Source of the DNA: Variovorax sp. OV329 | Lineage (GTDB): Bacteria > Pseudomonadota > Gammaproteobacteria > Burkholderiales > Burkholderiaceae_C | Length of the DNA stretch: 64,000 nucleotides | Assembly: GCF_900114785.1 (NCBI RefSeq) | Contig: NZ_FOUG01000010.1 | Coordinates: forward strand, 1-64,000 | Reading direction: 5' to 3' | Part shown: positions 1-64,000 of the stretch, piece by piece | Position numbering within the stretch: position 1 is the stretch's first letter | How the letters are laid out: the number at the start of each line of letters is the position of its first letter | Program-made: the position numbers and the translations under genes | Notes under the pieces: model-generated | Told to the model about the DNA's origin: nothing | Seen by the model: the letters and a program-made list of their open reading frames with translations, nothing else | Database searches by the model: none

Positions 1-180
1 GACTACCTGTTCAACATCCCGCAGGACGAGCGCGAACGCGCCAACCTGGGCAGGAAGGAGCCGCAGCGCCTGGACGCGATGCGCGCGGCCTGGGAAGCCT
101 GGAACGGCACCATGCCGCCCATCCCGGAAGACGCGACCGTGAGCCTTGGTTACTCCGTCAAGGACATGCCACAGCGCTGA
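1..180 (+). CDS. Sulfatase (arylsulfatase-type), C-terminal fragment
   Basis: The window opens inside this gene; 59 codons and the TGA at 178-180 remain. The visible stretch DYLFNIPQDERERANLG resembles the C-terminal signature of type I sulfatases, where a 'YDL..DP.E..NLA' segment is followed by a helix rich in Arg, Leu and Ala and then a short hydrophobic-to-basic tail. The metal site and the formylglycine Cys/Ser lie upstream of the window, so substrate and activity cannot be judged. The next gene runs in the opposite orientation and ends 7 bp away, so this gene closes its transcription unit. The assignment rests on a short tail only; another alkaline-phosphatase-fold hydrolase is possible. 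Confidence 0.6.
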   Translation, partial: DYLFNIPQDERERANLGRKEPQRLDAMRAAWEAWNGTMPPIPEDATVSLGYSVKDMPQR

Positions 181-187
181 GCCCCGC

Positions 188-748
188 TCAGCTCACCGAT
201 TCCCAGAGCCCCGGGTAGCGGGTGACGAAACCCTCATCGCCCACCTTGAGCGTTTCCTTGTATTCGAAGCGCGGCGACTCGTAGGCGTACTCGCCGTCGC
301 CTTGCCGCGTGTAGCGTTGCGCCACCGCCGCCAGGGAATCGCCGTCCAGGTCCATCCAGGCCACGGGCACGTCGGCGGCCTCGCCCTTCTTGAGGTTCAG
401 GCGGCGCAACTGCACCAGGTTGGTGGCCGGGGTGAAGCCCAGGTCGAGGTCGATGCAATGGCCCATCTCCGGCACCACTTCGTCGTTGAGCGTCCAGTCG
501 CCGCGCGCATTGCGGGCGATGGCGAAGTCGACCTGGCCCGACCCCACCCAACCGCGCACGCGGCCCCATTTGGTGTGCCAGGCCTTGTCGCAGTACACCC
601 GGTAGTCCAGGCGTGCCGGGCGGCCGTCGGTGTGCTGGAAGACAGCCGCACCGTCGAGCTGCCAGGATTCACCATGCCGCTCCAGCCGGCAGGCGTCGTG
701 CCCCGGCGCATCGAGCCGGCGCCAGAAGATCGTGGCGATGGTCTGCAT
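188..748 (-). CDS. Putative glycolipid-binding domain protein (DUF1089-like)
   Basis: The protein is 186 residues, starting at ATG 748. It opens MQTIATIFWRRLDAPGHDAC and contains segments such as RVYCDKAWHTKWGRVRGWVG and DVPVAWMDLDGDSLAAVAQ, which I recognise from the putative glycolipid-binding family (PF06475), a beta-rich cytoplasmic fold. No signal peptide or membrane segment is seen. It stands alone, convergent with the upstream sulfatase and divergent from dinB. No strong SD precedes the ATG. The family name comes from structural resemblance; no reaction is established, so the cellular role is unknown. Confidence 0.68.
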   Translation of the reverse strand: MQTIATIFWRRLDAPGHDACRLERHGESWQLDGAAVFQHTDGRPARLDYRVYCDKAWHTKWGRVRGWVGSGQVDFAIARNARGDWTLNDEVVPEMGHCIDLDLGFTPATNLVQLRRLNLKKGEAADVPVAWMDLDGDSLAAVAQRYTRQGDGEYAYESPRFEYKETLKVGDEGFVTRYPGLWESVS

Positions 749-859
749 GATGGCGGCAATGATGGCATCGAAGCGCCCGGCGCACCAGTGGTCCTGCGGC
801 CAGGGGCGATGAACGGCGCGCCGGGCGGAAACGCCCCCAGCCTGCGAAAATCGAGGGTT

Positions 860-2104
860 GTGACCGAACCGATCCGCCGCATCGCCCACCTGGACATGGA
901 CGCCTTCTTCGCGTCCGTCGAGTTGCTGCGCTACCCGCAGCTCAAGGGCCTGCCGGTGGTGATCGGCGGCGCCAGGCGCCGCGTGGACGAAGCCATCCTG
1001 CGGCACCTGCCCGAGGGCGGCAGCCTCGCGGACGTCCCGGTGAACGCCTTTCCGCTGCTCAAGGACTACGTGGGCCGCGGCGTGATCACCACCGCCACCT
1101 ACCCGGCGCGCGTCTTCGGCGTGGGCTCGGCCATGGGCATGATGAAGGCGGCCAAGCTGTGCCCGCAGGCCATCGTGCTGCCGGTGGACTTCGACGAGGT
1201 GCGCCGCTTCTCGCGCCAGTTCAAGGGCATCATCCGCGACATCGCCCCGCTGATGGAGGACCGCGGCGTGGACGAGGTCTACATCGACTTCACCGAGGTG
1301 CCCGGCGGCCAGCGCGAAGGCGGGCGCGTGCTGGCGCGGCTGATCCAGAAATCCATCTTCGAGGCCACCGGCCTGACCTGCTCCATCGGCGTGGCGCCCA
1401 ACAAGCTCATCGCCAAGATGGCCAGCGAGTTCCAGAAGCCCAACGGCATCTCGGTGGTGTACGAGGACGACCTGCAGACGCGCATCTGGCCCCTGCCCTG
1501 CCGCAAGGTCAACGGCATCGGCCCCAAGGCGGACGAGAAGCTCAAGCGCCTGGGCATCGAGACCATGGGCCAGCTGGCCGCCTGCGAGCGCGACTGGCTC
1601 ATTGCCAACTTCGGCAAGTCCTCCGGCGCCTGGATGCACGAGGTGGCCTGGGGCCGCGACGACCGCCCGGTGGTGACCGAGAGCGAGCCGGTCTCGATGA
1701 GCCGCGAGACCACCTTCGAGCGCGACCTGCACGCGGTGCGCGACCGCGCCGAGCTGGGCGCCATCTTCACCCACCTGTGCGAGAAGGTGGCCGAAGATTT
1801 GCAGCGCAAGGGCTACGTGGGCAAGACCATCGGCATCAAGCTGCGCTACGACGACTTCAAGATCGCCACGCGCGACCAGACGGTGGCCAGCTTCACCGCC
1901 GACGGCAGGCTGATCCGCCAGACCGCCGGCCAGTGCCTCAAGCGCGTACCGCTGGAGCGGCCGCTGCGCCTGCTGGGCGTGCGCGTGGGCACGCTGGCCA
2001 GGGCCGACAGCCCCGAGGCCACCACGCCGCCCGTGGAGCGCCCGGCGGGCCGCGTTGCGCGTGCCAGGGCCGAGGTGCAGAACGCCTCCGGCTCGCTGTT
2101 CTAG
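860..2104 (+). CDS. dinB: DNA polymerase IV (Y-family translesion polymerase)
   Basis: This is a 414-residue Y-family polymerase for error-prone bypass of template lesions. The N-terminal HLDMDAFFASVE carries the first catalytic Asp (D12). The second metal motif GVDEVYIDFTE supplies D138 and E139, followed by a TCSIGVAPNKLIAKMAS palm segment, a helix-hairpin-helix thumb near KVNGIGPKADEKLKRLG, and the little-finger domain to the end. Residues about 40-70 form an insertion between the first beta strand and the ATYPARVFGV motif that is absent from E. coli DinB. I chose GTG 860 because it puts the catalytic Asp at the usual distance; an in-frame ATG at 809 with a GGGG-rich upstream is the alternative. 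No SOS-box was recognised upstream. Confidence 0.93.
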   Translation: MTEPIRRIAHLDMDAFFASVELLRYPQLKGLPVVIGGARRRVDEAILRHLPEGGSLADVPVNAFPLLKDYVGRGVITTATYPARVFGVGSAMGMMKAAKLCPQAIVLPVDFDEVRRFSRQFKGIIRDIAPLMEDRGVDEVYIDFTEVPGGQREGGRVLARLIQKSIFEATGLTCSIGVAPNKLIAKMASEFQKPNGISVVYEDDLQTRIWPLPCRKVNGIGPKADEKLKRLGIETMGQLAACERDWLIANFGKSSGAWMHEVAWGRDDRPVVTESEPVSMSRETTFERDLHAVRDRAELGAIFTHLCEKVAEDLQRKGYVGKTIGIKLRYDDFKIATRDQTVASFTADGRLIRQTAGQCLKRVPLERPLRLLGVRVGTLARADSPEATTPPVERPAGRVARARAEVQNASGSLF

Positions 2105-2117
2105 CGTCGCGCACGCC

Positions 2118-2798
2118 ATGCGCAACGCCCTGCGCGGCTTGTTGATCGTGCTGCTGGCGCCGCTGGCGGCGTTGCTTCTCTACTTCGCCATGGCCTGCCT
2201 GCTCATGGCCTGGCCCCTCAACCGCGATGCGCCGCGCGAACCCGCCGTGCTCCAGGCCTGGGTGCTGAGCAACGGCGTGCACACCGACCTGGTGCTGCCG
2301 CTGCGCGGCCACGGCATGGACTGGACGGCGCTGTTCCCGCCGGCGCATGCGCTCGCCGCGCCGCCGGATGCGCGCTACATCGCCATCGGCTGGGGCGACC
2401 GCGAGATCTACCTCTACACGCCGCAGTGGTCCGACCTCAGCGCGCGCCACGCATTGCGCGCCGCGATGGGCCGCAACGGCGCGCTGCTGCATGTGAGCCA
2501 CCTGCGCGAGGCGGACCTGGCCCAAGGCAAGGCCTACCGCCTGCCGCTGTCGCAGGCGCAGTACGAGCGGCTGGTGGCCCACGTGCGCGCCAGCCTGCCG
2601 CAGGGCAAAGCACGGCCGGTGCCGGGCGCGCACTATGCGCGCAACGACGCCTTCTACGAAGCGCTGGGCAGCGCGAACCTCTTTCGCACCTGCAACAGCT
2701 GGACCGGCGAAGGGCTGCGCGCGGCCGGCGTGACGGTGGGCCGCTGGACGCCCTTCGACTTCACCGTCACTGCGCACCTGGCGCAAGAGAAGCCCTGA
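2118..2798 (+). CDS. DUF2459 / TIGR02117 family membrane-anchored protein
   Basis: The protein has 226 residues. An N-terminal hydrophobic segment (about residues 5-30) would act as an uncleaved anchor or signal. The body has the features I associate with the TIGR02117 / DUF2459 family: AWVLSNGVHTDLVLPL near the start, IAIGWGDREIYLYTPQW in the middle, and FRTCNSWTGEGLRAAGV near the end. His, Asp and Cys residues are strongly placed (HTD, TCNSW), as in a papain-like hydrolase fold, but no activity is known to me. ATG 2118 lies 13 bp after dinB, so co-transcription with dinB is likely. Its stop is separated from the convergent permease-family gene by only 3 bp. Confidence 0.72.
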   Translation: MRNALRGLLIVLLAPLAALLLYFAMACLLMAWPLNRDAPREPAVLQAWVLSNGVHTDLVLPLRGHGMDWTALFPPAHALAAPPDARYIAIGWGDREIYLYTPQWSDLSARHALRAAMGRNGALLHVSHLREADLAQGKAYRLPLSQAQYERLVAHVRASLPQGKARPVPGAHYARNDAFYEALGSANLFRTCNSWTGEGLRAAGVTVGRWTPFDFTVTAHLAQEKP

Positions 2799-2801
2799 GG
2801 C

Positions 2802-3878
2802 TTACTTCAGCGGCGGGACGCCCGCCTGCCACTGCGTCCAGTTCGTGGTGATGTGGTCCACCACGCGGGTGCCGACCAGCGCGATGTTCTCCACCGTCTC
2901 GGCAAAGCCGCCGGCCGTCTCGCCGGGGGCCGGGTCCAGGTGCTGCAGCGTGGTCTCGCGCGGGTTGCCCTGGTCGAAGTTGACGGCGCCACGCAGGCTC
3001 ATCACGCGGTCGGTGCCATGGGTGCGCTTGATCACCAGCGTGATGGCCGCGGCTTCCATCTCGGTGATGACGTAGTCGTCGGCGCCGTAGAGCTTGGCGA
3101 TGTACTGCGCCTGGTTGGACATGCCCGGGCCGTGGAAGAAGGTGTCGCCGGTCATGTGCGTGCCGGTTCCCACGAAGGGCGCGCGGCGCGCCGCGGCCTG
3201 CGGGTAGCGCTGGCGGTACTTGCGGGCCGAGTCCGAATCCTTCAGCGGCGTGTCGGCCCTCAGCTTCATGGCCCAGCCCACCAGGTCCGGGTTGAGCTTG
3301 AATCGGCGGTAGTCCTCGTAGCCCTTGCGCGGCATGAAGGTCGGCTCGCCCGCCTTGTTCTCTTCCGGCGCCCAGCGGTGGCCCAGGTCGTAGTCCACCA
3401 GCCAGGTAGCCCAGCTCACTTCGCCGATGGTGCCGCGCGCGGGCGGCGTGCCGGCCACGCCGGAGATCACGTAGTAGGCCTTGGAAAAGTCGAAGGCCGG
3501 GTTCAGCAGGATGGCCTGCATCGAGGACGAGGAGTTGACCTTGCCCATGCCCAGCACCGAGCCGCACACGCCGTCGGCATTGCAATACACCGGACCCAGC
3601 GCGCCGGGCACGGCGATGGGCGTGGCGCCCTTCCAGTAGCGCTCGTACCAGTGCTGGAACTCGCCGGCGCGGTCGCCGGTGTTCTGGCCGATTTCGAACA
3701 TGGCGGCGACGAAGACCTTGACCTGCACCGGTGCTGCCTTGGCAGCGGTCGGCGTGGTGGTGGAAGAAGCTGTAGCGCCGGTGCCGGGCGTGGCACAGCC
3801 GGCGAGGGCTGCGGCGAGGGCAATGGCGACAGCGCCGCAGGCGGCGCGGCCATGGAAACGGAAGGATGGAATGTTCAT
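2802..3878 (-). CDS. Purine nucleoside permease-family lipoprotein (NUP)
   Basis: The 358-residue product begins with a lipoprotein signal peptide ending in LAAALAGC (lipobox, Cys about residue 28), followed by a Thr/Ala-rich linker. The mature part matches the purine nucleoside permease family (PF06516), related to nucleoside phosphorylases: VFVAAMFEIGQNTGDRAGEF, the GMGKVNSSSSMQAILLNP segment, and GTGTHMTGDTFFHGPGMSNQ. The family name derives from a fungal nucleoside permease, but the lipobox suggests a periplasmic or outer-membrane-anchored protein here, so transport, binding or phosphorolysis are all open. It is transcribed leftward, convergent with the DUF2459 gene. Confidence 0.85.
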   Translation of the reverse strand: MNIPSFRFHGRAACGAVAIALAAALAGCATPGTGATASSTTTPTAAKAAPVQVKVFVAAMFEIGQNTGDRAGEFQHWYERYWKGATPIAVPGALGPVYCNADGVCGSVLGMGKVNSSSSMQAILLNPAFDFSKAYYVISGVAGTPPARGTIGEVSWATWLVDYDLGHRWAPEENKAGEPTFMPRKGYEDYRRFKLNPDLVGWAMKLRADTPLKDSDSARKYRQRYPQAAARRAPFVGTGTHMTGDTFFHGPGMSNQAQYIAKLYGADDYVITEMEAAAITLVIKRTHGTDRVMSLRGAVNFDQGNPRETTLQHLDPAPGETAGGFAETVENIALVGTRVVDHITTNWTQWQAGVPPLK

Positions 3879-3947
3879 GGGGGACTCGTTGCAAGAACCA
3901 AGCCCCCGATTCTCACCCCTTGCGCGCCGGCGGCGCCGTGCGCACCC

Positions 3948-4655
3948 TCAGTCTGCGCCCAGGCGGATGCGAACCGTGCTGTCGTCGCCCACCGAGATCT
4001 CGTAGCCCAGGTCGTCGGCGAGGCCCTGCAGCGCCACTGCGTCGATGGCCAGGGCCCGTGGCGCGCGGTGCACGACGGCCGCCTCGGACATGGCGTTTCC
4101 GTTGAGCTCGCCGTGCGGGGCCGGCCCCATGCGAAGCAGCAGGCCGTCCTCGGCTTCCGGCGCGATGCTGATCACGGTAGGTTCTTCCGGGCTCGCGTCG
4201 TGCAGGTAGTTGAGGCCGCACAGCAGCAGGTAGCGCAGCGCCGCGGCGCGCGGCCAACGCGGCTCATCATCGGCCGTGGGCTGCTCCAACTCGGGCGCGA
4301 CATCCAGTTGCACACCCTGAAGGCTGAAGGCCGGACGCAGCAGCGACACGCACAGCTGCACCAGGGCCGAACGCGCAATGCCCTCGTCGGAGGTGGCGAG
4401 CTCCCAGTTGCGCAGCAGGCGCACGCCTTCGATGAGTTCGCCGATCTGCGACTCGATCAATGCCACGCGCTCGCTGCAGGCCTGGGCGTCGATGTGGGGC
4501 GACTCCACCTGGCGCTTGAGCATCAGCATGCCCATGCGCATGACGGACACCGGCCCCACCATGTCATGGCGGAGCGCGGGGAGCACGCGGGTGAGCAGTT
4601 CGTGTCGAACGCCTGCCGCGATCCAGCTGCGGGCGGCGGGCGAGGCCTTCATCAT
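3948..4655 (-). CDS. Degenerate histidine-kinase-like protein
   Basis: The protein has 235 residues starting at one of two adjacent ATGs (4655 or 4652). Residues about 25-75 look like a dimerisation/phosphoacceptor (DHp) helical hairpin: PALRHDMVGPVSVMRMGML resembles an H-box with H30 as candidate phosphoacceptor. The second half (about 130-235) has the length and pattern of an HATPase domain (a helix before LRYLLLCGLNYLHDA, then beta strands) but no clear N-box Asn or glycine-rich G1/G2 boxes. I therefore read it as a pseudo-kinase or histidine phosphotransferase. No membrane segment or sensor domain is seen. No partner response regulator lies nearby. Catalytic status is inference. Confidence 0.5.
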   Translation of the reverse strand: MMKASPAARSWIAAGVRHELLTRVLPALRHDMVGPVSVMRMGMLMLKRQVESPHIDAQACSERVALIESQIGELIEGVRLLRNWELATSDEGIARSALVQLCVSLLRPAFSLQGVQLDVAPELEQPTADDEPRWPRAAALRYLLLCGLNYLHDASPEEPTVISIAPEAEDGLLLRMGPAPHGELNGNAMSEAAVVHRAPRALAIDAVALQGLADDLGYEISVGDDSTVRIRLGAD

Positions 4656-4707
4656 CCGGGCAGTATCGATGGACGGGCTGGGGCGGCGTGTAGGAACACG
4701 TCGACAG

Positions 4708-5565
4708 CTACTGTCGAGCCGTCCGGACGTTGGCCGGCAGCGCCTGCGGCCAGCTGGCGCGGAAGGGATTGATGTCCAGCCCGCCGCGGCGCGTGTAGCG
4801 CGCATACACCGCCAGCTTGGTGGGGCGGCAGCGCTGCCAGATGTCGGTGAAGATGCGCTCGGCGCATGGCTCGTGGAATTCGTTGTGCTGGCGGTAGCTC
4901 ACGATGTACTGCAGCAGCCCGGCCTGGTCGATCTGCGGGCCGCTGTAGCGGATCTGCACGCTGCCCCAGTCCGGCTGGCCGGTGACCAGGCAGTTGCTCT
5001 TGAGCAGGCGGCTGGTGAGCGTCTCGGTGACCGGGATTTCATCGAAGGCGGCGCTGAGCAGATCGGGCGCGGGCTGGTAGCGGGTGCACTCCAGGTCCAG
5101 CCGGTCCAGGTCGACGCCATCCATCTCGTGCACCTGCTCGCGGTCGAACATCTCCGGCGCCAGCAGCTTCACGCCCACGCGGCCGCTGCGCTCGCTGCCA
5201 CGCCACACTGCTTCGCTCAGGTCGTCCGCCAGCCGCTCGCGCACGGCGGCCGCATCGGGAAACACGCTGCTGTTGAAGCTGTTGAGGTAGAGCTTGAAGG
5301 ACTTGCTCTCGATGATGTTGGCCGTCTCGCACGGAATGGTGAAGTGCGCGATGGCCAACTGCGGCTTGCCGCGCGCGTTCAGCCAGCTCAGCTCGAAGGC
5401 GGTCCACAAGTCGGCGCCGAAGAAGGGCAGCGCACTCTCCTGGATGCCCATGGTGGCGCGCTGCGTCTCGCGGGCGATGGGAAAGAGCTGCGTGGGGTCG
5501 TATTGGTCGACGTAGGCCGAGGCACGGCCCAGCTGCGACTGCTCGGGGGTGTTGGAAAGGGTCAT
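4708..5565 (-). CDS. queF: NADPH-dependent 7-cyano-7-deazaguanine reductase (long-form QueF)
   Basis: QueF reduces preQ0 to preQ1 in queuosine tRNA modification. The 285-residue length fits the long, E. coli-like form with two tandem T-fold halves. The first half carries [13 protein letters not shown] (about 86-98), the substrate and NADPH-binding signature. The second half has [13 protein letters not shown], where C192 and D199 correspond to the catalytic Cys and Asp. Its ATG overlaps the stop of the upstream alpha/beta hydrolase by 4 bp, so it is probably translationally coupled as the last gene of the yaaA-hydroxylase-hydrolase-queF run. No other queuosine gene is in the window. Confidence 0.96.
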
Positions 5566-6467
5566 GGCGCGGTGTCCTTCGCAGGAACCGAAGCGAGGAA
5601 AGGGATGATGTGGGCCAGCAGCAGCCGGTTCACCGGCGGCGGGAAGTCGTGCCCCATGCCGGGAATGCTGAAGAAGCGCGCACCGGCGATGCGACGCGCG
5701 GTGTCGCGGCCGGCCGCGATGGGCACCAGCCGGTCGGCCTCGCCATGCAGCACCAGCGTCGGGCAGCGGATGCGGCCCAGCTCGTCGGGACGGCGGCCGG
5801 TGTCGGCGCCGATGGCCAGCATCTGGCGCAACAGGCCTGCCGGGCGGTAGGCACGGCGCATGGCGAAGGTGACGCGTTCGCGCAGGTCCTGCTCGTCGCA
5901 GGGATAGGCCGGGCTCTCGATGAGCCGGATGAAGCCCAGGCTGTAGGCCACCAGCGCCTCTTCGCTGCGCCCCGGCGGACGCCGGAACAGGCCCGCCGCC
6001 ACCTTCGGGTCGGGTCCGGGCAGGCCGCGCGCGCCGCTGGAACTCATGATGCTGGTGAGGGAGAGCACCCGCTGCGGCGCGCTGGAAGCCACGCGCTGCG
6101 CGATCATGCCGCCCATCGAAGCGCCGACGACGTGCGCCTGCTCGATGCCCAGCGCGTCGAGCACGCCCAGCGAATCATTGGCCATGTCCTGCAGCGTGTA
6201 GGGCGAGCGCACTGGCAGGCCCAGCCGCGCGCGCACCGACTGCCACACGAAGTTGTGTCGCGGCGCATGGTCGAAGCCTTCGGACAGGCCGATGTCGCGG
6301 TTGTCGTGGCGGATCACGCGGAACCCTGCGTCCACCAGCGGCTGCACGAAGTCCCGCGGCCAGCCGATCAGTTGCATGCCCAGGCCCATGATGAGCAGCA
6401 CCACCGGCCCGTCCTGCGGGCCCTGGTCGTCCACCTCGATCTCGATGCCGTTGGCGCGGACCTTCAT
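5562..6467 (-). CDS. Alpha/beta hydrolase
   Basis: This 301-residue protein shows the standard alpha/beta hydrolase order. The oxyanion region [17 protein letters not shown] comes first, then [12 protein letters not shown], then the nucleophile elbow [12 protein letters not shown] with Ser as the likely nucleophile. A lid region follows, then the acid strand [15 protein letters not shown], and a C-terminal His in [10 protein letters not shown]. It has no signal peptide. ATG 6467 sits 2 bp downstream of the stop of the hydroxylase gene, and its own TGA overlaps queF. Substrate cannot be predicted. Its place in a run with queF and yaaA seems positional rather than functional. Confidence 0.88.
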
Positions 6468-6469
6468 GC

Positions 6470-7342
6470 TCAGTTGAACTCCCGCTCGCGCAGCCACTTG
6501 GTGGCCACCCATTTCTCTCCCGCGAGCACCGGCGCGCCCCCGTGCAGGGTGCGGGTGGCCGGATCGGGCCGTTCGTAGCTGAAGAAGACGCCGGTGCCCC
6601 GGCAGGGCGCCACTTCCAGGCCGACATCGGGGAAGGTGGTGCCGCCGCCCTGCGCCGGCGCCTGCAGGTAGATCACCAGCGTGGCCAGGCGCTGGCCGCC
6701 GCGGCGCAGGATGGTGGGCGTGCCCGGCTCGGCGGGGTCGAAGTAGTCGTAGTGCGGGCGGTACTGCGCGCCCGGCGCATAGCGCAGGATCTGCAGGCCC
6801 TCGCCGTATTCCACCGGCCAGTTCAGCAGCCGGGCGATGCGCGCCTCGATGCGCTGCACCACCGCGTTCTCGCCGCGGGTGAAGAACATGCCGTCGCTGG
6901 TGCGGTCGACGTTGAGCGCTTCACCGCCGGTCTTGGTCTCCACCGTGAGCGAGCGCGCCAGGCGCTCGCGCGCGCCGTCGATGAGGGCATCGCACTCCTC
7001 GTCCGACAGCAGGTCGCCGAAGACCACCACCCGCGGATGACGCATGGTGAGCTGCACCCGCACCTGGCGGTCGCCCGCATCGATCAGCGTGGGGGCGCCT
7101 TCCATTGCCGGGCCCGGCATGGCGGTGGTCGGCTGCGACGGTCGACCTGCTGGCATCGCGGTCTCGGCAAGCACCTCTGTACCGAGCGCCGCGTCGATGG
7201 CGTCCGGCATCCAGCCGGCCTCGCGCATGGAGCTGCGCAAGGCGGCAACGGTGTGGCCGGCGGCGAGTTGCTCGTCCACCCAGCGGCGCAGGTCGTCGCT
7301 GATCGGCTGGCGGGAGTAGGAGGCTTGCTGCTGGTCGGTCAT
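6470..7342 (-). CDS. 2OG-Fe(II) oxygenase, prolyl 4-hydroxylase-like
   Basis: The 290-residue protein has two parts. Residues 1-55 form a short helical domain ([16 protein letters not shown] and following) resembling a UBA-like or winged helical module. Residues about 100-290 are a prolyl 4-hydroxylase double-stranded beta-helix: the iron ligands are H197 and D199 (PHYDYFDP) and H267 (TLHGGAPV), with K277 binding 2-oxoglutarate. It begins inside the yaaA stop codon region (ATGA overlap at 7339-7342), so the two are translationally coupled. Bacterial members hydroxylate prolyl residues or other peptide targets; the substrate here is unknown. Upstream coupling to yaaA (iron/peroxide stress) might reflect iron-related regulation, which is only inference. 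Confidence 0.88.
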
Positions 7343-8145
7343 GGGCTTTTCCTGCGGAACACCATGCGGTCGGGACGGGAGGCGGCGGCAACGAAAGCAT
7401 AGCCTTCGAGGTCGAATCGCTCCAGCGCCTGCGGCGTGGCCGCGCGGTGCAGCACGGCCCAGCGCGCCATCAGGCCGCGGGCGCGCTTGGCGAAGAAGCT
7501 GATGATCTTGTACTGCCCGCCGCCGGCCTTGCCGGGCTGGGGCTTCCATTCCTCGAACACGCACTCGACCACGCGGGCCTTGAGCGCCTTCAGGTCCACC
7601 GCGCGAAAGTATTCCTGCGAGGCCAGGTTGATCACCACCGGCGTGGCATCGGCCGCAGCACGCGTGTTGAGGTAGGCCGAGATGCGCTTGCCCCAGAAGG
7701 CGTAGAGGTCCTTGCCCTTGGGGTTGGCCAGCTGCGTGCCCATTTCCAGGCGGTAGGGCTGCAGGCGGTCCAGCGGGCGCAGCACGCCATAGAGGCCGCT
7801 GAGGATCACCACGTGCTGCTGCGCCCAATCCAGCTGTTCGGGGCTGAGCGACTTCGCGTCCAGCCCGCCGTACACGTCGCCGTCGAAGGCCAGCGCCGCC
7901 TGGCGCGAGTTCTCGGGCGTGCTCCTGGCGCGCCAGTCGGCGTAGCGGCCGACGTTGAGCAGGGACAGCTTGTCCGACAGGTCCATCAGCTGCGAGATGT
8001 CCTGCGGCGACTTCTGGCGCAGGATGCGGATCAGTTCCACCGAGGGGCCGCGCGGGCTCTCGAAATGGGGCGTGGTGGCGGGAAGATCGGCGGGAATGTC
8101 GCTTTCGTAGTCGAGCGACTTGGCAGGAGACAGCAGGAAGAGCAT
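7339..8145 (-). CDS. yaaA: Peroxide stress protein YaaA (DUF328)
   Basis: The 268-residue product begins [16 protein letters not shown], the hallmark of the YaaA/UPF0246 family, and continues with [27 protein letters not shown] and [22 protein letters not shown], all family-typical. E. coli YaaA lowers intracellular free iron and protects DNA during peroxide stress; the fold is DNA-binding. It leads a leftward run with the hydroxylase, hydrolase and queF and is divergent from valS, with a 226-bp interval between the two starts. No OxyR-like site was recognised there by eye. Confidence 0.94.
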
Positions 8146-8371
8146 CGAGGGATTATCGGGTGACCCCTGCCGGCGAGCAGGCCGGCCGGGCAATCGCCCG
8201 GCACGGCACCGGCGCAAGTGGCCGCATCGCCTTAAAATCGATGGCTTTCCGGCCCTTGGGCCGCCCTGCGGCATCCTGCGGGATGTCCTTCCTGCCTGCA
8301 CCACCCCGGCGCCGCGAGGCCCGCCACGGGCGGCAGGCGACCGCTTCCCTACCCGCTTTCTGCCCCCTGCC

Positions 8372-11242
8372 ATGAGCGACACCCCGAACCAGCCCGGCCT
8401 CCAGAGCCTGTCCAAGTCCTTCGAACCCGCCGCGCTGGAAGCGCACTGGGGTCCCGAATGGGAGCGCCGCGGCTATGCCAAGGCCGGCTATCGCGGCACG
8501 CAGGCCGCCAAGGCCGGGCAGCCGGCCTTCTCCATCCAGCTGCCGCCGCCCAACGTGACCGGCACGCTGCACATGGGCCATGCCTTCAACCAGACCATCA
8601 TGGACAGCCTCACCCGCTACCACCGGATGAAGGGCGACAACACGCTGTGGGTGCCGGGCTCGGACCATGCCGGCATCGCCACGCAGATCGTGGTGGAGCG
8701 CCAGTTGCAGGAGCAGGGCCAGAGCCGCCATGACCTGGGCCGCAAGAACTTCGTCGCCCGCGTGTGGGAATGGAAGGAGAAGTCCGGCAACACCATCACC
8801 AACCAGATGCGCCGCCTGGGCGACTCGGTGGATTGGAGCCGCGAGTACTTCACCATGGACGATCGCCTTTCGAAGATCGTCACGCAGACCTTCGTGCAGC
8901 TGTACAACGAAGGCCTCATCTACCGCGGCAAGCGCCTGGTCAACTGGGACCCGGTGCTCAAGACAGCGGTGAGCGACCTGGAAGTGGAGAGCGAGGAGGA
9001 AGACGGCTTCCTCTGGCACATCCGCTACCCGCTGGCCGATGGCAGCGGCGAGCTCACCGTGGCCACCACCCGCCCCGAAACCATGCTGGGCGACACGGCC
9101 GTGATGGTCCACCCCGAGGACGAGCGCTACAAGGCGCTGATCGGCAAGCAGGTGCGCCTGCCGCTGGTGGACCGCCTGATCCCGGTCATCGCCGACGACT
9201 ACGTCGACAAGGAATTCGGCACCGGCGTGGTCAAGGTCACGCCCGCGCACGACCACAACGACTATGCCGTCGGCCTGCGCCACCAGTTGCCCATCATCGG
9301 CGTGCTCACGCTCGATGCGACCATCAACGAGAACGCGCCCGAGAAATACCGCGGGCAAGACCGCTTCGTGGCCCGCAAGTCGGTGCTGGCCGACCTGGAG
9401 GCCCTGGGCCTGCTGGTCGAGACCAAGAAGCACAAGCTGATGGTGCCGCGCTGCGCCCGCACCGGCGCGGTGGTCGAGCCCATGCTCACCGACCAGTGGT
9501 TCGTGGCCATGACCAAGCCAGGCAACGACGGCACGTCGATCGCCCACAAGGCCATCGAGGCCGTGCGCTCGGGCGAGGTGAAGTTCGTGCCCGAGAACTG
9601 GGTCAACACCTACAACCACTGGATGGAGAACATCCAGGACTGGACCATCTCGCGCCAGCTGTGGTGGGGCCACCAGATCCCTGCCTGGTACGACGAAGAT
9701 GGCAAGGTCTACGTGGCCCACGACGAGGCCGAGGCCCTGGCGCAAGCGCCCGGCAAGACGCTGCGCCGCGACGAGGACGTGCTGGACACCTGGTACTCCT
9801 CGGCCCTGGTGCCCTTCTCCACCCTGGGCTGGCCCGAGGAGACCGAGGACCTGGCGCTGTACCTGCCCTCCAGCGTGCTGGTCACCGGCTACGACATCAT
9901 CTTCTTCTGGGTCGCCCGGATGATCATGATGACCAAGCACTTCACCGGCAAGGTGCCCTTCCGCGAGGTCTACATCCACGGCCTGGTGCGCGATTCGCAC
10001 GGCCACAAGATGAGCAAGTCCGAGGGCAACGTGCTCGACCCGGTCGACCTGATCGACGGCATCGACCTGCCCACGCTGCTGGACAAGCGCACGCAGGGCC
10101 TGCGCAAGCCCGAGACCGCGCCCACGGTGCGCAAGAACACGCAGAAGGAATTCCCCGAGGGCATCCCGGCCTTCGGCGCGGACGCGCTGCGCTTCACCTT
10201 CGCATCGCTGGCCTCGCTGGGCCGCAGCATCAACTTCGACAGCAAGCGCTGCGAGGGCTACCGCAACTTCTGCAACAAGCTCTGGAACGCCACCCGCTTC
10301 GTGCTGATGAACTGCGAGGGCTTCGACTGCGGCCTGCGCGAGCACACCAAGGAAGAGTGCCAGCCGGGTGGCCCGGCGCACGGCTACCTGAGCTTCTCGC
10401 AGGCCGATCGCTGGATCGCGTCCAAGCTGCAGCGCGTGGAGGCCGAAGTGGCCCAGGGCTTCGACGCCCTGCGCCTGGACAACGTGGCCAACGCCATCTA
10501 CCAGTTCGCCTGGGACGAGTTTTGCGACTGGTACCTGGAAATCGCCAAGGTGCAACTGCAGACCGGCGACGAGTCGCAGCAGCGCGCGACGCGCCGCACG
10601 CTCATCCGCACGCTGGAGGCGCTCCTGCGCCTGGCCCATCCGCTCATTCCCTTCATCACCGAGGAACTGTGGCAGAAGGTGGCGCCCGTGGCCGGCCGCC
10701 AGGGCGAGTCGATCATGATCTCGGCCTATCCCGAGACCCAGCCCGGCAAGATCGACGAGGCCGCCGAGGCGTACGCCGCGCGCCTGAAGGCGCTGGTGGA
10801 TGCCTGCCGCACGCTGCGCGGCGAGATGAAGGTCTCGCCCGCCACCCGCCTGCCGCTGTATGCCGTTGCGGACGACGCCGACAGCGCGGCCTTCCTGCGC
10901 AGCGCCGCGCCGGTGCTGCAGGCACTGGGCAAGCTCAGCGAAGTGAAGGTGTTCGACGACGAGGCTTCCTGGACCACGGCCGCCGAGGCCGCGCCGGTGG
11001 CCGTGGTCGGCCCGGCCCGCCTGTGCCTGCACATGGAGATCGACAAGGGCGCGGAGAAGGCGCGCATCGCCAAGGAACTCGCGCGCATCGAGGGCGAGAT
11101 CACCAAGGCCAACGCCAAGCTGGGCAACGAGGCCTTCGTGGCCAAGGCGCCGCCAGCCGTCATTGCGCAGGAAAAACAACGGGTTGCGAACTTTTCCGCG
11201 ATGCTGACTAGGCTGAAAGACCAGTTAGTGCGTCTTGGCTGA
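8372..11242 (+). CDS. valS: Valyl-tRNA synthetase
   Basis: This is a class Ia aminoacyl-tRNA synthetase of 956 residues charging tRNA-Val. The HIGH motif is HMGH (67-70) within [15 protein letters not shown], and the KMSKS motif is intact at 546-550. The editing (CP1) domain lies between them, with [17 protein letters not shown], and the anticodon-binding helical domain follows. The C terminus carries the valyl-specific coiled-coil arm (about 890-956, Lys/Glu/Ala-rich). ATG 8372 was chosen because it begins [10 protein letters not shown] just before conserved sequence. A TAAAAT -10-like element at 8233-8238 is a weak promoter candidate. A small hairpin follows the stop. Confidence 0.97.
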
Positions 11243-11247
11243 CGTTG

Positions 11248-11266
11248 AAGGCCACCTGGGGCCTTT
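11248..11266 (+). terminator. Weak hairpin after valS
   Basis: AAGGCC (11248-11253) and GGCCTT (11260-11265) form a 6-bp stem around a 6-nt loop directly after the valS stop, followed by only three T residues. It could be a weak terminator or simply a structured junction between valS and galU. Confidence 0.35.
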
Positions 11267-11271
11267 AGGAT

Positions 11272-11294
11272 AGGAATCTGTGTCTCAGATTCCT
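11272..11294. promoter_or_regulatory. Inverted repeat before galU
   Basis: A perfect 9-bp inverted repeat, AGGAATCTG and CAGATTCCT, is separated by TGTCT. It ends 18 bp before the galU ATG. There is no U-run after it, so it looks more like an operator or 5'UTR structure than a terminator. Confidence 0.4.
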
Positions 11295-11312
11295 TAACTC
11301 AGAGTTTCCAGC

Positions 11313-12206
11313 ATGCCCAATTCGACGACGACGAGTATCCGGAAGGCCGTTTTCCCCGTAGCGGGCTTCGGCACCCGCTTCCTCCCCGCCACCAAGGCGC
11401 AGCCCAAGGAAATGCTGCCCGTGGTGGACAAGCCGCTGATCCAGTACGCCGTCGAGGAGGCCTACGAGGCTGGCATCCGCGACATGATCTTCGTGACCGG
11501 CCGCAACAAGCGCGCCATCGAGGACCACTACGACACCGCCTACGAGCTGGAAAGCCAGCTCGAGGCCCAGCAGAAGACGGCCCTGCTGGACATCGCCCGC
11601 TCGGTGGTGCCCGAGGACATGACCTGCTCCTACGTGCGCCAGCCCCGCATGCTGGGCCTGGGCCATGCGGTGCTGTGCGCCGAGCACCTGGTGGGCAAGG
11701 AGCCCTTCGCCGTGCTGCTGGCCGACGACCTGATGGTGGGCCCCAAGGGCGGCCAGGGCATCCTGCAGCAGATGGTGGCTGCGCACGCGCGCCTGGGCGG
11801 CTCGATCCTGGCGGTGCAGGAAGTGCCGCTGGAACACGTCAAGCGCTACGGCATCGTGGCTGGCGATGCGGTCGAGAACGGCCTCACCCGCGTGCGCCGC
11901 ATGATCGAGAAGCCGAGTCCCGACGTCGCCCCGTCGCGCCTGGGCGTGGCGGGCCGCTACATCCTCTCGCCCTCGGTGTTCGCGCAGATCCGCAACCAGC
12001 CAAAGGGCGCGGGCGGCGAGATCCAGCTCACCGACGGCATCGCGGCGTTGCTGGACAAGGAATCGGTCTACGCCTATGCCTACGAAGGCACCCGATACGA
12101 CTGCGGCAGCAAGGAAGGCTTCCTTCAGGCCAGTGTGGAACTGGCGCTGGCGCATCCCGAAGTGGGTGGGCAGTTCCGCGAATACCTCAAGGGCCTGAAG
12201 CTCTGA
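11313..12206 (+). CDS. galU: UTP--glucose-1-phosphate uridylyltransferase
   Basis: GalU makes UDP-glucose from UTP and glucose-1-phosphate, feeding cell envelope and exopolysaccharide synthesis. The 297-residue protein has the nucleotidyltransferase motif [20 protein letters not shown] near the N terminus, [18 protein letters not shown], the metal-site region LLADDLMVG, and [19 protein letters not shown]. Length fits the family. ATG 11313 is the first start after a 70-bp gap from valS that contains two inverted repeats. A clear terminator follows at 12245-12267, so it ends its transcript. No other polysaccharide genes surround it. Confidence 0.96.
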
Positions 12207-12244
12207 GGCTTGCGCACCGCCGGCGCACGCCGGCTGCAAGACGA

Positions 12245-12267
12245 GGCCGGGTCGAGCCCGGCCTTTT
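12245..12267 (+). terminator. Rho-independent terminator after galU
   Basis: GGCCGGG (12245-12251), a TCGAG loop and CCCGGCC (12257-12263) are followed by TTTT. The site lies 39 bp after the galU stop and 16 bp before the end of the convergent tusA gene. Confidence 0.8.
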
Positions 12268-12282
12268 CATGGGCGCAGCAAC

Positions 12283-12510
12283 TCAGCGCCGCTTGAGCAC
12301 GTGGATGTAGTCGGTGCCCTCGGTCTGCTGTTCGACCAGCTCGTTGCCGGTCTGGCGCGAGAAGGCCTGGAAGTCGCGCACCGAACCGGGGTCGGTGGCG
12401 ACCACGCGCAACAGCTGGCCGCTCTGCATCTCGTTGAGCGACTTCTTCGCCTTCAGGATGGGCAGCGGGCAGTTCAGCCCGCGGGTATCGATTTCGCGAT
12501 CAACCTGCAC
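12283..12510 (-). CDS. tusA: TusA-family sulfurtransferase
   Basis: This 75-residue protein belongs to the SirA/TusA family of sulfur carriers. The sequence MQVDREIDTRGLNCPLPILK has the invariant CPxP motif with Cys14, which carries a persulfide, followed by the alpha/beta two-layer pattern. In E. coli TusA feeds tRNA 2-thiouridylation; other members supply sulfur for molybdenum cofactor or thiosulfate metabolism. It overlaps the 3' end of the Nudix gene by 11 bp and both follow cysM, so a cysteine/sulfur-related unit cysM-nudix-tusA is plausible. Which sulfur pathway it serves is not shown. Confidence 0.88.
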   Translation of the reverse strand: MQVDREIDTRGLNCPLPILKAKKSLNEMQSGQLLRVVATDPGSVRDFQAFSRQTGNELVEQQTEGTDYIHVLKRR

Positions 12511-13078
12511 GTTGTGGCTCCTCCGGCGGCAGGTTCAGGCCCCTGCGCCGCTCTTCGTTCTCTTCCTGCGTGAAAAACACCGGCTCGTGGCCCCGCGTGC
12601 GCAGCCAGTCGGCCAGCGCATAGCCCGTGCCTGCGGGCCAGCACTTGAGCTGGGGCAGGTCGTAGAGCCTGTAGTCGACCAGCTCGGGCGAGAGCTTCAC
12701 CTCGCCGTCGGCCACCACATGGTAGGCGATGATCACCTGGTTCATGCGCTGGAAGTCGTAGGCGCCCACGATCTTCGTGAAGCTCACGTCGAGGTTGGTC
12801 TCTTCCTTGACCTCGCGCATGATGCCCTCCTCGGGCGTCTCGCCGGCCTCCATGAAGCCGGTGATGAGCGCGAACATCTTGCCCGGCCAGGCCGCATTGC
12901 GCGCCAGCAGCACCTGGCCGCGGTACTCGACGATGGCGGCCAGCACCGGCGTCGGGTTGTTCCAGTGCGTGTGGCCGCAGGCCGGGCAGCGCAGCCGCTC
13001 CGTGGGGCCGCTGTCTTCGACTTGCGTGATCCATTCCAGCGGCGTAGCGCAGACCTGGCAGAACTTGGGCTGGGGCAT
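12500..13078 (-). CDS. Nudix hydrolase with zinc-ribbon head (NADH pyrophosphatase-like)
   Basis: The 192-residue protein has an N-terminal zinc ribbon (C7, C10, C31, C34) and then a Nudix domain. The Nudix box starts at G74 and contains E80, R88, E89, E92 and E93, all at canonical spacing; the usual Gly near the end of the box is Asn. The zinc ribbon followed by Nudix is the arrangement of NudC-type NADH/NAD pyrophosphatases, but this protein is shorter than E. coli NudC (257 aa), and the diagnostic SQPWPFPQ element is absent. A mononucleotide or dinucleotide pyrophosphatase is the safest reading. It lies 14 bp downstream of cysM and overlaps tusA. Confidence 0.86.
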   Translation of the reverse strand: MPQPKFCQVCATPLEWITQVEDSGPTERLRCPACGHTHWNNPTPVLAAIVEYRGQVLLARNAAWPGKMFALITGFMEAGETPEEGIMREVKEETNLDVSFTKIVGAYDFQRMNQVIIAYHVVADGEVKLSPELVDYRLYDLPQLKCWPAGTGYALADWLRTRGHEPVFFTQEENEERRRGLNLPPEEPQRAG

Positions 13079-13092
13079 AAGCGGGCTCCTGC

Positions 13093-13995
13093 TCAGGCGG
13101 GGAAGACGCCGGTGGACAGGTAGCGGTCGCCGCGGTCGCACACCACGAAGACGATGGTGGCGTTCTCCACCGTCCGGGCCACCTGCAGGGCCACCCACAG
13201 CGCGCCGGCCGACGAGATGCCCGCGAAGATGCCTTCCTCGCGCGCCAGGCGACGGCAGGTTTCCTCGGCATGGTCCTGGCTCACGTTGACGGTCTCGTCG
13301 ACGCGGCTGGGGTCGTAGATCTTGGGCAGGTATTCCTGCGGCCACTTGCGGATGCCGGGGATGCGCGAGCCTTCGTCGGGCTGCGCACCCACGATGCGGA
13401 TGGCCGGGTTCTTTTCCTTGAGGAATCGCGACACGCCGGTGATGGTGCCGGTGGTGCCCATCGCGCTCACGAAGTGCGTGATCTTGCCGCCCGTTTGCTC
13501 CCACAGCTCGGGGCCGGTGGTCTCGTAGTGGATGCGCGGGTTGTCGGGGTTGGCGAACTGGTCGAGCACGCGGCCTTTGCCCTGCCCCACCATCTGCTCG
13601 GCCAGGTCGCGGGCGTATTCCATGCCGCCGCTCTTGGGCGTGAGCACCAGCTCGGCGCCGAAGGCCTTCATCGTCTGGGCGCGTTCCACCGAGAGGTCTT
13701 CCGGCATGATCAGCACCATGCGGTAGCCGCGCACGGCGGCCGCCATGGCCAGGGCGATGCCGGTGTTGCCAGAGGTGGCTTCGATGAGCGTGTCGCCCGG
13801 CTTGATCTCGCCGCGCTCCTCGGCGCGCCTGATCATCGAGAGGGCCGGGCGGTCCTTGACCGAACCTGCGGGGTTGTTGCCTTCGAGCTTGGCGAGGATC
13901 ACGTTGCCGCGCTTGGCGTTGTCCGCCGCTTCGATTCTTTGCAGCGCCACCAGGGGCGTCTTGCCAATGGCGTCTTCGATCGTCGGGTACTTCAT
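13093..13995 (-). CDS. cysM: Cysteine synthase B (O-acetylserine sulfhydrylase)
   Basis: This PLP enzyme makes cysteine from O-acetylserine and sulfide or thiosulfate. The 300-residue protein shows the PLP lysine in NNPAGSVKDRPA (K47), the phosphate/substrate loop TSGNTGIALAMA, and GTTGTITGVSRFLKE for the cofactor phosphate. IGAQPDEGS-like sequence (VGAQPDEGSRIPGI) and the short length favour CysM over CysK. ATG 13995 is followed by KYPTIEDAIGKTPLV, the normal family N terminus. The start lies 43 bp from tRNA-Leu on the opposite strand, so the promoter must be in or next to the tRNA gene's 5' flank. Confidence 0.94.
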   Translation of the reverse strand: MKYPTIEDAIGKTPLVALQRIEAADNAKRGNVILAKLEGNNPAGSVKDRPALSMIRRAEERGEIKPGDTLIEATSGNTGIALAMAAAVRGYRMVLIMPEDLSVERAQTMKAFGAELVLTPKSGGMEYARDLAEQMVGQGKGRVLDQFANPDNPRIHYETTGPELWEQTGGKITHFVSAMGTTGTITGVSRFLKEKNPAIRIVGAQPDEGSRIPGIRKWPQEYLPKIYDPSRVDETVNVSQDHAEETCRRLAREEGIFAGISSAGALWVALQVARTVENATIVFVVCDRGDRYLSTGVFPA

Positions 13996-14038
13996 GGCAA
14001 GCACTGTGCCATAATTTCGGGCTCCCTTCCCTCCAGCT

Positions 14039-14123
14039 GCCGGAGTGGTGAAATTGGTAGACGCAGGGGACTCAAAATCCCCCGCCGCAAGGCGTGCCGG
14101 TTCGATTCCGGCCTCCGGCACCA
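14039..14123 (+). tRNA. tRNA-Leu (anticodon CAA)
   Basis: The 85-nt gene folds as a class II tRNA. The acceptor stem GCCGGAG (14039-14045) pairs with CTCCGGC (14113-14119), followed by A and an encoded CCA. The D-arm contains the GTGGTGAAATTGGTAGAC type sequence of tRNA-Leu. The anticodon stem GGGGA/TCCCC encloses CTCAAAA, giving CAA. A variable arm of class II length lies before the T-arm GGTTCGATTCC. Confidence 0.96.
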
Positions 14124-14358
14124 GCCTCTTCCAGGGCTGACTTTCAGCGCCGTTCGGGCGCATTGCTTTTTTCAAGACTTCCCCCGCCCTGCGCGGCAGT
14201 GCCAAGTTTTCGGCATCGCCACAACGTGCGTGCTGCGCCACGGCCTCAAATTCCGAAGGCTCATCGATACTTCCCCGCGGATGCAGTCGCCCGGAGGCCG
14301 AGAGCAACGGCCCGAGCTTGGCCCTGCACCGAATCCGAACTTGGAGGGAGAAGTCTCG

Positions 14359-15240
14359 ATGGAAGTGAACTACAGGTACGTGCGCTGGGGCGCCGTCGGC
14401 CTGGCGCTGCTGGTCGCCGGTGCCATCGTCAACCCGCTGCACACGGTGCCCACCGGCCACCGCGGCGTGATCACGGTGGGGGGCAACATCAAGGGCATCC
14501 AGAGCGAGGGCTACCTCCTGCTGTGGCCATGGGAGAAGCTCAACATCTTCAACGTGCGCGCCGAGCAGGCCGACATCGAGAAGGCCGAGGGCAGCACCTC
14601 CGACCTGCAGCCGGTGACCACCAGCCTCACGGTGCGCTACAGCGTGTTGCCCAACAAGGTGGCGGAGGTGTTCGAGCAGTACAGCAAGGACGGCAACCTC
14701 GACAGCTACATCAGCACCGCCACGCAGGAAACCTTCAAGGCGGTGACAGCAAAATTCACCGCGCCCGAACTCATCGCCAAGCGCGCCATCGTCTCCAACG
14801 AAATCGGCTCGCAGTTGCGCGTGAAGGTTGCCCTGTACGGTGCGCACATCATCAACATCGACATGCGCAACTTCTCCTTCTCGCGCGAGTACATGGCCGC
14901 GATCAACGAGAAGGCGACGCAGGAGCAGTTGCGCCAGGCGGCGGAGAACAAGGTGCTGACGGTGACGGCCGAGCAGAAGCAGAAGGTCGCGGTCGCCGAG
15001 GCCGAGGCAACGGCCCAGAAGGCACGCGCCGATGGCGAGGCCTACGCTGCGCTGAAGATCGCCACCGCCCAAGCGGACGCCCTGAAGGTGCAGAACCTCG
15101 CGCTGGCCCAGAACAAGGACGTGCTGGAGCTGCGCCGCATCGAGGTCGAGCTGGAAAAGGCCAGGCGCTGGGACGGCAAGCTGCCGACCAACGTCTATGG
15201 TTCGGCGCCGATGCCCTTCCTCAGCATCGACAAGAAGTAG
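14359..15240 (+). CDS. SPFH/prohibitin-like membrane protein
   Basis: The protein has 293 residues, starting ATG 14359 behind a strong SD (GGAGGGAG). An N-terminal transmembrane anchor spans about residues 10-27, followed directly by an SPFH (band 7) domain. Recognisable stretches are TVPTGHRGVITVGGNIKGI, TTSLTVRYSVLPNKVAEVFE and SREYMAAINEKATQEQ. The C-terminal third (about 180-260) is an Ala/Glu/Lys-rich coiled coil. This is the architecture of prohibitin-like or HflC-like proteins that scaffold membrane microdomains or proteases. There is no partner FtsH, HflK or NfeD gene beside it. The 235 bp between the tRNA-Leu and this gene show nothing else recognisable. Confidence 0.85.
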   Translation: MEVNYRYVRWGAVGLALLVAGAIVNPLHTVPTGHRGVITVGGNIKGIQSEGYLLLWPWEKLNIFNVRAEQADIEKAEGSTSDLQPVTTSLTVRYSVLPNKVAEVFEQYSKDGNLDSYISTATQETFKAVTAKFTAPELIAKRAIVSNEIGSQLRVKVALYGAHIINIDMRNFSFSREYMAAINEKATQEQLRQAAENKVLTVTAEQKQKVAVAEAEATAQKARADGEAYAALKIATAQADALKVQNLALAQNKDVLELRRIEVELEKARRWDGKLPTNVYGSAPMPFLSIDKK

Positions 15241-15255
15241 CCCGCCCGCAGGCCT

Positions 15256-16179
15256 TCAGCGGCCCCTGAGCCCCTCGCTGACCGTCGGGTAGCGCAGCCG
15301 CAGGCGCAACTCCCGCTTCATCCGCGTGTTGCTCATGCGACGCGATTCGCCCATGAAGCTCAGCAGCTGCACGGGAAGTTGCCCCTGCGCATCGTTGCGC
15401 CCGACGCGCGGCGGACGCTCCATGCCATAGATGTCGGCCGCCAGGTCAAAGTAGTCGCCCATCAGCATCTCGCTGTCGTCGCTCACGTGAAACACGCGCT
15501 GCGCACCGCCGCGCCACAGGGCCAGCATGCAGGCGCGGGCCAGGTCGTCGGCGTGGATGTGGTTGGTGTAGACATCGTCCTCACACCGCAGCACCGGCGT
15601 GCCACGCGCCAGGCGCTCGCGTGGCGTGCCGCCCTCGCGGTCGTTCGCGTAGATGCCAGGGATGCGCAGGATGCGCGCCTGCACGCCCGCGCGGCCCAGC
15701 CAGCGCACGGCGCGCTCGGCGTCCACGCGGCGGTGCGCCCGGGGCGTGTCGGGCGCCAGCGCGCGCGACTCGTCGATGCGCGCGCCGCCGCAGTCCCCGT
15801 ACACGCCGCTGGTGGAGCCATAGACCAGCGCAAGCGGCAGGCTGCGCCGGCGCAGGGCCTGCACCAGCGCCGTGGTGCGGCCATCGCGCCACCAGCGACC
15901 CGATTCGACACGCGGCGGCGCCAGGTGCAGCACGCGGTCGGCAAGCCCCGCCAGGCGTTGCAGGCTGGCCGGATCGTCCAGATCGGCGACGATGGGCGTG
16001 AGACCGGCCGCGCGCAACTCCGGCACGCGCCCGAGCGACGAGGTCAGGCCCAGCAGGCGCACCCGGCCGGCCATCAGGCGGGCGGCGCGCAGGCCGACGT
16101 CGCCACATCCGACGATCAGCACCCGCTGGCGGCGAAAGCGCGAGGGCAGCGCCCCGAGGGGACTATGGATTGCAGGCAA
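15256..16179 (-). CDS. NAD(P)-dependent epimerase/reductase-like SDR protein
   Basis: The 307-residue protein is an extended short-chain dehydrogenase. The Rossmann motif VLIVGCGDVGLRAARLM is close to the N terminus, YGSTSGVYGDCGG lies in the active-site region, and a NHIHADDLARACMLA stretch is typical of YeeZ/epimerase-like proteins. I place the start at TTG 16179: AAAGGA lies 6 nt upstream. An ATG at 16215 is possible but would overlap the start of the divergent reductase gene. Substrate is unknown; the closest functional guess is an atypical nucleotide-sugar or NAD(P)H-binding protein like E. coli YeeZ. Confidence 0.8.
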   Translation of the reverse strand: MPAIHSPLGALPSRFRRQRVLIVGCGDVGLRAARLMAGRVRLLGLTSSLGRVPELRAAGLTPIVADLDDPASLQRLAGLADRVLHLAPPRVESGRWWRDGRTTALVQALRRRSLPLALVYGSTSGVYGDCGGARIDESRALAPDTPRAHRRVDAERAVRWLGRAGVQARILRIPGIYANDREGGTPRERLARGTPVLRCEDDVYTNHIHADDLARACMLALWRGGAQRVFHVSDDSEMLMGDYFDLAADIYGMERPPRVGRNDAQGQLPVQLLSFMGESRRMSNTRMKRELRLRLRYPTVSEGLRGR

Positions 16180-16213
16180 AATTCCATCCTTTAGCGAGAG
16201 ACAAAGAATACCC

Positions 16214-17275
16214 ATGAGTGCAGGGTCGCCCGAGGCGGGCTTTTCCATCACCATCGAGCCGAGCGGACGCCATTTCGCCGCCCAGGGCGACGAAACCATC
16301 CTGGCGGCGGCCATTCGCCAGGGCATCGGCCTTCCCTACGGCTGCAAGGACGGCGCCTGCGGCTCCTGCAAATGCAAGAAGCTGTCAGGCGAGGTCGAGA
16401 TCGGCGCCCACCAGAGCAAGGCCCTGAGCGCCGAGGAGCAGATCAACGGCTACGTGCTCACCTGCTGCTCGCGCGCCAAGACCGACGTGGTGCTCGAGTC
16501 GCGCCAGGTCACCGAGGCCGGTGCCTTTCCGGTGCGCAAGATGCCGGTGCGGGTTCAGGCCCTCACCCGCCTGTCGCACGACGTCATGGGCATCCGCCTG
16601 CAGATGCCGGCGGGCGAGCCGCTGCAGTTCCATGCGGGCCAGTACGTCGAATTCATCCTGCAGGGCGGCGTGCGCCGCAGCTACTCGATGGCCAACGCGC
16701 CGCACACGCTGGCGCAGCCGGGCCACGGGGTGGAACTGCACATCCGCCACATGCCGGGCGGCCGCTTCACCGACCACGTCTTCGGCGGGATGAAGGAAAA
16801 AGAGATCCTGCGCATCGAAGGCCCCTACGGCAGCTTCTTCCTGCGCGAGGATTCCGACAAGCCCGTGGTGCTGCTGGCCTCGGGCACCGGCTTCGCGCCC
16901 ATCAAGGCGCTGATCGAGCACATGGAGCACAAGGGCATCACCCGGCCCGCCGTTCTGTACTGGGGCGGCCGCCGGCCCGAGGACCTGTACATGGACGATT
17001 GGCTGAAGGACTGCATGACGCGCATGCCCAACCTGCACTACGTGCCGGTGGTGTCCAACGCCGTGCCCGAGGACAACTGGACCGGCCGCACCGGCTTCGT
17101 CCACCTCGCCGTGCTGGAAGACATCCCCGACCTGTCGGGCCACCAGGTGTATGCCTGCGGTGCGCCCATCGTGGTCGATTCGGCGCACAAGGACTACGTG
17201 GCGCGCGCCGGACTGCCGGACGAGGAGTTCTTCGCGGACTCCTTCACCTCCGAAGCCGACAAGGCCGTGCCCTGA
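16214..17275 (+). CDS. CDP-6-deoxy-delta-3,4-glucoseen reductase-like ferredoxin reductase
   Basis: The 353-residue protein fuses a plant-type [2Fe-2S] ferredoxin to an FAD/NAD(P)H reductase. The cluster Cys are C44, C49, C52 and C84 (YGCKDGACGSCKC, then LTCC). FAD binding is shown by RRSYSMANAP with RSYS at 155-158, and NAD(P)H binding by LLASGTGFAPIKALI and YACGAPIVVD. This is the layout of AscD-like and many oxygenase reductases. In Burkholderiales such genes are usually annotated AscD-like although no dideoxysugar genes accompany them; none are seen here. ATG 16214 begins just before the ferredoxin domain. A Bug-type receptor gene follows after 47 bp, without a terminator between. Confidence 0.88.
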   Translation: MSAGSPEAGFSITIEPSGRHFAAQGDETILAAAIRQGIGLPYGCKDGACGSCKCKKLSGEVEIGAHQSKALSAEEQINGYVLTCCSRAKTDVVLESRQVTEAGAFPVRKMPVRVQALTRLSHDVMGIRLQMPAGEPLQFHAGQYVEFILQGGVRRSYSMANAPHTLAQPGHGVELHIRHMPGGRFTDHVFGGMKEKEILRIEGPYGSFFLREDSDKPVVLLASGTGFAPIKALIEHMEHKGITRPAVLYWGGRRPEDLYMDDWLKDCMTRMPNLHYVPVVSNAVPEDNWTGRTGFVHLAVLEDIPDLSGHQVYACGAPIVVDSAHKDYVARAGLPDEEFFADSFTSEADKAVP

Positions 17276-17322
17276 CCCATTCCGACAAGCAAGACAAGCA
17301 CATCCAGAGAAAGAGACAACCC

Positions 17323-18300
17323 TTGAACTCCCGCCGACTCCTCCTCGCCACCGCCGTCGCCGCGCTGGGCGCCAGCACGCTGCCCGCACTGGCGCAGCCG
17401 GGCGGCCGCCCCATCCGCATCATCGCTCCCTATGCGGCCGGCGGTCCCATCGACGTCACGGCACGCGTGCTGGCGGAGAAGGTGAAGGATTCGCTGGGAA
17501 CCGTGATCATCGAGAACAAGCCCGGCGCCGGCGGCAACATCGGCGCCGACGCCGTGGCCAAGGCCGCGCCTGATGGACTCACCATCGGCATCGCGGCCAC
17601 CGCCACCAACGCGGTGAACCCGTGGCTGTACGCCAAGATGCCCTTCAATGCGGCCACCGACTTCGCGCCCATCACCCAGATGGTCCGCGTGCCCAACGTG
17701 CTGGTGGTGAACGCGGAGACGGCGCAGCGCCTGAAGATCAACTCCGTGGCCGACCTCATCGCGTACGGAAAGGCCAACCCGGGCAAGCTCAACTACGGCA
17801 GCGGCGGCAACGGCAGCGCAGGCCATCTGGCCGGCGAGATGTTCAAGAAGGAAGCGGGCATCTTCGCCACCCACATTCCCTACAACGGCGGCAACCCGGC
17901 GCAGCTGGCGCTGCTGTCCAGCCAGGTCGACTTCAACTTCGACAACCTGGCCACGGCCGCACCCAACATCCGCTCGGGCAAGCTCAAGGCGCTGGCCGTC
18001 ACCACGCTCACGCGCAGCTCGATGCTGCCGGAAGTGCCGCCAGTGGCCGACACGCTCAAGGGCTTTGCCATCGACACCTGGTGGGGCCTGGTGGCACCCG
18101 CCGGCACGCCGCACGAGACGCTGGACAAGATGAGCAAGGCCTTCATCGCCGCCCTCGCCTCGCCCGACGTGAAGACCAAGTTCGCCAACCTGATGGCCGA
18201 GCCGGTGGGCAACACGCCCGATCAGTTCGGCGCCTTCATGAAAAGCGAGCTGGCCAGGTACGAGAAGGTGGTCAAGGCCACCGGCGCCCGCGTCGACTGA
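17323..18300 (+). CDS. Bug-family tripartite tricarboxylate transporter receptor
   Basis: The 325-residue protein begins at TTG 17323 (a GAGAAAGAGA purine run lies upstream; no ATG fits). It has a Sec signal peptide, NSRRLLLATAVAALGASTLPALA, cleaved before Q. The mature part is a periplasmic Venus-flytrap receptor of the Bug/TctC family: RIIAPYAAGGPIDVTARVLA, IIENKPGAGGNIGADAVAKA and LNYGSGGNGSAGHLAGEMF are diagnostic. Cognate TctA/TctB genes are not adjacent, as is usual for orphan Bug receptors in Burkholderiales; the TctBA pair at 48.5-50.6 kb has its own receptor. The ligand, probably a small carboxylate, is unknown. A bidirectional terminator follows. Confidence 0.92.
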   Translation: MNSRRLLLATAVAALGASTLPALAQPGGRPIRIIAPYAAGGPIDVTARVLAEKVKDSLGTVIIENKPGAGGNIGADAVAKAAPDGLTIGIAATATNAVNPWLYAKMPFNAATDFAPITQMVRVPNVLVVNAETAQRLKINSVADLIAYGKANPGKLNYGSGGNGSAGHLAGEMFKKEAGIFATHIPYNGGNPAQLALLSSQVDFNFDNLATAAPNIRSGKLKALAVTTLTRSSMLPEVPPVADTLKGFAIDTWWGLVAPAGTPHETLDKMSKAFIAALASPDVKTKFANLMAEPVGNTPDQFGAFMKSELARYEKVVKATGARVD

Positions 18301-18323
18301 CGTCAGAGCGACGCAAGAAAAAA

Positions 18324-18346
18324 GGCCGGCTGACGCCGGCCTTTTT

Positions 18347-18348
<2 letters not shown>
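18324..18348. terminator. Bidirectional terminator between Bug receptor and livF
   Basis: GGCCGGC (18324-18330), loop TGAC and GCCGGCC (18335-18341) are flanked by an A-run on the left and seven T on the right. It can end the rightward receptor transcript and the leftward liv transcript; the livF stop lies within the T-run. Confidence 0.88.
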
Positions 18349-19066
<718 letters not shown>

Positions 19067-19067
19067 C

Positions 19068-19838
19068 TCAATGTCCTCCGGTGCCGAGGTAAGCCTCGAT
19101 CACCTTTTCGTTCTTCTGCACCTCGGCGGGTGTTCCTTCGGCGATCTGCTTGCCATAGTCGAGCACGGTCACGCGGTCGCACAGGCCCATCACCAGCTTC
19201 ACGTCGTGCTCGATGAGCAGGATGGTGCGGTTGTCCTTGCGGATGCGGTCGATCAGCTCGCGCAGCTGCACCTTCTCGGTGGCGTTCATGCCGGCCGCGG
19301 GCTCGTCCAGCGCGATCAGTTGCGGGTCGGTGGCCAGGGCGCGGGCGATCTCCAGGCGGCGCTGGTCGCCATAGCTCAGCGTGCGGGCCTTGTAGTCGGC
19401 GAACTTGCCAATGCCCACGTAGTCGAGCAGCTGATGCGCGCGCTCGGCGATCTCGGACTCCTCGTTCTTGAAACCCTTGGTGCGCAGGATGGCGCCGATC
19501 ACGCCCGAGTGGGTGCGGATGTGCCGGCCCACCATCACGTTCTCCAGCGCCGTCATGTCGGCGAACAGGCGGATGTTCTGGAAGGTGCGGGCAATGCCGG
19601 CCTTGGCCACTTCGTGCACCGCCGTCGGCTGGTAGGGCTTGCCGGCCAGGTGGAAGCTGCCGCTGTCGGGCGTGTACAGCCCGGTGATCACGTTGAAGAA
19701 GGTGGTCTTGCCGGCGCCGTTGGGGCCGATCAGGCCATAGACCTGGCCACGCTTGATGTTGATGCCGACGTCGGAGAGGGCCTGCAGGCCGCCGAAGCGC
19801 TTGGAGATGCCCCGGACGTCGAGGATGGTGTCAGTCAT
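19068..19838 (-). CDS. livG: Branched-chain amino acid ABC transporter ATPase LivG
   Basis: The 256-residue partner ATPase of LivF has Walker A GPNGAGKTTFFNVITG, the family-typical ARTFQNIRLFADMTALENVMVG, signature LSYGDQRRLEIARAL, and Walker B LIALDEPAAGMN. ATG 19838 is preceded by a GAGGAAG SD. It follows livM after 19 bp and abuts livF, consistent with a single transcript. The ATPase pair would work as a heterodimer under the LivHM permease on the cytoplasmic face. Confidence 0.94.
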   Translation of the reverse strand: MTDTILDVRGISKRFGGLQALSDVGINIKRGQVYGLIGPNGAGKTTFFNVITGLYTPDSGSFHLAGKPYQPTAVHEVAKAGIARTFQNIRLFADMTALENVMVGRHIRTHSGVIGAILRTKGFKNEESEIAERAHQLLDYVGIGKFADYKARTLSYGDQRRLEIARALATDPQLIALDEPAAGMNATEKVQLRELIDRIRKDNRTILLIEHDVKLVMGLCDRVTVLDYGKQIAEGTPAEVQKNEKVIEAYLGTGGH

Positions 19839-19857
19839 TGCTGTGCTTCCTCGCTGC

Positions 19858-21048
19858 TCAGGGGTTGATCGACATGGGACGCGAGGAATCGCCAGGCACT
19901 TCGTCGGCGGGGTTGTCCACGCCGGGCGTGACCGCCTGCGTGGAACCGGGCACCGGGTCCGGCGCCTTGCGCCGGTTGAGCGACTTGCCATGCTCGGGCG
20001 AGGGCCACAGGCCGCGCGGACGCACCAGCATGATGATGATCATGGCCAGCGCGATGAAGAGCTGGCGCAGGATGGATGCATCGAGGCGGCCGTCGGTCAT
20101 CGACTGCAGCGGGCCGGCGACGTAGCGCAGCACTTCGGGCAATGCAGCCAGCAGCACGGCGCCCAGGATGACGCCCGGCAGGTGGCCCAGGCCGCCCAGC
20201 ACCACCATGGCGACGATCATCACCGACTCCATCAGGCTGAAGGACTCGGGCGAGACGAAGCTCTGGAAGGAGGCGAACATGGCACCGGACACGCCGCCGA
20301 AGCTCGCGCCCATGCCGAAGGCCAGCAGCTTCAGGTTGCGGGTGTTGATGCCCATGGCCTTGGCAGCGATCTCGTCCTCGCGGATGGCCATCCAGGCGCG
20401 GCCCACGCGCGAGACCTGCAGGCGGTGGCAGATGACCACGGTGATGATGACCAGCGTCAGGAACAGGTAGTAGTACAGCGTTACCGACGGGATCGAGAAG
20501 CCGTCGAGCTTGAGCGTGCGGCCGAAGTTGATGCCCGCCACGTGCACCGGCTCGATGGCAAGGATGCCCTTCGGCCCGTTGGTGATGTTGTAGGGATGGT
20601 CCAGCGTGTTGAGGAACACGCGGATGATCTCGCCGAAGCCAAGAGTGACGATGGCAAGGTAGTCGCCGCGCAGCTTCAGCGTGGGCGCACCGAGGATCAC
20701 CCCGAACACCGCCGCCACCACGAAGGCCAGCGGTATCACGATGAAGATCGAGATGTGCATGCCGTTGGGGAACATCGCCTTGATCGCCGGGAAGGTCTCG
20801 ATCAGGTGCGGCGATTCGAGCAGCGCATACAGGTAGGCGCCGATGGCGAAGAAGGCCACGTAGCCCAGGTCGAGCAGGCCCGCATAACCCACCACGATGT
20901 TCAGGCCCAGGGCCAGCATCACGTACAGGAGCGCGATGTCGACGATGCGCACCCAGGCGTTGCCCTGGGTCTGCAGCACCAGCGGCAACGCCACCAGCAG
21001 CACCGCGGCGCCGATGAAGACGGCAAGCTTCTTGAAGGAGTCGTTCAT
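19858..21048 (-). CDS. livM: Branched-chain amino acid ABC transporter permease LivM
   Basis: The 396-residue membrane protein has about ten hydrophobic segments and the LivM signature region LGLNIVVGYAGLLDLGYVAFFAIGAY near residues 40-70, plus GRAWMAIREDEIAAKAMGI facing the ATPases. The C-terminal 40 residues after the last segment (KSLNRRKAPDPVPGSTQ onward) are hydrophilic and Pro-rich, longer than in E. coli LivM, a minor oddity. ATG 21048 has a strong GGAGG SD 8 nt upstream. It forms the channel with LivH. Confidence 0.93.
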   Translation of the reverse strand: MNDSFKKLAVFIGAAVLLVALPLVLQTQGNAWVRIVDIALLYVMLALGLNIVVGYAGLLDLGYVAFFAIGAYLYALLESPHLIETFPAIKAMFPNGMHISIFIVIPLAFVVAAVFGVILGAPTLKLRGDYLAIVTLGFGEIIRVFLNTLDHPYNITNGPKGILAIEPVHVAGINFGRTLKLDGFSIPSVTLYYYLFLTLVIITVVICHRLQVSRVGRAWMAIREDEIAAKAMGINTRNLKLLAFGMGASFGGVSGAMFASFQSFVSPESFSLMESVMIVAMVVLGGLGHLPGVILGAVLLAALPEVLRYVAGPLQSMTDGRLDASILRQLFIALAMIIIMLVRPRGLWPSPEHGKSLNRRKAPDPVPGSTQAVTPGVDNPADEVPGDSSRPMSINP

Positions 21049-21061
21049 GGTCTTGTCCTCC

Positions 21062-21991
21062 TCAAGCGCGGTCGGCCACGCGTTCACCCAGCAGGCCCGA
21101 GGGGCGCACGGTGAGCGTCAGGATCAGGATGATGAAGGCGAAGATGTCGCTGTGCTGGCTGCCCAGCACGCCACCCGTCACCGTGCCCAGGTAGCCGGCG
21201 CCCACTGCCTCGATCAGGCCCAGCAGGATGCCGCCGACCACCGCGCCGGCCAGGTTGCCGATGCCGCCGAACACGGCCGCGGTGAAGGCCTTCAGGCCGG
21301 GAATGAAGCCCATCGCGTGCTGGGCGATGCCGTAGTTGGAGGCGTACATCACGCCGGCAATGGCGGCGAGCACTGCGCCGATGATGAAGGTGGCCGAAAT
21401 CACCATGTCGGGCCGGATGCCCATGAGGGCCGCCACGCGCGGGTTCTCGGCGGTGGCGCGCATCGCGCGGCCGAGCTTGGTGAAGTTCACGATCCAGGTC
21501 AGGATCGCCAGGGACACGGCGGTGAGCCCCAGGATCATGATCTGCGTCGGCGAAATGGAAGCGCCGGCGATGTGCACCGACTCCGAAGGCAGCAGCGTCG
21601 GGTAGGCCTTGTTGGTGGGCCGCCAGATGATCATGGCCACCGTCTGCAGAAGGATGGACATGCCGATCGCGGTGATCAGCGGGGCCAGCTTCGGGCTGTT
21701 GCGCAGCGGCCGGTAGGCCACCTTCTCGATCACGAAGTTCAGGGTTGCCGCCACGATGCAGGCAATGATCAAAGCCAGGATCAGGATCACCCAGCCCGGC
21801 GCGGTGGGCATGGCCTCGCGCATCCAGCCGATGATGGTCCAGCTGGTCAGGGCACCGACCATGAGGACCTCGCCATGGGCGAAGTTGATGAGATTGATAA
21901 TGCCGTACACCATCGTATAGCCTAAGGCTATGAGGGCGTACATGCTGCCTAGAACCAGACCATTGATGATCTGTTGCAGCAGGATGTCCAT
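21062..21991 (-). CDS. livH: Branched-chain amino acid ABC transporter permease LivH
   Basis: The 309-residue integral membrane protein opens MDILLQQIINGLVLGSMYALIALGYTMVYGI, the classic LivH N terminus, followed by NFAHGEVLMVGAL and RAMRATAENPRVAALMGI, the ATPase-contact loop. It is the first gene of the leftward liv operon, with an AAGGGA SD about 6 nt before the ATG. The 224-bp region upstream must hold the promoter; it also contains the terminator of the upstream rarA gene. Confidence 0.94.
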   Translation of the reverse strand: MDILLQQIINGLVLGSMYALIALGYTMVYGIINLINFAHGEVLMVGALTSWTIIGWMREAMPTAPGWVILILALIIACIVAATLNFVIEKVAYRPLRNSPKLAPLITAIGMSILLQTVAMIIWRPTNKAYPTLLPSESVHIAGASISPTQIMILGLTAVSLAILTWIVNFTKLGRAMRATAENPRVAALMGIRPDMVISATFIIGAVLAAIAGVMYASNYGIAQHAMGFIPGLKAFTAAVFGGIGNLAGAVVGGILLGLIEAVGAGYLGTVTGGVLGSQHSDIFAFIILILTLTVRPSGLLGERVADRA

Positions 21992-22074
21992 AAGAGTCCC
22001 TTTTTCATTGCAGCCTTGGGAGCTGCTTCTATTTACCCGACACGCCCGGTCGGCGCTTAGGCGCTTTAGTTAGC

Positions 22075-22108
22075 AAAAAACCCGCCAGCAATGGGTTGGC
22101 CGCGGGTT
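22075..22108 (-). terminator. Rho-independent terminator after rarA
   Basis: Read on the minus strand, AACCCGC (22108-22102) and GCGGGTT (22085-22079) form a stem followed by a run of T (complement of AAAAAA at 22075-22080). It lies about 110 bp after the rarA stop and just before the liv operon promoter region. Confidence 0.8.
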
Positions 22109-22215
22109 AGTGGGCGGGATTGTAGTCAAGTGCAAACCCCAAATTGGGGCAGGCAGGCCGGGGTTTTCCCGCTGGCGCACGGCTGTGACAGCCGGGGCGC
22201 ACAAAGGCTGGGCGC

Positions 22216-23529
22216 CTAGCTGGATTCGTCGTTGCGACGGCGCAGCTCGCGCATCTTTTCCGAGATGCGGATCTCCAGGCCACGCTCAACCGGACGGTAG
22301 AAACCGGGCGGCTCCATGCCCTCGGGCAGGTAGGTTTCGCCGGCCGCGAAGCCGCCCTCCTCGTCATGCGCGTAGCGGTAGCCCTTGCCGTAGTCCAGCT
22401 GCTTCATCAGCTTGGTCGGCGCATTGCGAAGGTGCATGGGGACGGGCCGGGTGCCGTCCTTCTGGATGAAGGCGCGCGCCTCGTTGTAGGCCTTGTAGAC
22501 GGCGTTGGACTTGGGCGCAATGGCCAGGTAGACCACGCATTCGGCCAGCGCCAGCTCGCCCTCGGGCGTGCCCAGGCGCTCGTAGACCTCGGACGCGTCC
22601 AGTGCCAGGCGCAGCGCGCGCGGGTCGGCCAGGCCGATGTCCTCGCTGGCCATGCGCACTAGGCGGCGGGCCATGTAGCGCGGATCGGCACCGCCGTCGA
22701 GCATGCGCACGAACCAGTACAGCGCGGCGTCCGGATCGCTGCCGCGCACCGACTTGTGCAGGGCGGAAATCGTGTCGTAGAACTGCTCGCCGCCCTTGTC
22801 GTACCGGCGCATGCGCTCGCCCAGGATGCGCAGGGTCCAGGCGTCGGTGATGTCTGCCAGCTTCTCGGTGCGCGCGGCCACGGCCAGGGTCTCGAGCGTG
22901 TTCAGCAGCCGGCGCGCGTCGCCGTCGGCGTAGGCCACCAGGCGGTCCAGCGCCGCGGCCTCGATGGGCGGCAGCGCGCCCAGCTCCTGGGCCTTGGCCA
23001 CGATCCGCTTCAGGTCGTCCTCGCCCAGCGGCTGCAGCACGTAGACGGCGGCACGCGACAGCAGCGCGGAGTTCACCTCGAAGGACGGGTTCTCGGTGGT
23101 CGCGCCGATGAAGGTGAAGAGCCCGCTTTCCACGTGCGGCAGGAAGGCGTCCTGCTGGCTCTTGTTGAAGCGATGCACCTCGTCGACGAACACGATGGTG
23201 CGCTGCTGCGTGAGGCCGTCGCGCGCGAGTTGCGCGCGTTCGACCGCCTCGCGGATGTCCTTCACGCCGCCCAGCACTGCGCTGATGGCGATGAACTGCG
23301 CGTCGAAGGCATCGGCCATGAGCCGCGCGATGGTGGTCTTGCCGGTGCCCGGCGGCCCCCACAGGATGAAGGAATGCGGCTGGCCCGATTCGAAGGCGAT
23401 GCGCAGCGGCATGCCGGGCCCGACCAGGTGCTGCTGCCCGATCACCTCGTCGAGCTTGCGCGGCCGCAGGCGCTCCGCGAGCGGCTGGTGCAGGCTCGCG
23501 CCGCTGCTGCTGGAAGACGAGGCGGCCAA
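22216..23529 (-). CDS. rarA: Replication-associated recombination protein A (AAA+ ATPase)
   Basis: RarA (MgsA) is a clamp-loader-like AAA+ ATPase acting at stalled replication forks. The 437-residue protein has Walker A GPPGTGKTT (58-66), Walker B FVDEVHRFNKSQQD (D116, E117), sensor-1 IGATTENPSFEVN, and the C-terminal tetramerisation region with DPDAALYWFVRMLDGGADPRY. It ends the leftward ftsK-lolA-rarA run and starts 4 bp after lolA, the same order as in E. coli and other proteobacteria. A poly-Ser N terminus (SSSSSS at residues 4-9) precedes the conserved PLAERLRP motif. Confidence 0.96.
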   Translation of the reverse strand: MAASSSSSSGASLHQPLAERLRPRKLDEVIGQQHLVGPGMPLRIAFESGQPHSFILWGPPGTGKTTIARLMADAFDAQFIAISAVLGGVKDIREAVERAQLARDGLTQQRTIVFVDEVHRFNKSQQDAFLPHVESGLFTFIGATTENPSFEVNSALLSRAAVYVLQPLGEDDLKRIVAKAQELGALPPIEAAALDRLVAYADGDARRLLNTLETLAVAARTEKLADITDAWTLRILGERMRRYDKGGEQFYDTISALHKSVRGSDPDAALYWFVRMLDGGADPRYMARRLVRMASEDIGLADPRALRLALDASEVYERLGTPEGELALAECVVYLAIAPKSNAVYKAYNEARAFIQKDGTRPVPMHLRNAPTKLMKQLDYGKGYRYAHDEEGGFAAGETYLPEGMEPPGFYRPVERGLEIRISEKMRELRRRNDESS

Positions 23530-23533
23530 GGGC

Positions 23534-24175
23534 TTATTGCCGGACCACGTCCGCGCCCGCAGGAGTCTTGAAGGCGAAGGTGCTGGCCGGCAGGCTGGGG
23601 TTGATCTCGAACTTGTCGAACTTGAGCACCGAACGCTGGCCGAAGCTGTCGAGGATTTCCAGGGCGGCCAGGGACTCGCCCGAGAAGCCGACGAGCACGT
23701 GCTGCAGCTGCCCGTCCTTGGCCTTGGGCGTGGCCTTGACCCATTGCAGCTTATCGCGATCGGGCGCAGCTTCGAGCTGGAAGTCCGCCTGGAGTGCGCG
23801 CAGGTCCGAGGCCGCGGCGATCAGCGCGGCGGGCGTGGAGCCCAGGGCCTGCGCCTGCTTGCGCTGCGTGACCTGGTTGAGGTCGGCGTCGTAGAGCCAC
23901 AGCGATTCGCCATCGGCCACGATGAGCTGCGCGAAGGGCTTCTTGTAGTCGAACTTGAACTTGCCCGGCCGCTGGAATTCGAAGCTGCCGGTGGAGACGC
24001 GGTTGCGCGCACTTTCGCCTTCCTTGGCCGGCGGCGTGACCGTCTGCGTGAACTGGGCCCGGCCCGAGCGCACGTTCTTCACGAAGCTCTCCAGGCTTTC
24101 CATGCCGCCCGCCCACGCCTGCCCCGCGGCCAGCGAAAGCACGAGCGAGCCACCCAACAACAAACGCTTCAACAT
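23534..24175 (-). CDS. lolA: Outer-membrane lipoprotein carrier protein LolA
   Basis: LolA ferries lipoproteins across the periplasm from LolCDE to LolB. The 213-residue product has a Sec signal peptide of about 22 residues (ending GQAWA) and family stretches GRAQFTQTV, RPGKFKFDYKKPFAQLIVADG and LWLYDADLNQVTQRK. Its last residues encode DVVRQ. It lies 34 bp after ftsK and 4 bp before rarA, the conserved ftsK-lolA-rarA order. Confidence 0.95.
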   Translation of the reverse strand: MLKRLLLGGSLVLSLAAGQAWAGGMESLESFVKNVRSGRAQFTQTVTPPAKEGESARNRVSTGSFEFQRPGKFKFDYKKPFAQLIVADGESLWLYDADLNQVTQRKQAQALGSTPAALIAAASDLRALQADFQLEAAPDRDKLQWVKATPKAKDGQLQHVLVGFSGESLAALEILDSFGQRSVLKFDKFEINPSLPASTFAFKTPAGADVVRQ

Positions 24176-24209
24176 CTGTCCAACTCCCTGAATCGAGATC
24201 GCCGGCTGC

Positions 24210-26603
24210 CTACTCGCTGCGCGCGGGAACCAGGATCTCGCGTTGCCCGCTGCCGCTCATGGCGCTCACCAGGCCGGCATGTTCCATGTCCTCGACCAGC
24301 CGCGCGGCGCGGTTGTAGCCGATCTTCAGGTGGCGCTGCACGAGCGAGATGCTGGCCTTGCGGTGCTTGAGCACCACTTCCACGGCCTGGTCGTACATCG
24401 GGTCCTTCTCGCCGCCCTCGGCGCCGCCTTCACCCAGTAGATCACCTTCGCCATCGACGGTTCCGCCCTCCAGGACGCCTTCGATGTAGTCCGGCTCCCC
24501 TTGCGACTTGAGGTAAGCGACCACGCGGTGTACTTCCTCGTCCGACACGAAGGCGCCGTGCACGCGCACCGGCAGGCCGGTGCCGCTGGCCATGTACAGC
24601 ATGTCGCCCATGCCCAGCAGCGCTTCCGCGCCCATCTGGTCGAGGATGGTGCGGCTGTCGATCTTGCTGCTGACCTGGAAGGCGATGCGGGTCGGGATGT
24701 TGGCCTTGATCAGGCCGGTGATCACGTCCACGCTGGGCCGCTGCGTGGCCAGGATCAGGTGGATGCCGGCAGCGCGGGCCTTCTGGGCCAGCCGGGCGAT
24801 CAGCTCCTCGATCTTCTTGCCCACCACCATCATCAGGTCGGCCAGCTCGTCGATCACGACCACGATGTGCGGCTCGCGCTTGAGCGGCTCCGGATCGTCC
24901 GGCGTGAGGCTGAAGGGGTTGTAGATGAACTCGCCCCGGCTCTTGGCCTCGTCGATCTTGGCGTTGTAGCCGGCCAGGTTGCGCACGCCCACCTTGCTCA
25001 TGATCTTGTAGCGGCGCTCCATCTCGCCCACGCACCAGTTCAGGCCGTAGGCGGCCTGCTTCATGTCGGTGACCACCGGCGCAAGCAGGTGCGGAATGCC
25101 TTCGTAGACCGACATTTCCAGCATCTTCGGGTCGATCATGAGCACGCGCACGTCGTTCGCCTCGGCCTTGTACAGGAGGCTCAGGATCATGGCGTTGATG
25201 CCCACCGACTTGCCCGAGCCGGTGGTGCCGGCCACCAGCACGTGCGGCATCTTCGCCAGGTCGGCCACCACAGGGTTGCCCACGATGTCCTTGCCCAGGC
25301 CCATGGTCAGCATCGACTTGGCCTCGTTGTAGACCTGCGAGCCGAGGATTTCGCTGAGCTTGATGGACTGGCGCTTGGCGTTGGGCAGTTCCAGCGCCAT
25401 GTAGTTCTTGCCCGGAATGGTCTCGATCACGCGGACGGACACCAGCGAGAGCGAACGCGCCAGGTCCTTGGCGAGGTTCACGATCTGCGAGCCCTTCACG
25501 CCGGTGGCAGGCTCGATCTCGTAGCGCGTGATCACCGGCCCGGGCGAAGCCAGCACCACACGCACTTCCACGCCGAAGTCCTTGAGCTTCTTCTCGATCA
25601 GGTGGCTGGTCATCTCCAGCGTGTCGGAGGACACGGTTTCCTGGCGGGCCTGCGCGGCGTCGAGCAGGTCCACCTGCGGCAGCTTGCTGTCGGGCAGTTC
25701 CTTGAACAGCGGCTTCTGGCGTTCCTTGACCACGCGCTCGCTCTTGGGCACCTCGGCCAGGGCCGGCTCGATCTGCACTGGCGGCGCGGGCGGACGGCGC
25801 TTGGGGCGCGGCTCGATACGCAGTTCCTCGTCGGGACCTTCCACGTCGTCCATGTCGCGGTCGCCGCCCAGGATGCTTTCCTCGCGCTCGCGCTCGCGCA
25901 CCGCCTTCTTGCCCATGGCGATGTCCTGCGCGATTTCGCGCTTCTCGCGCCGAGACTCGAACAGCGAATACAGGCGCGAGCCGATGCGCTCGGCGATCTG
26001 CGTCCAGGAAAAGCGGAACACCAGGGCCGAGCCGATCACGCCCCCGGCGATGGCCACCAGCGCCGAGCCGGTGAAGCCCAGCCATTTCACGCTCAGCGGC
26101 CCCACGAGGTAACCCAGCACGCCGCCGCCGTGGCCCGGAAGGCGGAATTCGAGCCGGTAAAGGCGCGACCATTCCAGCATGGCGCTTGCGCAAAGCAGCA
26201 GGATCAGGCCAAACCAGAAGGCGATGCGGCTGCGGTTGAAGCGGCCCTTGGGCGCTTCCGCCTGCCCGCCCTCGACACCACGCAGCCAGCCGGCCAGCGA
26301 AGACATCCAGGCGCGCCAACTCGCGGCCACGCACCACCACACGGAGTAGCCGGCCAGGTAGTAGCTGCCGTCAGCCAGCCAGGCGCCGAGGCGGCCGGCC
26401 CAGTTCTTGACCTCGCCGCCGGTGCCGGAGGTGGACCAGGCGGAATCCGAAGGGGTATAGCTGAGCATGGCCAGCAGCCAGAACAGCAGCAGCACGAAGC
26501 TGGCGATCAGCGTGAGTTCGTGCGCGAAGCGCAGCGCGCGCGTTCGCGCCGGCGGCGACCCGGCGCCTGCGGCGGATTGAAGCGTATTGAGCGAATAGGT
26601 CAT
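24210..26603 (-). CDS. ftsK: DNA translocase FtsK
   Basis: FtsK couples chromosome dimer resolution and segregation to division at the septum. The 797-residue protein has four predicted N-terminal membrane segments (about 31-49, 82-97, 128-146, 176-196), a linker with charged repeats, and the motor: Walker A GTTGSGKS with K465, [20 protein letters not shown], and the [18 protein letters not shown] motif. The C-terminal gamma winged-helix domain ([26 protein letters not shown]) reads KOPS-type sites and activates XerCD. ATG 26603 puts MTYSLNT just before the first membrane segment; a longer in-frame extension lacks support. Confidence 0.96.
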
Positions 26604-26724
26604 GTCAAAAGCGGCAGAGCGCCCGCTCGCTTGCGCGAGGGCGCCCTGGCCGTCATCGAATCGAGGTCGGGGCACCGTGCGGGCGCCCCATTGTCACAAA
26701 AGGACGGACTGCGCGGCAGCCGCT

Positions 26725-28518
<1,794 letters not shown>

Positions 28519-28548
28519 GCCCACCCGCCAGCCCGGGGCGTTCCGGGC

Positions 28549-28554
28549 TATAAT
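28549..28554 (+). promoter_or_regulatory. Consensus -10 (TATAAT) before rpmB
   Basis: A perfect TATAAT follows GGGC about 165 bp before the rpmB ATG. No good TTGACA was seen 16-18 bp upstream. It implies a leader of about 155 nt for the rpmB-rpmG transcript. Confidence 0.5.
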
Positions 28555-28718
28555 CCTTGGCTTTGCCGAAATCCGTGAATCCCTGCACCGGGCCGCAACG
28601 GCTCTTGCATCTCGGCAAGCCGGGCTACCGCCACCCGTTTTCTGGCGAGGTCAAGCTGAAACACACCTGGATCGACTCACGTCGATGCGGTGCCAGCTGT
28701 TCATGAAAGAGTGTCCTC

Positions 28719-28952
28719 ATGGCACGCGTATGTGAAGTCACGGGCAAGGGCCCGATGGTCGGGAACAATGTTTCCCACGCCAACAACAAAACCAAGCGCC
28801 GGTTCATGCCGAACCTGCAATACCGCCGTTTCTGGGTCGAGACCGAAAACCGCTGGGTTCGCCTGCGCGTTTCGAGCGCTGCTCTGCGCCTGATCGACAA
28901 GAACGGCATCGACGCCGTGCTCGCAGACCTGCGTGCACGTGGCCAAGCTTAA
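28719..28952 (+). CDS. rpmB: 50S ribosomal protein L28
   Basis: The 77-residue protein starts [20 protein letters not shown], the invariant L28 N terminus, and continues [11 protein letters not shown]-like ([15 protein letters not shown]), a basic rRNA-binding stretch. Length is normal. It pairs with rpmG (11 bp downstream) as in most proteobacteria. A single CVCT-like Cys is present (Cys5); the zinc-ribbon seen in some L28 is absent. Confidence 0.98.
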
Positions 28953-28963
28953 GGAGCACGACC

Positions 28964-29137
28964 ATGGCAACGAGCAAAGGCGGACGCGAAAAGATCAAGC
29001 TGGAATCCACCGCGGGTACCGGCCACTTCTACACGACCAGCAAGAACAAGAAGACGATGCCTGAGAAGATGGCGATCATGAAGTTCGACCCCAAGGCACG
29101 CAAGCACGTCCAGTACAAGGAAATCAAGCTGAAGTAA
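28964..29137 (+). CDS. rpmG: 50S ribosomal protein L33
   Basis: The 57-residue protein opens [20 protein letters not shown], followed by [10 protein letters not shown] and [18 protein letters not shown], as expected of L33. It contains no Cys, so it is the zinc-independent form. An AAGGAG SD sits 8 nt before ATG 28964. The unit ends at a strong terminator. Confidence 0.97.
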
Positions 29138-29152
29138 TCCAGCCCTTCCCTT

Positions 29153-29191
29153 GCAAGAAACCCGCTGTGATCCAGCGGGTTTTTTCTTGCG
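29153..29191 (+). terminator. Rho-independent terminator after rpmG
   Basis: CCCGCTG (29161-29167) and CAGCGGG (29173-29179) form the core, flanked by GCAAGAAA and TTTTTTCTTGC, giving a stem followed by a six-T run. It starts about 16 bp after the rpmG stop. Confidence 0.9.
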
Positions 29192-29220
29192 CGCTCGACA
29201 GGCCTGCGTGCTACGGGCGA

Positions 29221-29250
29221 AAAAAAAAGCCGACCCGCAGGTCGGCTTTT
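29221..29250 (-). terminator. Rho-independent terminator after desaturase
   Basis: Minus-strand stem AGCCGACC / GGTCGGCT (29247-29240 and 29235-29228) with loop TGCG is followed by a run of eight T (complement of A 29221-29228). It sits 18 bp after the desaturase stop. Confidence 0.88.
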
Positions 29251-29267
29251 CACGAGGGAACTTGCGA

Positions 29268-30482
29268 TCAGGCGCGGGCGGCGCGCAGGCGGACCGAGAA
29301 GTCCTTCAGGGCGGAGATGCCGCTCGCCTCGGCACGGTGGCACCAGGCGGCCAGCTCGGCGGCGAGTTGCTCGCGCGACTGGTTGGTGCTCATCCACATC
29401 TGGCGCAACTCTTCGCGCATGGTGACCATCTTGTCGAGCACCGGGTGGGCGGCACGCGCCTGCGCCAGGCTCTGGCGGGCCGAAGCCGGCACCTTGTCGT
29501 CGTCACGATGCAGCCAGCGCTTGGCGCCCTGGAGCACCGACAGGTCGGCGCCCTTGGCCTTGACCACTTCGATCTCGGCCTTGCAGGTGCGGCGCATTTC
29601 GCGGGCGTAGCGGGCCATCACTTCGTAGCGGTTGGCAATGACGGCTTCCAGCGTCTTCTCGTCGGCCACGGGCTGGACGGCGCCCATCTGCAGCTTCGGC
29701 GGAACCTTCTTGACCTTGGCCCAGCCGATGGCCTGCAGCGCCCGGATGTACATCCAGCCGATGTCGAACTCGTACTTCTTGACAGAGAACTTGGCCGAGG
29801 TGGGATAGGTGTGGTGGTTGTTGTGCAACTCTTCGCCACCGATGATCAGGCCCCAGGGCGAGATGTTGGTGCTGGCGTCGGCGGCCTCGAAGTTGCGGTA
29901 GCCCCAGTAGTGGCCGATGCCGTTGATGATGCCGGCGGCGGTGATGGGGATCCACAGCATCTGGACGGCCCACACGGTGAGGCCCAGCGCGCCGAACAGC
30001 GCCACGTTCAGGATCAGCATGAGGCCCACGCCCTGCCAGCTGTAGCGCGAATACAGGTTGCGCTCGATCCAGTCGTCGGGCACGCCATGACTGAACTTGG
30101 CGATGGTCTCGGCGTTTTTCGCCTCGGCACGGTACAGCTCGGCGCCTCGCCACAGCACGGTGTCGATGCCGCGGGTCTGCGGGCTGTGCGGATCCTCCTC
30201 GGTCTCGCACTTGGCGTGGTGCTTGCGGTGGATGGCGACCCACTCGCGGGTCACCATGCCGGTGCCCAGCCACAACCAGAGACGGAAGAAGTGCGAAGGA
30301 ATGGGTCCCAGCTCCATGGCACGGTGTGCCTGAGCACGGTGCAGGAAGATGGTGACCGACGCGATCGTGATGTGCGTGGTCACCAGGGTGTAGATCACGA
30401 TCTCCCACCAACTGAGATTCAACAAGCCGTTGGCGAGCCAGTCGATGGCAGAGCTCACAACAGCAGAATCAGTAAGAAACAA
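29268..30482 (-). CDS. Membrane fatty acid desaturase (acyl-CoA delta-9 type)
   Basis: The 404-residue protein is a di-iron membrane desaturase introducing a cis double bond into acyl chains. It has three His boxes: H48xxxxH53 (HRAQAHR), HRKHH (85-89) and HNNHH in EELHNNHHTYPTSAKFS. Hydrophobic segments before and between the boxes fit four membrane passes. The C-terminal 150 residues after the last box are soluble and helical (LEAVIANRYEVMARYAREMRR), longer than in yeast-type enzymes. I choose TTG 30482 because GGAG lies 8 nt upstream; GTG 30512 and GTG 30458 are alternatives. Expression may respond to membrane fluidity; no operator was recognised. Confidence 0.9.
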   Translation of the reverse strand: MFLTDSAVVSSAIDWLANGLLNLSWWEIVIYTLVTTHITIASVTIFLHRAQAHRAMELGPIPSHFFRLWLWLGTGMVTREWVAIHRKHHAKCETEEDPHSPQTRGIDTVLWRGAELYRAEAKNAETIAKFSHGVPDDWIERNLYSRYSWQGVGLMLILNVALFGALGLTVWAVQMLWIPITAAGIINGIGHYWGYRNFEAADASTNISPWGLIIGGEELHNNHHTYPTSAKFSVKKYEFDIGWMYIRALQAIGWAKVKKVPPKLQMGAVQPVADEKTLEAVIANRYEVMARYAREMRRTCKAEIEVVKAKGADLSVLQGAKRWLHRDDDKVPASARQSLAQARAAHPVLDKMVTMREELRQMWMSTNQSREQLAAELAAWCHRAEASGISALKDFSVRLRAARA

Positions 30483-30621
30483 CTTAGGTTCTCCATGACC
30501 GCGCGAAGGCACGGCACTCAGGTTAAGGACTTATTTTACCGGACCGTCCCGAAAAAGACCCTTGATTTCCCTCAGGAAAGGGAGCGAATCAGCCGATTAG
30601 GTTGAAACACCCAATTCAAGT

Positions 30622-31893
30622 TCACTTGCGTTTCCAGACCGCCGCGAAAAAGCCGTCGGTATCGTGCCGGTGGGGCCACAGCCGCAGGTAGCGGGTGCCG
30701 GTATCGCCGCCGCTGCACATGCGCGCTGCCCCTTCCACCTTCAAGGCAGCCAGCAGTTCGCCGGCGTCCTGGATCTCGAAATCGGGGTTGGCGGCGCCAA
30801 AAGCCTCTGCAATTGCCTCGTTTTCCTGCGGCAGCACGCTGCAGGTCGCATAGACCAGCCGCCCGCCGGATTTCACCAAGCGGGATGCGCTCTGGAGAAT
30901 GGCCGCCTGCTTGGCTGTCAGTTCCTCGACACCCTGCGGTGATTGCCGCCATTTCAGGTCCGGATTGCGGCGCAAGGTCCCCAGGCCGGAGCACGGGGCA
31001 TCGATCAGGACCCGATCAATCTTGCCGGCCAGGCGCTTGACCCGGTCATCCCGCTCGTGGGCGATCGCCGCCGGGTGGACGTTCGAGAGTTTGCTGCGCG
31101 CCAGCCGGGGCTTGAGCGCATCCAGCCGATGCGCCGACACGTCGAAGGCGTACAGCCGCCCCGTGTTGCGCATGCAGGCACCGATGGCCAGGGTCTTGCC
31201 GCCGGCGCCGGCGCAGAAATCGACCACCATCTCGCCGCGCTTGGCGTCCAGCAGCAGGGCCAGCAGCTGGGAGCCTTCGTCCTGCACCTCGATGGCGCCA
31301 CGGGTGAAGGCGTCGAGCTTGGTGAGCGGCGGCTTGCCGTCGATGCGCAGGCCCCAGGGCGAGTACGGCGTGGGCGTTGCCGGGATGCCGGCCTGCTTCA
31401 GCTCGGCGCGCACGTCCGCCCGCTTGTCGTTCAGGGCATTGACGCGCAGGTCCAGCGGGGCGGTCTTGAGCATGGATTCGGCCAGGGGCCAGAACTCGTC
31501 GCCGACCTGCGCCTTCAGCGGGCCGACCAGCCACTCGGGCAGGTTGTGCCGATGGCGCTCCAGCAGGTCGTCCGGCTTGATGGCGTCGCAGGCCTTCAGC
31601 CAGTTGGACTCCACGGGGTTGAGTGCACTGTGAAGGAAGTCGCGCGGCCCGTGGAAGCCCAATATGGCCATCCGGCGCTCCTTCGGCCCGCTGCCGGATG
31701 GCGAGAAATGGTCATAGCGCAGCTTGTTGCGCAGGACGTTGTAGACGGTCTCGGCGAGGGTGGCGCGCTCGCGCGGGCCGAGTTCGCGGTGCTCGCGGAA
31801 GTAGCGCGAGACGACGGCGTCCGCGGGATGGTCGAATTTCAGGACCAGGCCGACGAGTTCGGCGGTGGTGTCCAGCAAGGCTTTGGGGTGCAT
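30622..31893 (-). CDS. RsmB-like rRNA m5C methyltransferase
   Basis: The 423-residue protein belongs to the NOL1/NOP2/Sun family. The SAM-binding region is VVDFCAGAGGKTLAIGA, the first catalytic Cys is in DAPCSGLGTLRRNPD, and the second in YATCSVLPQENEAIAEAF, with both conserved. An N-terminal helical RNA-binding part (about 1-150) includes HRELGPRERATLAETVYNVLRN, as in RsmB. Unlike E. coli RsmB, it is not next to fmt. It carries an ATG at 31893 (MHPKALLDTTAEL). Target base, probably 16S C967, is inference from the family. Confidence 0.9.
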   Translation of the reverse strand: MHPKALLDTTAELVGLVLKFDHPADAVVSRYFREHRELGPRERATLAETVYNVLRNKLRYDHFSPSGSGPKERRMAILGFHGPRDFLHSALNPVESNWLKACDAIKPDDLLERHRHNLPEWLVGPLKAQVGDEFWPLAESMLKTAPLDLRVNALNDKRADVRAELKQAGIPATPTPYSPWGLRIDGKPPLTKLDAFTRGAIEVQDEGSQLLALLLDAKRGEMVVDFCAGAGGKTLAIGACMRNTGRLYAFDVSAHRLDALKPRLARSKLSNVHPAAIAHERDDRVKRLAGKIDRVLIDAPCSGLGTLRRNPDLKWRQSPQGVEELTAKQAAILQSASRLVKSGGRLVYATCSVLPQENEAIAEAFGAANPDFEIQDAGELLAALKVEGAARMCSGGDTGTRYLRLWPHRHDTDGFFAAVWKRK

Positions 31894-31944
31894 CCCCCGA
31901 TTGTCCCATCGCCCCGCTCGCCGGCGGCGCAGGGCAAGGACAGA

Positions 31945-33807
31945 TCAGCGCAAGGTGCGCGTCCAGATCGGGACGCGGGCGTGGCGCTGGATGTCCTGCA
32001 GCGTGGGTGAATGGCCGGCCCACAGCACCAGTGCGGCACCGGGCAGGCTCAGTGTCTGCTCGAGCTGGCGGCACAACTGGTAGCGCTCCTCGTCAACCAG
32101 GCCGGGCAGCTCGACGAACAGGATGTAGGCCCGGCGCCAGGGAAACTCGCGCAAGGTCTTGCGCACCAGCCAGGCCCGCGACACGGGGTGGCATCGAACC
32201 AGGTCCGCCTGCAGTTCGCCCATCTCGAAATCGCTCAGGTCGTGCGTCGCGATCTGGCTGAAGAAAGGCGTGCCGGTGATCTCTTCCCAGGCGCGGCGTT
32301 CGGCCTCCTCGGCATCCTTCAGGCGGCCGCGCCACTGCTTGAGCGCGGCCTCGTCGTGCGGACCGGCCTCGGGGTTCTCCAGCAGCGCGACCGCGGTCTT
32401 GGCCGCCCACCAGCGGCTGGCCGTGCCCGAATCGTGCAGGCGCGTGAGCGCCGGCAGGCGGGCCGCGCGATCCAGCGCCGGCAGCATCTGCACATAGCCT
32501 CGCAGCGCGCCGGCATGCTCGGGCGTGATCTCCAAGGCGCGCTCGTAGCGGCCGCGCACGTCGGCGTTCATGTCCAGGCGGCGCTCCAGGTCGGCCCACT
32601 CGACCATCTCGTCGGCGTTGTTGCGCCCGGCGCTGGCGGCCAGCGCATCGACGCGCTCGCGCACCCGAAGCAGGTAGCCGTGGTGCTGCTTCCAGTCGTT
32701 GGCGTGGTCGCGGCACCACTGGTGGTCGAAGTGCTCGACCCACTTCTGCCCCTGGTTGGCGAGCATGTCCAGCGCGGGCTTGGCGGACCAATCGGGAAGC
32801 ACAGCCTTTTCCTCGAATGCCTCGAGGCGGTCGCGCAAGACCGGGTGGGTGTCGTCCACGTCGCTCACCCGGCGCATGGCGCCACGCAGCGCCTCGCGGG
32901 CAAACACCGGTTCCGGCGCGGCGCGCAGCTGCGCGCGCAGCGTGGTGAAGGGCCCGACCGGTTCGGTTTCGGCGGCGGCACGTGCCCAGTGGGCCTGCCA
33001 GAAGCTTTCGGCATACCAGGCGCCCTTGACGGCAATCTCGGTCAGCGCGGCCGCCGCCACCGAAGTGCCCAGCAGCTTGGCCGAGATGCGGTCGGCCTCG
33101 TACTCGTCCTGGCGGGCCAGCGCGAAGGTCTTGGCGGCAAAACGCGGGAAGTACCAGCGGAAGAAGGCCTGCGACACCGTGGCCATGATTCCTTCGTTGC
33201 GCTGCAGGCTCTCGTCGAGCTTGAGCCAGGAAAGGCGCGTGCGGTAGATCCAGGCACTGAGCCGGCCGTGGTTGCCGCGCAGGTGGCCGTATTCGTGCGC
33301 CAGCACCGACAGCAGCCGGCGGCGGTCCAGCGCCATCAGCAGCGGCAGGCCCACGCTCAGGTAATTGACGGCGCCCCCCAGCAGGCCGAAGCGCGGCAGC
33401 TGCCGGATGCTGGCGTTGAAGTCGCCGTCGAGGTAGACGTGGTGGACCGGCGGGCCGTTGATGCGGTCGCGGATGCGGTCCAGCGCGTCGAACAGGCGCG
33501 GCGCGTCTTCACGCTCCAGCCGCACGCCCTCGGGCTTGTCGAGGCTGACCCACAACGCCCGCAGGGTCGCCGACAGCAGGCCCAGCGCAAACACGCCCAG
33601 CCAGACACGGTTGAAGTTGCTCAGGCCCGGCCGGCCGAAGGAGGCGGCAATCCAGACGAGGATGCCCACTGCCAGCACCAGGCAGGCGAGCACCCAGGCG
33701 TAGCCGAGCGCCGCGAAGAACGCGACGCCGCGCCTGTAGCGTGCGCTGTCGTCGGCACTGTCGTGCTCGCTCAGACGCACCAGGTGGACAAAGTCGGCCC
33801 GATCCAA
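31945..33807 (-). CDS. M48-family metalloprotease with C-terminal helical repeats
   Basis: The 620-residue protein has two membrane segments (about 28-55 and 67-87) and a zinc protease motif LAHEYGH (H171, E172, H175) with the third ligand expected in RQDEYEADRIS. This resembles HtpX/Ste24-type peptidases. The C-terminal half (about 340-620) is helical and contains TPR-like stretches (DVRGRYERALEITPEHAGALRGYVQM) like those in BepA or YfgC-type proteins. The TTG start at 33807 follows AAGGGA with 6-nt spacing. The upstream 100 bp is AT-rich. It probably handles membrane or envelope protein quality control; the substrate is unknown. Confidence 0.86.
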   Translation of the reverse strand: MDRADFVHLVRLSEHDSADDSARYRRGVAFFAALGYAWVLACLVLAVGILVWIAASFGRPGLSNFNRVWLGVFALGLLSATLRALWVSLDKPEGVRLEREDAPRLFDALDRIRDRINGPPVHHVYLDGDFNASIRQLPRFGLLGGAVNYLSVGLPLLMALDRRRLLSVLAHEYGHLRGNHGRLSAWIYRTRLSWLKLDESLQRNEGIMATVSQAFFRWYFPRFAAKTFALARQDEYEADRISAKLLGTSVAAAALTEIAVKGAWYAESFWQAHWARAAAETEPVGPFTTLRAQLRAAPEPVFAREALRGAMRRVSDVDDTHPVLRDRLEAFEEKAVLPDWSAKPALDMLANQGQKWVEHFDHQWCRDHANDWKQHHGYLLRVRERVDALAASAGRNNADEMVEWADLERRLDMNADVRGRYERALEITPEHAGALRGYVQMLPALDRAARLPALTRLHDSGTASRWWAAKTAVALLENPEAGPHDEAALKQWRGRLKDAEEAERRAWEEITGTPFFSQIATHDLSDFEMGELQADLVRCHPVSRAWLVRKTLREFPWRRAYILFVELPGLVDEERYQLCRQLEQTLSLPGAALVLWAGHSPTLQDIQRHARVPIWTRTLR

Positions 33808-33915
33808 ATCAATCCCTTACAAATTTAAAAGAATGTTAAACGTCAACATTGCCAGCCAAGCTGCGAAATCGACGCACCAAGGGCTTCCGTGAATTAAGCC
33901 CGTGGTGAAATTGCC

Positions 33916-34509
33916 TCAGGCCGTGACCGATGTCGCAAGGAAGGCCTCGACGGCTCGGGGGTAGAGGACGTGTTCCTGGGTGAGCACCCGCGCGGCAAGC
34001 GACTGGGGCGTATCGCCCGGCATCACCGGCACCGCCGCCTGCGCCAGGATCGGGCCCAGGTCCAGGTCGGCCGTGACCTGGTGGACTGTGGCACCAGCCA
34101 CCTTGCAGCCCGCATCGATCGCGCGCTGATGGGTGTCCAGGCCCGGAAAGGCCGGCAGGAGGGATGGATGGATGTTGATCAGCCGACCCGCGTAGTGCGC
34201 CACGAAACCGGCGGTGAGGATGCGCATGAAGCCGGCCAGCACCACCAGCGCCGGCTGGTGCCGGTCGATCACCTCCGACAACGCCGCATCGAAGGCCTCG
34301 CGCGATGCGAAGTCGCGGTGCTTCACTACCTCTGTGGCGATGCCGCGTTCACGCGCGAAGGCCAGGCCCTCGGCCTCCTCCTTGTTGCTGATGACGGCGG
34401 CCACGCGGGCGCCGAATCTTTCTGCCCAGCGCCCGGAGTTGGCTTCGTTCACGATCGCGGCCATGTTGGAGCCGCCCCCCGAGATCAGAATCACTATGTT
34501 CTTCGTCAT
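33916..34509 (-). CDS. purN: Phosphoribosylglycinamide formyltransferase
   Basis: PurN transfers the formyl group from 10-formyl-THF to GAR in purine synthesis. The 197-residue protein has MTKNIVILISGGGSNMAAI, the substrate loop, and the catalytic HPSLLPAFPGLDTHQRAIDAG, with the conserved Asp in VTADLDLGPILAQ. Length is normal. It is separated by 86 bp from the divergent acyl-CoA dehydrogenase gene. Confidence 0.96.
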   Translation of the reverse strand: MTKNIVILISGGGSNMAAIVNEANSGRWAERFGARVAAVISNKEEAEGLAFARERGIATEVVKHRDFASREAFDAALSEVIDRHQPALVVLAGFMRILTAGFVAHYAGRLINIHPSLLPAFPGLDTHQRAIDAGCKVAGATVHQVTADLDLGPILAQAAVPVMPGDTPQSLAARVLTQEHVLYPRAVEAFLATSVTA

Positions 34510-34595
34510 GCAGACGAGGATTATCCTTGTGTCGCGTTTTGGACTGGGCCGCGCGAACGAGCGTGCTAAAAACTTGGATTCTCTGGAGACATCCC

Positions 34596-35777
34596 ATGGA
34601 TTTGGCCTTTACCCCCGAGGAACAGAAGTTCCGCGAAGACATCCGTGCCTGGGTTGCGGAAAACCTGCCCAAGGAAATTTCGCACAAGGTGCACAACGCC
34701 CTCGAACTCACGCGCGACGATCTGCAGCGCTGGGCCAAGATCCTGGGCAAGAAGGGCTGGCTGGGCTACGGCTGGCCCAAGGAATTCGGCGGCCCCGGCT
34801 GGACCGCCGTGCAGAAGCACCTGTTCGAGGAAGAGACCGCGCTGGCCGGCGCGCCGCGCATCATCCCCTTCGGCCCCGTGATGGTGGCGCCGGTGATCAT
34901 GGCCTTCGGCACGCCCGAGCAGCACAAGCGCTTCCTGCCCGGCATCGCCAGCGGCGAAGTGTGGTGGAGCCAGGGCTACAGCGAGCCCGGCTCGGGCTCC
35001 GACCTGGCCTCGGTGCGCACCCGCGCCGAGCGCAAGGGTGACAAGTACATCATCAACGGCCAGAAGACCTGGACCACCCTCGGCCAGTACGGCGACTGGA
35101 TGTTCAACCTCGTGCGCACCAGCACCGAGGGCAAGCCGCAGACCGGCATCAGCTTCATCGTGCTGGACATGAAGTCGCCCGGCGTGACCGTGCGCCCCAT
35201 CAAGCTGATGGACGGCGGCTACGAGGTGAACGACGTCTTCTTCGACAACGTCGAGGTGCCTGCCGAGAACCTGATCGGCGAGGAGAACAAGGGCTGGACC
35301 TATGCCAAGCACCTGCTCTCGCACGAGCGCACCAACATCGCCGACGTGAACCGCGCCAAGCGCGAACTCGAGCGCCTCAAGCGCATCGCCAAGAAGGAAG
35401 GGGCCTGGGACGACACGCGCTTGCGCGACGAGATTGCCAAGCTCGAGGTGGACGTGGTCGCCCTCGAGATGCTGGTGCTGCGCGTTCTCTCGGCCGAGAA
35501 ATCGGGCAAGAACTCGCTGGACATCGCGGGCCTGCTGAAGATCCGCGGCAGCGAGATCCAGCAGCGCTACAGCGAACTGATGATGCTGGCGGGCGGCCCC
35601 TACTCGCTGCCGCTCATCCGCGAGGCCATGGAAGCGGGCTGGCAGGGCAACTTCCCCGGCGGCCATCCTGAACTGGCGCCGCTGGCCAGCACCTACTTCA
35701 ACATGCGCAAGACCACCATCTACGGTGGTTCCAACGAAGTGCAACGAAACATCGTGGCGCAAACCCTGCTCGGCTGA
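34596..35777 (+). CDS. Acyl-CoA dehydrogenase, heteromeric-type subunit 1
   Basis: The 393-residue flavoprotein has the standard N-terminal helical domain, the FAD/beta domain with YSEPGSGSDLASVRT, and a C-terminal helical domain ending IYGGSNEVQRNIVAQTLLG. In medium-chain enzymes the catalytic Glu precedes that GG; here it is replaced by Gly. A Glu in helix G (H243-E244-R245 in LLSHERTNIADV) could substitute, as in heteromeric steroid/CoA-type enzymes. It is followed after 94 bp by a second, shorter dehydrogenase gene. ATG 34596 has a GGAG SD. The pair probably oxidises a ring- or chain-bearing acyl-CoA; substrate is unknown. Confidence 0.92.
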   Translation: MDLAFTPEEQKFREDIRAWVAENLPKEISHKVHNALELTRDDLQRWAKILGKKGWLGYGWPKEFGGPGWTAVQKHLFEEETALAGAPRIIPFGPVMVAPVIMAFGTPEQHKRFLPGIASGEVWWSQGYSEPGSGSDLASVRTRAERKGDKYIINGQKTWTTLGQYGDWMFNLVRTSTEGKPQTGISFIVLDMKSPGVTVRPIKLMDGGYEVNDVFFDNVEVPAENLIGEENKGWTYAKHLLSHERTNIADVNRAKRELERLKRIAKKEGAWDDTRLRDEIAKLEVDVVALEMLVLRVLSAEKSGKNSLDIAGLLKIRGSEIQQRYSELMMLAGGPYSLPLIREAMEAGWQGNFPGGHPELAPLASTYFNMRKTTIYGGSNEVQRNIVAQTLLG

Positions 35778-35822
35778 CGCCGAGCAGGGTTCGCGCCGTG
35801 CGCGAACAGACTGCTCCCCCGC

Positions 35823-35841
35823 GCCCCCTCCGAGAGGGGGC
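35823..35841. repeat. Palindromic GC element between acyl-CoA dehydrogenase genes
   Basis: GCCCCCTC (35823-35830), CGA and GAGGGGGC (35834-35841) form an 8-bp stem in the 94-bp gap between the two dehydrogenase genes. I recall similar CCCCCTC...GAGGGGG palindromes recurring between genes in Comamonadaceae genomes; only one copy was found in this window. It may protect the transcript end or attenuate downstream expression. Confidence 0.5.
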
Positions 35842-35871
35842 TCCAGCAAGAGCTTCGCTAAGGAATACAAA

Positions 35872-36987
35872 ATGGACTTCAATTTTTCCGACGACCAGCA
35901 GCAGCTGCGCGAGGCCGTCGCCAAGTGGGTCGAAAAGGGCTACACCTTCGAGCGCCGCCAGGCCATCGAAAAGGAAGGCGGCTTCTCCCGCGAAGCCTGG
36001 GACGAACTGGCTGAGCTGGGCCTGGCCGGCCTGTACATCCCCGAGGACGAAGGCGGCCTGGGCATGGGTCCGGTCGAAGGCATGGTGGTGATGGAAGAGC
36101 TGGGCCGCGGCATCGTGCTGGAGCCGTTGGCGCAATCCTTCATCGCCGGCGCCGTGCTGGCCGCCCACGCCGACCAGGACACCAAGGACAACTGGCTGCC
36201 GCGCATCTCCGGCGGCCAGGCGCTGGTGGTGCTGGCCTACCAGGAACGCAAGGCGCGCTACAAGCTCGACGTCTGCGAGGCCAAGGCCAGCAAGGGGGCC
36301 AACGGCTGGACCGTGTCGGCCACCAAGAGCCTGGTGCCGGCCGGCGACCAGGCCGATGCCTTCCTCGTGCCCGCGCAGGCGGACGGCAGGATCGCCCTCT
36401 TCCTGGTCGAGCGCGCCGCCAGCGGCGTCGAGACGAAGGGCTACGGCACGCAGGATGGCAGCCGCGCTGCCGAAGTGGTGCTGAGCAACGCCGCCGCCAC
36501 GCTCATCGCCGCCGACGGCCTGCCGGTGCTGGAGAACGCCGTGGACATCGGCATCGCTGCCCTCTGCGCCGAGGCCGTGGGCGTGATGGAGAAGACCCTG
36601 GCCATCACGGTCGAGTACCTCAACACGCGCAAGCAGTTCGGCGTGCTGATCGGCAGCTTCCAGGCCCTGCGCCACCGCGCGGCCGACATGAAGATGCAGC
36701 TGGAGCTGGCCCGCTCGATGAGCTACTACGCCAGCCTCAAGCTCAACGCCCCGGCGGCCGAGCGCCGCCAGGCGATTGCCCGCGCGAAGTACCAGGTGGG
36801 CCAGTCGATGCGCTACGTCAGCCAGAACGCGGTGCAGCTGCACGGCGGCATCGGCGTGACGGACGAATACATCGTCAGCCACTACTTCCGCAAGCTCACG
36901 CAGATGGAAATGACTTTCGGCGACTCGCTGCACCACCTGGGCGAGGTGGCGGCGCGCATGCAGGACACGGCCGGCGTCTTTGCTTGA
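35872..36987 (+). CDS. Acyl-CoA dehydrogenase, heteromeric-type subunit 2
   Basis: The 371-residue protein starts MDFNFSDDQQQLREAVAKWV behind TAAGGAA. It has an acyl-CoA dehydrogenase fold but the central beta domain is abbreviated and divergent (FLVPAQADGRIALFLVERAASG). The C-terminal domain has YLNTRKQFGVLIGSFQALRHRAADM, and ends HGGIGVTDEYIVSHYFRKLTQ. This is the smaller partner of the preceding gene; such tandem pairs form alpha2beta2 enzymes in which FAD and catalytic residues are shared. A bidirectional terminator follows its stop. Confidence 0.9.
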   Translation: MDFNFSDDQQQLREAVAKWVEKGYTFERRQAIEKEGGFSREAWDELAELGLAGLYIPEDEGGLGMGPVEGMVVMEELGRGIVLEPLAQSFIAGAVLAAHADQDTKDNWLPRISGGQALVVLAYQERKARYKLDVCEAKASKGANGWTVSATKSLVPAGDQADAFLVPAQADGRIALFLVERAASGVETKGYGTQDGSRAAEVVLSNAAATLIAADGLPVLENAVDIGIAALCAEAVGVMEKTLAITVEYLNTRKQFGVLIGSFQALRHRAADMKMQLELARSMSYYASLKLNAPAAERRQAIARAKYQVGQSMRYVSQNAVQLHGGIGVTDEYIVSHYFRKLTQMEMTFGDSLHHLGEVAARMQDTAGVFA

Positions 36988-37010
36988 TCGATCCAGCGCG
37001 AGAACAAGAC

Positions 37011-37046
37011 AAAACGCCCGCAGGCTTAGCGCCTGCGGGCGTTTTT
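37011..37046. terminator. Bidirectional terminator after acyl-CoA dehydrogenase pair
   Basis: AAAACGCCCGCAGGC, loop TTAGC and GCCTGCGGGCGTTTTT form a long stem with an A-run on the left and a T-run on the right. It separates the rightward dehydrogenase unit from the leftward HNH gene. Confidence 0.92.
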
Positions 37047-37065
37047 CTTTTCCTGGGCGGGGCTG

Positions 37066-37626
37066 CTAGCCGTGCAAGCGCGAGTTGTGCGGCAGGTGCG
37101 CCATCAGGAACTCCATCTGGTCGGCCAGGATGCGGCGGTTGCGCAGGATGAAGTCTTCCCAGAGGCTCGGCACGTAGGGCGTGTAGAGCAATGCCATGCC
37201 GGCCTGCTCGGGCGTGCGGTTGCTCTTGCGGTGGTTGCAGGGCCGGCAGGCGGTGACCACGTTCATCCAGGTGTCGACGCCGTTCTGGGCGAAGGGCCGG
37301 ATGTGCTCGCGGGTCAGGTCCTCGTCGTGGAAATGGCCGCCGCAATAGGCGCAGATGTTGCGGTCGCGCGCGAAGAGCTTGCTGTTGGTGAGCCCGGGGC
37401 GCTGCGCGAAGGGATTGATCTTGGGCACGCCCTTGGTGCCGATGATGCTGTTGACGGCGATCTGCGACTGCTGACCCGTGACGGCGTTGTGGCCGCCGCG
37501 GAACAGCGCCACCTGTGCGCCGACTTCCCAGCGCACCTCATCCGCCGCATAGTGGGTGACCGCCTGTTCCAGCGATATCCACGACTGCGGCAGCCCTTGG
37601 GCCGACAGCTTCAAGACCTTCACCAC
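37066..37626 (-). CDS. HNH endonuclease family protein
   Basis: The 186-residue protein carries a zinc-type HNH motif: ICAYCGGHF, LTREHIRPFAQNG, WMNVVTACRPCNHRKSNRTPEQAG, with two CxxC pairs and the H-N-H/K triad visible. No methyltransferase, restriction or phage gene is beside it, and it sits between housekeeping genes (acyl-CoA dehydrogenases, ribF), so it is probably a resident genomic protein. The GTG start at 37626 is chosen because GGAG lies 6 nt upstream. DNA cleavage is inferred from the motif; its function is unknown. Confidence 0.86.
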   Translation of the reverse strand: MVKVLKLSAQGLPQSWISLEQAVTHYAADEVRWEVGAQVALFRGGHNAVTGQQSQIAVNSIIGTKGVPKINPFAQRPGLTNSKLFARDRNICAYCGGHFHDEDLTREHIRPFAQNGVDTWMNVVTACRPCNHRKSNRTPEQAGMALLYTPYVPSLWEDFILRNRRILADQMEFLMAHLPHNSRLHG

Positions 37627-37764
37627 CTACGCCTCCTCGTACAAAACAGGAACCGGGGCAATCGATGCCGATCAACGCGTCACAATATATACCGCTTTCA
37701 TGACAAACAGCCTGCCAGGGGCCATCGGCCGGGCACGGCGTGCTATCAAAAAGATACTCCACCC

Positions 37765-38790
37765 ATGCAGATCTTCCGCGGTTTCCGTCATCCGGGCGTG
37801 GCCCCGGCCTGTGCGCTGACGATCGGCAACTTCGACGGCGTGCACCGGGGGCACCAGGCCATGCTGGCGCTGCTGACCACGGAGGCGCGCCATCGCGGCG
37901 TGCCCAGCTGCGTGATGACCTTCGAGCCGCACCCGCGCGACTACTTCGCCCAGATGGCCCGCAAGCCCGAACTGGCCCCCGCACGCATCGGCACCCTGCG
38001 CGACAAGCTGAGCGAGCTGGCCGCATGCGGTGTCGACCAGACCGTGGTGCTGCCCTTCGACGCGCGCCTGGCCGGCCGCCCGGCCGAGGCCTTCATCGAA
38101 GACGTGCTGATCCAGGGCCTGGGTGCACGCTACGTGCTCGTGGGCGACGACTTCCGTTTTGGCGCCAAGCGGGTCGGCGACTACGCCATGCTGGACGCGG
38201 CCGGCGCGGCGCGCGGCTTCGACGTGGCCCGCATGATGAGCTACGAGGTGCATGGCCAGCGCGTCTCCAGCTCGGCTGTGCGCGAGGCCCTGGCCGCCGG
38301 CGACATGGCCCACGCCCAAGCCCTGCTGGGCCGCCCCTACGCCATCTCGGGCCACGTGGTGCACGGCCGCAAGCTGGGCCGCGGCCTCGGCGCGACCGAG
38401 CCGGGGCGCGACGACGGCTTTCGCACCCTCAACCTGCGCTTCAAGCACTGGAAGCCGGCCGCCAGCGGCATCTTCGCGGTGCTGGTGCACGGCCTGTCCG
38501 AAACGCCCCTGCCGGGCGTGGCCAACCTGGGCGTGCGTCCCTCGCTGGACGCCAACGACGTCAACGGCGGGCGGGTGCTGCTGGAGACGCACTGCCTCGA
38601 ATGGCCTGCCCACCTGGGCGCCGAAGGCGCCTACGGTAAAATCGTGCGCGTGGAACTCCTGCACAAACTGCACGACGAGCTGCGCTACAACAGCCTCGAG
38701 GCCCTGACGGCGGGTATCGCCAAGGACCGGGACGACGCGCGTGCGTTCTTCGGGTCCACCCACCGGCAGACCTCGCGCGACCGAATTTGA
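37765..38790 (+). CDS. ribF: Bifunctional riboflavin kinase / FAD synthetase
   Basis: RibF phosphorylates riboflavin to FMN and adenylates it to FAD. The 341-residue protein has an N-terminal adenylyltransferase domain with [16 protein letters not shown] (residues 19-34) and [14 protein letters not shown], then the riboflavin kinase domain with [15 protein letters not shown] and the [12 protein letters not shown] region. ATG 37765 begins [15 protein letters not shown]. It precedes ileS and lspA in the same direction, a conserved order. The 138 bp before it is shared with the divergent HNH gene. Confidence 0.96.
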
Positions 38791-38986
38791 GCGGCGGAAG
38801 GTCTGGCTTCGCTTCCGCCTGGCGCTTCGCAACCCGATCGCCCTCGCTGCTGCCAAGAATTCTTTCCGCCGGTCCCCAGTACGAGGACGCCTGCCGGCAC
38901 TTGCCGCGTCCTTGAAGAACCCCATTCGTTGGCGCTGCCTGAAGGCGGCGCTGCCCAGGACACCTCGGAATTCTCACGGACACACC

Positions 38987-41851
38987 ATGGCTGACACCCC
39001 CACCGAAGACAGCGCGGCCGCCACCGACTACCGCGCCACGCTGAACCTGCCCGACACGCCCTTCCCCATGCGCGGCGACCTGACCAGGCGCGAGCCGGGC
39101 TGGGTCAAGGAATGGAACCAGGAAGGCCGCTACCAGCGCCTGCGCGACGCGCGCCACGGCGCGCCCCGGTTCATCCTGCACGACGGCCCGCCCTACGCCA
39201 ACGGCCAGATCCACATGGGCCACGCAGTCAACAAGATCCTGAAGGACATGATCACCAAGGCGCGCCAGCTGGAAGGCTACGACGCGCTGTACGTGCCCGG
39301 CTGGGACTGCCACGGCCTGCCGATCGAGAACGCCATCGAGAAGAAGCACGGCCGCAACCTCAGCCGCGACGAGATGCAGGCCAAGAGCCGCGCCTATGCC
39401 ACCGAGCAGATCGCGCAGCAGATGGTCGACTTCCAGCGCCTGGGCGTGCTGGGCGAGTGGACGCATCCGTACAAGACCATGGACTACGCCAACGAGGCGG
39501 GCGAGATCCGCGCCTTCAAGCGCGTGATCGAGCGCGGCTTCGTCTATCGCGGCCTCAAGCCCGTGTACTGGTGCTTCGACTGCGGCTCCTCGCTGGCCGA
39601 GTTCGAGATCGAGTACCAGGACAAGAAGAGCCAGACGCTGGACGTCGCCTTCAAGTCGCACGAGCCGGCGAAGCTGGCCGCGGCTTTCGGCCTGCCGAAG
39701 CTGGACAAGGACGCCTTCATCGTCATCTGGACGACCACCGCCTGGACCATCCCGGCCAACCAGGCGCTCAACCTCAACCCCGAGCTGGAGTACTCGCTGG
39801 TCGACACCGAGCGGGGCCTGCTGGTGCTGGCCGCCTCGCTGGTCGAGATGTGCATGAACCGCTACGCGCTGGACGGCAAGGTGCTGGCCACCGTCAAGGG
39901 CGAGAAGCTGGGCGGGCTGGAGTTCGAGCATCCGCTGTACGACGTGGACGCGGGCTACCGCCGCCTCTCGCCCGTGTACCTGGCCGACTACGCCACCGCC
40001 ACCGACGGCACCGGCATCGTGCACTCGTCGCCGGCCTACGGCGTGGACGACTTCAACTCCTGCATCGCGCACGGGGTGAAGTACGACGACATCCTGAACC
40101 CGGTGCAGGGCAACGGCTCCTACGCCCCCGACTTCCCGCTCTTCGGCGGCCAGAACATCTGGAAGGCCGTGCCGGTCATCATCGCCGCGCTGCGCGATGC
40201 CGGCCGCCTGCTCACCACCGAGACCATCAGCCACAGCTACCCGCACTGCTGGCGCCACAAGACGCCGGTGATCTACCGCGCGGCCGCCCAGTGGTTCATC
40301 CGCATGGACGAAGGCGAAGGCGTGTTCACGAAGGACAAGGCCGGGCAGACGCTGCGCCAGATGGCGCTGGCCGCCATCGAGGAGACCAGCTTCTATCCGG
40401 AGAACGGCAAGGCGCGCCTGCACGACATGATCGCCAACCGGCCCGACTGGTGCATCTCGCGCCAGCGCAGCTGGGGCGTGCCCATCCCCTTCTTCCTGCA
40501 CAAGGATTCGGGCGAGCTTCACCCGCGCACCATGGAGATCCTCGACCAGGCCGCGACCATCGTCGAGCAGGGCGGCATCGAGGCCTGGAGCCGCGTGAGC
40601 GCGGAAGAGATCCTGGGCGCGCAGGACGCGCCGCACTACACCAAGAGCACCGACATCCTGGAGGTGTGGTTCGACTCCGGCTCCACCTTCCAGCACGTGC
40701 TTCGCGGCACGCACGCGCCGCAATTCCACGAGACCGGCCCCGAGGCCGACCTCTACCTGGAAGGCCATGACCAGCACCGCGGCTGGTTCCATTCCTCGCT
40801 GCTGCTGGCCTGCGCCCTGTACGGCCGCGCGCCCTACCGCGGCCTGCTGACGCACGGCTTCACCGTGGACAGCCAGGGCCGCAAGATGAGCAAGTCGCTG
40901 GGCAACGGCATCGACCCGCAGGAGGTCAGCAAGAAGCTGGGCGCCGAGATCATCCGCCTGTGGGTGGCCGCGAGCGACTACTCGGGCGACATCGCCGGCG
41001 ACGACAAGATCCTCGCCCGCGTGGTGGATGCCTACCGCCGCATCCGCAACACGCTGCGCTTCCTCCTGGCCAACACCAGCGACTTCGACATCGAGAAGGA
41101 CCTGGTGCCCTTCGAGGAGATGCTGGAGATCGACCGCTTCGCGCTCAGCCGCGCGGCGCAGTTCCAGGCCGAGATCCTGGCGCACTACAAGGTCTACGAG
41201 TTCCACCCCGTGGTGTCCAAGCTGCAGGTCTACTGCAGCGAGGACCTGGGCGCCTTCTACCTGGACGTGCTCAAGGACCGCCTCTACACGACCGGCGCCG
41301 GCTCCAAGGCGCGCCGCAGCGCGCAGACGGCCCTGTGGCACATCACCCAGGCCATGCTGCGCTGGATGGCGCCCTTCCTGAGCTTTACCGCCGAGGAAGC
41401 CTGGGCCATCTGCGCCACCGGCGAGGACAAGGGCCAGTCGATCTTCACCCAGACCTACCTGGCGCTGGGCGAGCCCGACGAGGCGCTGCTGGCCAGGTGG
41501 AACCGCATCCGCGAGGTGCGCGACGTGGTCAACAAGGAGATCGAGAACGTGCGCGCCGAAGGCAAGGTGGGCTCCTCCCTGCAGGCCAACATCAGCCTCT
41601 CGGCCAACGAGGCGGACCACGCCCTGCTGGCCAGCCTGGGCGACGACCTGAAGTTCGTGCTGATCACCTCGGCCGTCGAGCTTCTCTCGGCACCCGAGCT
41701 GGCGGTGCAGGTTCAGCCCAGCACGGCGCTCAAGTGCGAGCGCTGCTGGCACTGGCGCACCGACGTCGGCCATGACGTGGACCATCCCACGCTGTGCGGC
41801 CGCTGCACCAGCAACCTGTTCGGCGCGGGCGAAGAGCGCCGCATTGCATGA
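38987..41851 (+). CDS. ileS: Isoleucyl-tRNA synthetase
   Basis: This is a 954-residue class Ia synthetase. The HIGH motif is HMGH (76-79) in [19 protein letters not shown] is at 633-637 ([12 protein letters not shown]). The editing domain lies between, and a C-terminal zinc finger has CERCWHWR followed by CGRC, as in bacterial IleS1. ATG 38987 begins [16 protein letters not shown]. Its stop overlaps the lspA ATG (ATGA), so the two are translationally coupled. The 196 bp between ribF and ileS shows no recognisable element. Confidence 0.97.
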
Positions 41852-42357
41852 TGAGCGGCACTCCTACTCTCGCCAGCAGCGGCCGGGCCGCCATCTGGCC
41901 CTGGCTGCTCATCGCCCTCCTGATCGTCATCGCGGACCAGTTCACCAAGGCGGTGATCCTGGGCAACTACCGCTATGGCGACCAGACGGTGGTGACCAGC
42001 TTCTTCAACATCGTGCGGGCGCACAACACCGGCGCGGCATTCTCCTTCCTGGCCGATGCGGCGGGATGGCAGCGCTGGATGTTCACCGGCATCGGCGTGG
42101 CCGCCGCCGTGTTCATCACCTGGATGCTGCGCTCGCATGCGGGGCAGCGGCTGTTCTCGATGTCCATGGCGCTGATCCTGGGCGGCGCCATCGGCAATGT
42201 CATCGACCGCATGATGCACGGCTACGTGGTCGACTTCCTCGATTTCCACCTGGGCGGCCGGCACTTCCCTGCCTTCAACCTCGCCGACAGCGCCATCACG
42301 CTGGGCGCCATCTGCCTCATCCTGGACGAACTGCTGCGCATGCGGCGCAAACGCTAG
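41848..42357 (+). CDS. lspA: Lipoprotein signal peptidase (signal peptidase II)
   Basis: LspA cleaves prolipoprotein signal peptides in the inner membrane. The 169-residue protein has four hydrophobic segments, and the two catalytic Asp are in NVIDRMMHG (D120) and FNLADSAI (D147). NTGAAFSFL is also family-typical. ATG 41848 overlaps the ileS stop by 4 bp; a second ATG at 41851 is adjacent. Several lipoproteins in this window (3878, 63100) would be its substrates. Confidence 0.96.
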
Positions 42358-42400
42358 CGCACAACGCGCGCCCAACCGGCGCGTATAGTTGTCCGCATTC

Positions 42401-44059
42401 ATGAAGCATTTGTTGAACTTGCTGGCAGCCATCGCGCTGCTGGTATGGGGAACCCATCTCGTTCGAACCGGCGTGATGGGCGTGTTCGGTGCCAACCTGC
42501 GCGACTTCCTCGCGCACAGCATGCGAAACCGCTTCTCCGCGGCGCTGTCGGGCATCGGGGTCACGGCGCTGGTGCAGTCGAGCACCGCCACCTCGCTCAT
42601 GACCTCCTCCTTCGTCGGCCAGGGCCTCGTGGCATTGCCGGCGGCGCTGGCGGTGATGCGCGGTGCCGACGTGGGCACCGCCCTCATGGCCGTGCTGTTC
42701 TCGGTCGATTTGTCCTGGCTGTCGCCGCTGTTCATCTTCGTCGGCGTGGTGCTCTACGTTTCGCGCCAGGCCACGCAGGCGGGCCGCTTCGGCCGCATCC
42801 TCATCGGGCTGGGGCTGATGCTGCTGGCGCTCCAGCTGGTGGTGGCAGCCACCGGCCCGCTGTTCGCGGCACCGCCGGTTCGCGCGCTGCTGGCCTCGCT
42901 CACCAGCGACGTGCTGCTGGAGATCACGCTGGGCGCCCTGCTCGCGGTGCTGGCCTACTCCAGCCTCGCGGTGGTGTTGCTGGTGGCGGCCATGGCCAGC
43001 TCGAACGTGGTGCCGATGGACGTGGCCCTGGGGCTGGTCTTGGGCGCCAACCTGGGCAGCGGCTTGCTGGCCGTGCTGACCACCGCCAAGTCATCGACGC
43101 CGGTGCGGCAGGTGACCATCGGCAACCTGATTTTCAAGATCCTGGGCGTGGCGCTGGCGGCACCGTGCATCGGCCTGTGGCTGCGCTATCTGCGTCCGCA
43201 CCTGGAAGACCCGCAGGTGGTGGTGCTGTTCCACCTGGCACTCAACGTGGCGATGAGCGTGCTGTTCATCGGCCTGACCGACTGGGTGGCACGGGCCATG
43301 ACCCGGCTGATGCCAGAGCCGATGCAGCCGCCCTCCAGCCGCCGCCCGCAGCACCTGGACCCGTCGGCGCTGTCGACGCCCAGCCTGGCGATTTCGAACG
43401 CCGCGCGCGAAGCCATGCACCAGGCCGACCTGGTCGAGACCATGCTGATCGGCATGCTGGAGGTGATCCGGCGCAACGACCTGAAGCTGGCCGCCGAGCT
43501 GCGCAAGATGGACGACGACGTCGACCGCCTCTACTCGGACATCAAGTACTACCTGACCAAGATCTCGCGCGAGGCGCTGGGTGAAGCGGAGAGCCGTCGC
43601 TGGACCGACATCATCAGCTTCACCATCAACATGGAGCAGATCGGCGACATCATCGAGCGGGTGATCATCGATATCGAGGACAAGAAGATCCGCCCGCACC
43701 GCAACTTCTCGGAAGCCGGCATGAAGGAGATCGTGGAACTGCACGAGCGCCTGCTGGCCAACCTGCGCCTGGGCATGAGCGTGTTCCTGGTCGGCAACCT
43801 GCACGACGCGCAGCGCCTGCTGGAAGAGAAGGTGCGCTTCCGGGAGCTGGAGCACCACTACGCCAGCACGCACCTGCTGCGGCTGGCGGAGCAGACCACC
43901 TCGAGCATCGAGACCAGCTCGCTGCACATCGACCTGATCAGCGAGCTCAAACGCATCAACTCGCACATCTGCTCGATCGCCTACCCGATCCTGGACTCGG
44001 CGGGCGCGCTCGCACCCAGCCGGCTGCGCGCATCGCGCCTGGCTGACCTGGGCTCATAA
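42401..44059 (+). CDS. Na/Pi cotransporter family protein with PhoU-like domain
   Basis: The 552-residue protein has two Na/Pi cotransporter (PF02690) repeats, the first with QSSTATSLM at 59-67. About eight hydrophobic segments fill residues 1-310. The C-terminal part (about 345-540) is a PhoU-like helical domain (LVETMLIGMLEVIRRNDLKLAAELRKMDDDVDRLY). Such proteins take up phosphate with sodium, and the PhoU part may couple to regulation. ATG 42401 lies 43 bp after lspA. A TATAGT at 42384-42389 is too close to the ATG for a confident promoter. Confidence 0.88.
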   Translation: MKHLLNLLAAIALLVWGTHLVRTGVMGVFGANLRDFLAHSMRNRFSAALSGIGVTALVQSSTATSLMTSSFVGQGLVALPAALAVMRGADVGTALMAVLFSVDLSWLSPLFIFVGVVLYVSRQATQAGRFGRILIGLGLMLLALQLVVAATGPLFAAPPVRALLASLTSDVLLEITLGALLAVLAYSSLAVVLLVAAMASSNVVPMDVALGLVLGANLGSGLLAVLTTAKSSTPVRQVTIGNLIFKILGVALAAPCIGLWLRYLRPHLEDPQVVVLFHLALNVAMSVLFIGLTDWVARAMTRLMPEPMQPPSSRRPQHLDPSALSTPSLAISNAAREAMHQADLVETMLIGMLEVIRRNDLKLAAELRKMDDDVDRLYSDIKYYLTKISREALGEAESRRWTDIISFTINMEQIGDIIERVIIDIEDKKIRPHRNFSEAGMKEIVELHERLLANLRLGMSVFLVGNLHDAQRLLEEKVRFRELEHHYASTHLLRLAEQTTSSIETSSLHIDLISELKRINSHICSIAYPILDSAGALAPSRLRASRLADLGS

Positions 44060-44066
44060 GAAGGAT

Positions 44067-44363
44067 TCAGGCAGTCGGGCTGGTGCCGCCCATGCCTTGC
44101 GAAAGACGCTTGAGCAGCCACTCGTGGTACAGCAGCAGCGGGATGGCGATGAAGCCCATGCCGATGCTGTAGATGAGCAGGCTTGCGATGGGGAAGTCGG
44201 CGCGCGCCAGGGCGGGCACCGAGGCGGCCACGGCCGCCAGCGCAACGAGCGCGATCACCACCTTCAACGCGCGGCCGCACAAGGCGGTTCTTGCGCCCAG
44301 GGCATCGTCACGCTCGCCGTTCGCGCGCATCGGGGCGCGCTTGTCTCCGTTGTCGTTCTGCAT
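44067..44363 (-). CDS. Small hypothetical membrane protein
   Basis: The 98-residue protein has a hydrophilic N-terminal 30 residues and two hydrophobic segments (about 34-53 and 59-79) followed by a short cytoplasmic tail HEWLLKRLSQGMGG. I do not recognise a family. It is convergent with the Na/Pi gene, 7 bp away. Base composition is like its neighbours and no signal for cleavage is present. Whether it is translated is not proven; length and the two membrane segments argue for a real gene. Confidence 0.5.
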   Translation of the reverse strand: MQNDNGDKRAPMRANGERDDALGARTALCGRALKVVIALVALAAVAASVPALARADFPIASLLIYSIGMGFIAIPLLLYHEWLLKRLSQGMGGTSPTA

Positions 44364-44461
44364 GGCCTCTCCGAATCATGGCTAGGCTCCCATGACCGGT
44401 TCTTACCATGCGCCTTCGGAAAGCGGCAACCTAGCGGCTTCCCTAGGAGAAGGCAAAAGGC

Positions 44462-44701
44462 TCAGTTCAGGCCGATGCGTGCGGCACGGCGGCGCAGCAG
44501 TGTGGCGCGGTCCGGGTCGCTGGCGTCCAGCGAATTGGCGGCCGTGAGCAGCTTTCCCATCTGCTCCACTTCGGACAGCACGCGACCGGGCTGAAGCAGC
44601 GCTCCGAGCAGCGTCGCGGCTTCGGCAGCGAAAGTGCCGAGGGCGGCTTGCAGGCGGCTGGGCTGGGCGGTGGAAGAGAGGATCTGTTCGGCAGTGGACA
44701 T
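44462..44701 (-). CDS. 79-residue hypothetical protein, first of a paralogous pair
   Basis: This small soluble protein has no recognised domain. Its last 60 residues (from ALGTFAAEAATLLGALL) closely resemble the product encoded at 45804-46043: shared stretches include EVEQM, LLTAAN/LLKAAH, DP.RA..LR.RAAR.GLN. Both end GLN and are both on the minus strand either side of a LysR-type gene. ATG 44701 is divergent from that LysR gene across 115 bp that holds a strong inverted repeat. The amphipathic helix pattern suggests a small helical bundle. Function is unknown. Confidence 0.72.
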   Translation of the reverse strand: MSTAEQILSSTAQPSRLQAALGTFAAEAATLLGALLQPGRVLSEVEQMGKLLTAANSLDASDPDRATLLRRRAARIGLN

Positions 44702-44775
44702 TGCGTTGCTCCGTTGTTGTGATGCGGCGATCCTAGGGTCTACACCGATATAAGTACAACGAGTTTTATTGCCTT

Positions 44776-44800
44776 ATCAATGCACTTTATTTGCATTGAT
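44776..44800. promoter_or_regulatory. Inverted repeat operator before LysR gene
   Basis: ATCAATGCA (44776-44784) and TGCATTGAT (44792-44800) are perfect 9-bp arms separated by CTTTATT. It ends immediately before the GGAG SD of the LysR gene and lies within the divergent promoter region, as expected for autoregulation by the LysR protein. Confidence 0.65.
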
Positions 44801-44816
44801 CTGGAGGCAAACGCCG

Positions 44817-45725
44817 ATGGACATCCCCCTGGCCCAGACCTTCCTGGCCATTGCCGACAGCCACAGCTTCCAGCGCGCGGCCGAGCGCCTGCACGTGACG
44901 CAGACCGCCGTGAGCGCACGCGTGCGAAGCCTCGAAGAACAGTTGGACCGCCAGCTTTTCGTGCGCAACAAGTCGGGGGCCGTGCTGACGCCCGCCGGCG
45001 AGCGCTTCATGCCCCACGCACGCACCTTCGTGCAGGTCTGGGAACGCGCGCGCCAGCAGGTGGCGGTGCCGGCGGGGCGCCGCGCGGCGTTGGCTTTGGG
45101 CTGCGAGATCAGCCTGTGGCACCCACTGCTTCCGCGCTGGCTGGTGCGCATGCGCGAACGCGCCCCCGACCTGGCGCTTCGCTGCACGGTCGGCCCGCCG
45201 CACGAGCTGCTCGACCAGGTGGCCAGCGGCGTGCTCGACGTGGCGATTGCCTACGCCCCGCAGCAGAAGCCCGGCCTGCGGGTGGAACTGCTGATCGAGG
45301 AACGGCTGGTGATGGTCAGCAGCCAGCCCGGGCTGCGGACGCTGGAGGCGGCGGACTACGTGAACGTGGACTGGGGGCCGGAGTTCGAGGCGCAGCATGG
45401 GCTGGCCTTTCCGCAACTCTCGAATGCACCGCTGCAGGCCGGGCTGGGGCCGCTGGGGCTGGAGTACGTGCTGACGGCCGGCGGTACCGGCTACTTCCGC
45501 CAGGAGGTGGTGCGGCCTCACCTGGAGGCAGGTCGGCTGTACCGGGTGCCCGACACGCCGGAGTTTCTCTACCCGGCCTACGCGGTCTACGCGGCGGGCA
45601 CCGAGCAGGCGGCCCTGCACGAGGCGCTGGAAGGCCTGCGCGAAACGGCCGGCAGCTACCGAGAGACGGCGCCGGCGCCAGGGGACATGGGGAAAAAGCC
45701 TAGGACGCGTGCTGCGAAAACTTGA
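44817..45725 (+). CDS. LysR-family transcriptional regulator
   Basis: The 302-residue protein has an N-terminal winged helix-turn-helix (MDIPLAQTFLAIADSHSF, then AAERLHVTQTAVSARVRSLE) and a C-terminal effector-binding domain (about 90-290). ATG 44817 has CTGGAGG 11 nt upstream. It is divergent from the 79-residue gene and its start lies directly after a 9-bp inverted repeat, so it probably represses itself and the divergent gene. The C terminus after about 285 is Lys/Arg/Thr-rich (GKKPRTRAAKT), unusual for LysR proteins. Effector is unknown. Confidence 0.9.
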   Translation: MDIPLAQTFLAIADSHSFQRAAERLHVTQTAVSARVRSLEEQLDRQLFVRNKSGAVLTPAGERFMPHARTFVQVWERARQQVAVPAGRRAALALGCEISLWHPLLPRWLVRMRERAPDLALRCTVGPPHELLDQVASGVLDVAIAYAPQQKPGLRVELLIEERLVMVSSQPGLRTLEAADYVNVDWGPEFEAQHGLAFPQLSNAPLQAGLGPLGLEYVLTAGGTGYFRQEVVRPHLEAGRLYRVPDTPEFLYPAYAVYAAGTEQAALHEALEGLRETAGSYRETAPAPGDMGKKPRTRAAKT

Positions 45726-45735
45726 CGCGGGTCAA
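45722..45735. promoter_or_regulatory. FNR-like box at the end of the LysR gene
   Basis: TTGAC GCGG GTCAA has the same half-sites as the boxes at 47264 and 51333. It overlaps the LysR stop codon and is not at a promoter of either neighbour, so it may be fortuitous. Confidence 0.25.
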
Positions 45736-45803
45736 GCGCGGCGCCGCGTCGCCCCACACAGAATCCGCGACGAATGCGGACTTCCGTGCGTCAGAAACGA
45801 AGC

Positions 45804-46043
45804 TCAGTTCAGGCCGACGCGCGCGGCCCTGGCGCGCAGCTGCGCGGCCCGTGCCGGGTCGGTGGCTTCGGCCGCGTGGGCGGCCTTCAGCAGCGTGCGC
45901 ATCTGCTCCACCTCGCGCAGGATCTGGCCCGGGTTGAGCAGGGCCTGGATCAGGGCCGAAGCTTCATCGGCGAAGGTCTTCAACGCACCGGAAAAACCAC
46001 CGGAAACGGCAGATGCGGAAGTGGACGGGTTCAGCGCGGACAT
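45804..46043 (-). CDS. 79-residue hypothetical protein, second of a paralogous pair
   Basis: The protein is the same length as the product at 44462-44701 and similar over the last 60 residues (ALKTFADEASALIQALLNPG and onward, ending GLN). The N-terminal 19 residues differ. It has no recognised domain. Upstream of its ATG lies an 11-bp inverted repeat at 46089-46118 next to a TATAAA-like -10, both on its promoter side. The pair flanks the LysR gene, suggesting duplication of a small gene around its regulator or insertion of LysR between copies. Confidence 0.7.
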   Translation of the reverse strand: MSALNPSTSASAVSGGFSGALKTFADEASALIQALLNPGQILREVEQMRTLLKAAHAAEATDPARAAQLRARAARVGLN

Positions 46044-46088
46044 GGAAGGGAACTCCTATGTGGATTCTGCGAATTGACACAATTTTAT

Positions 46089-46118
46089 AGGGTTTTCCCG
46101 AATCTGGGGGAAAACCCT
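46089..46118. promoter_or_regulatory. 11-bp inverted repeat upstream of the second 79-residue gene
   Basis: AGGGTTTTCCC (46089-46099) and GGGAAAACCCT (46108-46118) are perfect arms with an 8-nt spacer. On the minus strand TATAAA (46088-46083) follows directly, so the repeat would cover the -35 region of that gene's promoter. No T-run follows either arm, arguing against a terminator. Confidence 0.55.
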
Positions 46119-46207
46119 CGTTCTTCGATGGGCGCACGCCAACAAGTGCCGGCGCGCCGCCCTTCTCCACCGGCCAACCCCGGCCTTCGCTCCATCGGGT
46201 TTCACGC

Positions 46208-47140
46208 ATGACCACCCTGATCTACACCCACGACGACTGCCTGGAGCACCGCCCCGGACCGCATCACCCCGAATCGCCCGAACGGCTGCGCGCGGTGCTG
46301 GCGGCGCTGGAAGCGCCGGAATTCGCCAAGGCACGCTGGCGCGAGGCGCCGCTGGGCACCCGCGAGCAGGTGCTGCTGGTGCACACGCCCGACTACGTGG
46401 CCAGCGTGGAAGCCATGGCACCCATGGAGGGCTACCAGCTGCTCGATGCGGGCGACACCATCATGTCGCCCGGCACGCTGGCGGCGGTGATGCGCTGCGT
46501 GGGCGCGGCCTGTGCCGCGGTCGATGCGGTGATGGCCAGGGAGGCACGCAACGCCTTCTGCGCCACGCGCCCCTGCGGCCACCACGCCGAGGCGGACCGC
46601 GCGATGGGCTTCTGCGTCTACAACCAGGCGGCCATCGCCGCGCTGCACGCGCGCCAGGCGCACGGGCTGCAGCGCATCGCGGTGGTGGACTTCGACGTGC
46701 ACCATGGCAACGGCACGCAGCACGCGTTCTGGAACGACGGCGAGCTCTTCTACGGCTCCTCGCACCAGTCGCCCTTCTACCCGGGCACCGGCGCGCGCCA
46801 GGAGCACGGCGTGGCGAACAACATCGTGAACGTGCCGCTGTCCATGGCCTGCGACTCGCCCACCTTCCGATCGCGCATCACGGAAGACCTGCTGCCACCG
46901 CTGCGCCGCTTCGAGCCCGAGCTGCTCATCATCTCGGCCGGGCTCGATGCGCACTTCAAGGATCCGCTGGGCGGCCTGAGCCTCACCGACGACGACTTCC
47001 ACTGGGTCACCGCCGAGCTCATGAAGATCGCCGACGCCACCGCGCAGGGCCGCGTGGTGTCCATCCTCGAAGGCGGCTACAGCCTTCAGGCCCTGGCCAG
47101 CGGCACGGCCGCGCATGTGCGCGCGCTGATGCAGGCCTGA
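46208..47140 (+). CDS. Histone deacetylase-fold amidohydrolase
   Basis: The 310-residue zinc hydrolase has the deacetylase motif order: RPCGHHAEADRAMGFC (H125, H126), DFDVHHGNGTQ (D163, H165 as zinc ligands), and SAGLDAHFKDPLGG with D252 the third ligand. Bacterial members deacetylate acetylpolyamines, acetoin-type substrates or proteins. No acetoin or polyamine genes are adjacent. The ATG at 46208 is the only start consistent with the N-terminal TLIYTHDDCLEHRPGPHHPE. It ends 241 bp before the transporter receptor gene; that gap contains an FNR-like box. Confidence 0.92.
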   Translation: MTTLIYTHDDCLEHRPGPHHPESPERLRAVLAALEAPEFAKARWREAPLGTREQVLLVHTPDYVASVEAMAPMEGYQLLDAGDTIMSPGTLAAVMRCVGAACAAVDAVMAREARNAFCATRPCGHHAEADRAMGFCVYNQAAIAALHARQAHGLQRIAVVDFDVHHGNGTQHAFWNDGELFYGSSHQSPFYPGTGARQEHGVANNIVNVPLSMACDSPTFRSRITEDLLPPLRRFEPELLIISAGLDAHFKDPLGGLSLTDDDFHWVTAELMKIADATAQGRVVSILEGGYSLQALASGTAAHVRALMQA

Positions 47141-47261
47141 CGGCCCGCACGCGCCCGCGGCACACACCACTCCTGCGCATGTGCGCGCGCTCGCCGCGCA
47201 GGACCCTCGTGCCTTCGCCCGCGGCAAGGCGCGGGTTGATACCGATATTGATTCTTCGAGA

Positions 47262-47279
47262 AATTGACTTCGGTCAATT
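47262..47279. promoter_or_regulatory. FNR/CRP-type box before transporter operon
   Basis: AATTGACTTCGGTCAATT has 7-bp inverted arms around TTCG. The core TTGAC-N4-GTCAA matches the FNR-type consensus TTGAT-N4-ATCAA except in the innermost base of each half. It lies about 103 bp before the receptor ATG, and is almost identical to the box at 51333-51346. Confidence 0.68.
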
Positions 47280-47381
47280 AGTGAACGTTTTCCAACGCGC
47301 AGCATCTGCGATCGTTAGAAAGGAACTCGAAAGCAATCTGAATCGAGCCAAGAAGAGAGCCGCAACAACTTAGGAGACAAC

Positions 47382-48404
47382 ATGATCAAGAGCCTTGCGT
47401 CCCGCGTCCTTTCCTGTCGTACGAAAGTCTGCGCCGCAGCTTTGCTGGCGCTGGCCGCCACGGCGCCAGCCTTCGCATGGGAACCCACCAAGCCAGTTGA
47501 ATTCGTGGTACCCGCAGGCACCGGCGGCGGCGCCGACCAGATGGCCCGCCTGATCCAGGGCATCGTGGTCAAGCACAAGCTCATGAAGGAGCCGCTGATC
47601 GTCGTCAACAAGTCGGGCGGCGCCGGTGCCGAAGGCTTTCTCGCCATCAAGGAAGCCAAGGGCGATCCACACAAGATCGTCGTGACCCTGTCCAACCTGT
47701 TCACCACGCCCATGGCCACCGGCGTGCCCTTCAACTGGAAGGACATGACGCCCGTCGCGATGATGGCACTGGACCAGTTCGTCCTGTGGACCAACGCCGA
47801 CGAGCCCTACAAGTCGGCCAACGAATACATCGCGGCCACCAAGGCCGCGGGCCCGAGCAAGATGAAGATGGGCGGCACCGGCTCCAAGCAGGAAGACCAG
47901 ATCATCACCGTGGCACTGGAGAAAGCCACCGGCACCAAGTTCATCTACGTGCCCTTCAAGGGCGGCGGCGAGGTGGCGGTGCAACTGGTGGGCGGCCACA
48001 TCAACTCGACGGTGAACAACCCGATCGAGGCCGTGGCCCAGTGGCGCGCCGGCAAGCTTCGCGCGCAGTGCGTGTTCGACGACCAGCGCATGCCCTACAA
48101 GGCCAAGGTGACCGACACCCAGTCCTGGAACGACATCCCCACCTGCAAGGAGGCCGGCGTGCCCACGGCCTACACCATGCTGCGCGGCATCTTCATGGCG
48201 CCTGGCGTGAAGCCCGATGAGCTGGCCTTCTACGTGGACCTGCTCAACAAGGTCAAGGCCACGCCGGACTGGGCCGAGTACATGGAGAAGGGTGCCTTCA
48301 ACCAGACCTTCATGTCTGGCGACCCCTTCAAGAAGTGGCTGACCGATGCCGAGGCCACCCACAAGACGTTGATGACCGAAGCCGGCTTCATGGCGCCCAA
48401 GTAA
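47382..48404 (+). CDS. Tripartite tricarboxylate transporter receptor (TctC/Bug)
   Basis: The 340-residue periplasmic receptor has a signal peptide ending ATAPAFA before WEPTKPVEFVVPAGTGGGADQMAR. NKSGGAGAEGFLAIKEA and FIYVPFKGGGEVAVQLVGGHINSTV are TctC/Bug features. An AGGAGA SD precedes ATG 47382. It leads the rightward unit receptor-tctB-tctA. An FNR-like box lies 103 bp upstream of the ATG. Given the oxalate genes 3 kb downstream, oxalate or a related C2/C3 diacid is a reasonable ligand guess, untested. Confidence 0.92.
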   Translation: MIKSLASRVLSCRTKVCAAALLALAATAPAFAWEPTKPVEFVVPAGTGGGADQMARLIQGIVVKHKLMKEPLIVVNKSGGAGAEGFLAIKEAKGDPHKIVVTLSNLFTTPMATGVPFNWKDMTPVAMMALDQFVLWTNADEPYKSANEYIAATKAAGPSKMKMGGTGSKQEDQIITVALEKATGTKFIYVPFKGGGEVAVQLVGGHINSTVNNPIEAVAQWRAGKLRAQCVFDDQRMPYKAKVTDTQSWNDIPTCKEAGVPTAYTMLRGIFMAPGVKPDELAFYVDLLNKVKATPDWAEYMEKGAFNQTFMSGDPFKKWLTDAEATHKTLMTEAGFMAPK

Positions 48405-48532
48405 GCGCGCGCCTTCTTCGACAGCCACCGCCCCATCGCGCGTCCCTGCAAGGACCGAAGCCGCCCGGCCCGCCGGGTGGCGGGGGGCGGTGCTGCCTGA
48501 TTCTTTCTTGAGACCTACGATGGAGATGATCG

Positions 48533-49042
48533 ATGGAGCATGAGGAGACAGCCCGGACGGGCATTGCCACCTGGGTGGTGGAAGCGGTGGTGGCGGCAGT
48601 GCTGCTGGTGGTCGGGATCGTCGTGATCGTCGAGAGCCGCCGCCTCGGCGCGGGCTGGACCAGCGACGGCCCGGGCTCGGGCTACTTTCCCTTCTACATC
48701 GGGCTGATCATCACGATCTCCTCGCTTGGCATCCTCTACCAGTCCGTGCTGGGCAAGGAGCGCAACACCGAGGTGTTCGTGGACCGCGTGCAACTCGGGC
48801 GCGTGATGTCGGTGCTGCTGCCGGCCATCGTGTACGTGGGGGCCATCTCGCTGGTGGGCATCTACGTGGCCTCGGCCATCTACATCGCCCTGTTCATGAT
48901 CGTGCTGGGCAAGTACTCGTGGATCAAGAGCGTGCTTGCCGCGGTGCTGATCAACGTCGTCTTCTTCTGCATGTTCGAGGTGTGGTTCAAAGTGCCCCTG
49001 TACAAGGGTGCATTCGATCCGCTCGCCTTCCTCGGTTACTGA
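48533..49042 (+). CDS. Tripartite tricarboxylate transporter small membrane subunit (TctB)
   Basis: The 169-residue protein has four hydrophobic segments (about 15-33, 51-68, 90-108, 115-148) and a GPGSGYFPFYIGLI motif between the first and second, typical of TctB. It lies 128 bp after the receptor gene and 15 bp before tctA. That 128-bp gap holds a GC-rich segment (CCGCCGGGTGGCGG) which may be a hairpin between receptor and channel genes, often used to raise receptor expression. ATG 48533 gives MEHEETARTG. Confidence 0.85.
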   Translation: MEHEETARTGIATWVVEAVVAAVLLVVGIVVIVESRRLGAGWTSDGPGSGYFPFYIGLIITISSLGILYQSVLGKERNTEVFVDRVQLGRVMSVLLPAIVYVGAISLVGIYVASAIYIALFMIVLGKYSWIKSVLAAVLINVVFFCMFEVWFKVPLYKGAFDPLAFLGY

Positions 49043-49057
49043 TCGGAGCCACGGGAA

Positions 49058-50587
49058 ATGGAAGAACTCAATGCCCTGATGCAGGGCTTTTCGGTGGTCA
49101 TCAGCCCGATGAACATCCTGCTGATGTTCGTCGGCATCATCCTGGGCGTGCTCATCGGCGTGCTGCCGGGCCTGGGCGGCGCCAACGGCGTGGCCATCCT
49201 GCTGCCGCTGACCTTCACGATGTCGCCGACCTCGGCGATCATCATGCTGTCGTGCATCTACTGGGGCGCCCTCTTCGGCGGCGCCATCACCTCGGTGCTC
49301 TTCAACATCCCGGGCGAGCCCTGGTCGGTGGCCACCACCTTCGACGGCTATCCCATGGCACAGCAGGGACGCGCCGGCGAAGCACTCACCAGCGCCTTCA
49401 CCTCGTCCTTCATCGGCGCGCTGGTGGCGGTGATCATGATCACCTTCATGGCGCCGCTGGTGGCCAAGTTCGCGCTGAAGTTCGGCTCGCCCGAATTCTT
49501 TGCCGTGTACCTGCTCACCTTCTGCAGCTTCGTGGGCATGGGCAAGGGCTCGCCCTTCAAGATCCTGGCCTCGATGGCGCTGGGCTTCGCGCTTGCCGCC
49601 GTGGGCATGGACACCGTCACCGGCCAGCTGCGCCTGACCTTCGGCCAGACCGAGCTGATGCGCGGCTTCGACTTCCTGATCGCGGTGATCGGCCTGTTCG
49701 GCATCGGCGAGATCCTGCAGTCGATGGAAGAAGGCCTCGAGTTCCAGGGCAAGAGCGCGAAGATCGATCCGAAGGTGGTGCTCAAGACCTGGGCACAGCT
49801 GCCCAAGTACTGGGTCACCTCGGTGCGCAGCTCGCTGATCGGCATCTGGATGGGCATCACCCCCGGTGGCGCCACGCCGGCCTCGTTCATGAGCTACGGC
49901 CTGGCCAAGAAGATGTCCAGGAACGGCAACAAGTTCGGCCAGGGCGAGATGGAAGGCGTGATCGCGCCCGAGACCGCCGCCCACGCCGCCGGCACCAGCG
50001 CCCTGCTGCCCATGCTGGCCCTGGGCATCCCGGGCTCGCCGACCGCCGCCGTGCTGCTGGGTGGCCTGCTGATCTGGGGCCTGCAGCCCGGACCGCTGCT
50101 CTTCGTGGAGCAGAAGGACTTCGTCTGGGGCCTGATCGCCTCCATGTACCTGGGCAACATCGTGGGCCTGGTCGTGGTGCTGAGCACGGTGCCGCTGTTC
50201 GCGTCGATCCTGCGCATCCCCTTCTCGATCATCGCGCCGGTGATCATCGTGATCTGCGCCATCGGGGCCTACACGGTGCACAACGCGATGCTGGACATCT
50301 GGTTCATGCTGGGCTTCGGCGTGGTGGGCTACCTGTTCAAGAAGCTGGACTTCCCGCTCGCGCCGCTGGTGCTGGCACTGGTGCTGGGGGACAAGGCCGA
50401 GGACTCGTTCCGCCAGGCCATGCTGGTCTCGCAGGGCGACGTGATGATCATGTTCGCGAACCCCCTGGTGGGCAGCATCACGACGCTGGCGCTTCTGATG
50501 CTGTTCTGGCCGCTGCTGGGCAAGCTGGTGGCTTTCATCAAGACGCCCAAGAAGGATGAATTCCACAAGGAACGGCCGGTCGATTGA
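49058..50587 (+). CDS. Tripartite tricarboxylate transporter large membrane subunit (TctA)
   Basis: The 509-residue polytopic protein has the TctA signatures VLPGLGGANGVAILLPLTF near the N terminus and GITPGGATPASFMSYGLAKK in the middle, repeated as an internal duplication. It forms the channel with TctB and uses the receptor at 47382. It carries about 12 hydrophobic segments. A strong terminator follows at 50608. Ion coupling is probably sodium or proton as in family members. Confidence 0.94.
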   Translation: MEELNALMQGFSVVISPMNILLMFVGIILGVLIGVLPGLGGANGVAILLPLTFTMSPTSAIIMLSCIYWGALFGGAITSVLFNIPGEPWSVATTFDGYPMAQQGRAGEALTSAFTSSFIGALVAVIMITFMAPLVAKFALKFGSPEFFAVYLLTFCSFVGMGKGSPFKILASMALGFALAAVGMDTVTGQLRLTFGQTELMRGFDFLIAVIGLFGIGEILQSMEEGLEFQGKSAKIDPKVVLKTWAQLPKYWVTSVRSSLIGIWMGITPGGATPASFMSYGLAKKMSRNGNKFGQGEMEGVIAPETAAHAAGTSALLPMLALGIPGSPTAAVLLGGLLIWGLQPGPLLFVEQKDFVWGLIASMYLGNIVGLVVVLSTVPLFASILRIPFSIIAPVIIVICAIGAYTVHNAMLDIWFMLGFGVVGYLFKKLDFPLAPLVLALVLGDKAEDSFRQAMLVSQGDVMIMFANPLVGSITTLALLMLFWPLLGKLVAFIKTPKKDEFHKERPVD

Positions 50588-50607
50588 TTCATCGCAAGGC
50601 ATGAAAG

Positions 50608-50640
50608 GACAAAAGGCGCCCGCGGGCGCCTTGTCTTTTT
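50608..50640 (+). terminator. Rho-independent terminator after tctA
   Basis: GGCGCCC (50615-50621) and GGGCGCC (50624-50630), extended by GACAA / TTGTC, are followed by TTTTT. It lies 20 bp after the tctA stop and before the convergent Crp/Fnr gene. Confidence 0.88.
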
Positions 50641-50660
50641 CAGCTCCACGCCGCGGATGG

Positions 50661-51269
50661 CTAGATTTTTCCCTTGGCGCGAAGGCGGCTCAGGGTTTCC
50701 GCCGAGAGGTTGAGGTAGGAAGCCAGCTCCTTGCGCGGAATGCGGTCGATGAGCTCGGGGTGCTTGCGCATGAAGCGGTGCACGCGGCCCGGCGCGTCCA
50801 GCAGGTGCAGCGTGATGGTGTGGGCCATGATCTCGCTCATGCCCTTCATCACCGCGTACTCGAAGTGCTCCTTGGCCTCCGAATGCCGGTTGAGGAAGGC
50901 GATCCACTCCTTGAGCGGCAGCGTGGCCACGCGGGCCTTGGTCACGCAGACGATGCCGTAGGGCGTGGGCGTGCCCAGGCGCAGCGCGGCATAGCTGGTC
51001 TCCATCTCGTTCTCGTCGGCGAAGCGCAGGATCATCTCCTTGCCCTCCGCGTTGCTCACCACGCGCTTGAGGATGCCGTCGAGGATGAAGTACTGGGCCA
51101 TCTCGCGCACGCCCTGGTGCAGCAGGAAATCGCCCTTGTTGCCCTCCACCACCACCAGGTGGCTCTCGAGTTCGGTTCGCTCGCTGTCGCTCAGGTCCTT
51201 GAGCACCACGTTTTCCCGGAGCTGGAGACGAATGATGTTTTTCTCCGGGTGGTTTTCCAACAAGGTCAT
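50661..51269 (-). CDS. Crp/Fnr-family regulator, candidate regulator of the oxalate locus
   Basis: The 202-residue protein has a cyclic-nucleotide-binding-like sensor domain (about 18-120) and a short C-terminal winged helix ending RKELASYLNLSAETLSRLRAKGKI. In the recognition helix E191, S194 and R195 match FNR residues E209, S212 and R213 that read TTGA half-sites. It lacks the FNR N-terminal Cys cluster, so the signal is not an Fe-S oxygen switch. ATG 51269 is the best start although SD is weak; GTG 51305 is an alternative. It is divergent from oxc, with a TTGAC-N4-GTCAA box in the 140-bp gap. Confidence 0.85.
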   Translation of the reverse strand: MTLLENHPEKNIIRLQLRENVVLKDLSDSERTELESHLVVVEGNKGDFLLHQGVREMAQYFILDGILKRVVSNAEGKEMILRFADENEMETSYAALRLGTPTPYGIVCVTKARVATLPLKEWIAFLNRHSEAKEHFEYAVMKGMSEIMAHTITLHLLDAPGRVHRFMRKHPELIDRIPRKELASYLNLSAETLSRLRAKGKI

Positions 51270-51332
51270 GGGGTCGTTTTGTTCTCTCGGCGTAGGTCTC
51301 CGCACACCCTGCCGGCGTCGTTTTCGCGAAAG

Positions 51333-51346
51333 TTGACTTTGGTCAA
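51333..51346. promoter_or_regulatory. FNR/CRP-type box between the Crp/Fnr gene and oxc
   Basis: TTGAC TTTG GTCAA differs from the box before the transporter operon at one position. A CATAGT -10-like hexamer at 51370-51375 would put the box near -42 from the start of transcription, the class II activator position. Confidence 0.7.
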
Positions 51347-51409
51347 CGCGCCGACGGCATGCCGCGAATCATAGTCGGGCCGTTCAGGCAAAACGCACTA
51401 AGGAGAGAC

Positions 51410-53194
51410 ATGTCTTCAGTCACCACGGACAAGCAGGAAGCGGCGCTCGACCCGGCGATCGCTCGTGCCATCAAGAGCATCGCGGACGAAGCGCCGCAAC
51501 GCGAAACCACCGATGGCTTCCATCTGGTGATCGATGCGCTCAAGCTCAACGGCATCGACACGATCTTCGGTCTGCCGGGCATTCCAATCACCGACCTCAC
51601 CCGCATGGCGCAGGCCGAAGGCATGCGCGTGATCTCTTTCCGCCACGAGCAGCACGCGGGCAACGCCGCCGCCGCCGCCGGCTTCCTGACGCAGAAGCCC
51701 GGCATTTGCCTGACGGTGTCGGCACCCGGCTTCCTCAACGGCCTCACCGCGCTGGCCAACGCCACAACCAACTGCTTCCCGATGATCCTCATCAGCGGCT
51801 CCTCGGAGCGCGAGATCGTCGACCTGCAGCAGGGCGACTACGAGGAGATGGACCAGTTGGCCATCGCCAAGCCGCTGTGCAAGGCCGCCTTCCGCGTGCT
51901 GCATGCGCAGGACATCGGCGTGGGCATCGCACGCGCCATCCGCGCCGCGCTGTCCGGCCGTCCCGGCGGCGTGTACCTGGACCTGCCGGCCAAGCTGTTC
52001 AGCCAGGTCATGGACGCCGAGGCGGGCAAGCATTCGCTGATCAAGGTGGTCGACCCGGCCCCGGCACAGATCCCTTCGAATGAATCGGTCAAGCGTGCGC
52101 TGGACCTGCTCAAGGAGGCCAAGCGCCCCCTGATCCTGCTGGGCAAGGGCGCTGCCTACGCGCAGGCCGATGCCGACATCCGCGCACTGGTCGAGAAGAG
52201 CGGCATCCCCTACCTGCCCATGTCGATGGCCAAGGGCCTGCTGCCCGACACGCACGAGCAGTCGGGCGCCGCCGCCCGCTCCTACGTGCTGCAGGAAGCC
52301 GACGTGGTGCTGCTGGTCGGCGCCCGCCTGAACTGGCTGCTCTCGCACGGCAAGGGCAAGACCTGGGGCGCCGACAAGGGCCCGAAGAAGTTCATCCAGA
52401 TCGACATCGCACCCACCGAGATCGACAGCAACGTCGCCATCGAGGCGCCGGTGATCGGCGACATCGGCTCCTGCGTGTCCGCCCTCGTGGCGGGCATGGG
52501 CAGCAACTGGGCCAAGCCGCCGGCCGAATGGACCGGCGCCATCGCCGAGCGCAAGGAGAAGAACCTGGCGAAGATGGCGCAGCAGCTGGCCGCCCGTCCC
52601 TCGCCGATGAACTTCCACAGCGCGCTGTCGGTGATCCGCGACCAGGTCAAGGCACGCCCCGACGCCATCATCGTGAACGAAGGCGCCAACACGCTGGACT
52701 TCGCCCGCTCCATCGTCGACATGTACGAGCCGCGCAAGCGCCTGGACGTGGGCACCTGGGGGATCATGGGCATCGGCATGGGCTTCTCGGTGGCCGCCGC
52801 GGTGGTCACGGGCAAGCCGGTGATCGCCATCGAGGGCGATAGCGCCTTCGGCTTCTCCGGCATGGAAGTGGAGACCATCTGCCGCTACAACCTGCCGATC
52901 TGCGTGATCGTCTTCAACAACAACGGCGTGTACCGCGGCACCGACGTGAACCCGAGCGGCACGCCCGACGTGGCGCCCACCGTGTTCGTGAAGAACGCGC
53001 GCTACGACAAGCTGATGGAAGCATTCGGCGGCCACGGCGTGAACGCCACCACCGCCGATGAATTGCAGAAGGCGCTGGCCGAAGCCGTCGCATCCGGCCG
53101 CCCGACCCTGATCAACGCAGTCATCGACGAGACCGCCGGCACCGAAAGCGGCCGCATCACCAGTCTCAACCCGGCCACGGCCAAGAAGAAGTAA
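51410..53194 (+). CDS. oxc: Oxalyl-CoA decarboxylase
   Basis: Oxc is a ThDP enzyme that converts oxalyl-CoA to formyl-CoA and CO2. The 594-residue protein has the catalytic ThDP Glu in [16 protein letters not shown] (E80), the diphosphate/magnesium motif GDSAFGFSG followed by [11 protein letters not shown], and [16 protein letters not shown], which I recognise from oxalyl-CoA decarboxylases. It is about 25 residues longer than the Oxalobacter enzyme (568), mainly at the N terminus. AAGGAG precedes ATG 51410. Frc1 follows after 27 bp. Together they make the formyl-CoA/oxalate cycle. Confidence 0.96.
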
Positions 53195-53221
53195 CCCAGG
53201 CAACTCCAGGAGATATTGAAC

Positions 53222-54490
53222 ATGACCAAACCTCTCGAAGGCATCAAGATCATCGACTTCACGCACGTGCAGGCCGGTCCGGCATGCACCCAGATGCTGG
53301 CCTGGTTCGGGGCCGACGTGATCAAGGTGGAGCGCCCCGGCGCCGGCGACGTCACGCGCAGCCAGTTGCGCGACATCCCGAACGTGGACGCGCTGTACTT
53401 CACCATGCTCAACAGCAACAAGCGCTCGATCACGCTGGACACCAAGACGGCCGAAGGCAAGGCGGTGCTGGAAAAGCTGGTGAAGGAATCCGACGTGCTG
53501 GTGGAGAACTTCGGCCCCGGCGCGCTCGACCGCATGGGCTTCACCTGGGCCCGCATCCAGGAACTGAACCCCAGGCTGATCCACGCATCGGTCAAGGGCT
53601 TCAGCGAAGGCCACCACTACGAAGACCTGAAGGTGTACGAGAACGTGGCGCAGTGCGCCGGCGGGGCCGCATCGACCACCGGCTGGTGGAAGGGCGAGAA
53701 CTCGCAGCCCACCATCAGCGCCGCGGCGCTGGGCGACTCCAACACCGGCATGCACCTGGCCATCGGCATCCTGACGGCCATCATCGGCCGCGAGAAGACC
53801 GGCAAGGGCCAGAAGGTGGCCTGCTCGATGCAGGACGCCGTGCTCAACCTGTGCCGCGTGAAGATGCGCGACCAGCAGCGCCTGGAGAAGATCGGCTACC
53901 TGGAAGAGTACCCCCAGTACCCGCACGAGATGGAGGCCTTCGAGAGCAAGGTCACGCCGCGCGGCGGCAATGCCGGCGGCGGCGGCCAGCCGGGCTGGAT
54001 CCTGAAGTGCAAGGGCTGGGAGACCGACCCCAACGCGTACATCTACTTCACCGTGCAGGGTCACGCCTGGGAGCCGATCTGCGACGCGCTGGGCAAGCCC
54101 GAGTGGAAGACCGATCCGGACTACACCACCGCCAAGGCACGCCAGCCGCACATCGAGCAGATCTTTGCCACCATCGAGGACTTCATCAAGGACAAGACCA
54201 AGTTCGAGGCGGTCGACATCTTCCGCAAGTTCGACATTCCCTGCGCCCCGGTGCTGTCGATGAAGGAACTGCTGGTCGACGAATCGCTGCGCAAGAGCGG
54301 CTCCATCGTCGAAGTGCAGCACAAGGAACGCGGCAGCTACTGGACCATCGGCAGCCCGATCAAGTTCTCGGACCTCAAGCCCGAAGTCACCGCCTCGCCG
54401 CTCTTGGGCGAGCACACCGACGACGTGCTGGCCGAGCTGGGCTACAGCAAGGACCAGATCGCCAAGCTGCACGAATCCAAGGTGGTGTGA
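53222..54490 (+). CDS. frc: Formyl-CoA:oxalate CoA-transferase 1
   Basis: Frc transfers CoA from formyl-CoA to oxalate, giving oxalyl-CoA. The 422-residue protein is a class III CoA-transferase, close in sequence and length to Oxalobacter Frc: [24 protein letters not shown]..., catalytic Asp D172 in [13 protein letters not shown], and the glycine loop [11 protein letters not shown] that closes the active site. The position of Oxalobacter W48 is Gln (Q48) here, as in E. coli YfdW. ATG 53222 follows CCAGGAG. It is the second gene of the oxc operon. Confidence 0.96.
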
Positions 54491-54513
54491 GCCTCCTCGT
54501 GCGCTTGTGAATA

Positions 54514-54541
54514 CGGGCCGCCCCTAGGTGCGGGCGGCCCG
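54514..54541 (+). promoter_or_regulatory. Strong hairpin between frc1 and the PAS gene
   Basis: CGGGCCGCCC (54514-54523) and GGGCGGCCCG (54532-54541) pair over 10 bp around CTAGGTGC, 24 bp after the frc1 stop. No T-run follows, so it is more likely an RNA stability element or attenuator than a full terminator. Confidence 0.5.
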
Positions 54542-54598
54542 CATTGGATTCATTCTTGAGAGAGAACTCGCGCCCGTTTGCGCGAGAGGGGTGTTGTC

Positions 54599-55030
54599 AT
54601 GCCTTCTTCCGTACCTGTCGATCTCAACCAGCTGGTGGAAGGCGCCGGCGATTCCATCATCGTCTGTGACGCCCAGGGCGACATCGTCCTGTGGAACCCG
54701 GCCTCCGAGCGCATCTTCGGCTTCACCCCCGCCGAGGCGCTGGGCAAGAACCTCGACCTGATCATTCCCGAGCGGCAGCGTCAGCGCCACTGGGACGGCT
54801 ACGCCAAGACCATGGAAACCGGCGTCACGCGCTATGGCACTTCCCTCTTGAAGGTGCCCGCGCTGCACAAGGACGGCCACTCGCTTTCAATTGCGTTCAG
54901 CGTCTCGCTGTTGTTGGCGGACGACGGAACGGTCAACGGCATCGTCGCCATCGTGCGCGACGAATCCGCACGCTTCCAGGAAGACCGGAAGCTGCGCGCC
55001 CGCCTGGCAGAACTCGAATCCAAAAACTGA
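54599..55030 (+). CDS. Stand-alone PAS-domain protein
   Basis: The 143-residue protein is essentially one PAS domain (about 10-122: GDSIIVCDAQGDIVLWNPASERIFGFTPAEALG, then PALHKDGHSLSIAFSVSLLLADDG) with a short coiled C terminus. There is no kinase, GGDEF or DNA-binding domain, so it must act on a separate partner. HWDGYAKTMETG contains H64, at the place of the heme-ligand His in some PAS sensors such as E. coli Dos. ATG 54599 follows GAGAGGGG. It lies between the two frc genes, 12 bp before frc2, so it is probably part of the oxalate operon. Confidence 0.85.
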   Translation: MPSSVPVDLNQLVEGAGDSIIVCDAQGDIVLWNPASERIFGFTPAEALGKNLDLIIPERQRQRHWDGYAKTMETGVTRYGTSLLKVPALHKDGHSLSIAFSVSLLLADDGTVNGIVAIVRDESARFQEDRKLRARLAELESKN

Positions 55031-55042
55031 AGGAGCTTTTCC

Positions 55043-56296
55043 ATGCTTGGCGCCAAGGCACTCGACGGGGTGCGAATCCTCGATTTCACGCACGTCCAAT
55101 CCGGACCGACCTGCACGCAGCTGCTGGCCTGGTTCGGGGCGGACGTGATCAAGGTGGAGCGCGCCGGTGAAGGCGATGCGACGCGCGGGCAACTGCGCGA
55201 CATCCCGGGCGTGGACAGCCTCTACTTCACCATGCTCAACCACAACAAGCGGTCGATCACGCTGGACACCAAGAAGCCCGAGGGGCGCAAGGTGCTGGAC
55301 CGCCTGATCAAGACCTGCGACGTGCTGGTGGAGAACTTCGCGCCCGGCGCGCTCGACCGCATGGGCATCACCTGGGAGCACATCCACGAGCTGAACCCGC
55401 GCATGATCGTCGCCTCGGTCAAGGGTTTCGGCCCCGGCAAGTACGAGGACTGCAAGGTCTACGAGAACGTGGCGCAGTGCGCCGGCGGCGCGGCCTCCAC
55501 CACCGGCATGGAAGACGGCCCGCCGATGGTGACCGGCGCGCAGATCGGCGACAGTGGCACCGGCCTGCACCTGGCGCTGGGCATCGTGGCGGCGCTCTAC
55601 CAGCGCACCATGACCAACCGCGGCCAGAAGGTGCTCGCACCCATGCAGGACGCGGTGCTCAACCTGTGCCGCGTGAAGTTGCGCGACCAGCAGCGCCTGG
55701 AACGCACCCACACCATGCACGAGTACCCGCAGTACCCGGACGGCAAGTTCGGCGACGCGGTGCCGCGCGCAGGCAACGCCTCGGGCGGCGGCCAGCCGGG
55801 CTCCATCCTCAAGTGCAAGGGCTGGGAGACCGACCCCAACGCCTACATCTACTTCATCACGCAGGCCGCCGTGTGGCCGGCCATCTGCCGCGTGATCGGC
55901 GAGGAAGGCTGGATCGACGACGAGGCCTACGCCACGCCGCAGGCCCGCCTGCTGCACCTGAAGCCCATCTTCAGGCGCATCGAGCAATGGACCATGACCA
56001 AGACCAAGTTCGAGGCCATGGACATCCTCAATGAGCTGGACATCCCCTGCGGCCCGATCCTGTCGATGAAGGAAATCGCCGAGGACGAGTCGCTGCGCGC
56101 CAGCGGCACGCTGGTGGAGGTTGACCATCCCACGCGCGGCAAGTACCTGACGGTGGGCAACCCCATCAAGCTGAGCGACAGCCCGACCGACGTCACCCGC
56201 TCTCCCCTGCTGGGCGAGCACACCGACGACGTGCTGGGCCAGCTGGGCTACAGCGCCGAGGAAGTGGCGCTGCTGCGCGAGCAGAAGGTCGTCTGA
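55043..56296 (+). CDS. Formyl-CoA:oxalate CoA-transferase 2 (class III CoA-transferase)
   Basis: The 417-residue protein is a paralogue of Frc1: [20 protein letters not shown], catalytic Asp D170 in [14 protein letters not shown], and the glycine loop NASGGGQPG. It also has Gln at the W48-equivalent position (Q50). The glycine loop is one Gly shorter than in Frc1 and the following segments differ, so a different acyl donor or acceptor, for example succinyl-CoA or another acid such as in the E. coli YfdE/YfdW pair, is possible. AAGGAG lies before ATG 55043. It is the last oxalate gene before a 220-bp AT-rich gap. Confidence 0.93.
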
Positions 56297-56359
56297 GGAC
56301 CGCCCCACACCTTTCCCTGCTGCACTGACCGGCCGCGTTCTTGCCGCCAGGGTCGGTGC

Positions 56360-56440
56360 ACTTCGAAATGTATAAGTAATCGTTGATGATTTGAATTAAA
56401 TACTTTGACTGTTATTTATCGATCAGAACTTTGAAGATTC
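56360..56440 (+). promoter_or_regulatory. AT-rich promoter region before the 109-residue gene
   Basis: This 80-bp stretch is much more AT-rich than its surroundings. It contains TTGAAT (56391) and TTGACT (56405) -35-like hexamers and an ATTTAT-type -10, but no single pair has convincing spacing. It marks the start of a new transcription unit after frc2. Confidence 0.45.
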
Positions 56441-56516
56441 ACTTGTGCCGACGCCTTTCGAAGGCTTCTTCCCTCCCCCATCCACCCCGGCACCACAGCA
56501 CAAGGAATCTCTGGTC

Positions 56517-56846
56517 ATGGTCAACGATCTGCCCCCTCAATACCTCGACGAAGAGCTGGACCGCAATGCCTTCAACGCTGCCTTCAACGAACTCGGCCTG
56601 CGCTGGTACTGGGACTGCGTCACCTACGTCGAACTGCTGCGCCAGCGCGCCGATGCGCCGGCCCGCATCCGCCACTACCTCGAGTCGCAGCAGCCGCACC
56701 TGCTGCGCGCCTACGACGCCGAGTTCCTGTGCGGCGTCATCCAGGACAAGGCCGCCGAGCACCGCCAACGCCTCTCGCAGGCCGGCATCGCGGGCGCCGC
56801 GCATTTCAACTGGGCCGAGACGCTGGGCCGCGAGCTCGGCATCTGA
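56517..56846 (+). CDS. Conserved-looking hypothetical protein (109 aa)
   Basis: The soluble protein is helical and rich in Tyr, Trp and Leu (DLPPQYLDEELDRNAFNAAF, LGLRWYWDCVTYVELL) and has two Cys (in WDC and FLC). I do not recognise a family. AAGGA precedes ATG 56517. It is 36 bp upstream of the FAH-family gene, whose start has its own SD, and seems to be the first gene of the unit 109 aa-FAH-PanE. A GTG at 56445 would add 24 residues but lacks support. Confidence 0.65.
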   Translation: MVNDLPPQYLDEELDRNAFNAAFNELGLRWYWDCVTYVELLRQRADAPARIRHYLESQQPHLLRAYDAEFLCGVIQDKAAEHRQRLSQAGIAGAAHFNWAETLGRELGI

Positions 56847-56882
56847 GCACCGACAACGCCTCGTGCGAGAAGGAACCACACA

Positions 56883-57731
56883 GTGAGCATCGACACCATC
56901 ACCAGCCCCGGCGCCGCGCCGGCCCGTGTCCAGACTCCGCAGGCACCGCAGCGCCGCTGGCTGCGCTTTCGCCACGCGGGCAAGACCAGCTTCGGCGTCC
57001 TGCATGGCAACACGGTGCATGAATGGCAGGGCGACATGTTCGGCGCCTGCAGCCCCTCCGGCGTCATCCTGACGGTGGCCGAGATCGAGCTGCTCACGCC
57101 CACCCTGCCGAGCAAGGTGATCGCGCTGTGGAACAACTTCAAGGCGCTGGGCGAGAAGCTGCAGCTGGCCGTGCCGGCCGAGCCGCTTTACCTGGTGAAG
57201 ACACCCAACTCCTATCTCGCGACGAAGCAGACCATCCGCCCGCCCGTGAGCGGCGGCAAGGTGGTGTTCGAAGGCGAGCTGGGCATCGTCATCGGCAAGA
57301 CCGCCACCGCGGTAAGCGAGGCGGATGCCCTGGACCATGTGTTCGGCTACACCTGCGCCAACGACGTGACGGTGGCCGACATCCTCAATCGCGACGCCTC
57401 CTTCGCCCAATGGGTGCGGGCCAAGGGCTTCGACACTTTCTGCCCGATGGGCCCGGTGGTCGCCACCGGCCTCGATCCGGCCACGCTCACCGTGACCACG
57501 CTGCTGGACGGCCAGATCCGCCAGCACTACCCGGTGAGCGACATGCGTTTCTCGGTGGCACAGCTGGTGAGCCTCATCTCCATGGACATGACGCTCTTTC
57601 CTGGCGACGTGATCCTGTGCGGGACCTCCATCGGCGTGGGCTCGATGAAGGCCGGCAGCAGCGTAGAGGTGGAGATCGACGGCATCGGCCGTCTCTCCAA
57701 CCCCTATGGCAGCGCCGCGCCACCGATCTGA
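56883..57731 (+). CDS. Fumarylacetoacetate hydrolase-family protein
   Basis: The 282-residue protein has the FAH metal site (E130 and E132 in FEGELGIVIG, D161 in CANDVTVAD) and AQLVSLISMDMTLFPGDVILCGTSIG near the C terminus. Family members hydrolyse C-C bonds in beta-diketones, decarboxylate oxaloacetate, or hydrate 2-oxo acids. The N-terminal 25 residues are Pro/Ala-rich and variable. GTG 56883 is preceded by GAAGGAA. Next to the ketopantoate-reductase-like gene it may process a 2-oxo acid. Which acid is unknown. Confidence 0.88.
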   Translation: MSIDTITSPGAAPARVQTPQAPQRRWLRFRHAGKTSFGVLHGNTVHEWQGDMFGACSPSGVILTVAEIELLTPTLPSKVIALWNNFKALGEKLQLAVPAEPLYLVKTPNSYLATKQTIRPPVSGGKVVFEGELGIVIGKTATAVSEADALDHVFGYTCANDVTVADILNRDASFAQWVRAKGFDTFCPMGPVVATGLDPATLTVTTLLDGQIRQHYPVSDMRFSVAQLVSLISMDMTLFPGDVILCGTSIGVGSMKAGSSVEVEIDGIGRLSNPYGSAAPPI

Positions 57732-57756
57732 TTTTCAAAACTTCCTGGAACACAAC

Positions 57757-58767
57757 ATGAAAATCGCAGTGATCGGCGCCGGTGCCATCGGCGGCCTGGT
57801 GGGAGCCCGGCTCGCCCTGGCCGGAGAGGACGTCACCTTCCTCGTGCGGGGAAAGAACCTGTCGGCCATTCGCGAGAACGGCTTCAAGCTGGTGGCCGCC
57901 GACGGCAGCGAAGAGGTCGCGCGGCTCAAGGCCACCGATCGCTACGCCGAGGCCGGCGCGCAGGACCTGGTGATCCTGGCGATGAAGGCGCACCAGGTCG
58001 AGGCCGTGCTGCCCGAGCTTCACCACCTGATGGGTCCGGACACTGTCGTTCTGCCGATGCAGAACGGCATTCCCTTCTGGTACTTCCACCGCCACGGCGG
58101 CGCACTGGAAGGCACGCCGGTGCGCAGCGTGGACCCCGAAGGCACGGTCTCGCGCAGCATCGACGCGCGGCGCATCCTGGGCTGCGTGGTCTACCCGGCG
58201 TCCGAACTGGTGGCGCCCGGCGTGGTGCATCACATCGAGGGCGACCGGTTCCCGCTGGGCGAGATTGACGGCAGCGCGACCAGCGAACGCGTGCAGCGCG
58301 TGAGCGAGGCCTTCACCCGCGCCGGCTTCAAGTCGCCGGTGCTGGAGGACATCCGCTCGGAGATCTGGCTCAAGCTGTGGGGCAACCTGAGCTTCAACCC
58401 GATCAGCGCGCTCTCGCATGCCACGCTGGTGGACATCTGCCGGTACCCGCTGTCGCGCGAGCTGGCCGCCAACATGATGCGCGAGGCGCAGGCCGTGGCC
58501 ACGCGCCTGAACATCACCTTCCGCGTGCCGCTGGAAAAGCGCATCGCCGGTGCCGAGAAGGTGGGCAAGCACAAGACCTCGATGCTGCAGGACGTGGAAG
58601 CGGGCCGCGCGCCGGAAATCGACGCGCTGGTGGGCTCGGTGGCAGAGCTCGCGCGCCTCACCGAGACGCCCACGCCGCACATCGACACGGTGTATGCGCT
58701 GGTGAAGCTGCTGGCACGCGGCATGGAAGAAGCGGGCGCCGGGGTTCGCATGCAAGCGGCGGCCTGA
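57757..58767 (+). CDS. Ketopantoate reductase-family protein, possible oxalyl-CoA reductase (PanE2-like)
   Basis: The 336-residue protein has a Rossmann motif GAGAIGGLVGARLA (7-20), LVILAMKAHQVEAVLP, MQNGIPF, and the catalytic Lys in WLKLWGNLSFNPISAL (K206). This is the PanE/ApbA fold. In Methylobacterium extorquens a PanE-family protein (PanE2) reduces oxalyl-CoA to glyoxylate; a copy between frc genes and gcl fits that role better than pantothenate synthesis. Sequence alone does not distinguish them. It starts ATG 57757, 25 bp after the FAH gene. A terminator follows. Confidence 0.85.
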   Translation: MKIAVIGAGAIGGLVGARLALAGEDVTFLVRGKNLSAIRENGFKLVAADGSEEVARLKATDRYAEAGAQDLVILAMKAHQVEAVLPELHHLMGPDTVVLPMQNGIPFWYFHRHGGALEGTPVRSVDPEGTVSRSIDARRILGCVVYPASELVAPGVVHHIEGDRFPLGEIDGSATSERVQRVSEAFTRAGFKSPVLEDIRSEIWLKLWGNLSFNPISALSHATLVDICRYPLSRELAANMMREAQAVATRLNITFRVPLEKRIAGAEKVGKHKTSMLQDVEAGRAPEIDALVGSVAELARLTETPTPHIDTVYALVKLLARGMEEAGAGVRMQAAA

Positions 58768-58794
58768 AGCACTTGCGCGCCTCTGCGCAGACAA

Positions 58795-58823
58795 CAAAAA
58801 AGCCACCCGAGGGTGGCTTTTTT
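58795..58823 (+). terminator. Rho-independent terminator after PanE-like gene
   Basis: AGCCACCC (58801-58808), GA, and GGGTGGCT (58811-58818) with an A-run before and a six-T run after. It lies about 30 bp after the stop and before tRNA-Gly. Confidence 0.9.
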
Positions 58824-58845
58824 GCGACTTGCTTGCAATGAAATC

Positions 58846-58921
<76 letters not shown>

Positions 58922-58941
58922 AGAAGCATCGATTATAGAAC

Positions 58942-58969
58942 AAAAAAAAGGGCCTCCTTTCGGAGGCCC
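58942..58969 (-). terminator. Rho-independent terminator after gcl
   Basis: On the minus strand GGGCCTCC, loop GAAA and GGAGGCCC are followed by a run of eight T (complement of A 58942-58949). It is 39 bp after the gcl stop and 21 bp before tRNA-Gly. Confidence 0.92.
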
Positions 58970-59008
58970 AAGAACTGCCTACAGTCAGAAATCTTCGCGG
59001 CCGCGTCC

Positions 59009-60799
59009 TCAGGCCAGCAGGCCCGCCAGTTCGAGGCCGGTGCGGCCTTCGGGGTGCCTGCAGTCGATCGGCTCGAACTCGTTGATCGAGTCGATCTCGG
59101 TGCCCATGGCGATGTTGGTTACCTTCTCCAGGATCACCTCCACCACCACCGGCACGCTGTGCTTGAAGGCCAGTGCGCGCGCCTCGACCAGCGCCTCCTG
59201 GATCTTCTCGGGGTCGGTCACGCGCAGCGCCCTGCAGCCCAGGCCACGCACCACCGCCTGGTGGTCCACGCCGTAGCTGCGAAGTGTGGGGTCCTCGACG
59301 TTCTCGTTGTCGAAGGCCAGTTGCACGCAGTAGTCCATGTCGAAGCCGCGCTGCGCCTGGCGGATCAGGCCCAGGTAGCTGTTGTTCACCAGGACCTGCA
59401 CGTAGGGCAGGCGGAATTGCGCGCCCACCGCCAGCTCCTCGATCAGGAACTGGAAGTCGTAGTCGCCCGACAGGCCCACCACCGTGCGCGTCGGGTCCGC
59501 CGCCACCACGCCGAGGGCGGCCGGCACGGTCCAGCCCAGCGGGCCGGCCTGGCCGCAGTTGATCCACTGGCGCGGCCCGAACACGTTGAGGAACTGCGCA
59601 CCGGCGATCTGCGACAGGCCGATGGTGCTCACGTACACCGTGTCGCGCGGGAAGGCCTTGTTCATCTCCTCGTACACGCGCATCGGCTTGATGGGCGTCT
59701 CCGTGAAGTGGCTCTTGCGCAGCATCAGGCGCTTGCGCTCGGCACAGCGGCTGCTCCAGCTCGAGTAGTCGCGCCAGGCCTTGGCCGCCTTGCGCTCGCG
59801 CGCCGCTTCCACGAAAAGTTCCAGCGCTGCCTTGGCGTCGCTTGCAATGCCCAGGTCGGGGTTGAACACGCGACCGATCTGCGTGGGCTCGATGTCCACG
59901 TGCACGAACTTGCGGCCCTTGGTGTAGACCTCGACCGAGCCGGTGTGGCGGTTGGCCCAGCGGTTGCCGATGCCCAGCACGAAGTCGCTGGCCAGCATCG
60001 TGGCGTTGCCGTAGCGGTGGCTGGTCTGCAGGCCGCACATGCCGGCCATCAGCGGATGGTCATCGGGAATCGTGCCCCAGCCCATCAGCGTGGGAATCAC
60101 CGGCACGCCGGTGAGTTCGGCGAACTCCACCAGCAGGTCGGCCGCATCGGCATTGATGATGCCGCCGCCGGCCACGATCAGCGGACGCTCGGCCGCGGCG
60201 AGCATGTCCAGCGCCTTGTCGATCTGCGCGCGCGAGGCCTTGGGCTTGTACACCGGCAACGGTTCGTAGCTGTCGATGTCGAATTCGATCTCGGCCATCT
60301 GCACGTCGAAGGGCAGGTCGATGAGCACCGGGCCGGGGCGGCCCGAGCGCATCAGGTGGAAGGCCTGCTGGAACACGCGCGGCACCAACGCCGGCTCGCG
60401 CACCGTGACGGCCCACTTCGTCACCGGCTTGGCGATGGACTCGATGTCCACGGCCTGGAAGTCTTCCTTGTACAGGCGTGCACGCGGCGCCTGGCCGGTG
60501 ATGCACAGGATCGGGATGGAGTCCGCGCCGGCCGAATACAGGCCCGTGATCATGTCGGTGCCCGCAGGGCCCGAGGTGCCGATGCACACGCCGATGTTGC
60601 CGGCACGCGCCCGCGTGTAGCCCTCGGCCATGTGCGAGGCAGCCTCCACGTGGCGCGCCAGGATGTGGGCGATGGACTGACGCTCGCGCATCGCTGCATA
60701 CAGCGGATTGATGGCGGCACCTGGCACGCCGAAGGCCTGCGAGACGCCTTCCTTCTCCATCACCAGCACAGCCGCGAGTGCAGCCTTCATCTTTGCCAT
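59009..60799 (-). CDS. gcl: Glyoxylate carboligase (tartronate-semialdehyde synthase)
   Basis: Gcl condenses two glyoxylate to tartronate semialdehyde and CO2, a ThDP-dependent reaction. The 596-residue protein has the diagnostic Val at position 51 ([13 protein letters not shown]) where other ThDP enzymes have Glu, as in E. coli Gcl. The ThDP site is [17 protein letters not shown] and [17 protein letters not shown] lies 6 nt before ATG 60799. Tartronate-semialdehyde reductase and hyi are not in the window. It probably consumes glyoxylate from oxalyl-CoA or other sources. Confidence 0.96.
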
Positions 60800-60877
60800 G
60801 GACAACTCCTTCTTGAGATGAGCCCATGGTCGCGATGCGATGGTCTGCGCGCTAGACGCGCGCGGCGCATAACGGCT

Positions 60878-60892
60878 ATTCCGCGCTGGAAT
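60878..60892. promoter_or_regulatory. LysR-type box before gcl
   Basis: ATTCC GCGCT GGAAT contains TTCCGCGCTGGAA, a T-N11-A LysR-type palindrome, about 80 bp upstream of the gcl ATG and just after the end of the LysR gene. Confidence 0.45.
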
Positions 60893-60898
60893 GCGGGG

Positions 60899-61831
60899 TC
60901 AGTGCGCGGGTCCGGTGATGGGAACGATCTTCTCGATCAGTGCCTCGCCATCGGCGAGCAGGAAGTCCTTGAAGGCCTGCGCCACCGGCGGCAGCCGCTT
61001 GGTGCGACGGTGCACCACGTACCAGTTGCGCATGAGCGGAAAGCCCTGCACGTCCAGCAAGGTCAGGCTGCCGGTGCGCAGTTCCAGGCTCAGCGTGTGG
61101 GCCGAGAGAAAGCCCAGGCCCATGCCGGCGATGACCGCCTGCTTGATGGTCTCGGTGCTGCGGATTTCCATGGCCAGGTGCAGCAGCGGCAGGTTCTCGC
61201 CGAAGGCATCCTCCATGGCATGGAAGGTGTCGGAGCCCTTCTCGCGCGACACGAAAGGCTCCTTCATGATGCGCGCCAGCGGAATCTTGCGCTTGCCGGC
61301 CAGCGGATGGTCCGCAGCCGCCACGATCACGTAGGGATGAACTGCGAAGGGCTGCGCGATGGTGTCCATGTCCGTGGGCGGCCGCACCATGATCGCCAGG
61401 TCGGTCTGGTTCTCGCCGATGCAGGCGAGGAGCCCCGCGCGGTTGTGCACCGTGAAGTTGAGCGTCACGCCCTTGTTGCGGCCGGCGAACTCGACCATCA
61501 CGCGCGGCAGGAAATAGTCGCCCGCGCTGATCACGCCCACGTTCAGGCGCCCGCCCGTAACGCCGCGGAACTGCGTCATTGCGGCTTCGGCGGCTTCGAA
61601 CTGGCCGATGATGTTGCGGCTGATCGCCAGCAGTTCCGCGCCCGCCGCCGTCAGGTAGACCTTCTTGCCGAATTGCTCGAAGAGCGCGTTGCCCGCATGC
61701 TCCTCGAGCTTGCTCACCTGGGTGGAGACGGCCGGCTGCGTGAGGTGCAACTCTTCGGCAGCGCGCGAGAAGCTCAGGTGGCGCGCCACCGCCTCGAAGA
61801 CCTTGAGCTGGCGCAGGGTGGCGTTCTTCAC
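60899..61831 (-). CDS. LysR-family transcriptional regulator next to gcl
   Basis: The 310-residue protein has an N-terminal helix-turn-helix (ATLRQLKVFEAVARHLSFSRAAEELHLTQPAVSTQV) and a CbbR/CysB-like effector domain (about 95-300). GTG 61831 has a GAGGGG 9 nt upstream; no in-frame ATG fits. It lies between the quinone oxidoreductase (26 bp upstream) and gcl (99 bp downstream) in the same direction, so it may be read from the oxidoreductase promoter. It is a reasonable regulator of gcl because of the T-N11-A box in between. Effector, perhaps glyoxylate, is a guess. Confidence 0.9.
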   Translation of the reverse strand: MKNATLRQLKVFEAVARHLSFSRAAEELHLTQPAVSTQVSKLEEHAGNALFEQFGKKVYLTAAGAELLAISRNIIGQFEAAEAAMTQFRGVTGGRLNVGVISAGDYFLPRVMVEFAGRNKGVTLNFTVHNRAGLLACIGENQTDLAIMVRPPTDMDTIAQPFAVHPYVIVAAADHPLAGKRKIPLARIMKEPFVSREKGSDTFHAMEDAFGENLPLLHLAMEIRSTETIKQAVIAGMGLGFLSAHTLSLELRTGSLTLLDVQGFPLMRNWYVVHRRTKRLPPVAQAFKDFLLADGEALIEKIVPITGPAH

Positions 61832-61856
61832 GCCGCGCGCCCCTCGCGAGGCCCGC

Positions 61857-62846
61857 TCATTGCAGCGTGAGGATGGTGCAGCCCGTGGTCTTGCGCGCCT
61901 CCAGGTCGCGGTGCGCCTGCTGCACATCGGCCAGGGCGTAGCGCTGCTCGATCGGGATCTTCACCGCGCCGCTCAGCACCACGGCGAACAGGTCGTCGGC
62001 CATGGCCTGCGTGCTCTCGCGCGTGGCCATGTGGGTGAAGAGCGTGGGCCGCGTCATGTAGAGCGACCCCTTGGAAGCCAGCAGGCCCATGTTCACCGGC
62101 GGCACCGGCCCGGAGCCGTTGCCGAACACGGCCAGCAGGCCGAAGGGCCGCAGGCTGTCCAGCGAGCCTTCCCAGGTGTCCTTGCCCACCGAGTCGTACA
62201 CCACCTTCACGCCCTTGCCGCCGGTGATCTCCTTCACGCGCTGGGTGAAGTTCTCGGTGCTGTAGTTGATGCAGTGCTCGGCGCCATGGGAGAGGGCCAG
62301 CTGGCACTTGGCGTCGGTGCCGGCGGTGCCGATCAGCTTCAGGCCCAGCGCCTTGGCCCACTGGCAGGCGATGAGGCCCACGCCGCCGGCGGCCGCGTGG
62401 AAGAGGATGTGGTCGCCCGGCTGCAGGCCCTCGGCCGGCAACGTCTTCTTCAAGAGGTACTGCGTGGTCAGGCCCTTGAGCATCATGGCCGCGCCGGTCT
62501 CGAAGGAGATGGCATCGGGCAGCTTGCAGACGTTCTTGGCCGGCATCACGCGCAGCTCGCAGTAGGCGCCGGGCGGCTGGCTAGCGTATGCGGCGCGGTC
62601 GCCGGCCTGCAGGTGCGTCACGCCCTCGCCTACCGCCTCCACCACGCCGGCGGCTTCCATGCCCAGTTGCAGCGGCATCGCGAAGGGATAGAGCCCGCTG
62701 CGCTGGTAGGTGTCGATGAAGTTCAGGCCCACGGCATGGTGGCGGATGCGGATTTCGCCGGGGCCGGGCTCGCCCACCTCGACCTCGACCAGCTTCAGTT
62801 CTTCGGGGCCGCCGTGGCGGTCGATGCGTATGGCTTTGCTTTTCAT
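61857..62846 (-). CDS. Zinc-independent quinone oxidoreductase (MDR family)
   Basis: The 329-residue protein is a QOR-type medium-chain reductase: GLNFIDTYQRSGLYPFAMPLQLGMEAAGVVE and the NADPH motif FHAAAGGVGLIACQWAKALG. The zinc ligands of alcohol dehydrogenases are absent. It ends 26 bp before the LysR start. NADPH-dependent one-electron reduction of quinones or enones is the family activity. ATG 62846 begins MKSKAIRIDRHGGPEEL. Confidence 0.92.
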   Translation of the reverse strand: MKSKAIRIDRHGGPEELKLVEVEVGEPGPGEIRIRHHAVGLNFIDTYQRSGLYPFAMPLQLGMEAAGVVEAVGEGVTHLQAGDRAAYASQPPGAYCELRVMPAKNVCKLPDAISFETGAAMMLKGLTTQYLLKKTLPAEGLQPGDHILFHAAAGGVGLIACQWAKALGLKLIGTAGTDAKCQLALSHGAEHCINYSTENFTQRVKEITGGKGVKVVYDSVGKDTWEGSLDSLRPFGLLAVFGNGSGPVPPVNMGLLASKGSLYMTRPTLFTHMATRESTQAMADDLFAVVLSGAVKIPIEQRYALADVQQAHRDLEARKTTGCTILTLQ

Positions 62847-63099
62847 CTTCGGGTTCCTCGGGTTCTGAACTTGCGGACCGGCGGATGGTGCCATGAAGGC
62901 CCGGGCTGCGCAGGCGCGGGGCCGCCGGCGCAGAGCGACGCCACTGTCACATAGGTGATACGAAGTTCGGGAAAGCCCAGCCCTGCCCGGGTCGGCCGCC
63001 CCCTACGCTGGCCCCGCCCCAGCGGCACGGTGACGCGCGGCAGGAGAAGGCCGCGCGCCAATTCGCTTGCAACAACAACATCCGGAGACTGATTTGACG

Positions 63100-64000
63100 A
63101 TGCAAAGAACAAGCCTGAGCCTGATGGCCGCGGCCCTGCTTTCCCTCTCGGCCTGCGGCGGCGGCAGTGACACGCCAGCCCCTGCGCCCGCACCAGCCCC
63201 CGCCCCAGCGCCTGCGCCGGAGGAGGCACGCGACCAGGACAGCCGCAACTCCTTCGCCGCAGCCGATCCCACCGCCACCACCTTCGCTGCGCTCAAGGCC
63301 GACGCCGGCGACACGGTGGACAACACGACCACGAGCCGCTGGGCCGGCGTGCTGGGCGGCGCCGCGTACCGGATCGAGGTGCCTGCCAACTGGAACGGAA
63401 AGCTGGTCATGTACGCCCACGGCTATGCCGGCACCGGGAACGTGCTGGGCGTGAGCAACCCCAGCATCCGGCGCTACCTGATCCAGAACGGATATGCCTG
63501 GGCCGCATCGAGCTACGCCAAGAACTACTACGACGTGCGCGCAGGGGTGGAGGACACCAACGCACTTGCACTGGAATTCAACAAGATCGCACAGGCCAAC
63601 GGCCGATCGCTCGCCGCACCGACGAAGCTCTACATCACCGGCCACTCCATGGGCGGCCACATCACCGCTGCCGCCATCGAGGACGAGGCCGCCACCACCG
63701 CCAAACACAAGGTGAAGTACGCCGGTGCCGTGCCCATGTGCGGCGTGGTGGGCGACACCGAGCTCTTCGACTACTTCGCAGGGGCCCAGGTCACGGCGCA
63801 AGCGCTGGCCGGCGTCCCGAAGTACCCGTTCACTGGCTGGGCGGACGTCAGCAGCCTCGTGCTGGGCAACCTGCTCACCATCGGTGCACAGGGGCAACTC
63901 ACGCCCAAGGCGCCCAATGGCGTGGCGTACATGTCGGTAATCCAGAACCTCACCGGTGGTCCGCGCCCGCTGTTCGACGTCGGCTTTGCGCAAGGCCAGT
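63100..64000 (+). CDS. Alpha/beta hydrolase-like lipoprotein, partial
   Basis: The gene runs off the window end; 300 codons are visible. A signal peptide ends LLSLSAC (lipobox Cys19), then a Pro-Ala repeat (residues 26-40), then an alpha/beta hydrolase fold: LVMYAHGYAGTG and TGHSMGGHITAAA with Ser183 as nucleophile. Catalytic Asp and His would lie after the edge. TTG 63094 has better SD spacing (GGAG 7 nt) than ATG 63100 and may be the true start. It resembles secreted esterases or polyester/aryl-ester hydrolases. The 253 bp before it shows nothing else recognisable. Confidence 0.82.
   Translation, partial: MQRTSLSLMAAALLSLSACGGGSDTPAPAPAPAPAPAPAPEEARDQDSRNSFAAADPTATTFAALKADAGDTVDNTTTSRWAGVLGGAAYRIEVPANWNGKLVMYAHGYAGTGNVLGVSNPSIRRYLIQNGYAWAASSYAKNYYDVRAGVEDTNALALEFNKIAQANGRSLAAPTKLYITGHSMGGHITAAAIEDEAATTAKHKVKYAGAVPMCGVVGDTELFDYFAGAQVTAQALAGVPKYPFTGWADVSSLVLGNLLTIGAQGQLTPKAPNGVAYMSVIQNLTGGPRPLFDVGFAQGQ

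Follow-up and report, generated by a model that had tools for sequence, protein, structure and literature searches.

The 64,000-nucleotide stretch of Variovorax sp. OV329 DNA analysed here (the window) carries what is, judging from its gene content, an oxalate-use locus, and our comparisons predict a lineage-specific oxalate regulon, somewhat larger than first noted, that is run by an unstudied Crp/Fnr protein. The first-pass annotation had proposed that matching FNR-like boxes link a local Crp/Fnr regulator to the TTT transporter and oxc operons, and this link is supported by comparative evidence of three kinds: co-occurrence, promoter conservation and rearrangements. We consider it probable that the 202-residue protein is an oxalate-dedicated Crp/Fnr activator that switches on uptake and the oxc-frc operon through boxes in the class II position. 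In the mechanism that we propose, a dimer of the regulator would read TTGAC-N4-GTCAA (relaxed, TTGAY-N4-RTCAA) using E191, S194 and R195, and would bind the promoters of oxc, tctC and hdac with its box centred at about -41.5 to -42.5. Oxalate uptake (by the TTT transporter here and by an OxlT-type antiporter elsewhere) and the oxc-frc operon would thereby be turned on together, and the regulator would probably also tune its own divergent gene.

Table 1. Features of the oxalate-use locus, with positions in the window
Feature	Position	Strand	Evidence or remark
Box TTGACGCGGGTCAA, upstream of hdac	45722..45735		exact TTGACN4GTCAA site
-10-like CAGAAT for hdac	45759..45764	+	spacing as at oxc; present in all five sequences compared
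hdac, histone-deacetylase-family hydrolase	46208..47140	+	PF00850, 304 bits; candidate regulon member
Box TTGACTTCGGTCAA, upstream of tctC	47264..47277		exact site
-10-like CAGCAT for tctC	47300..47305	+	weak consensus match; box centre ~-41.5
tctC, TTT receptor	47382..48404	+	PF03401
tctB	48533..49042	+	PF07331
tctA	49058..50587	+	PF01970
Crp/Fnr-type regulator, 202 aa	50661..51269	-	cNMP-binding fold and HTH; PF00027, E 6e-9
Box TTGACTTTGGTCAA, between regulator and oxc	51333..51346		exact site
-10-like CATAGT for oxc	51370..51375	+	fixed box distance in relatives
oxc, oxalyl-CoA decarboxylase	51410..53194	+	TIGR03254, 1003 bits (cut-off 739); closest PDB 7ayg, Oxc
frc1, formyl-CoA:oxalate CoA-transferase	53222..54490	+	TIGR03253, 720 bits (cut-off 504)
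Stand-alone PAS-domain protein, within oxc gene run	54578..55030	+	PF00989
frc2, second formyl-CoA transferase	55043..56296	+	TIGR03253, 711 bits
Fumarylacetoacetate-hydrolase (FAH)-family gene	56883..57731	+	NCBIfam matches below cut-off
PanE-like reductase (2-dehydropantoate 2-reductase family)	57754..58767	+	NF005089, 461 bits (cut-off 223)

The TTT transporter is complete in the window, TctC, TctB and TctA all being recognised by Pfam, and is a putative oxalate carrier. Comparison of loci showed that the PAS gene adjoins or separates the frc genes in many relatives; the FAH-family gene, found in most relatives' stretches, is possibly part of the oxc operon. Glyoxylate carboligase is also among the neighbours in the window (NCBIfam search). 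An NCBIfam match to encapsulin 2B was discarded, its score being far under the cut-off.

The two boxes reported earlier were found where they had been placed: TTGACTTCGGTCAA precedes tctC, and TTGACTTTGGTCAA lies in the gap from which the regulator gene and oxc diverge. They differ by a single base, as described. A third exact site, TTGACGCGGGTCAA, upstream of the hdac-family gene, had been overlooked. All three sites found in the window at up to one mismatch are exact, against an expected mean of 0.83, and three sites were reached in 4 of 100 shuffles; the number of boxes is by itself mildly unlikely under chance. A genome scan for TTGACN4GTCAA had been suggested as a way of defining the regulon. 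In the genome under study three of the five exact sites lie within 5.6 kb here, and the total of five compares with six for the reversed control. The two remaining sites, on contigs C30 and C46, look unrelated. The first is flanked by ORFs resembling htpX and rsmB, as judged from their translations, and the second is inside a repetitive ORF. The 14-mer of the C30 site is also present in a genome that lacks the regulator (G092). The consensus is TTGAC-N4-GTCAA with the inner base occasionally T or A, and not the TTGAT-N4-ATCAA of FNR proper. Relatives were searched with TTGAY-N4-RTCAA, and the outer bases of the sequence logo are uninformative, being fixed by this pattern.

From its sequence and predicted structure, the regulator is of a known kind, the Crp/Fnr superfamily, but is itself apparently unstudied, and would be a wingless member that is neither an FNR nor a CRP. 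It has the N-terminal cNMP-binding-type domain that the superfamily requires and, from alignment and model, a C-terminal HTH whose recognition helix carries the predicted base-reading residues. E191, S194 and R195, to which attention had been drawn in the first-pass annotation, are present as described and are invariant in 49/49 aligned sequences, that of the window included; in FNR, E, S and R at these positions of the recognition helix read the bases of the site. In the AlphaFold2 model (pLDDT 88.4) the last structural element is helix 190-198 and the chain stops four residues past it, at 202, leaving no HTH beta wing, a feature that is typical of winged-HTH Crp/Fnr proteins and is not required for superfamily membership. 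The earlier statement that the protein has no Fe-S cysteine cluster was borne out: FNR proper has four [4Fe-4S] cysteines, whereas the window protein has a single one, C108. The 49 aligned regulators have between 0 and 3 cysteines, with none in 14, and therefore no FNR-type Fe-S cluster. The description 'FNR-like' thus suits the DNA-reading residues, but not the half-site, which is mostly TTGAC rather than TTGAT, nor the cysteine content.

As its signal the regulator most likely senses oxalate itself or one of the pathway's CoA thioesters, which would be bound in the cNMP-like pocket. The residues of CRP that bind the phosphate of cAMP, E72, R82 and S83, align to S92, T102 and P103 of the regulator, so that this cassette is absent. 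This substitution, the lack of Fe-S cysteines and the retention of the regulator in eight genomes that have no TIGR03254 oxc and keep frc-like genes plus OxlT or TTT genes all argue against a competing idea, namely that the regulator responds to redox conditions, to the energy state of the cell or to some cyclic nucleotide, and that physiology rather than oxalate gates the pathway. We regard that idea as rather unlikely, while recognising that residues in the pocket region are conserved and that signals of many kinds are sensed across the Crp/Fnr family (PMC12937710, in the parts of that article available).

The oxc-side box had been placed near -42 of a CATAGT -10 element, and with transcription starting 7 nt past the hexamer its centre does fall at about -42.5. 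The same assumption puts the box centres at -42.5 for hdac and -41.5 for tctC, since the -10 element begins 37 bases after the box start in the case of oxc and hdac, and 36 bases after it in the case of tctC. Transcription is accordingly predicted to start near 51382 for oxc, 47312 for tctC and 45771 for hdac. The oxc -10 element recurs across the loci of relatives, a CANCAT sequence is found near the same distance from the tctC box in many Variovorax loci, with a poor match of the tctC -10 elements to the consensus, and CAGAAT stands at the oxc spacing from the hdac box in G028, G036, G078 and G091. Boxes centred at about -41.5 to -42.5 occupy the class II position, in which FNR and CRP touch RNA polymerase, and activation is therefore the likeliest mode. 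The divergent arrangement of the regulator and oxc genes would also suit a repressor that sits over the promoter until released by an inducer, and a box near -42 can block RNA polymerase too. However, centres of -41.5 to -42.5 combined with a poor -10 element, as seen at three promoters, are as a general rule the classical geometry of an activator, and we consider repression unlikely.

The regulator and oxc occur largely in the same genomes (the counts that follow include the genome under study). In a same-genus sample of 100, regulator and oxc occurred in the identical 57 genomes and neither in the other 43; the regulators of the 57 have 80-100% identity, and matches in 24 other same-genus genomes reached 22-29% only and are other Crp/Fnr proteins. 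One of the 57 (G029) has regulator and oxc on different contigs. The regulator was found in 27 of 150 genomes of the same family, and among 300 of the same order 46 had both genes, 5 oxc only, 8 the regulator only and 241 neither (regulator in 54 at E 1e-20, oxc in 51; Fisher p 5e-40, uncorrected for phylogeny). Scans of 369 genomes of the class and 398 of the phylum gave no match outside the order at E 1e-25, the matches being confined to the own, same-family or same-order genomes.

The boxes in turn track the regulator. In a test on oxc loci located with the oxc model alone (29 loci from the order's 51 oxc genomes, the own genome and genomes without a locus being excluded), an exact-pattern box lay no more than about 520 bp upstream in 23 of the 25 with a regulator in the genome, and the remaining two had a box with one mismatch, whereas an upstream box was present in 0/4 without a regulator. 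Inspection of 17.6-19 kb around the five regulator-less oxc genes, all that were available, gave no box (0/5). A looser site, TTGACCAAGCTCAA, lies more than 1 kb from the regulator-less oxc of L289.

Boxes also accompany genes that have moved. Where tctC is placed after oxc (L171, L174 and L176) it keeps its own box, and in L174 and L176 a box is found at frc as well. In loci where oxc occupies the opposite flank of the regulator gene (L195, L198, L199 and L203, for example) a box stands at the new start. Two genomes with oxc and regulator on separate contigs (G255, G303) have TTGACCAAGGTCAA 217-251 bp before the oxc match, and a third, whose oxc is on a contig other than the regulator's (G249), has the upstream box TTGACGCAAGTCAA. 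This survey of rearrangements left out L125-L160, L162-L165 and L173, mostly Variovorax contigs already fetched. Several regulator genes (e.g. L196, L241-L243 and L258) are missing a box at their own start, and autoregulation is therefore not general.

These results bear on whether some other Crp/Fnr protein, an oxygen-responsive FNR/ANR or a global regulator, uses the boxes while the neighbouring gene is a bystander. The genome of OV329 has 19 matches to the cNMP-binding domain, this regulator included, and another protein could therefore read them; moreover, TTGA half-sites are of the FNR type. Exact sites averaged 6.3 per same-genus genome with the regulator and 4.4 per genome without it (p 7e-5, a value that overstates independence because box-bearing loci are kin by descent), against equal control means of 3.3 and 3.3. 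The excess of 4.4 over 3.3 in regulator-less genomes would favour a second reader, and from this residual background it is clear that the motif also occurs outside the oxalate system. However, the presence of oxc boxes with the regulator and their absence without it, the boxed but regulator-unlinked oxc genes of G249, G255 and G303, and the predominance of TTGAC over TTGAT half-sites together make this explanation quite unlikely.

The dedicated regulator is further supported by conservation of the boxes at its proposed targets. Loci were fetched for 55 of 56 same-genus relatives (G029 left out) and added to from wider searches; one search of relatives took the best 80 of 134, and loci came from 30 of the 54 order-level genomes with a regulator. 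In loci beside the regulator, TTGAYN4RTCAA precedes oxc in 116 of 119 distinct upstream sequences and tctC in 75 of 77 (misses L188 and L189); such sequences share descent and are not phylogenetically independent. Two of the three oxc misses have one mismatch, and in the third (L207) an exact box falls outside the scanned stretch because the oxc match is partial. Among 95 stretches from the wider searches, five contained no box at all (L172, L178, L248, L252 and L255); L172 has a one-mismatch site, and L248, L252 and L255 are short (3.6 kb). In total, 1.8 Mb of regulator-bearing loci held 306 sites, compared with none for the reversed pattern and 0-4 in each of five local shuffles (60-bp, single-base). 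That the boxes are chance palindromes, as the own-genome count, not above its reversed control, would by itself have allowed, is rejected as extremely improbable in view of this conservation and of the recurrent placement of the boxes at promoters.

The proposed regulon would exceed that of the first-pass annotation by an oxalate/formate antiporter and the hdac-family gene. A box lies 83-252 bp upstream of the antiporter gene in 32 of the 33 Variovorax stretches, out of 56, that reach its start (miss L114; the copy in L072 was identified by TIGR04259). The best antiporter of the OV329 genome lies on a different contig, C14, which the assembly does not connect to the window, and has TTGACTGCGATCAA 170 bp before the match. 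All five hdac-bearing loci checked (the window, G028, G036, G078 and G091) have a box upstream of hdac; in G091 (L319) the distance is 63 bp with nothing recognised between, and in the other four a small opposite-strand ORF intervenes. L321 has neither an hdac match nor a third box. A chance origin for the site at hdac, suggested by its position between convergent genes, was rejected because the box and the same -10 spacing are present in G028, G036, G078 and G091. Boxes were thus seen at oxc, tctC, oxlT, frc and hdac, the loci to which the conservation survey was limited. In addition, seven sampled genomes have the regulator and a box before an uncharacterised ThDP enzyme that occupies the place of OXC. 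The gene for this enzyme spans 10103-11869 in L292 and 6497-8218 in L295. Tentatively, and with rather less confidence than we place in the activator itself, these observations might be drawn together as a wingless Crp/Fnr family, restricted to the Burkholderiales as far as seen in the sampled genomes, that directly senses oxalate or its CoA ester and controls two kinds of oxalate transporter, oxc-frc, hdac and a second decarboxylase family.

The closest PDB sequence to the regulator is 3dn7, a cyclic-nucleotide-binding regulator of Cytophaga hutchinsonii (E 8.5e-14), an organism of a phylum other than that of Variovorax. With 194 residues, aligned to residue 191, it resembles the regulator in ending near the recognition helix. 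FNR and DNR differ from the regulator, which has no Fe-S cysteines, no HTH wing, mostly TTGAC half-sites and oxalate targets, and NtcA, a 2-oxoglutarate-responsive Crp/Fnr protein, differs in target genes and distribution. A further parallel is CprK of Desulfitobacterium, described in the available parts of PMC12937710 as a Crp/Fnr activator of halorespiration genes that binds o-chlorophenolacetic acid. Like CprK, the regulator would be dedicated to one pathway, here oxalate use rather than halorespiration, and a small acid, the effector of CprK, is a candidate effector for it. Control of oxc and frc through inverted repeats is itself known, as EvgA acts in this way on yfdXWUVE of Escherichia coli (PMC3720670, in the parts available), but EvgA is a two-component acid-response regulator and not a Crp/Fnr protein. 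The earlier opinion that a Crp/Fnr switch for oxalate catabolism is not a described system agrees with our literature search, in which subscription journals were thinly covered: we recognised no paper in which oxalate genes are placed under a Crp/Fnr protein and no oxalate-dedicated regulator, and EvgA was the sole regulator of oxc-frc met with. The word 'regulator' was absent from the main text of PMC12927642, PMC3886118 and PMC9476978, as far as these were available.

Oxalate is a plant and fungal acid, common in soils and plants. For its use in Variovorax, one specific protein can now be named, together with a candidate operator and a regulon that is open to experiment. The regulator could form the basis of an oxalate biosensor, and its boxes could guide the discovery of undescribed oxalate transporters and enzymes. 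If the wider reading is true, the regulon marks a second, unrecognised family of oxalyl-CoA (or related acyl-CoA) decarboxylases, represented by the ThDP enzyme.

The oxc position beside the regulator gene and its box was taken by a ThDP enzyme in seven of the eight sampled regulator-positive genomes that lacked an oxalyl-CoA decarboxylase gene matching TIGR03254. For the representative at L292, the top PDB match was 2-hydroxyacyl-CoA lyase (7pt3), and its gene was followed by frc1, the PAS-domain gene and frc2, the same order as that found after oxc in the window. The gene for this stand-alone PAS-domain protein was retained across many relatives, and it adjoined frc1 at two loci without the regulator (L301 and L302).

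The histone-deacetylase-family gene (hdac), a putative member of the regulon, had the box at the spacing seen for oxc, and a small ORF lay between this third box and hdac. At L307, a second copy of this ORF, 47% identical, was found beyond the lysR gene, on the opposite side. Upstream of a second antiporter, located at L311, only a weak box-like sequence, ATGACTTTGGTCAT, was present.

At L231, a second regulator paralogue (46% identical) adjoined the transporter receptor gene tctC and had its own boxes, with about 5 kb separating the two regulator genes. An additional, stronger match to a cNMP-binding domain lay within the same 64,000-nt window as the regulator.

Locations of the features described in the text
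Feature	Location	Strand	Remark
cNMP-binding-domain match	window 27046-27300	minus	
Small ORF	window 45806-46043	minus	79 aa; between third box and hdac
hdac	window 46208-47140		putative regulon member
PAS-domain protein	window 54578-55030		between frc1 and frc2
Second regulator paralogue, L231	G165:C155:13813-14409		
Second antiporter, L311	G000:C13:59626-60840		above TIGR04259 cut-off
ThDP enzyme at the oxc position	L292:10103-11869; L295:6497-8218		also L293, L294, L296, L297, L298
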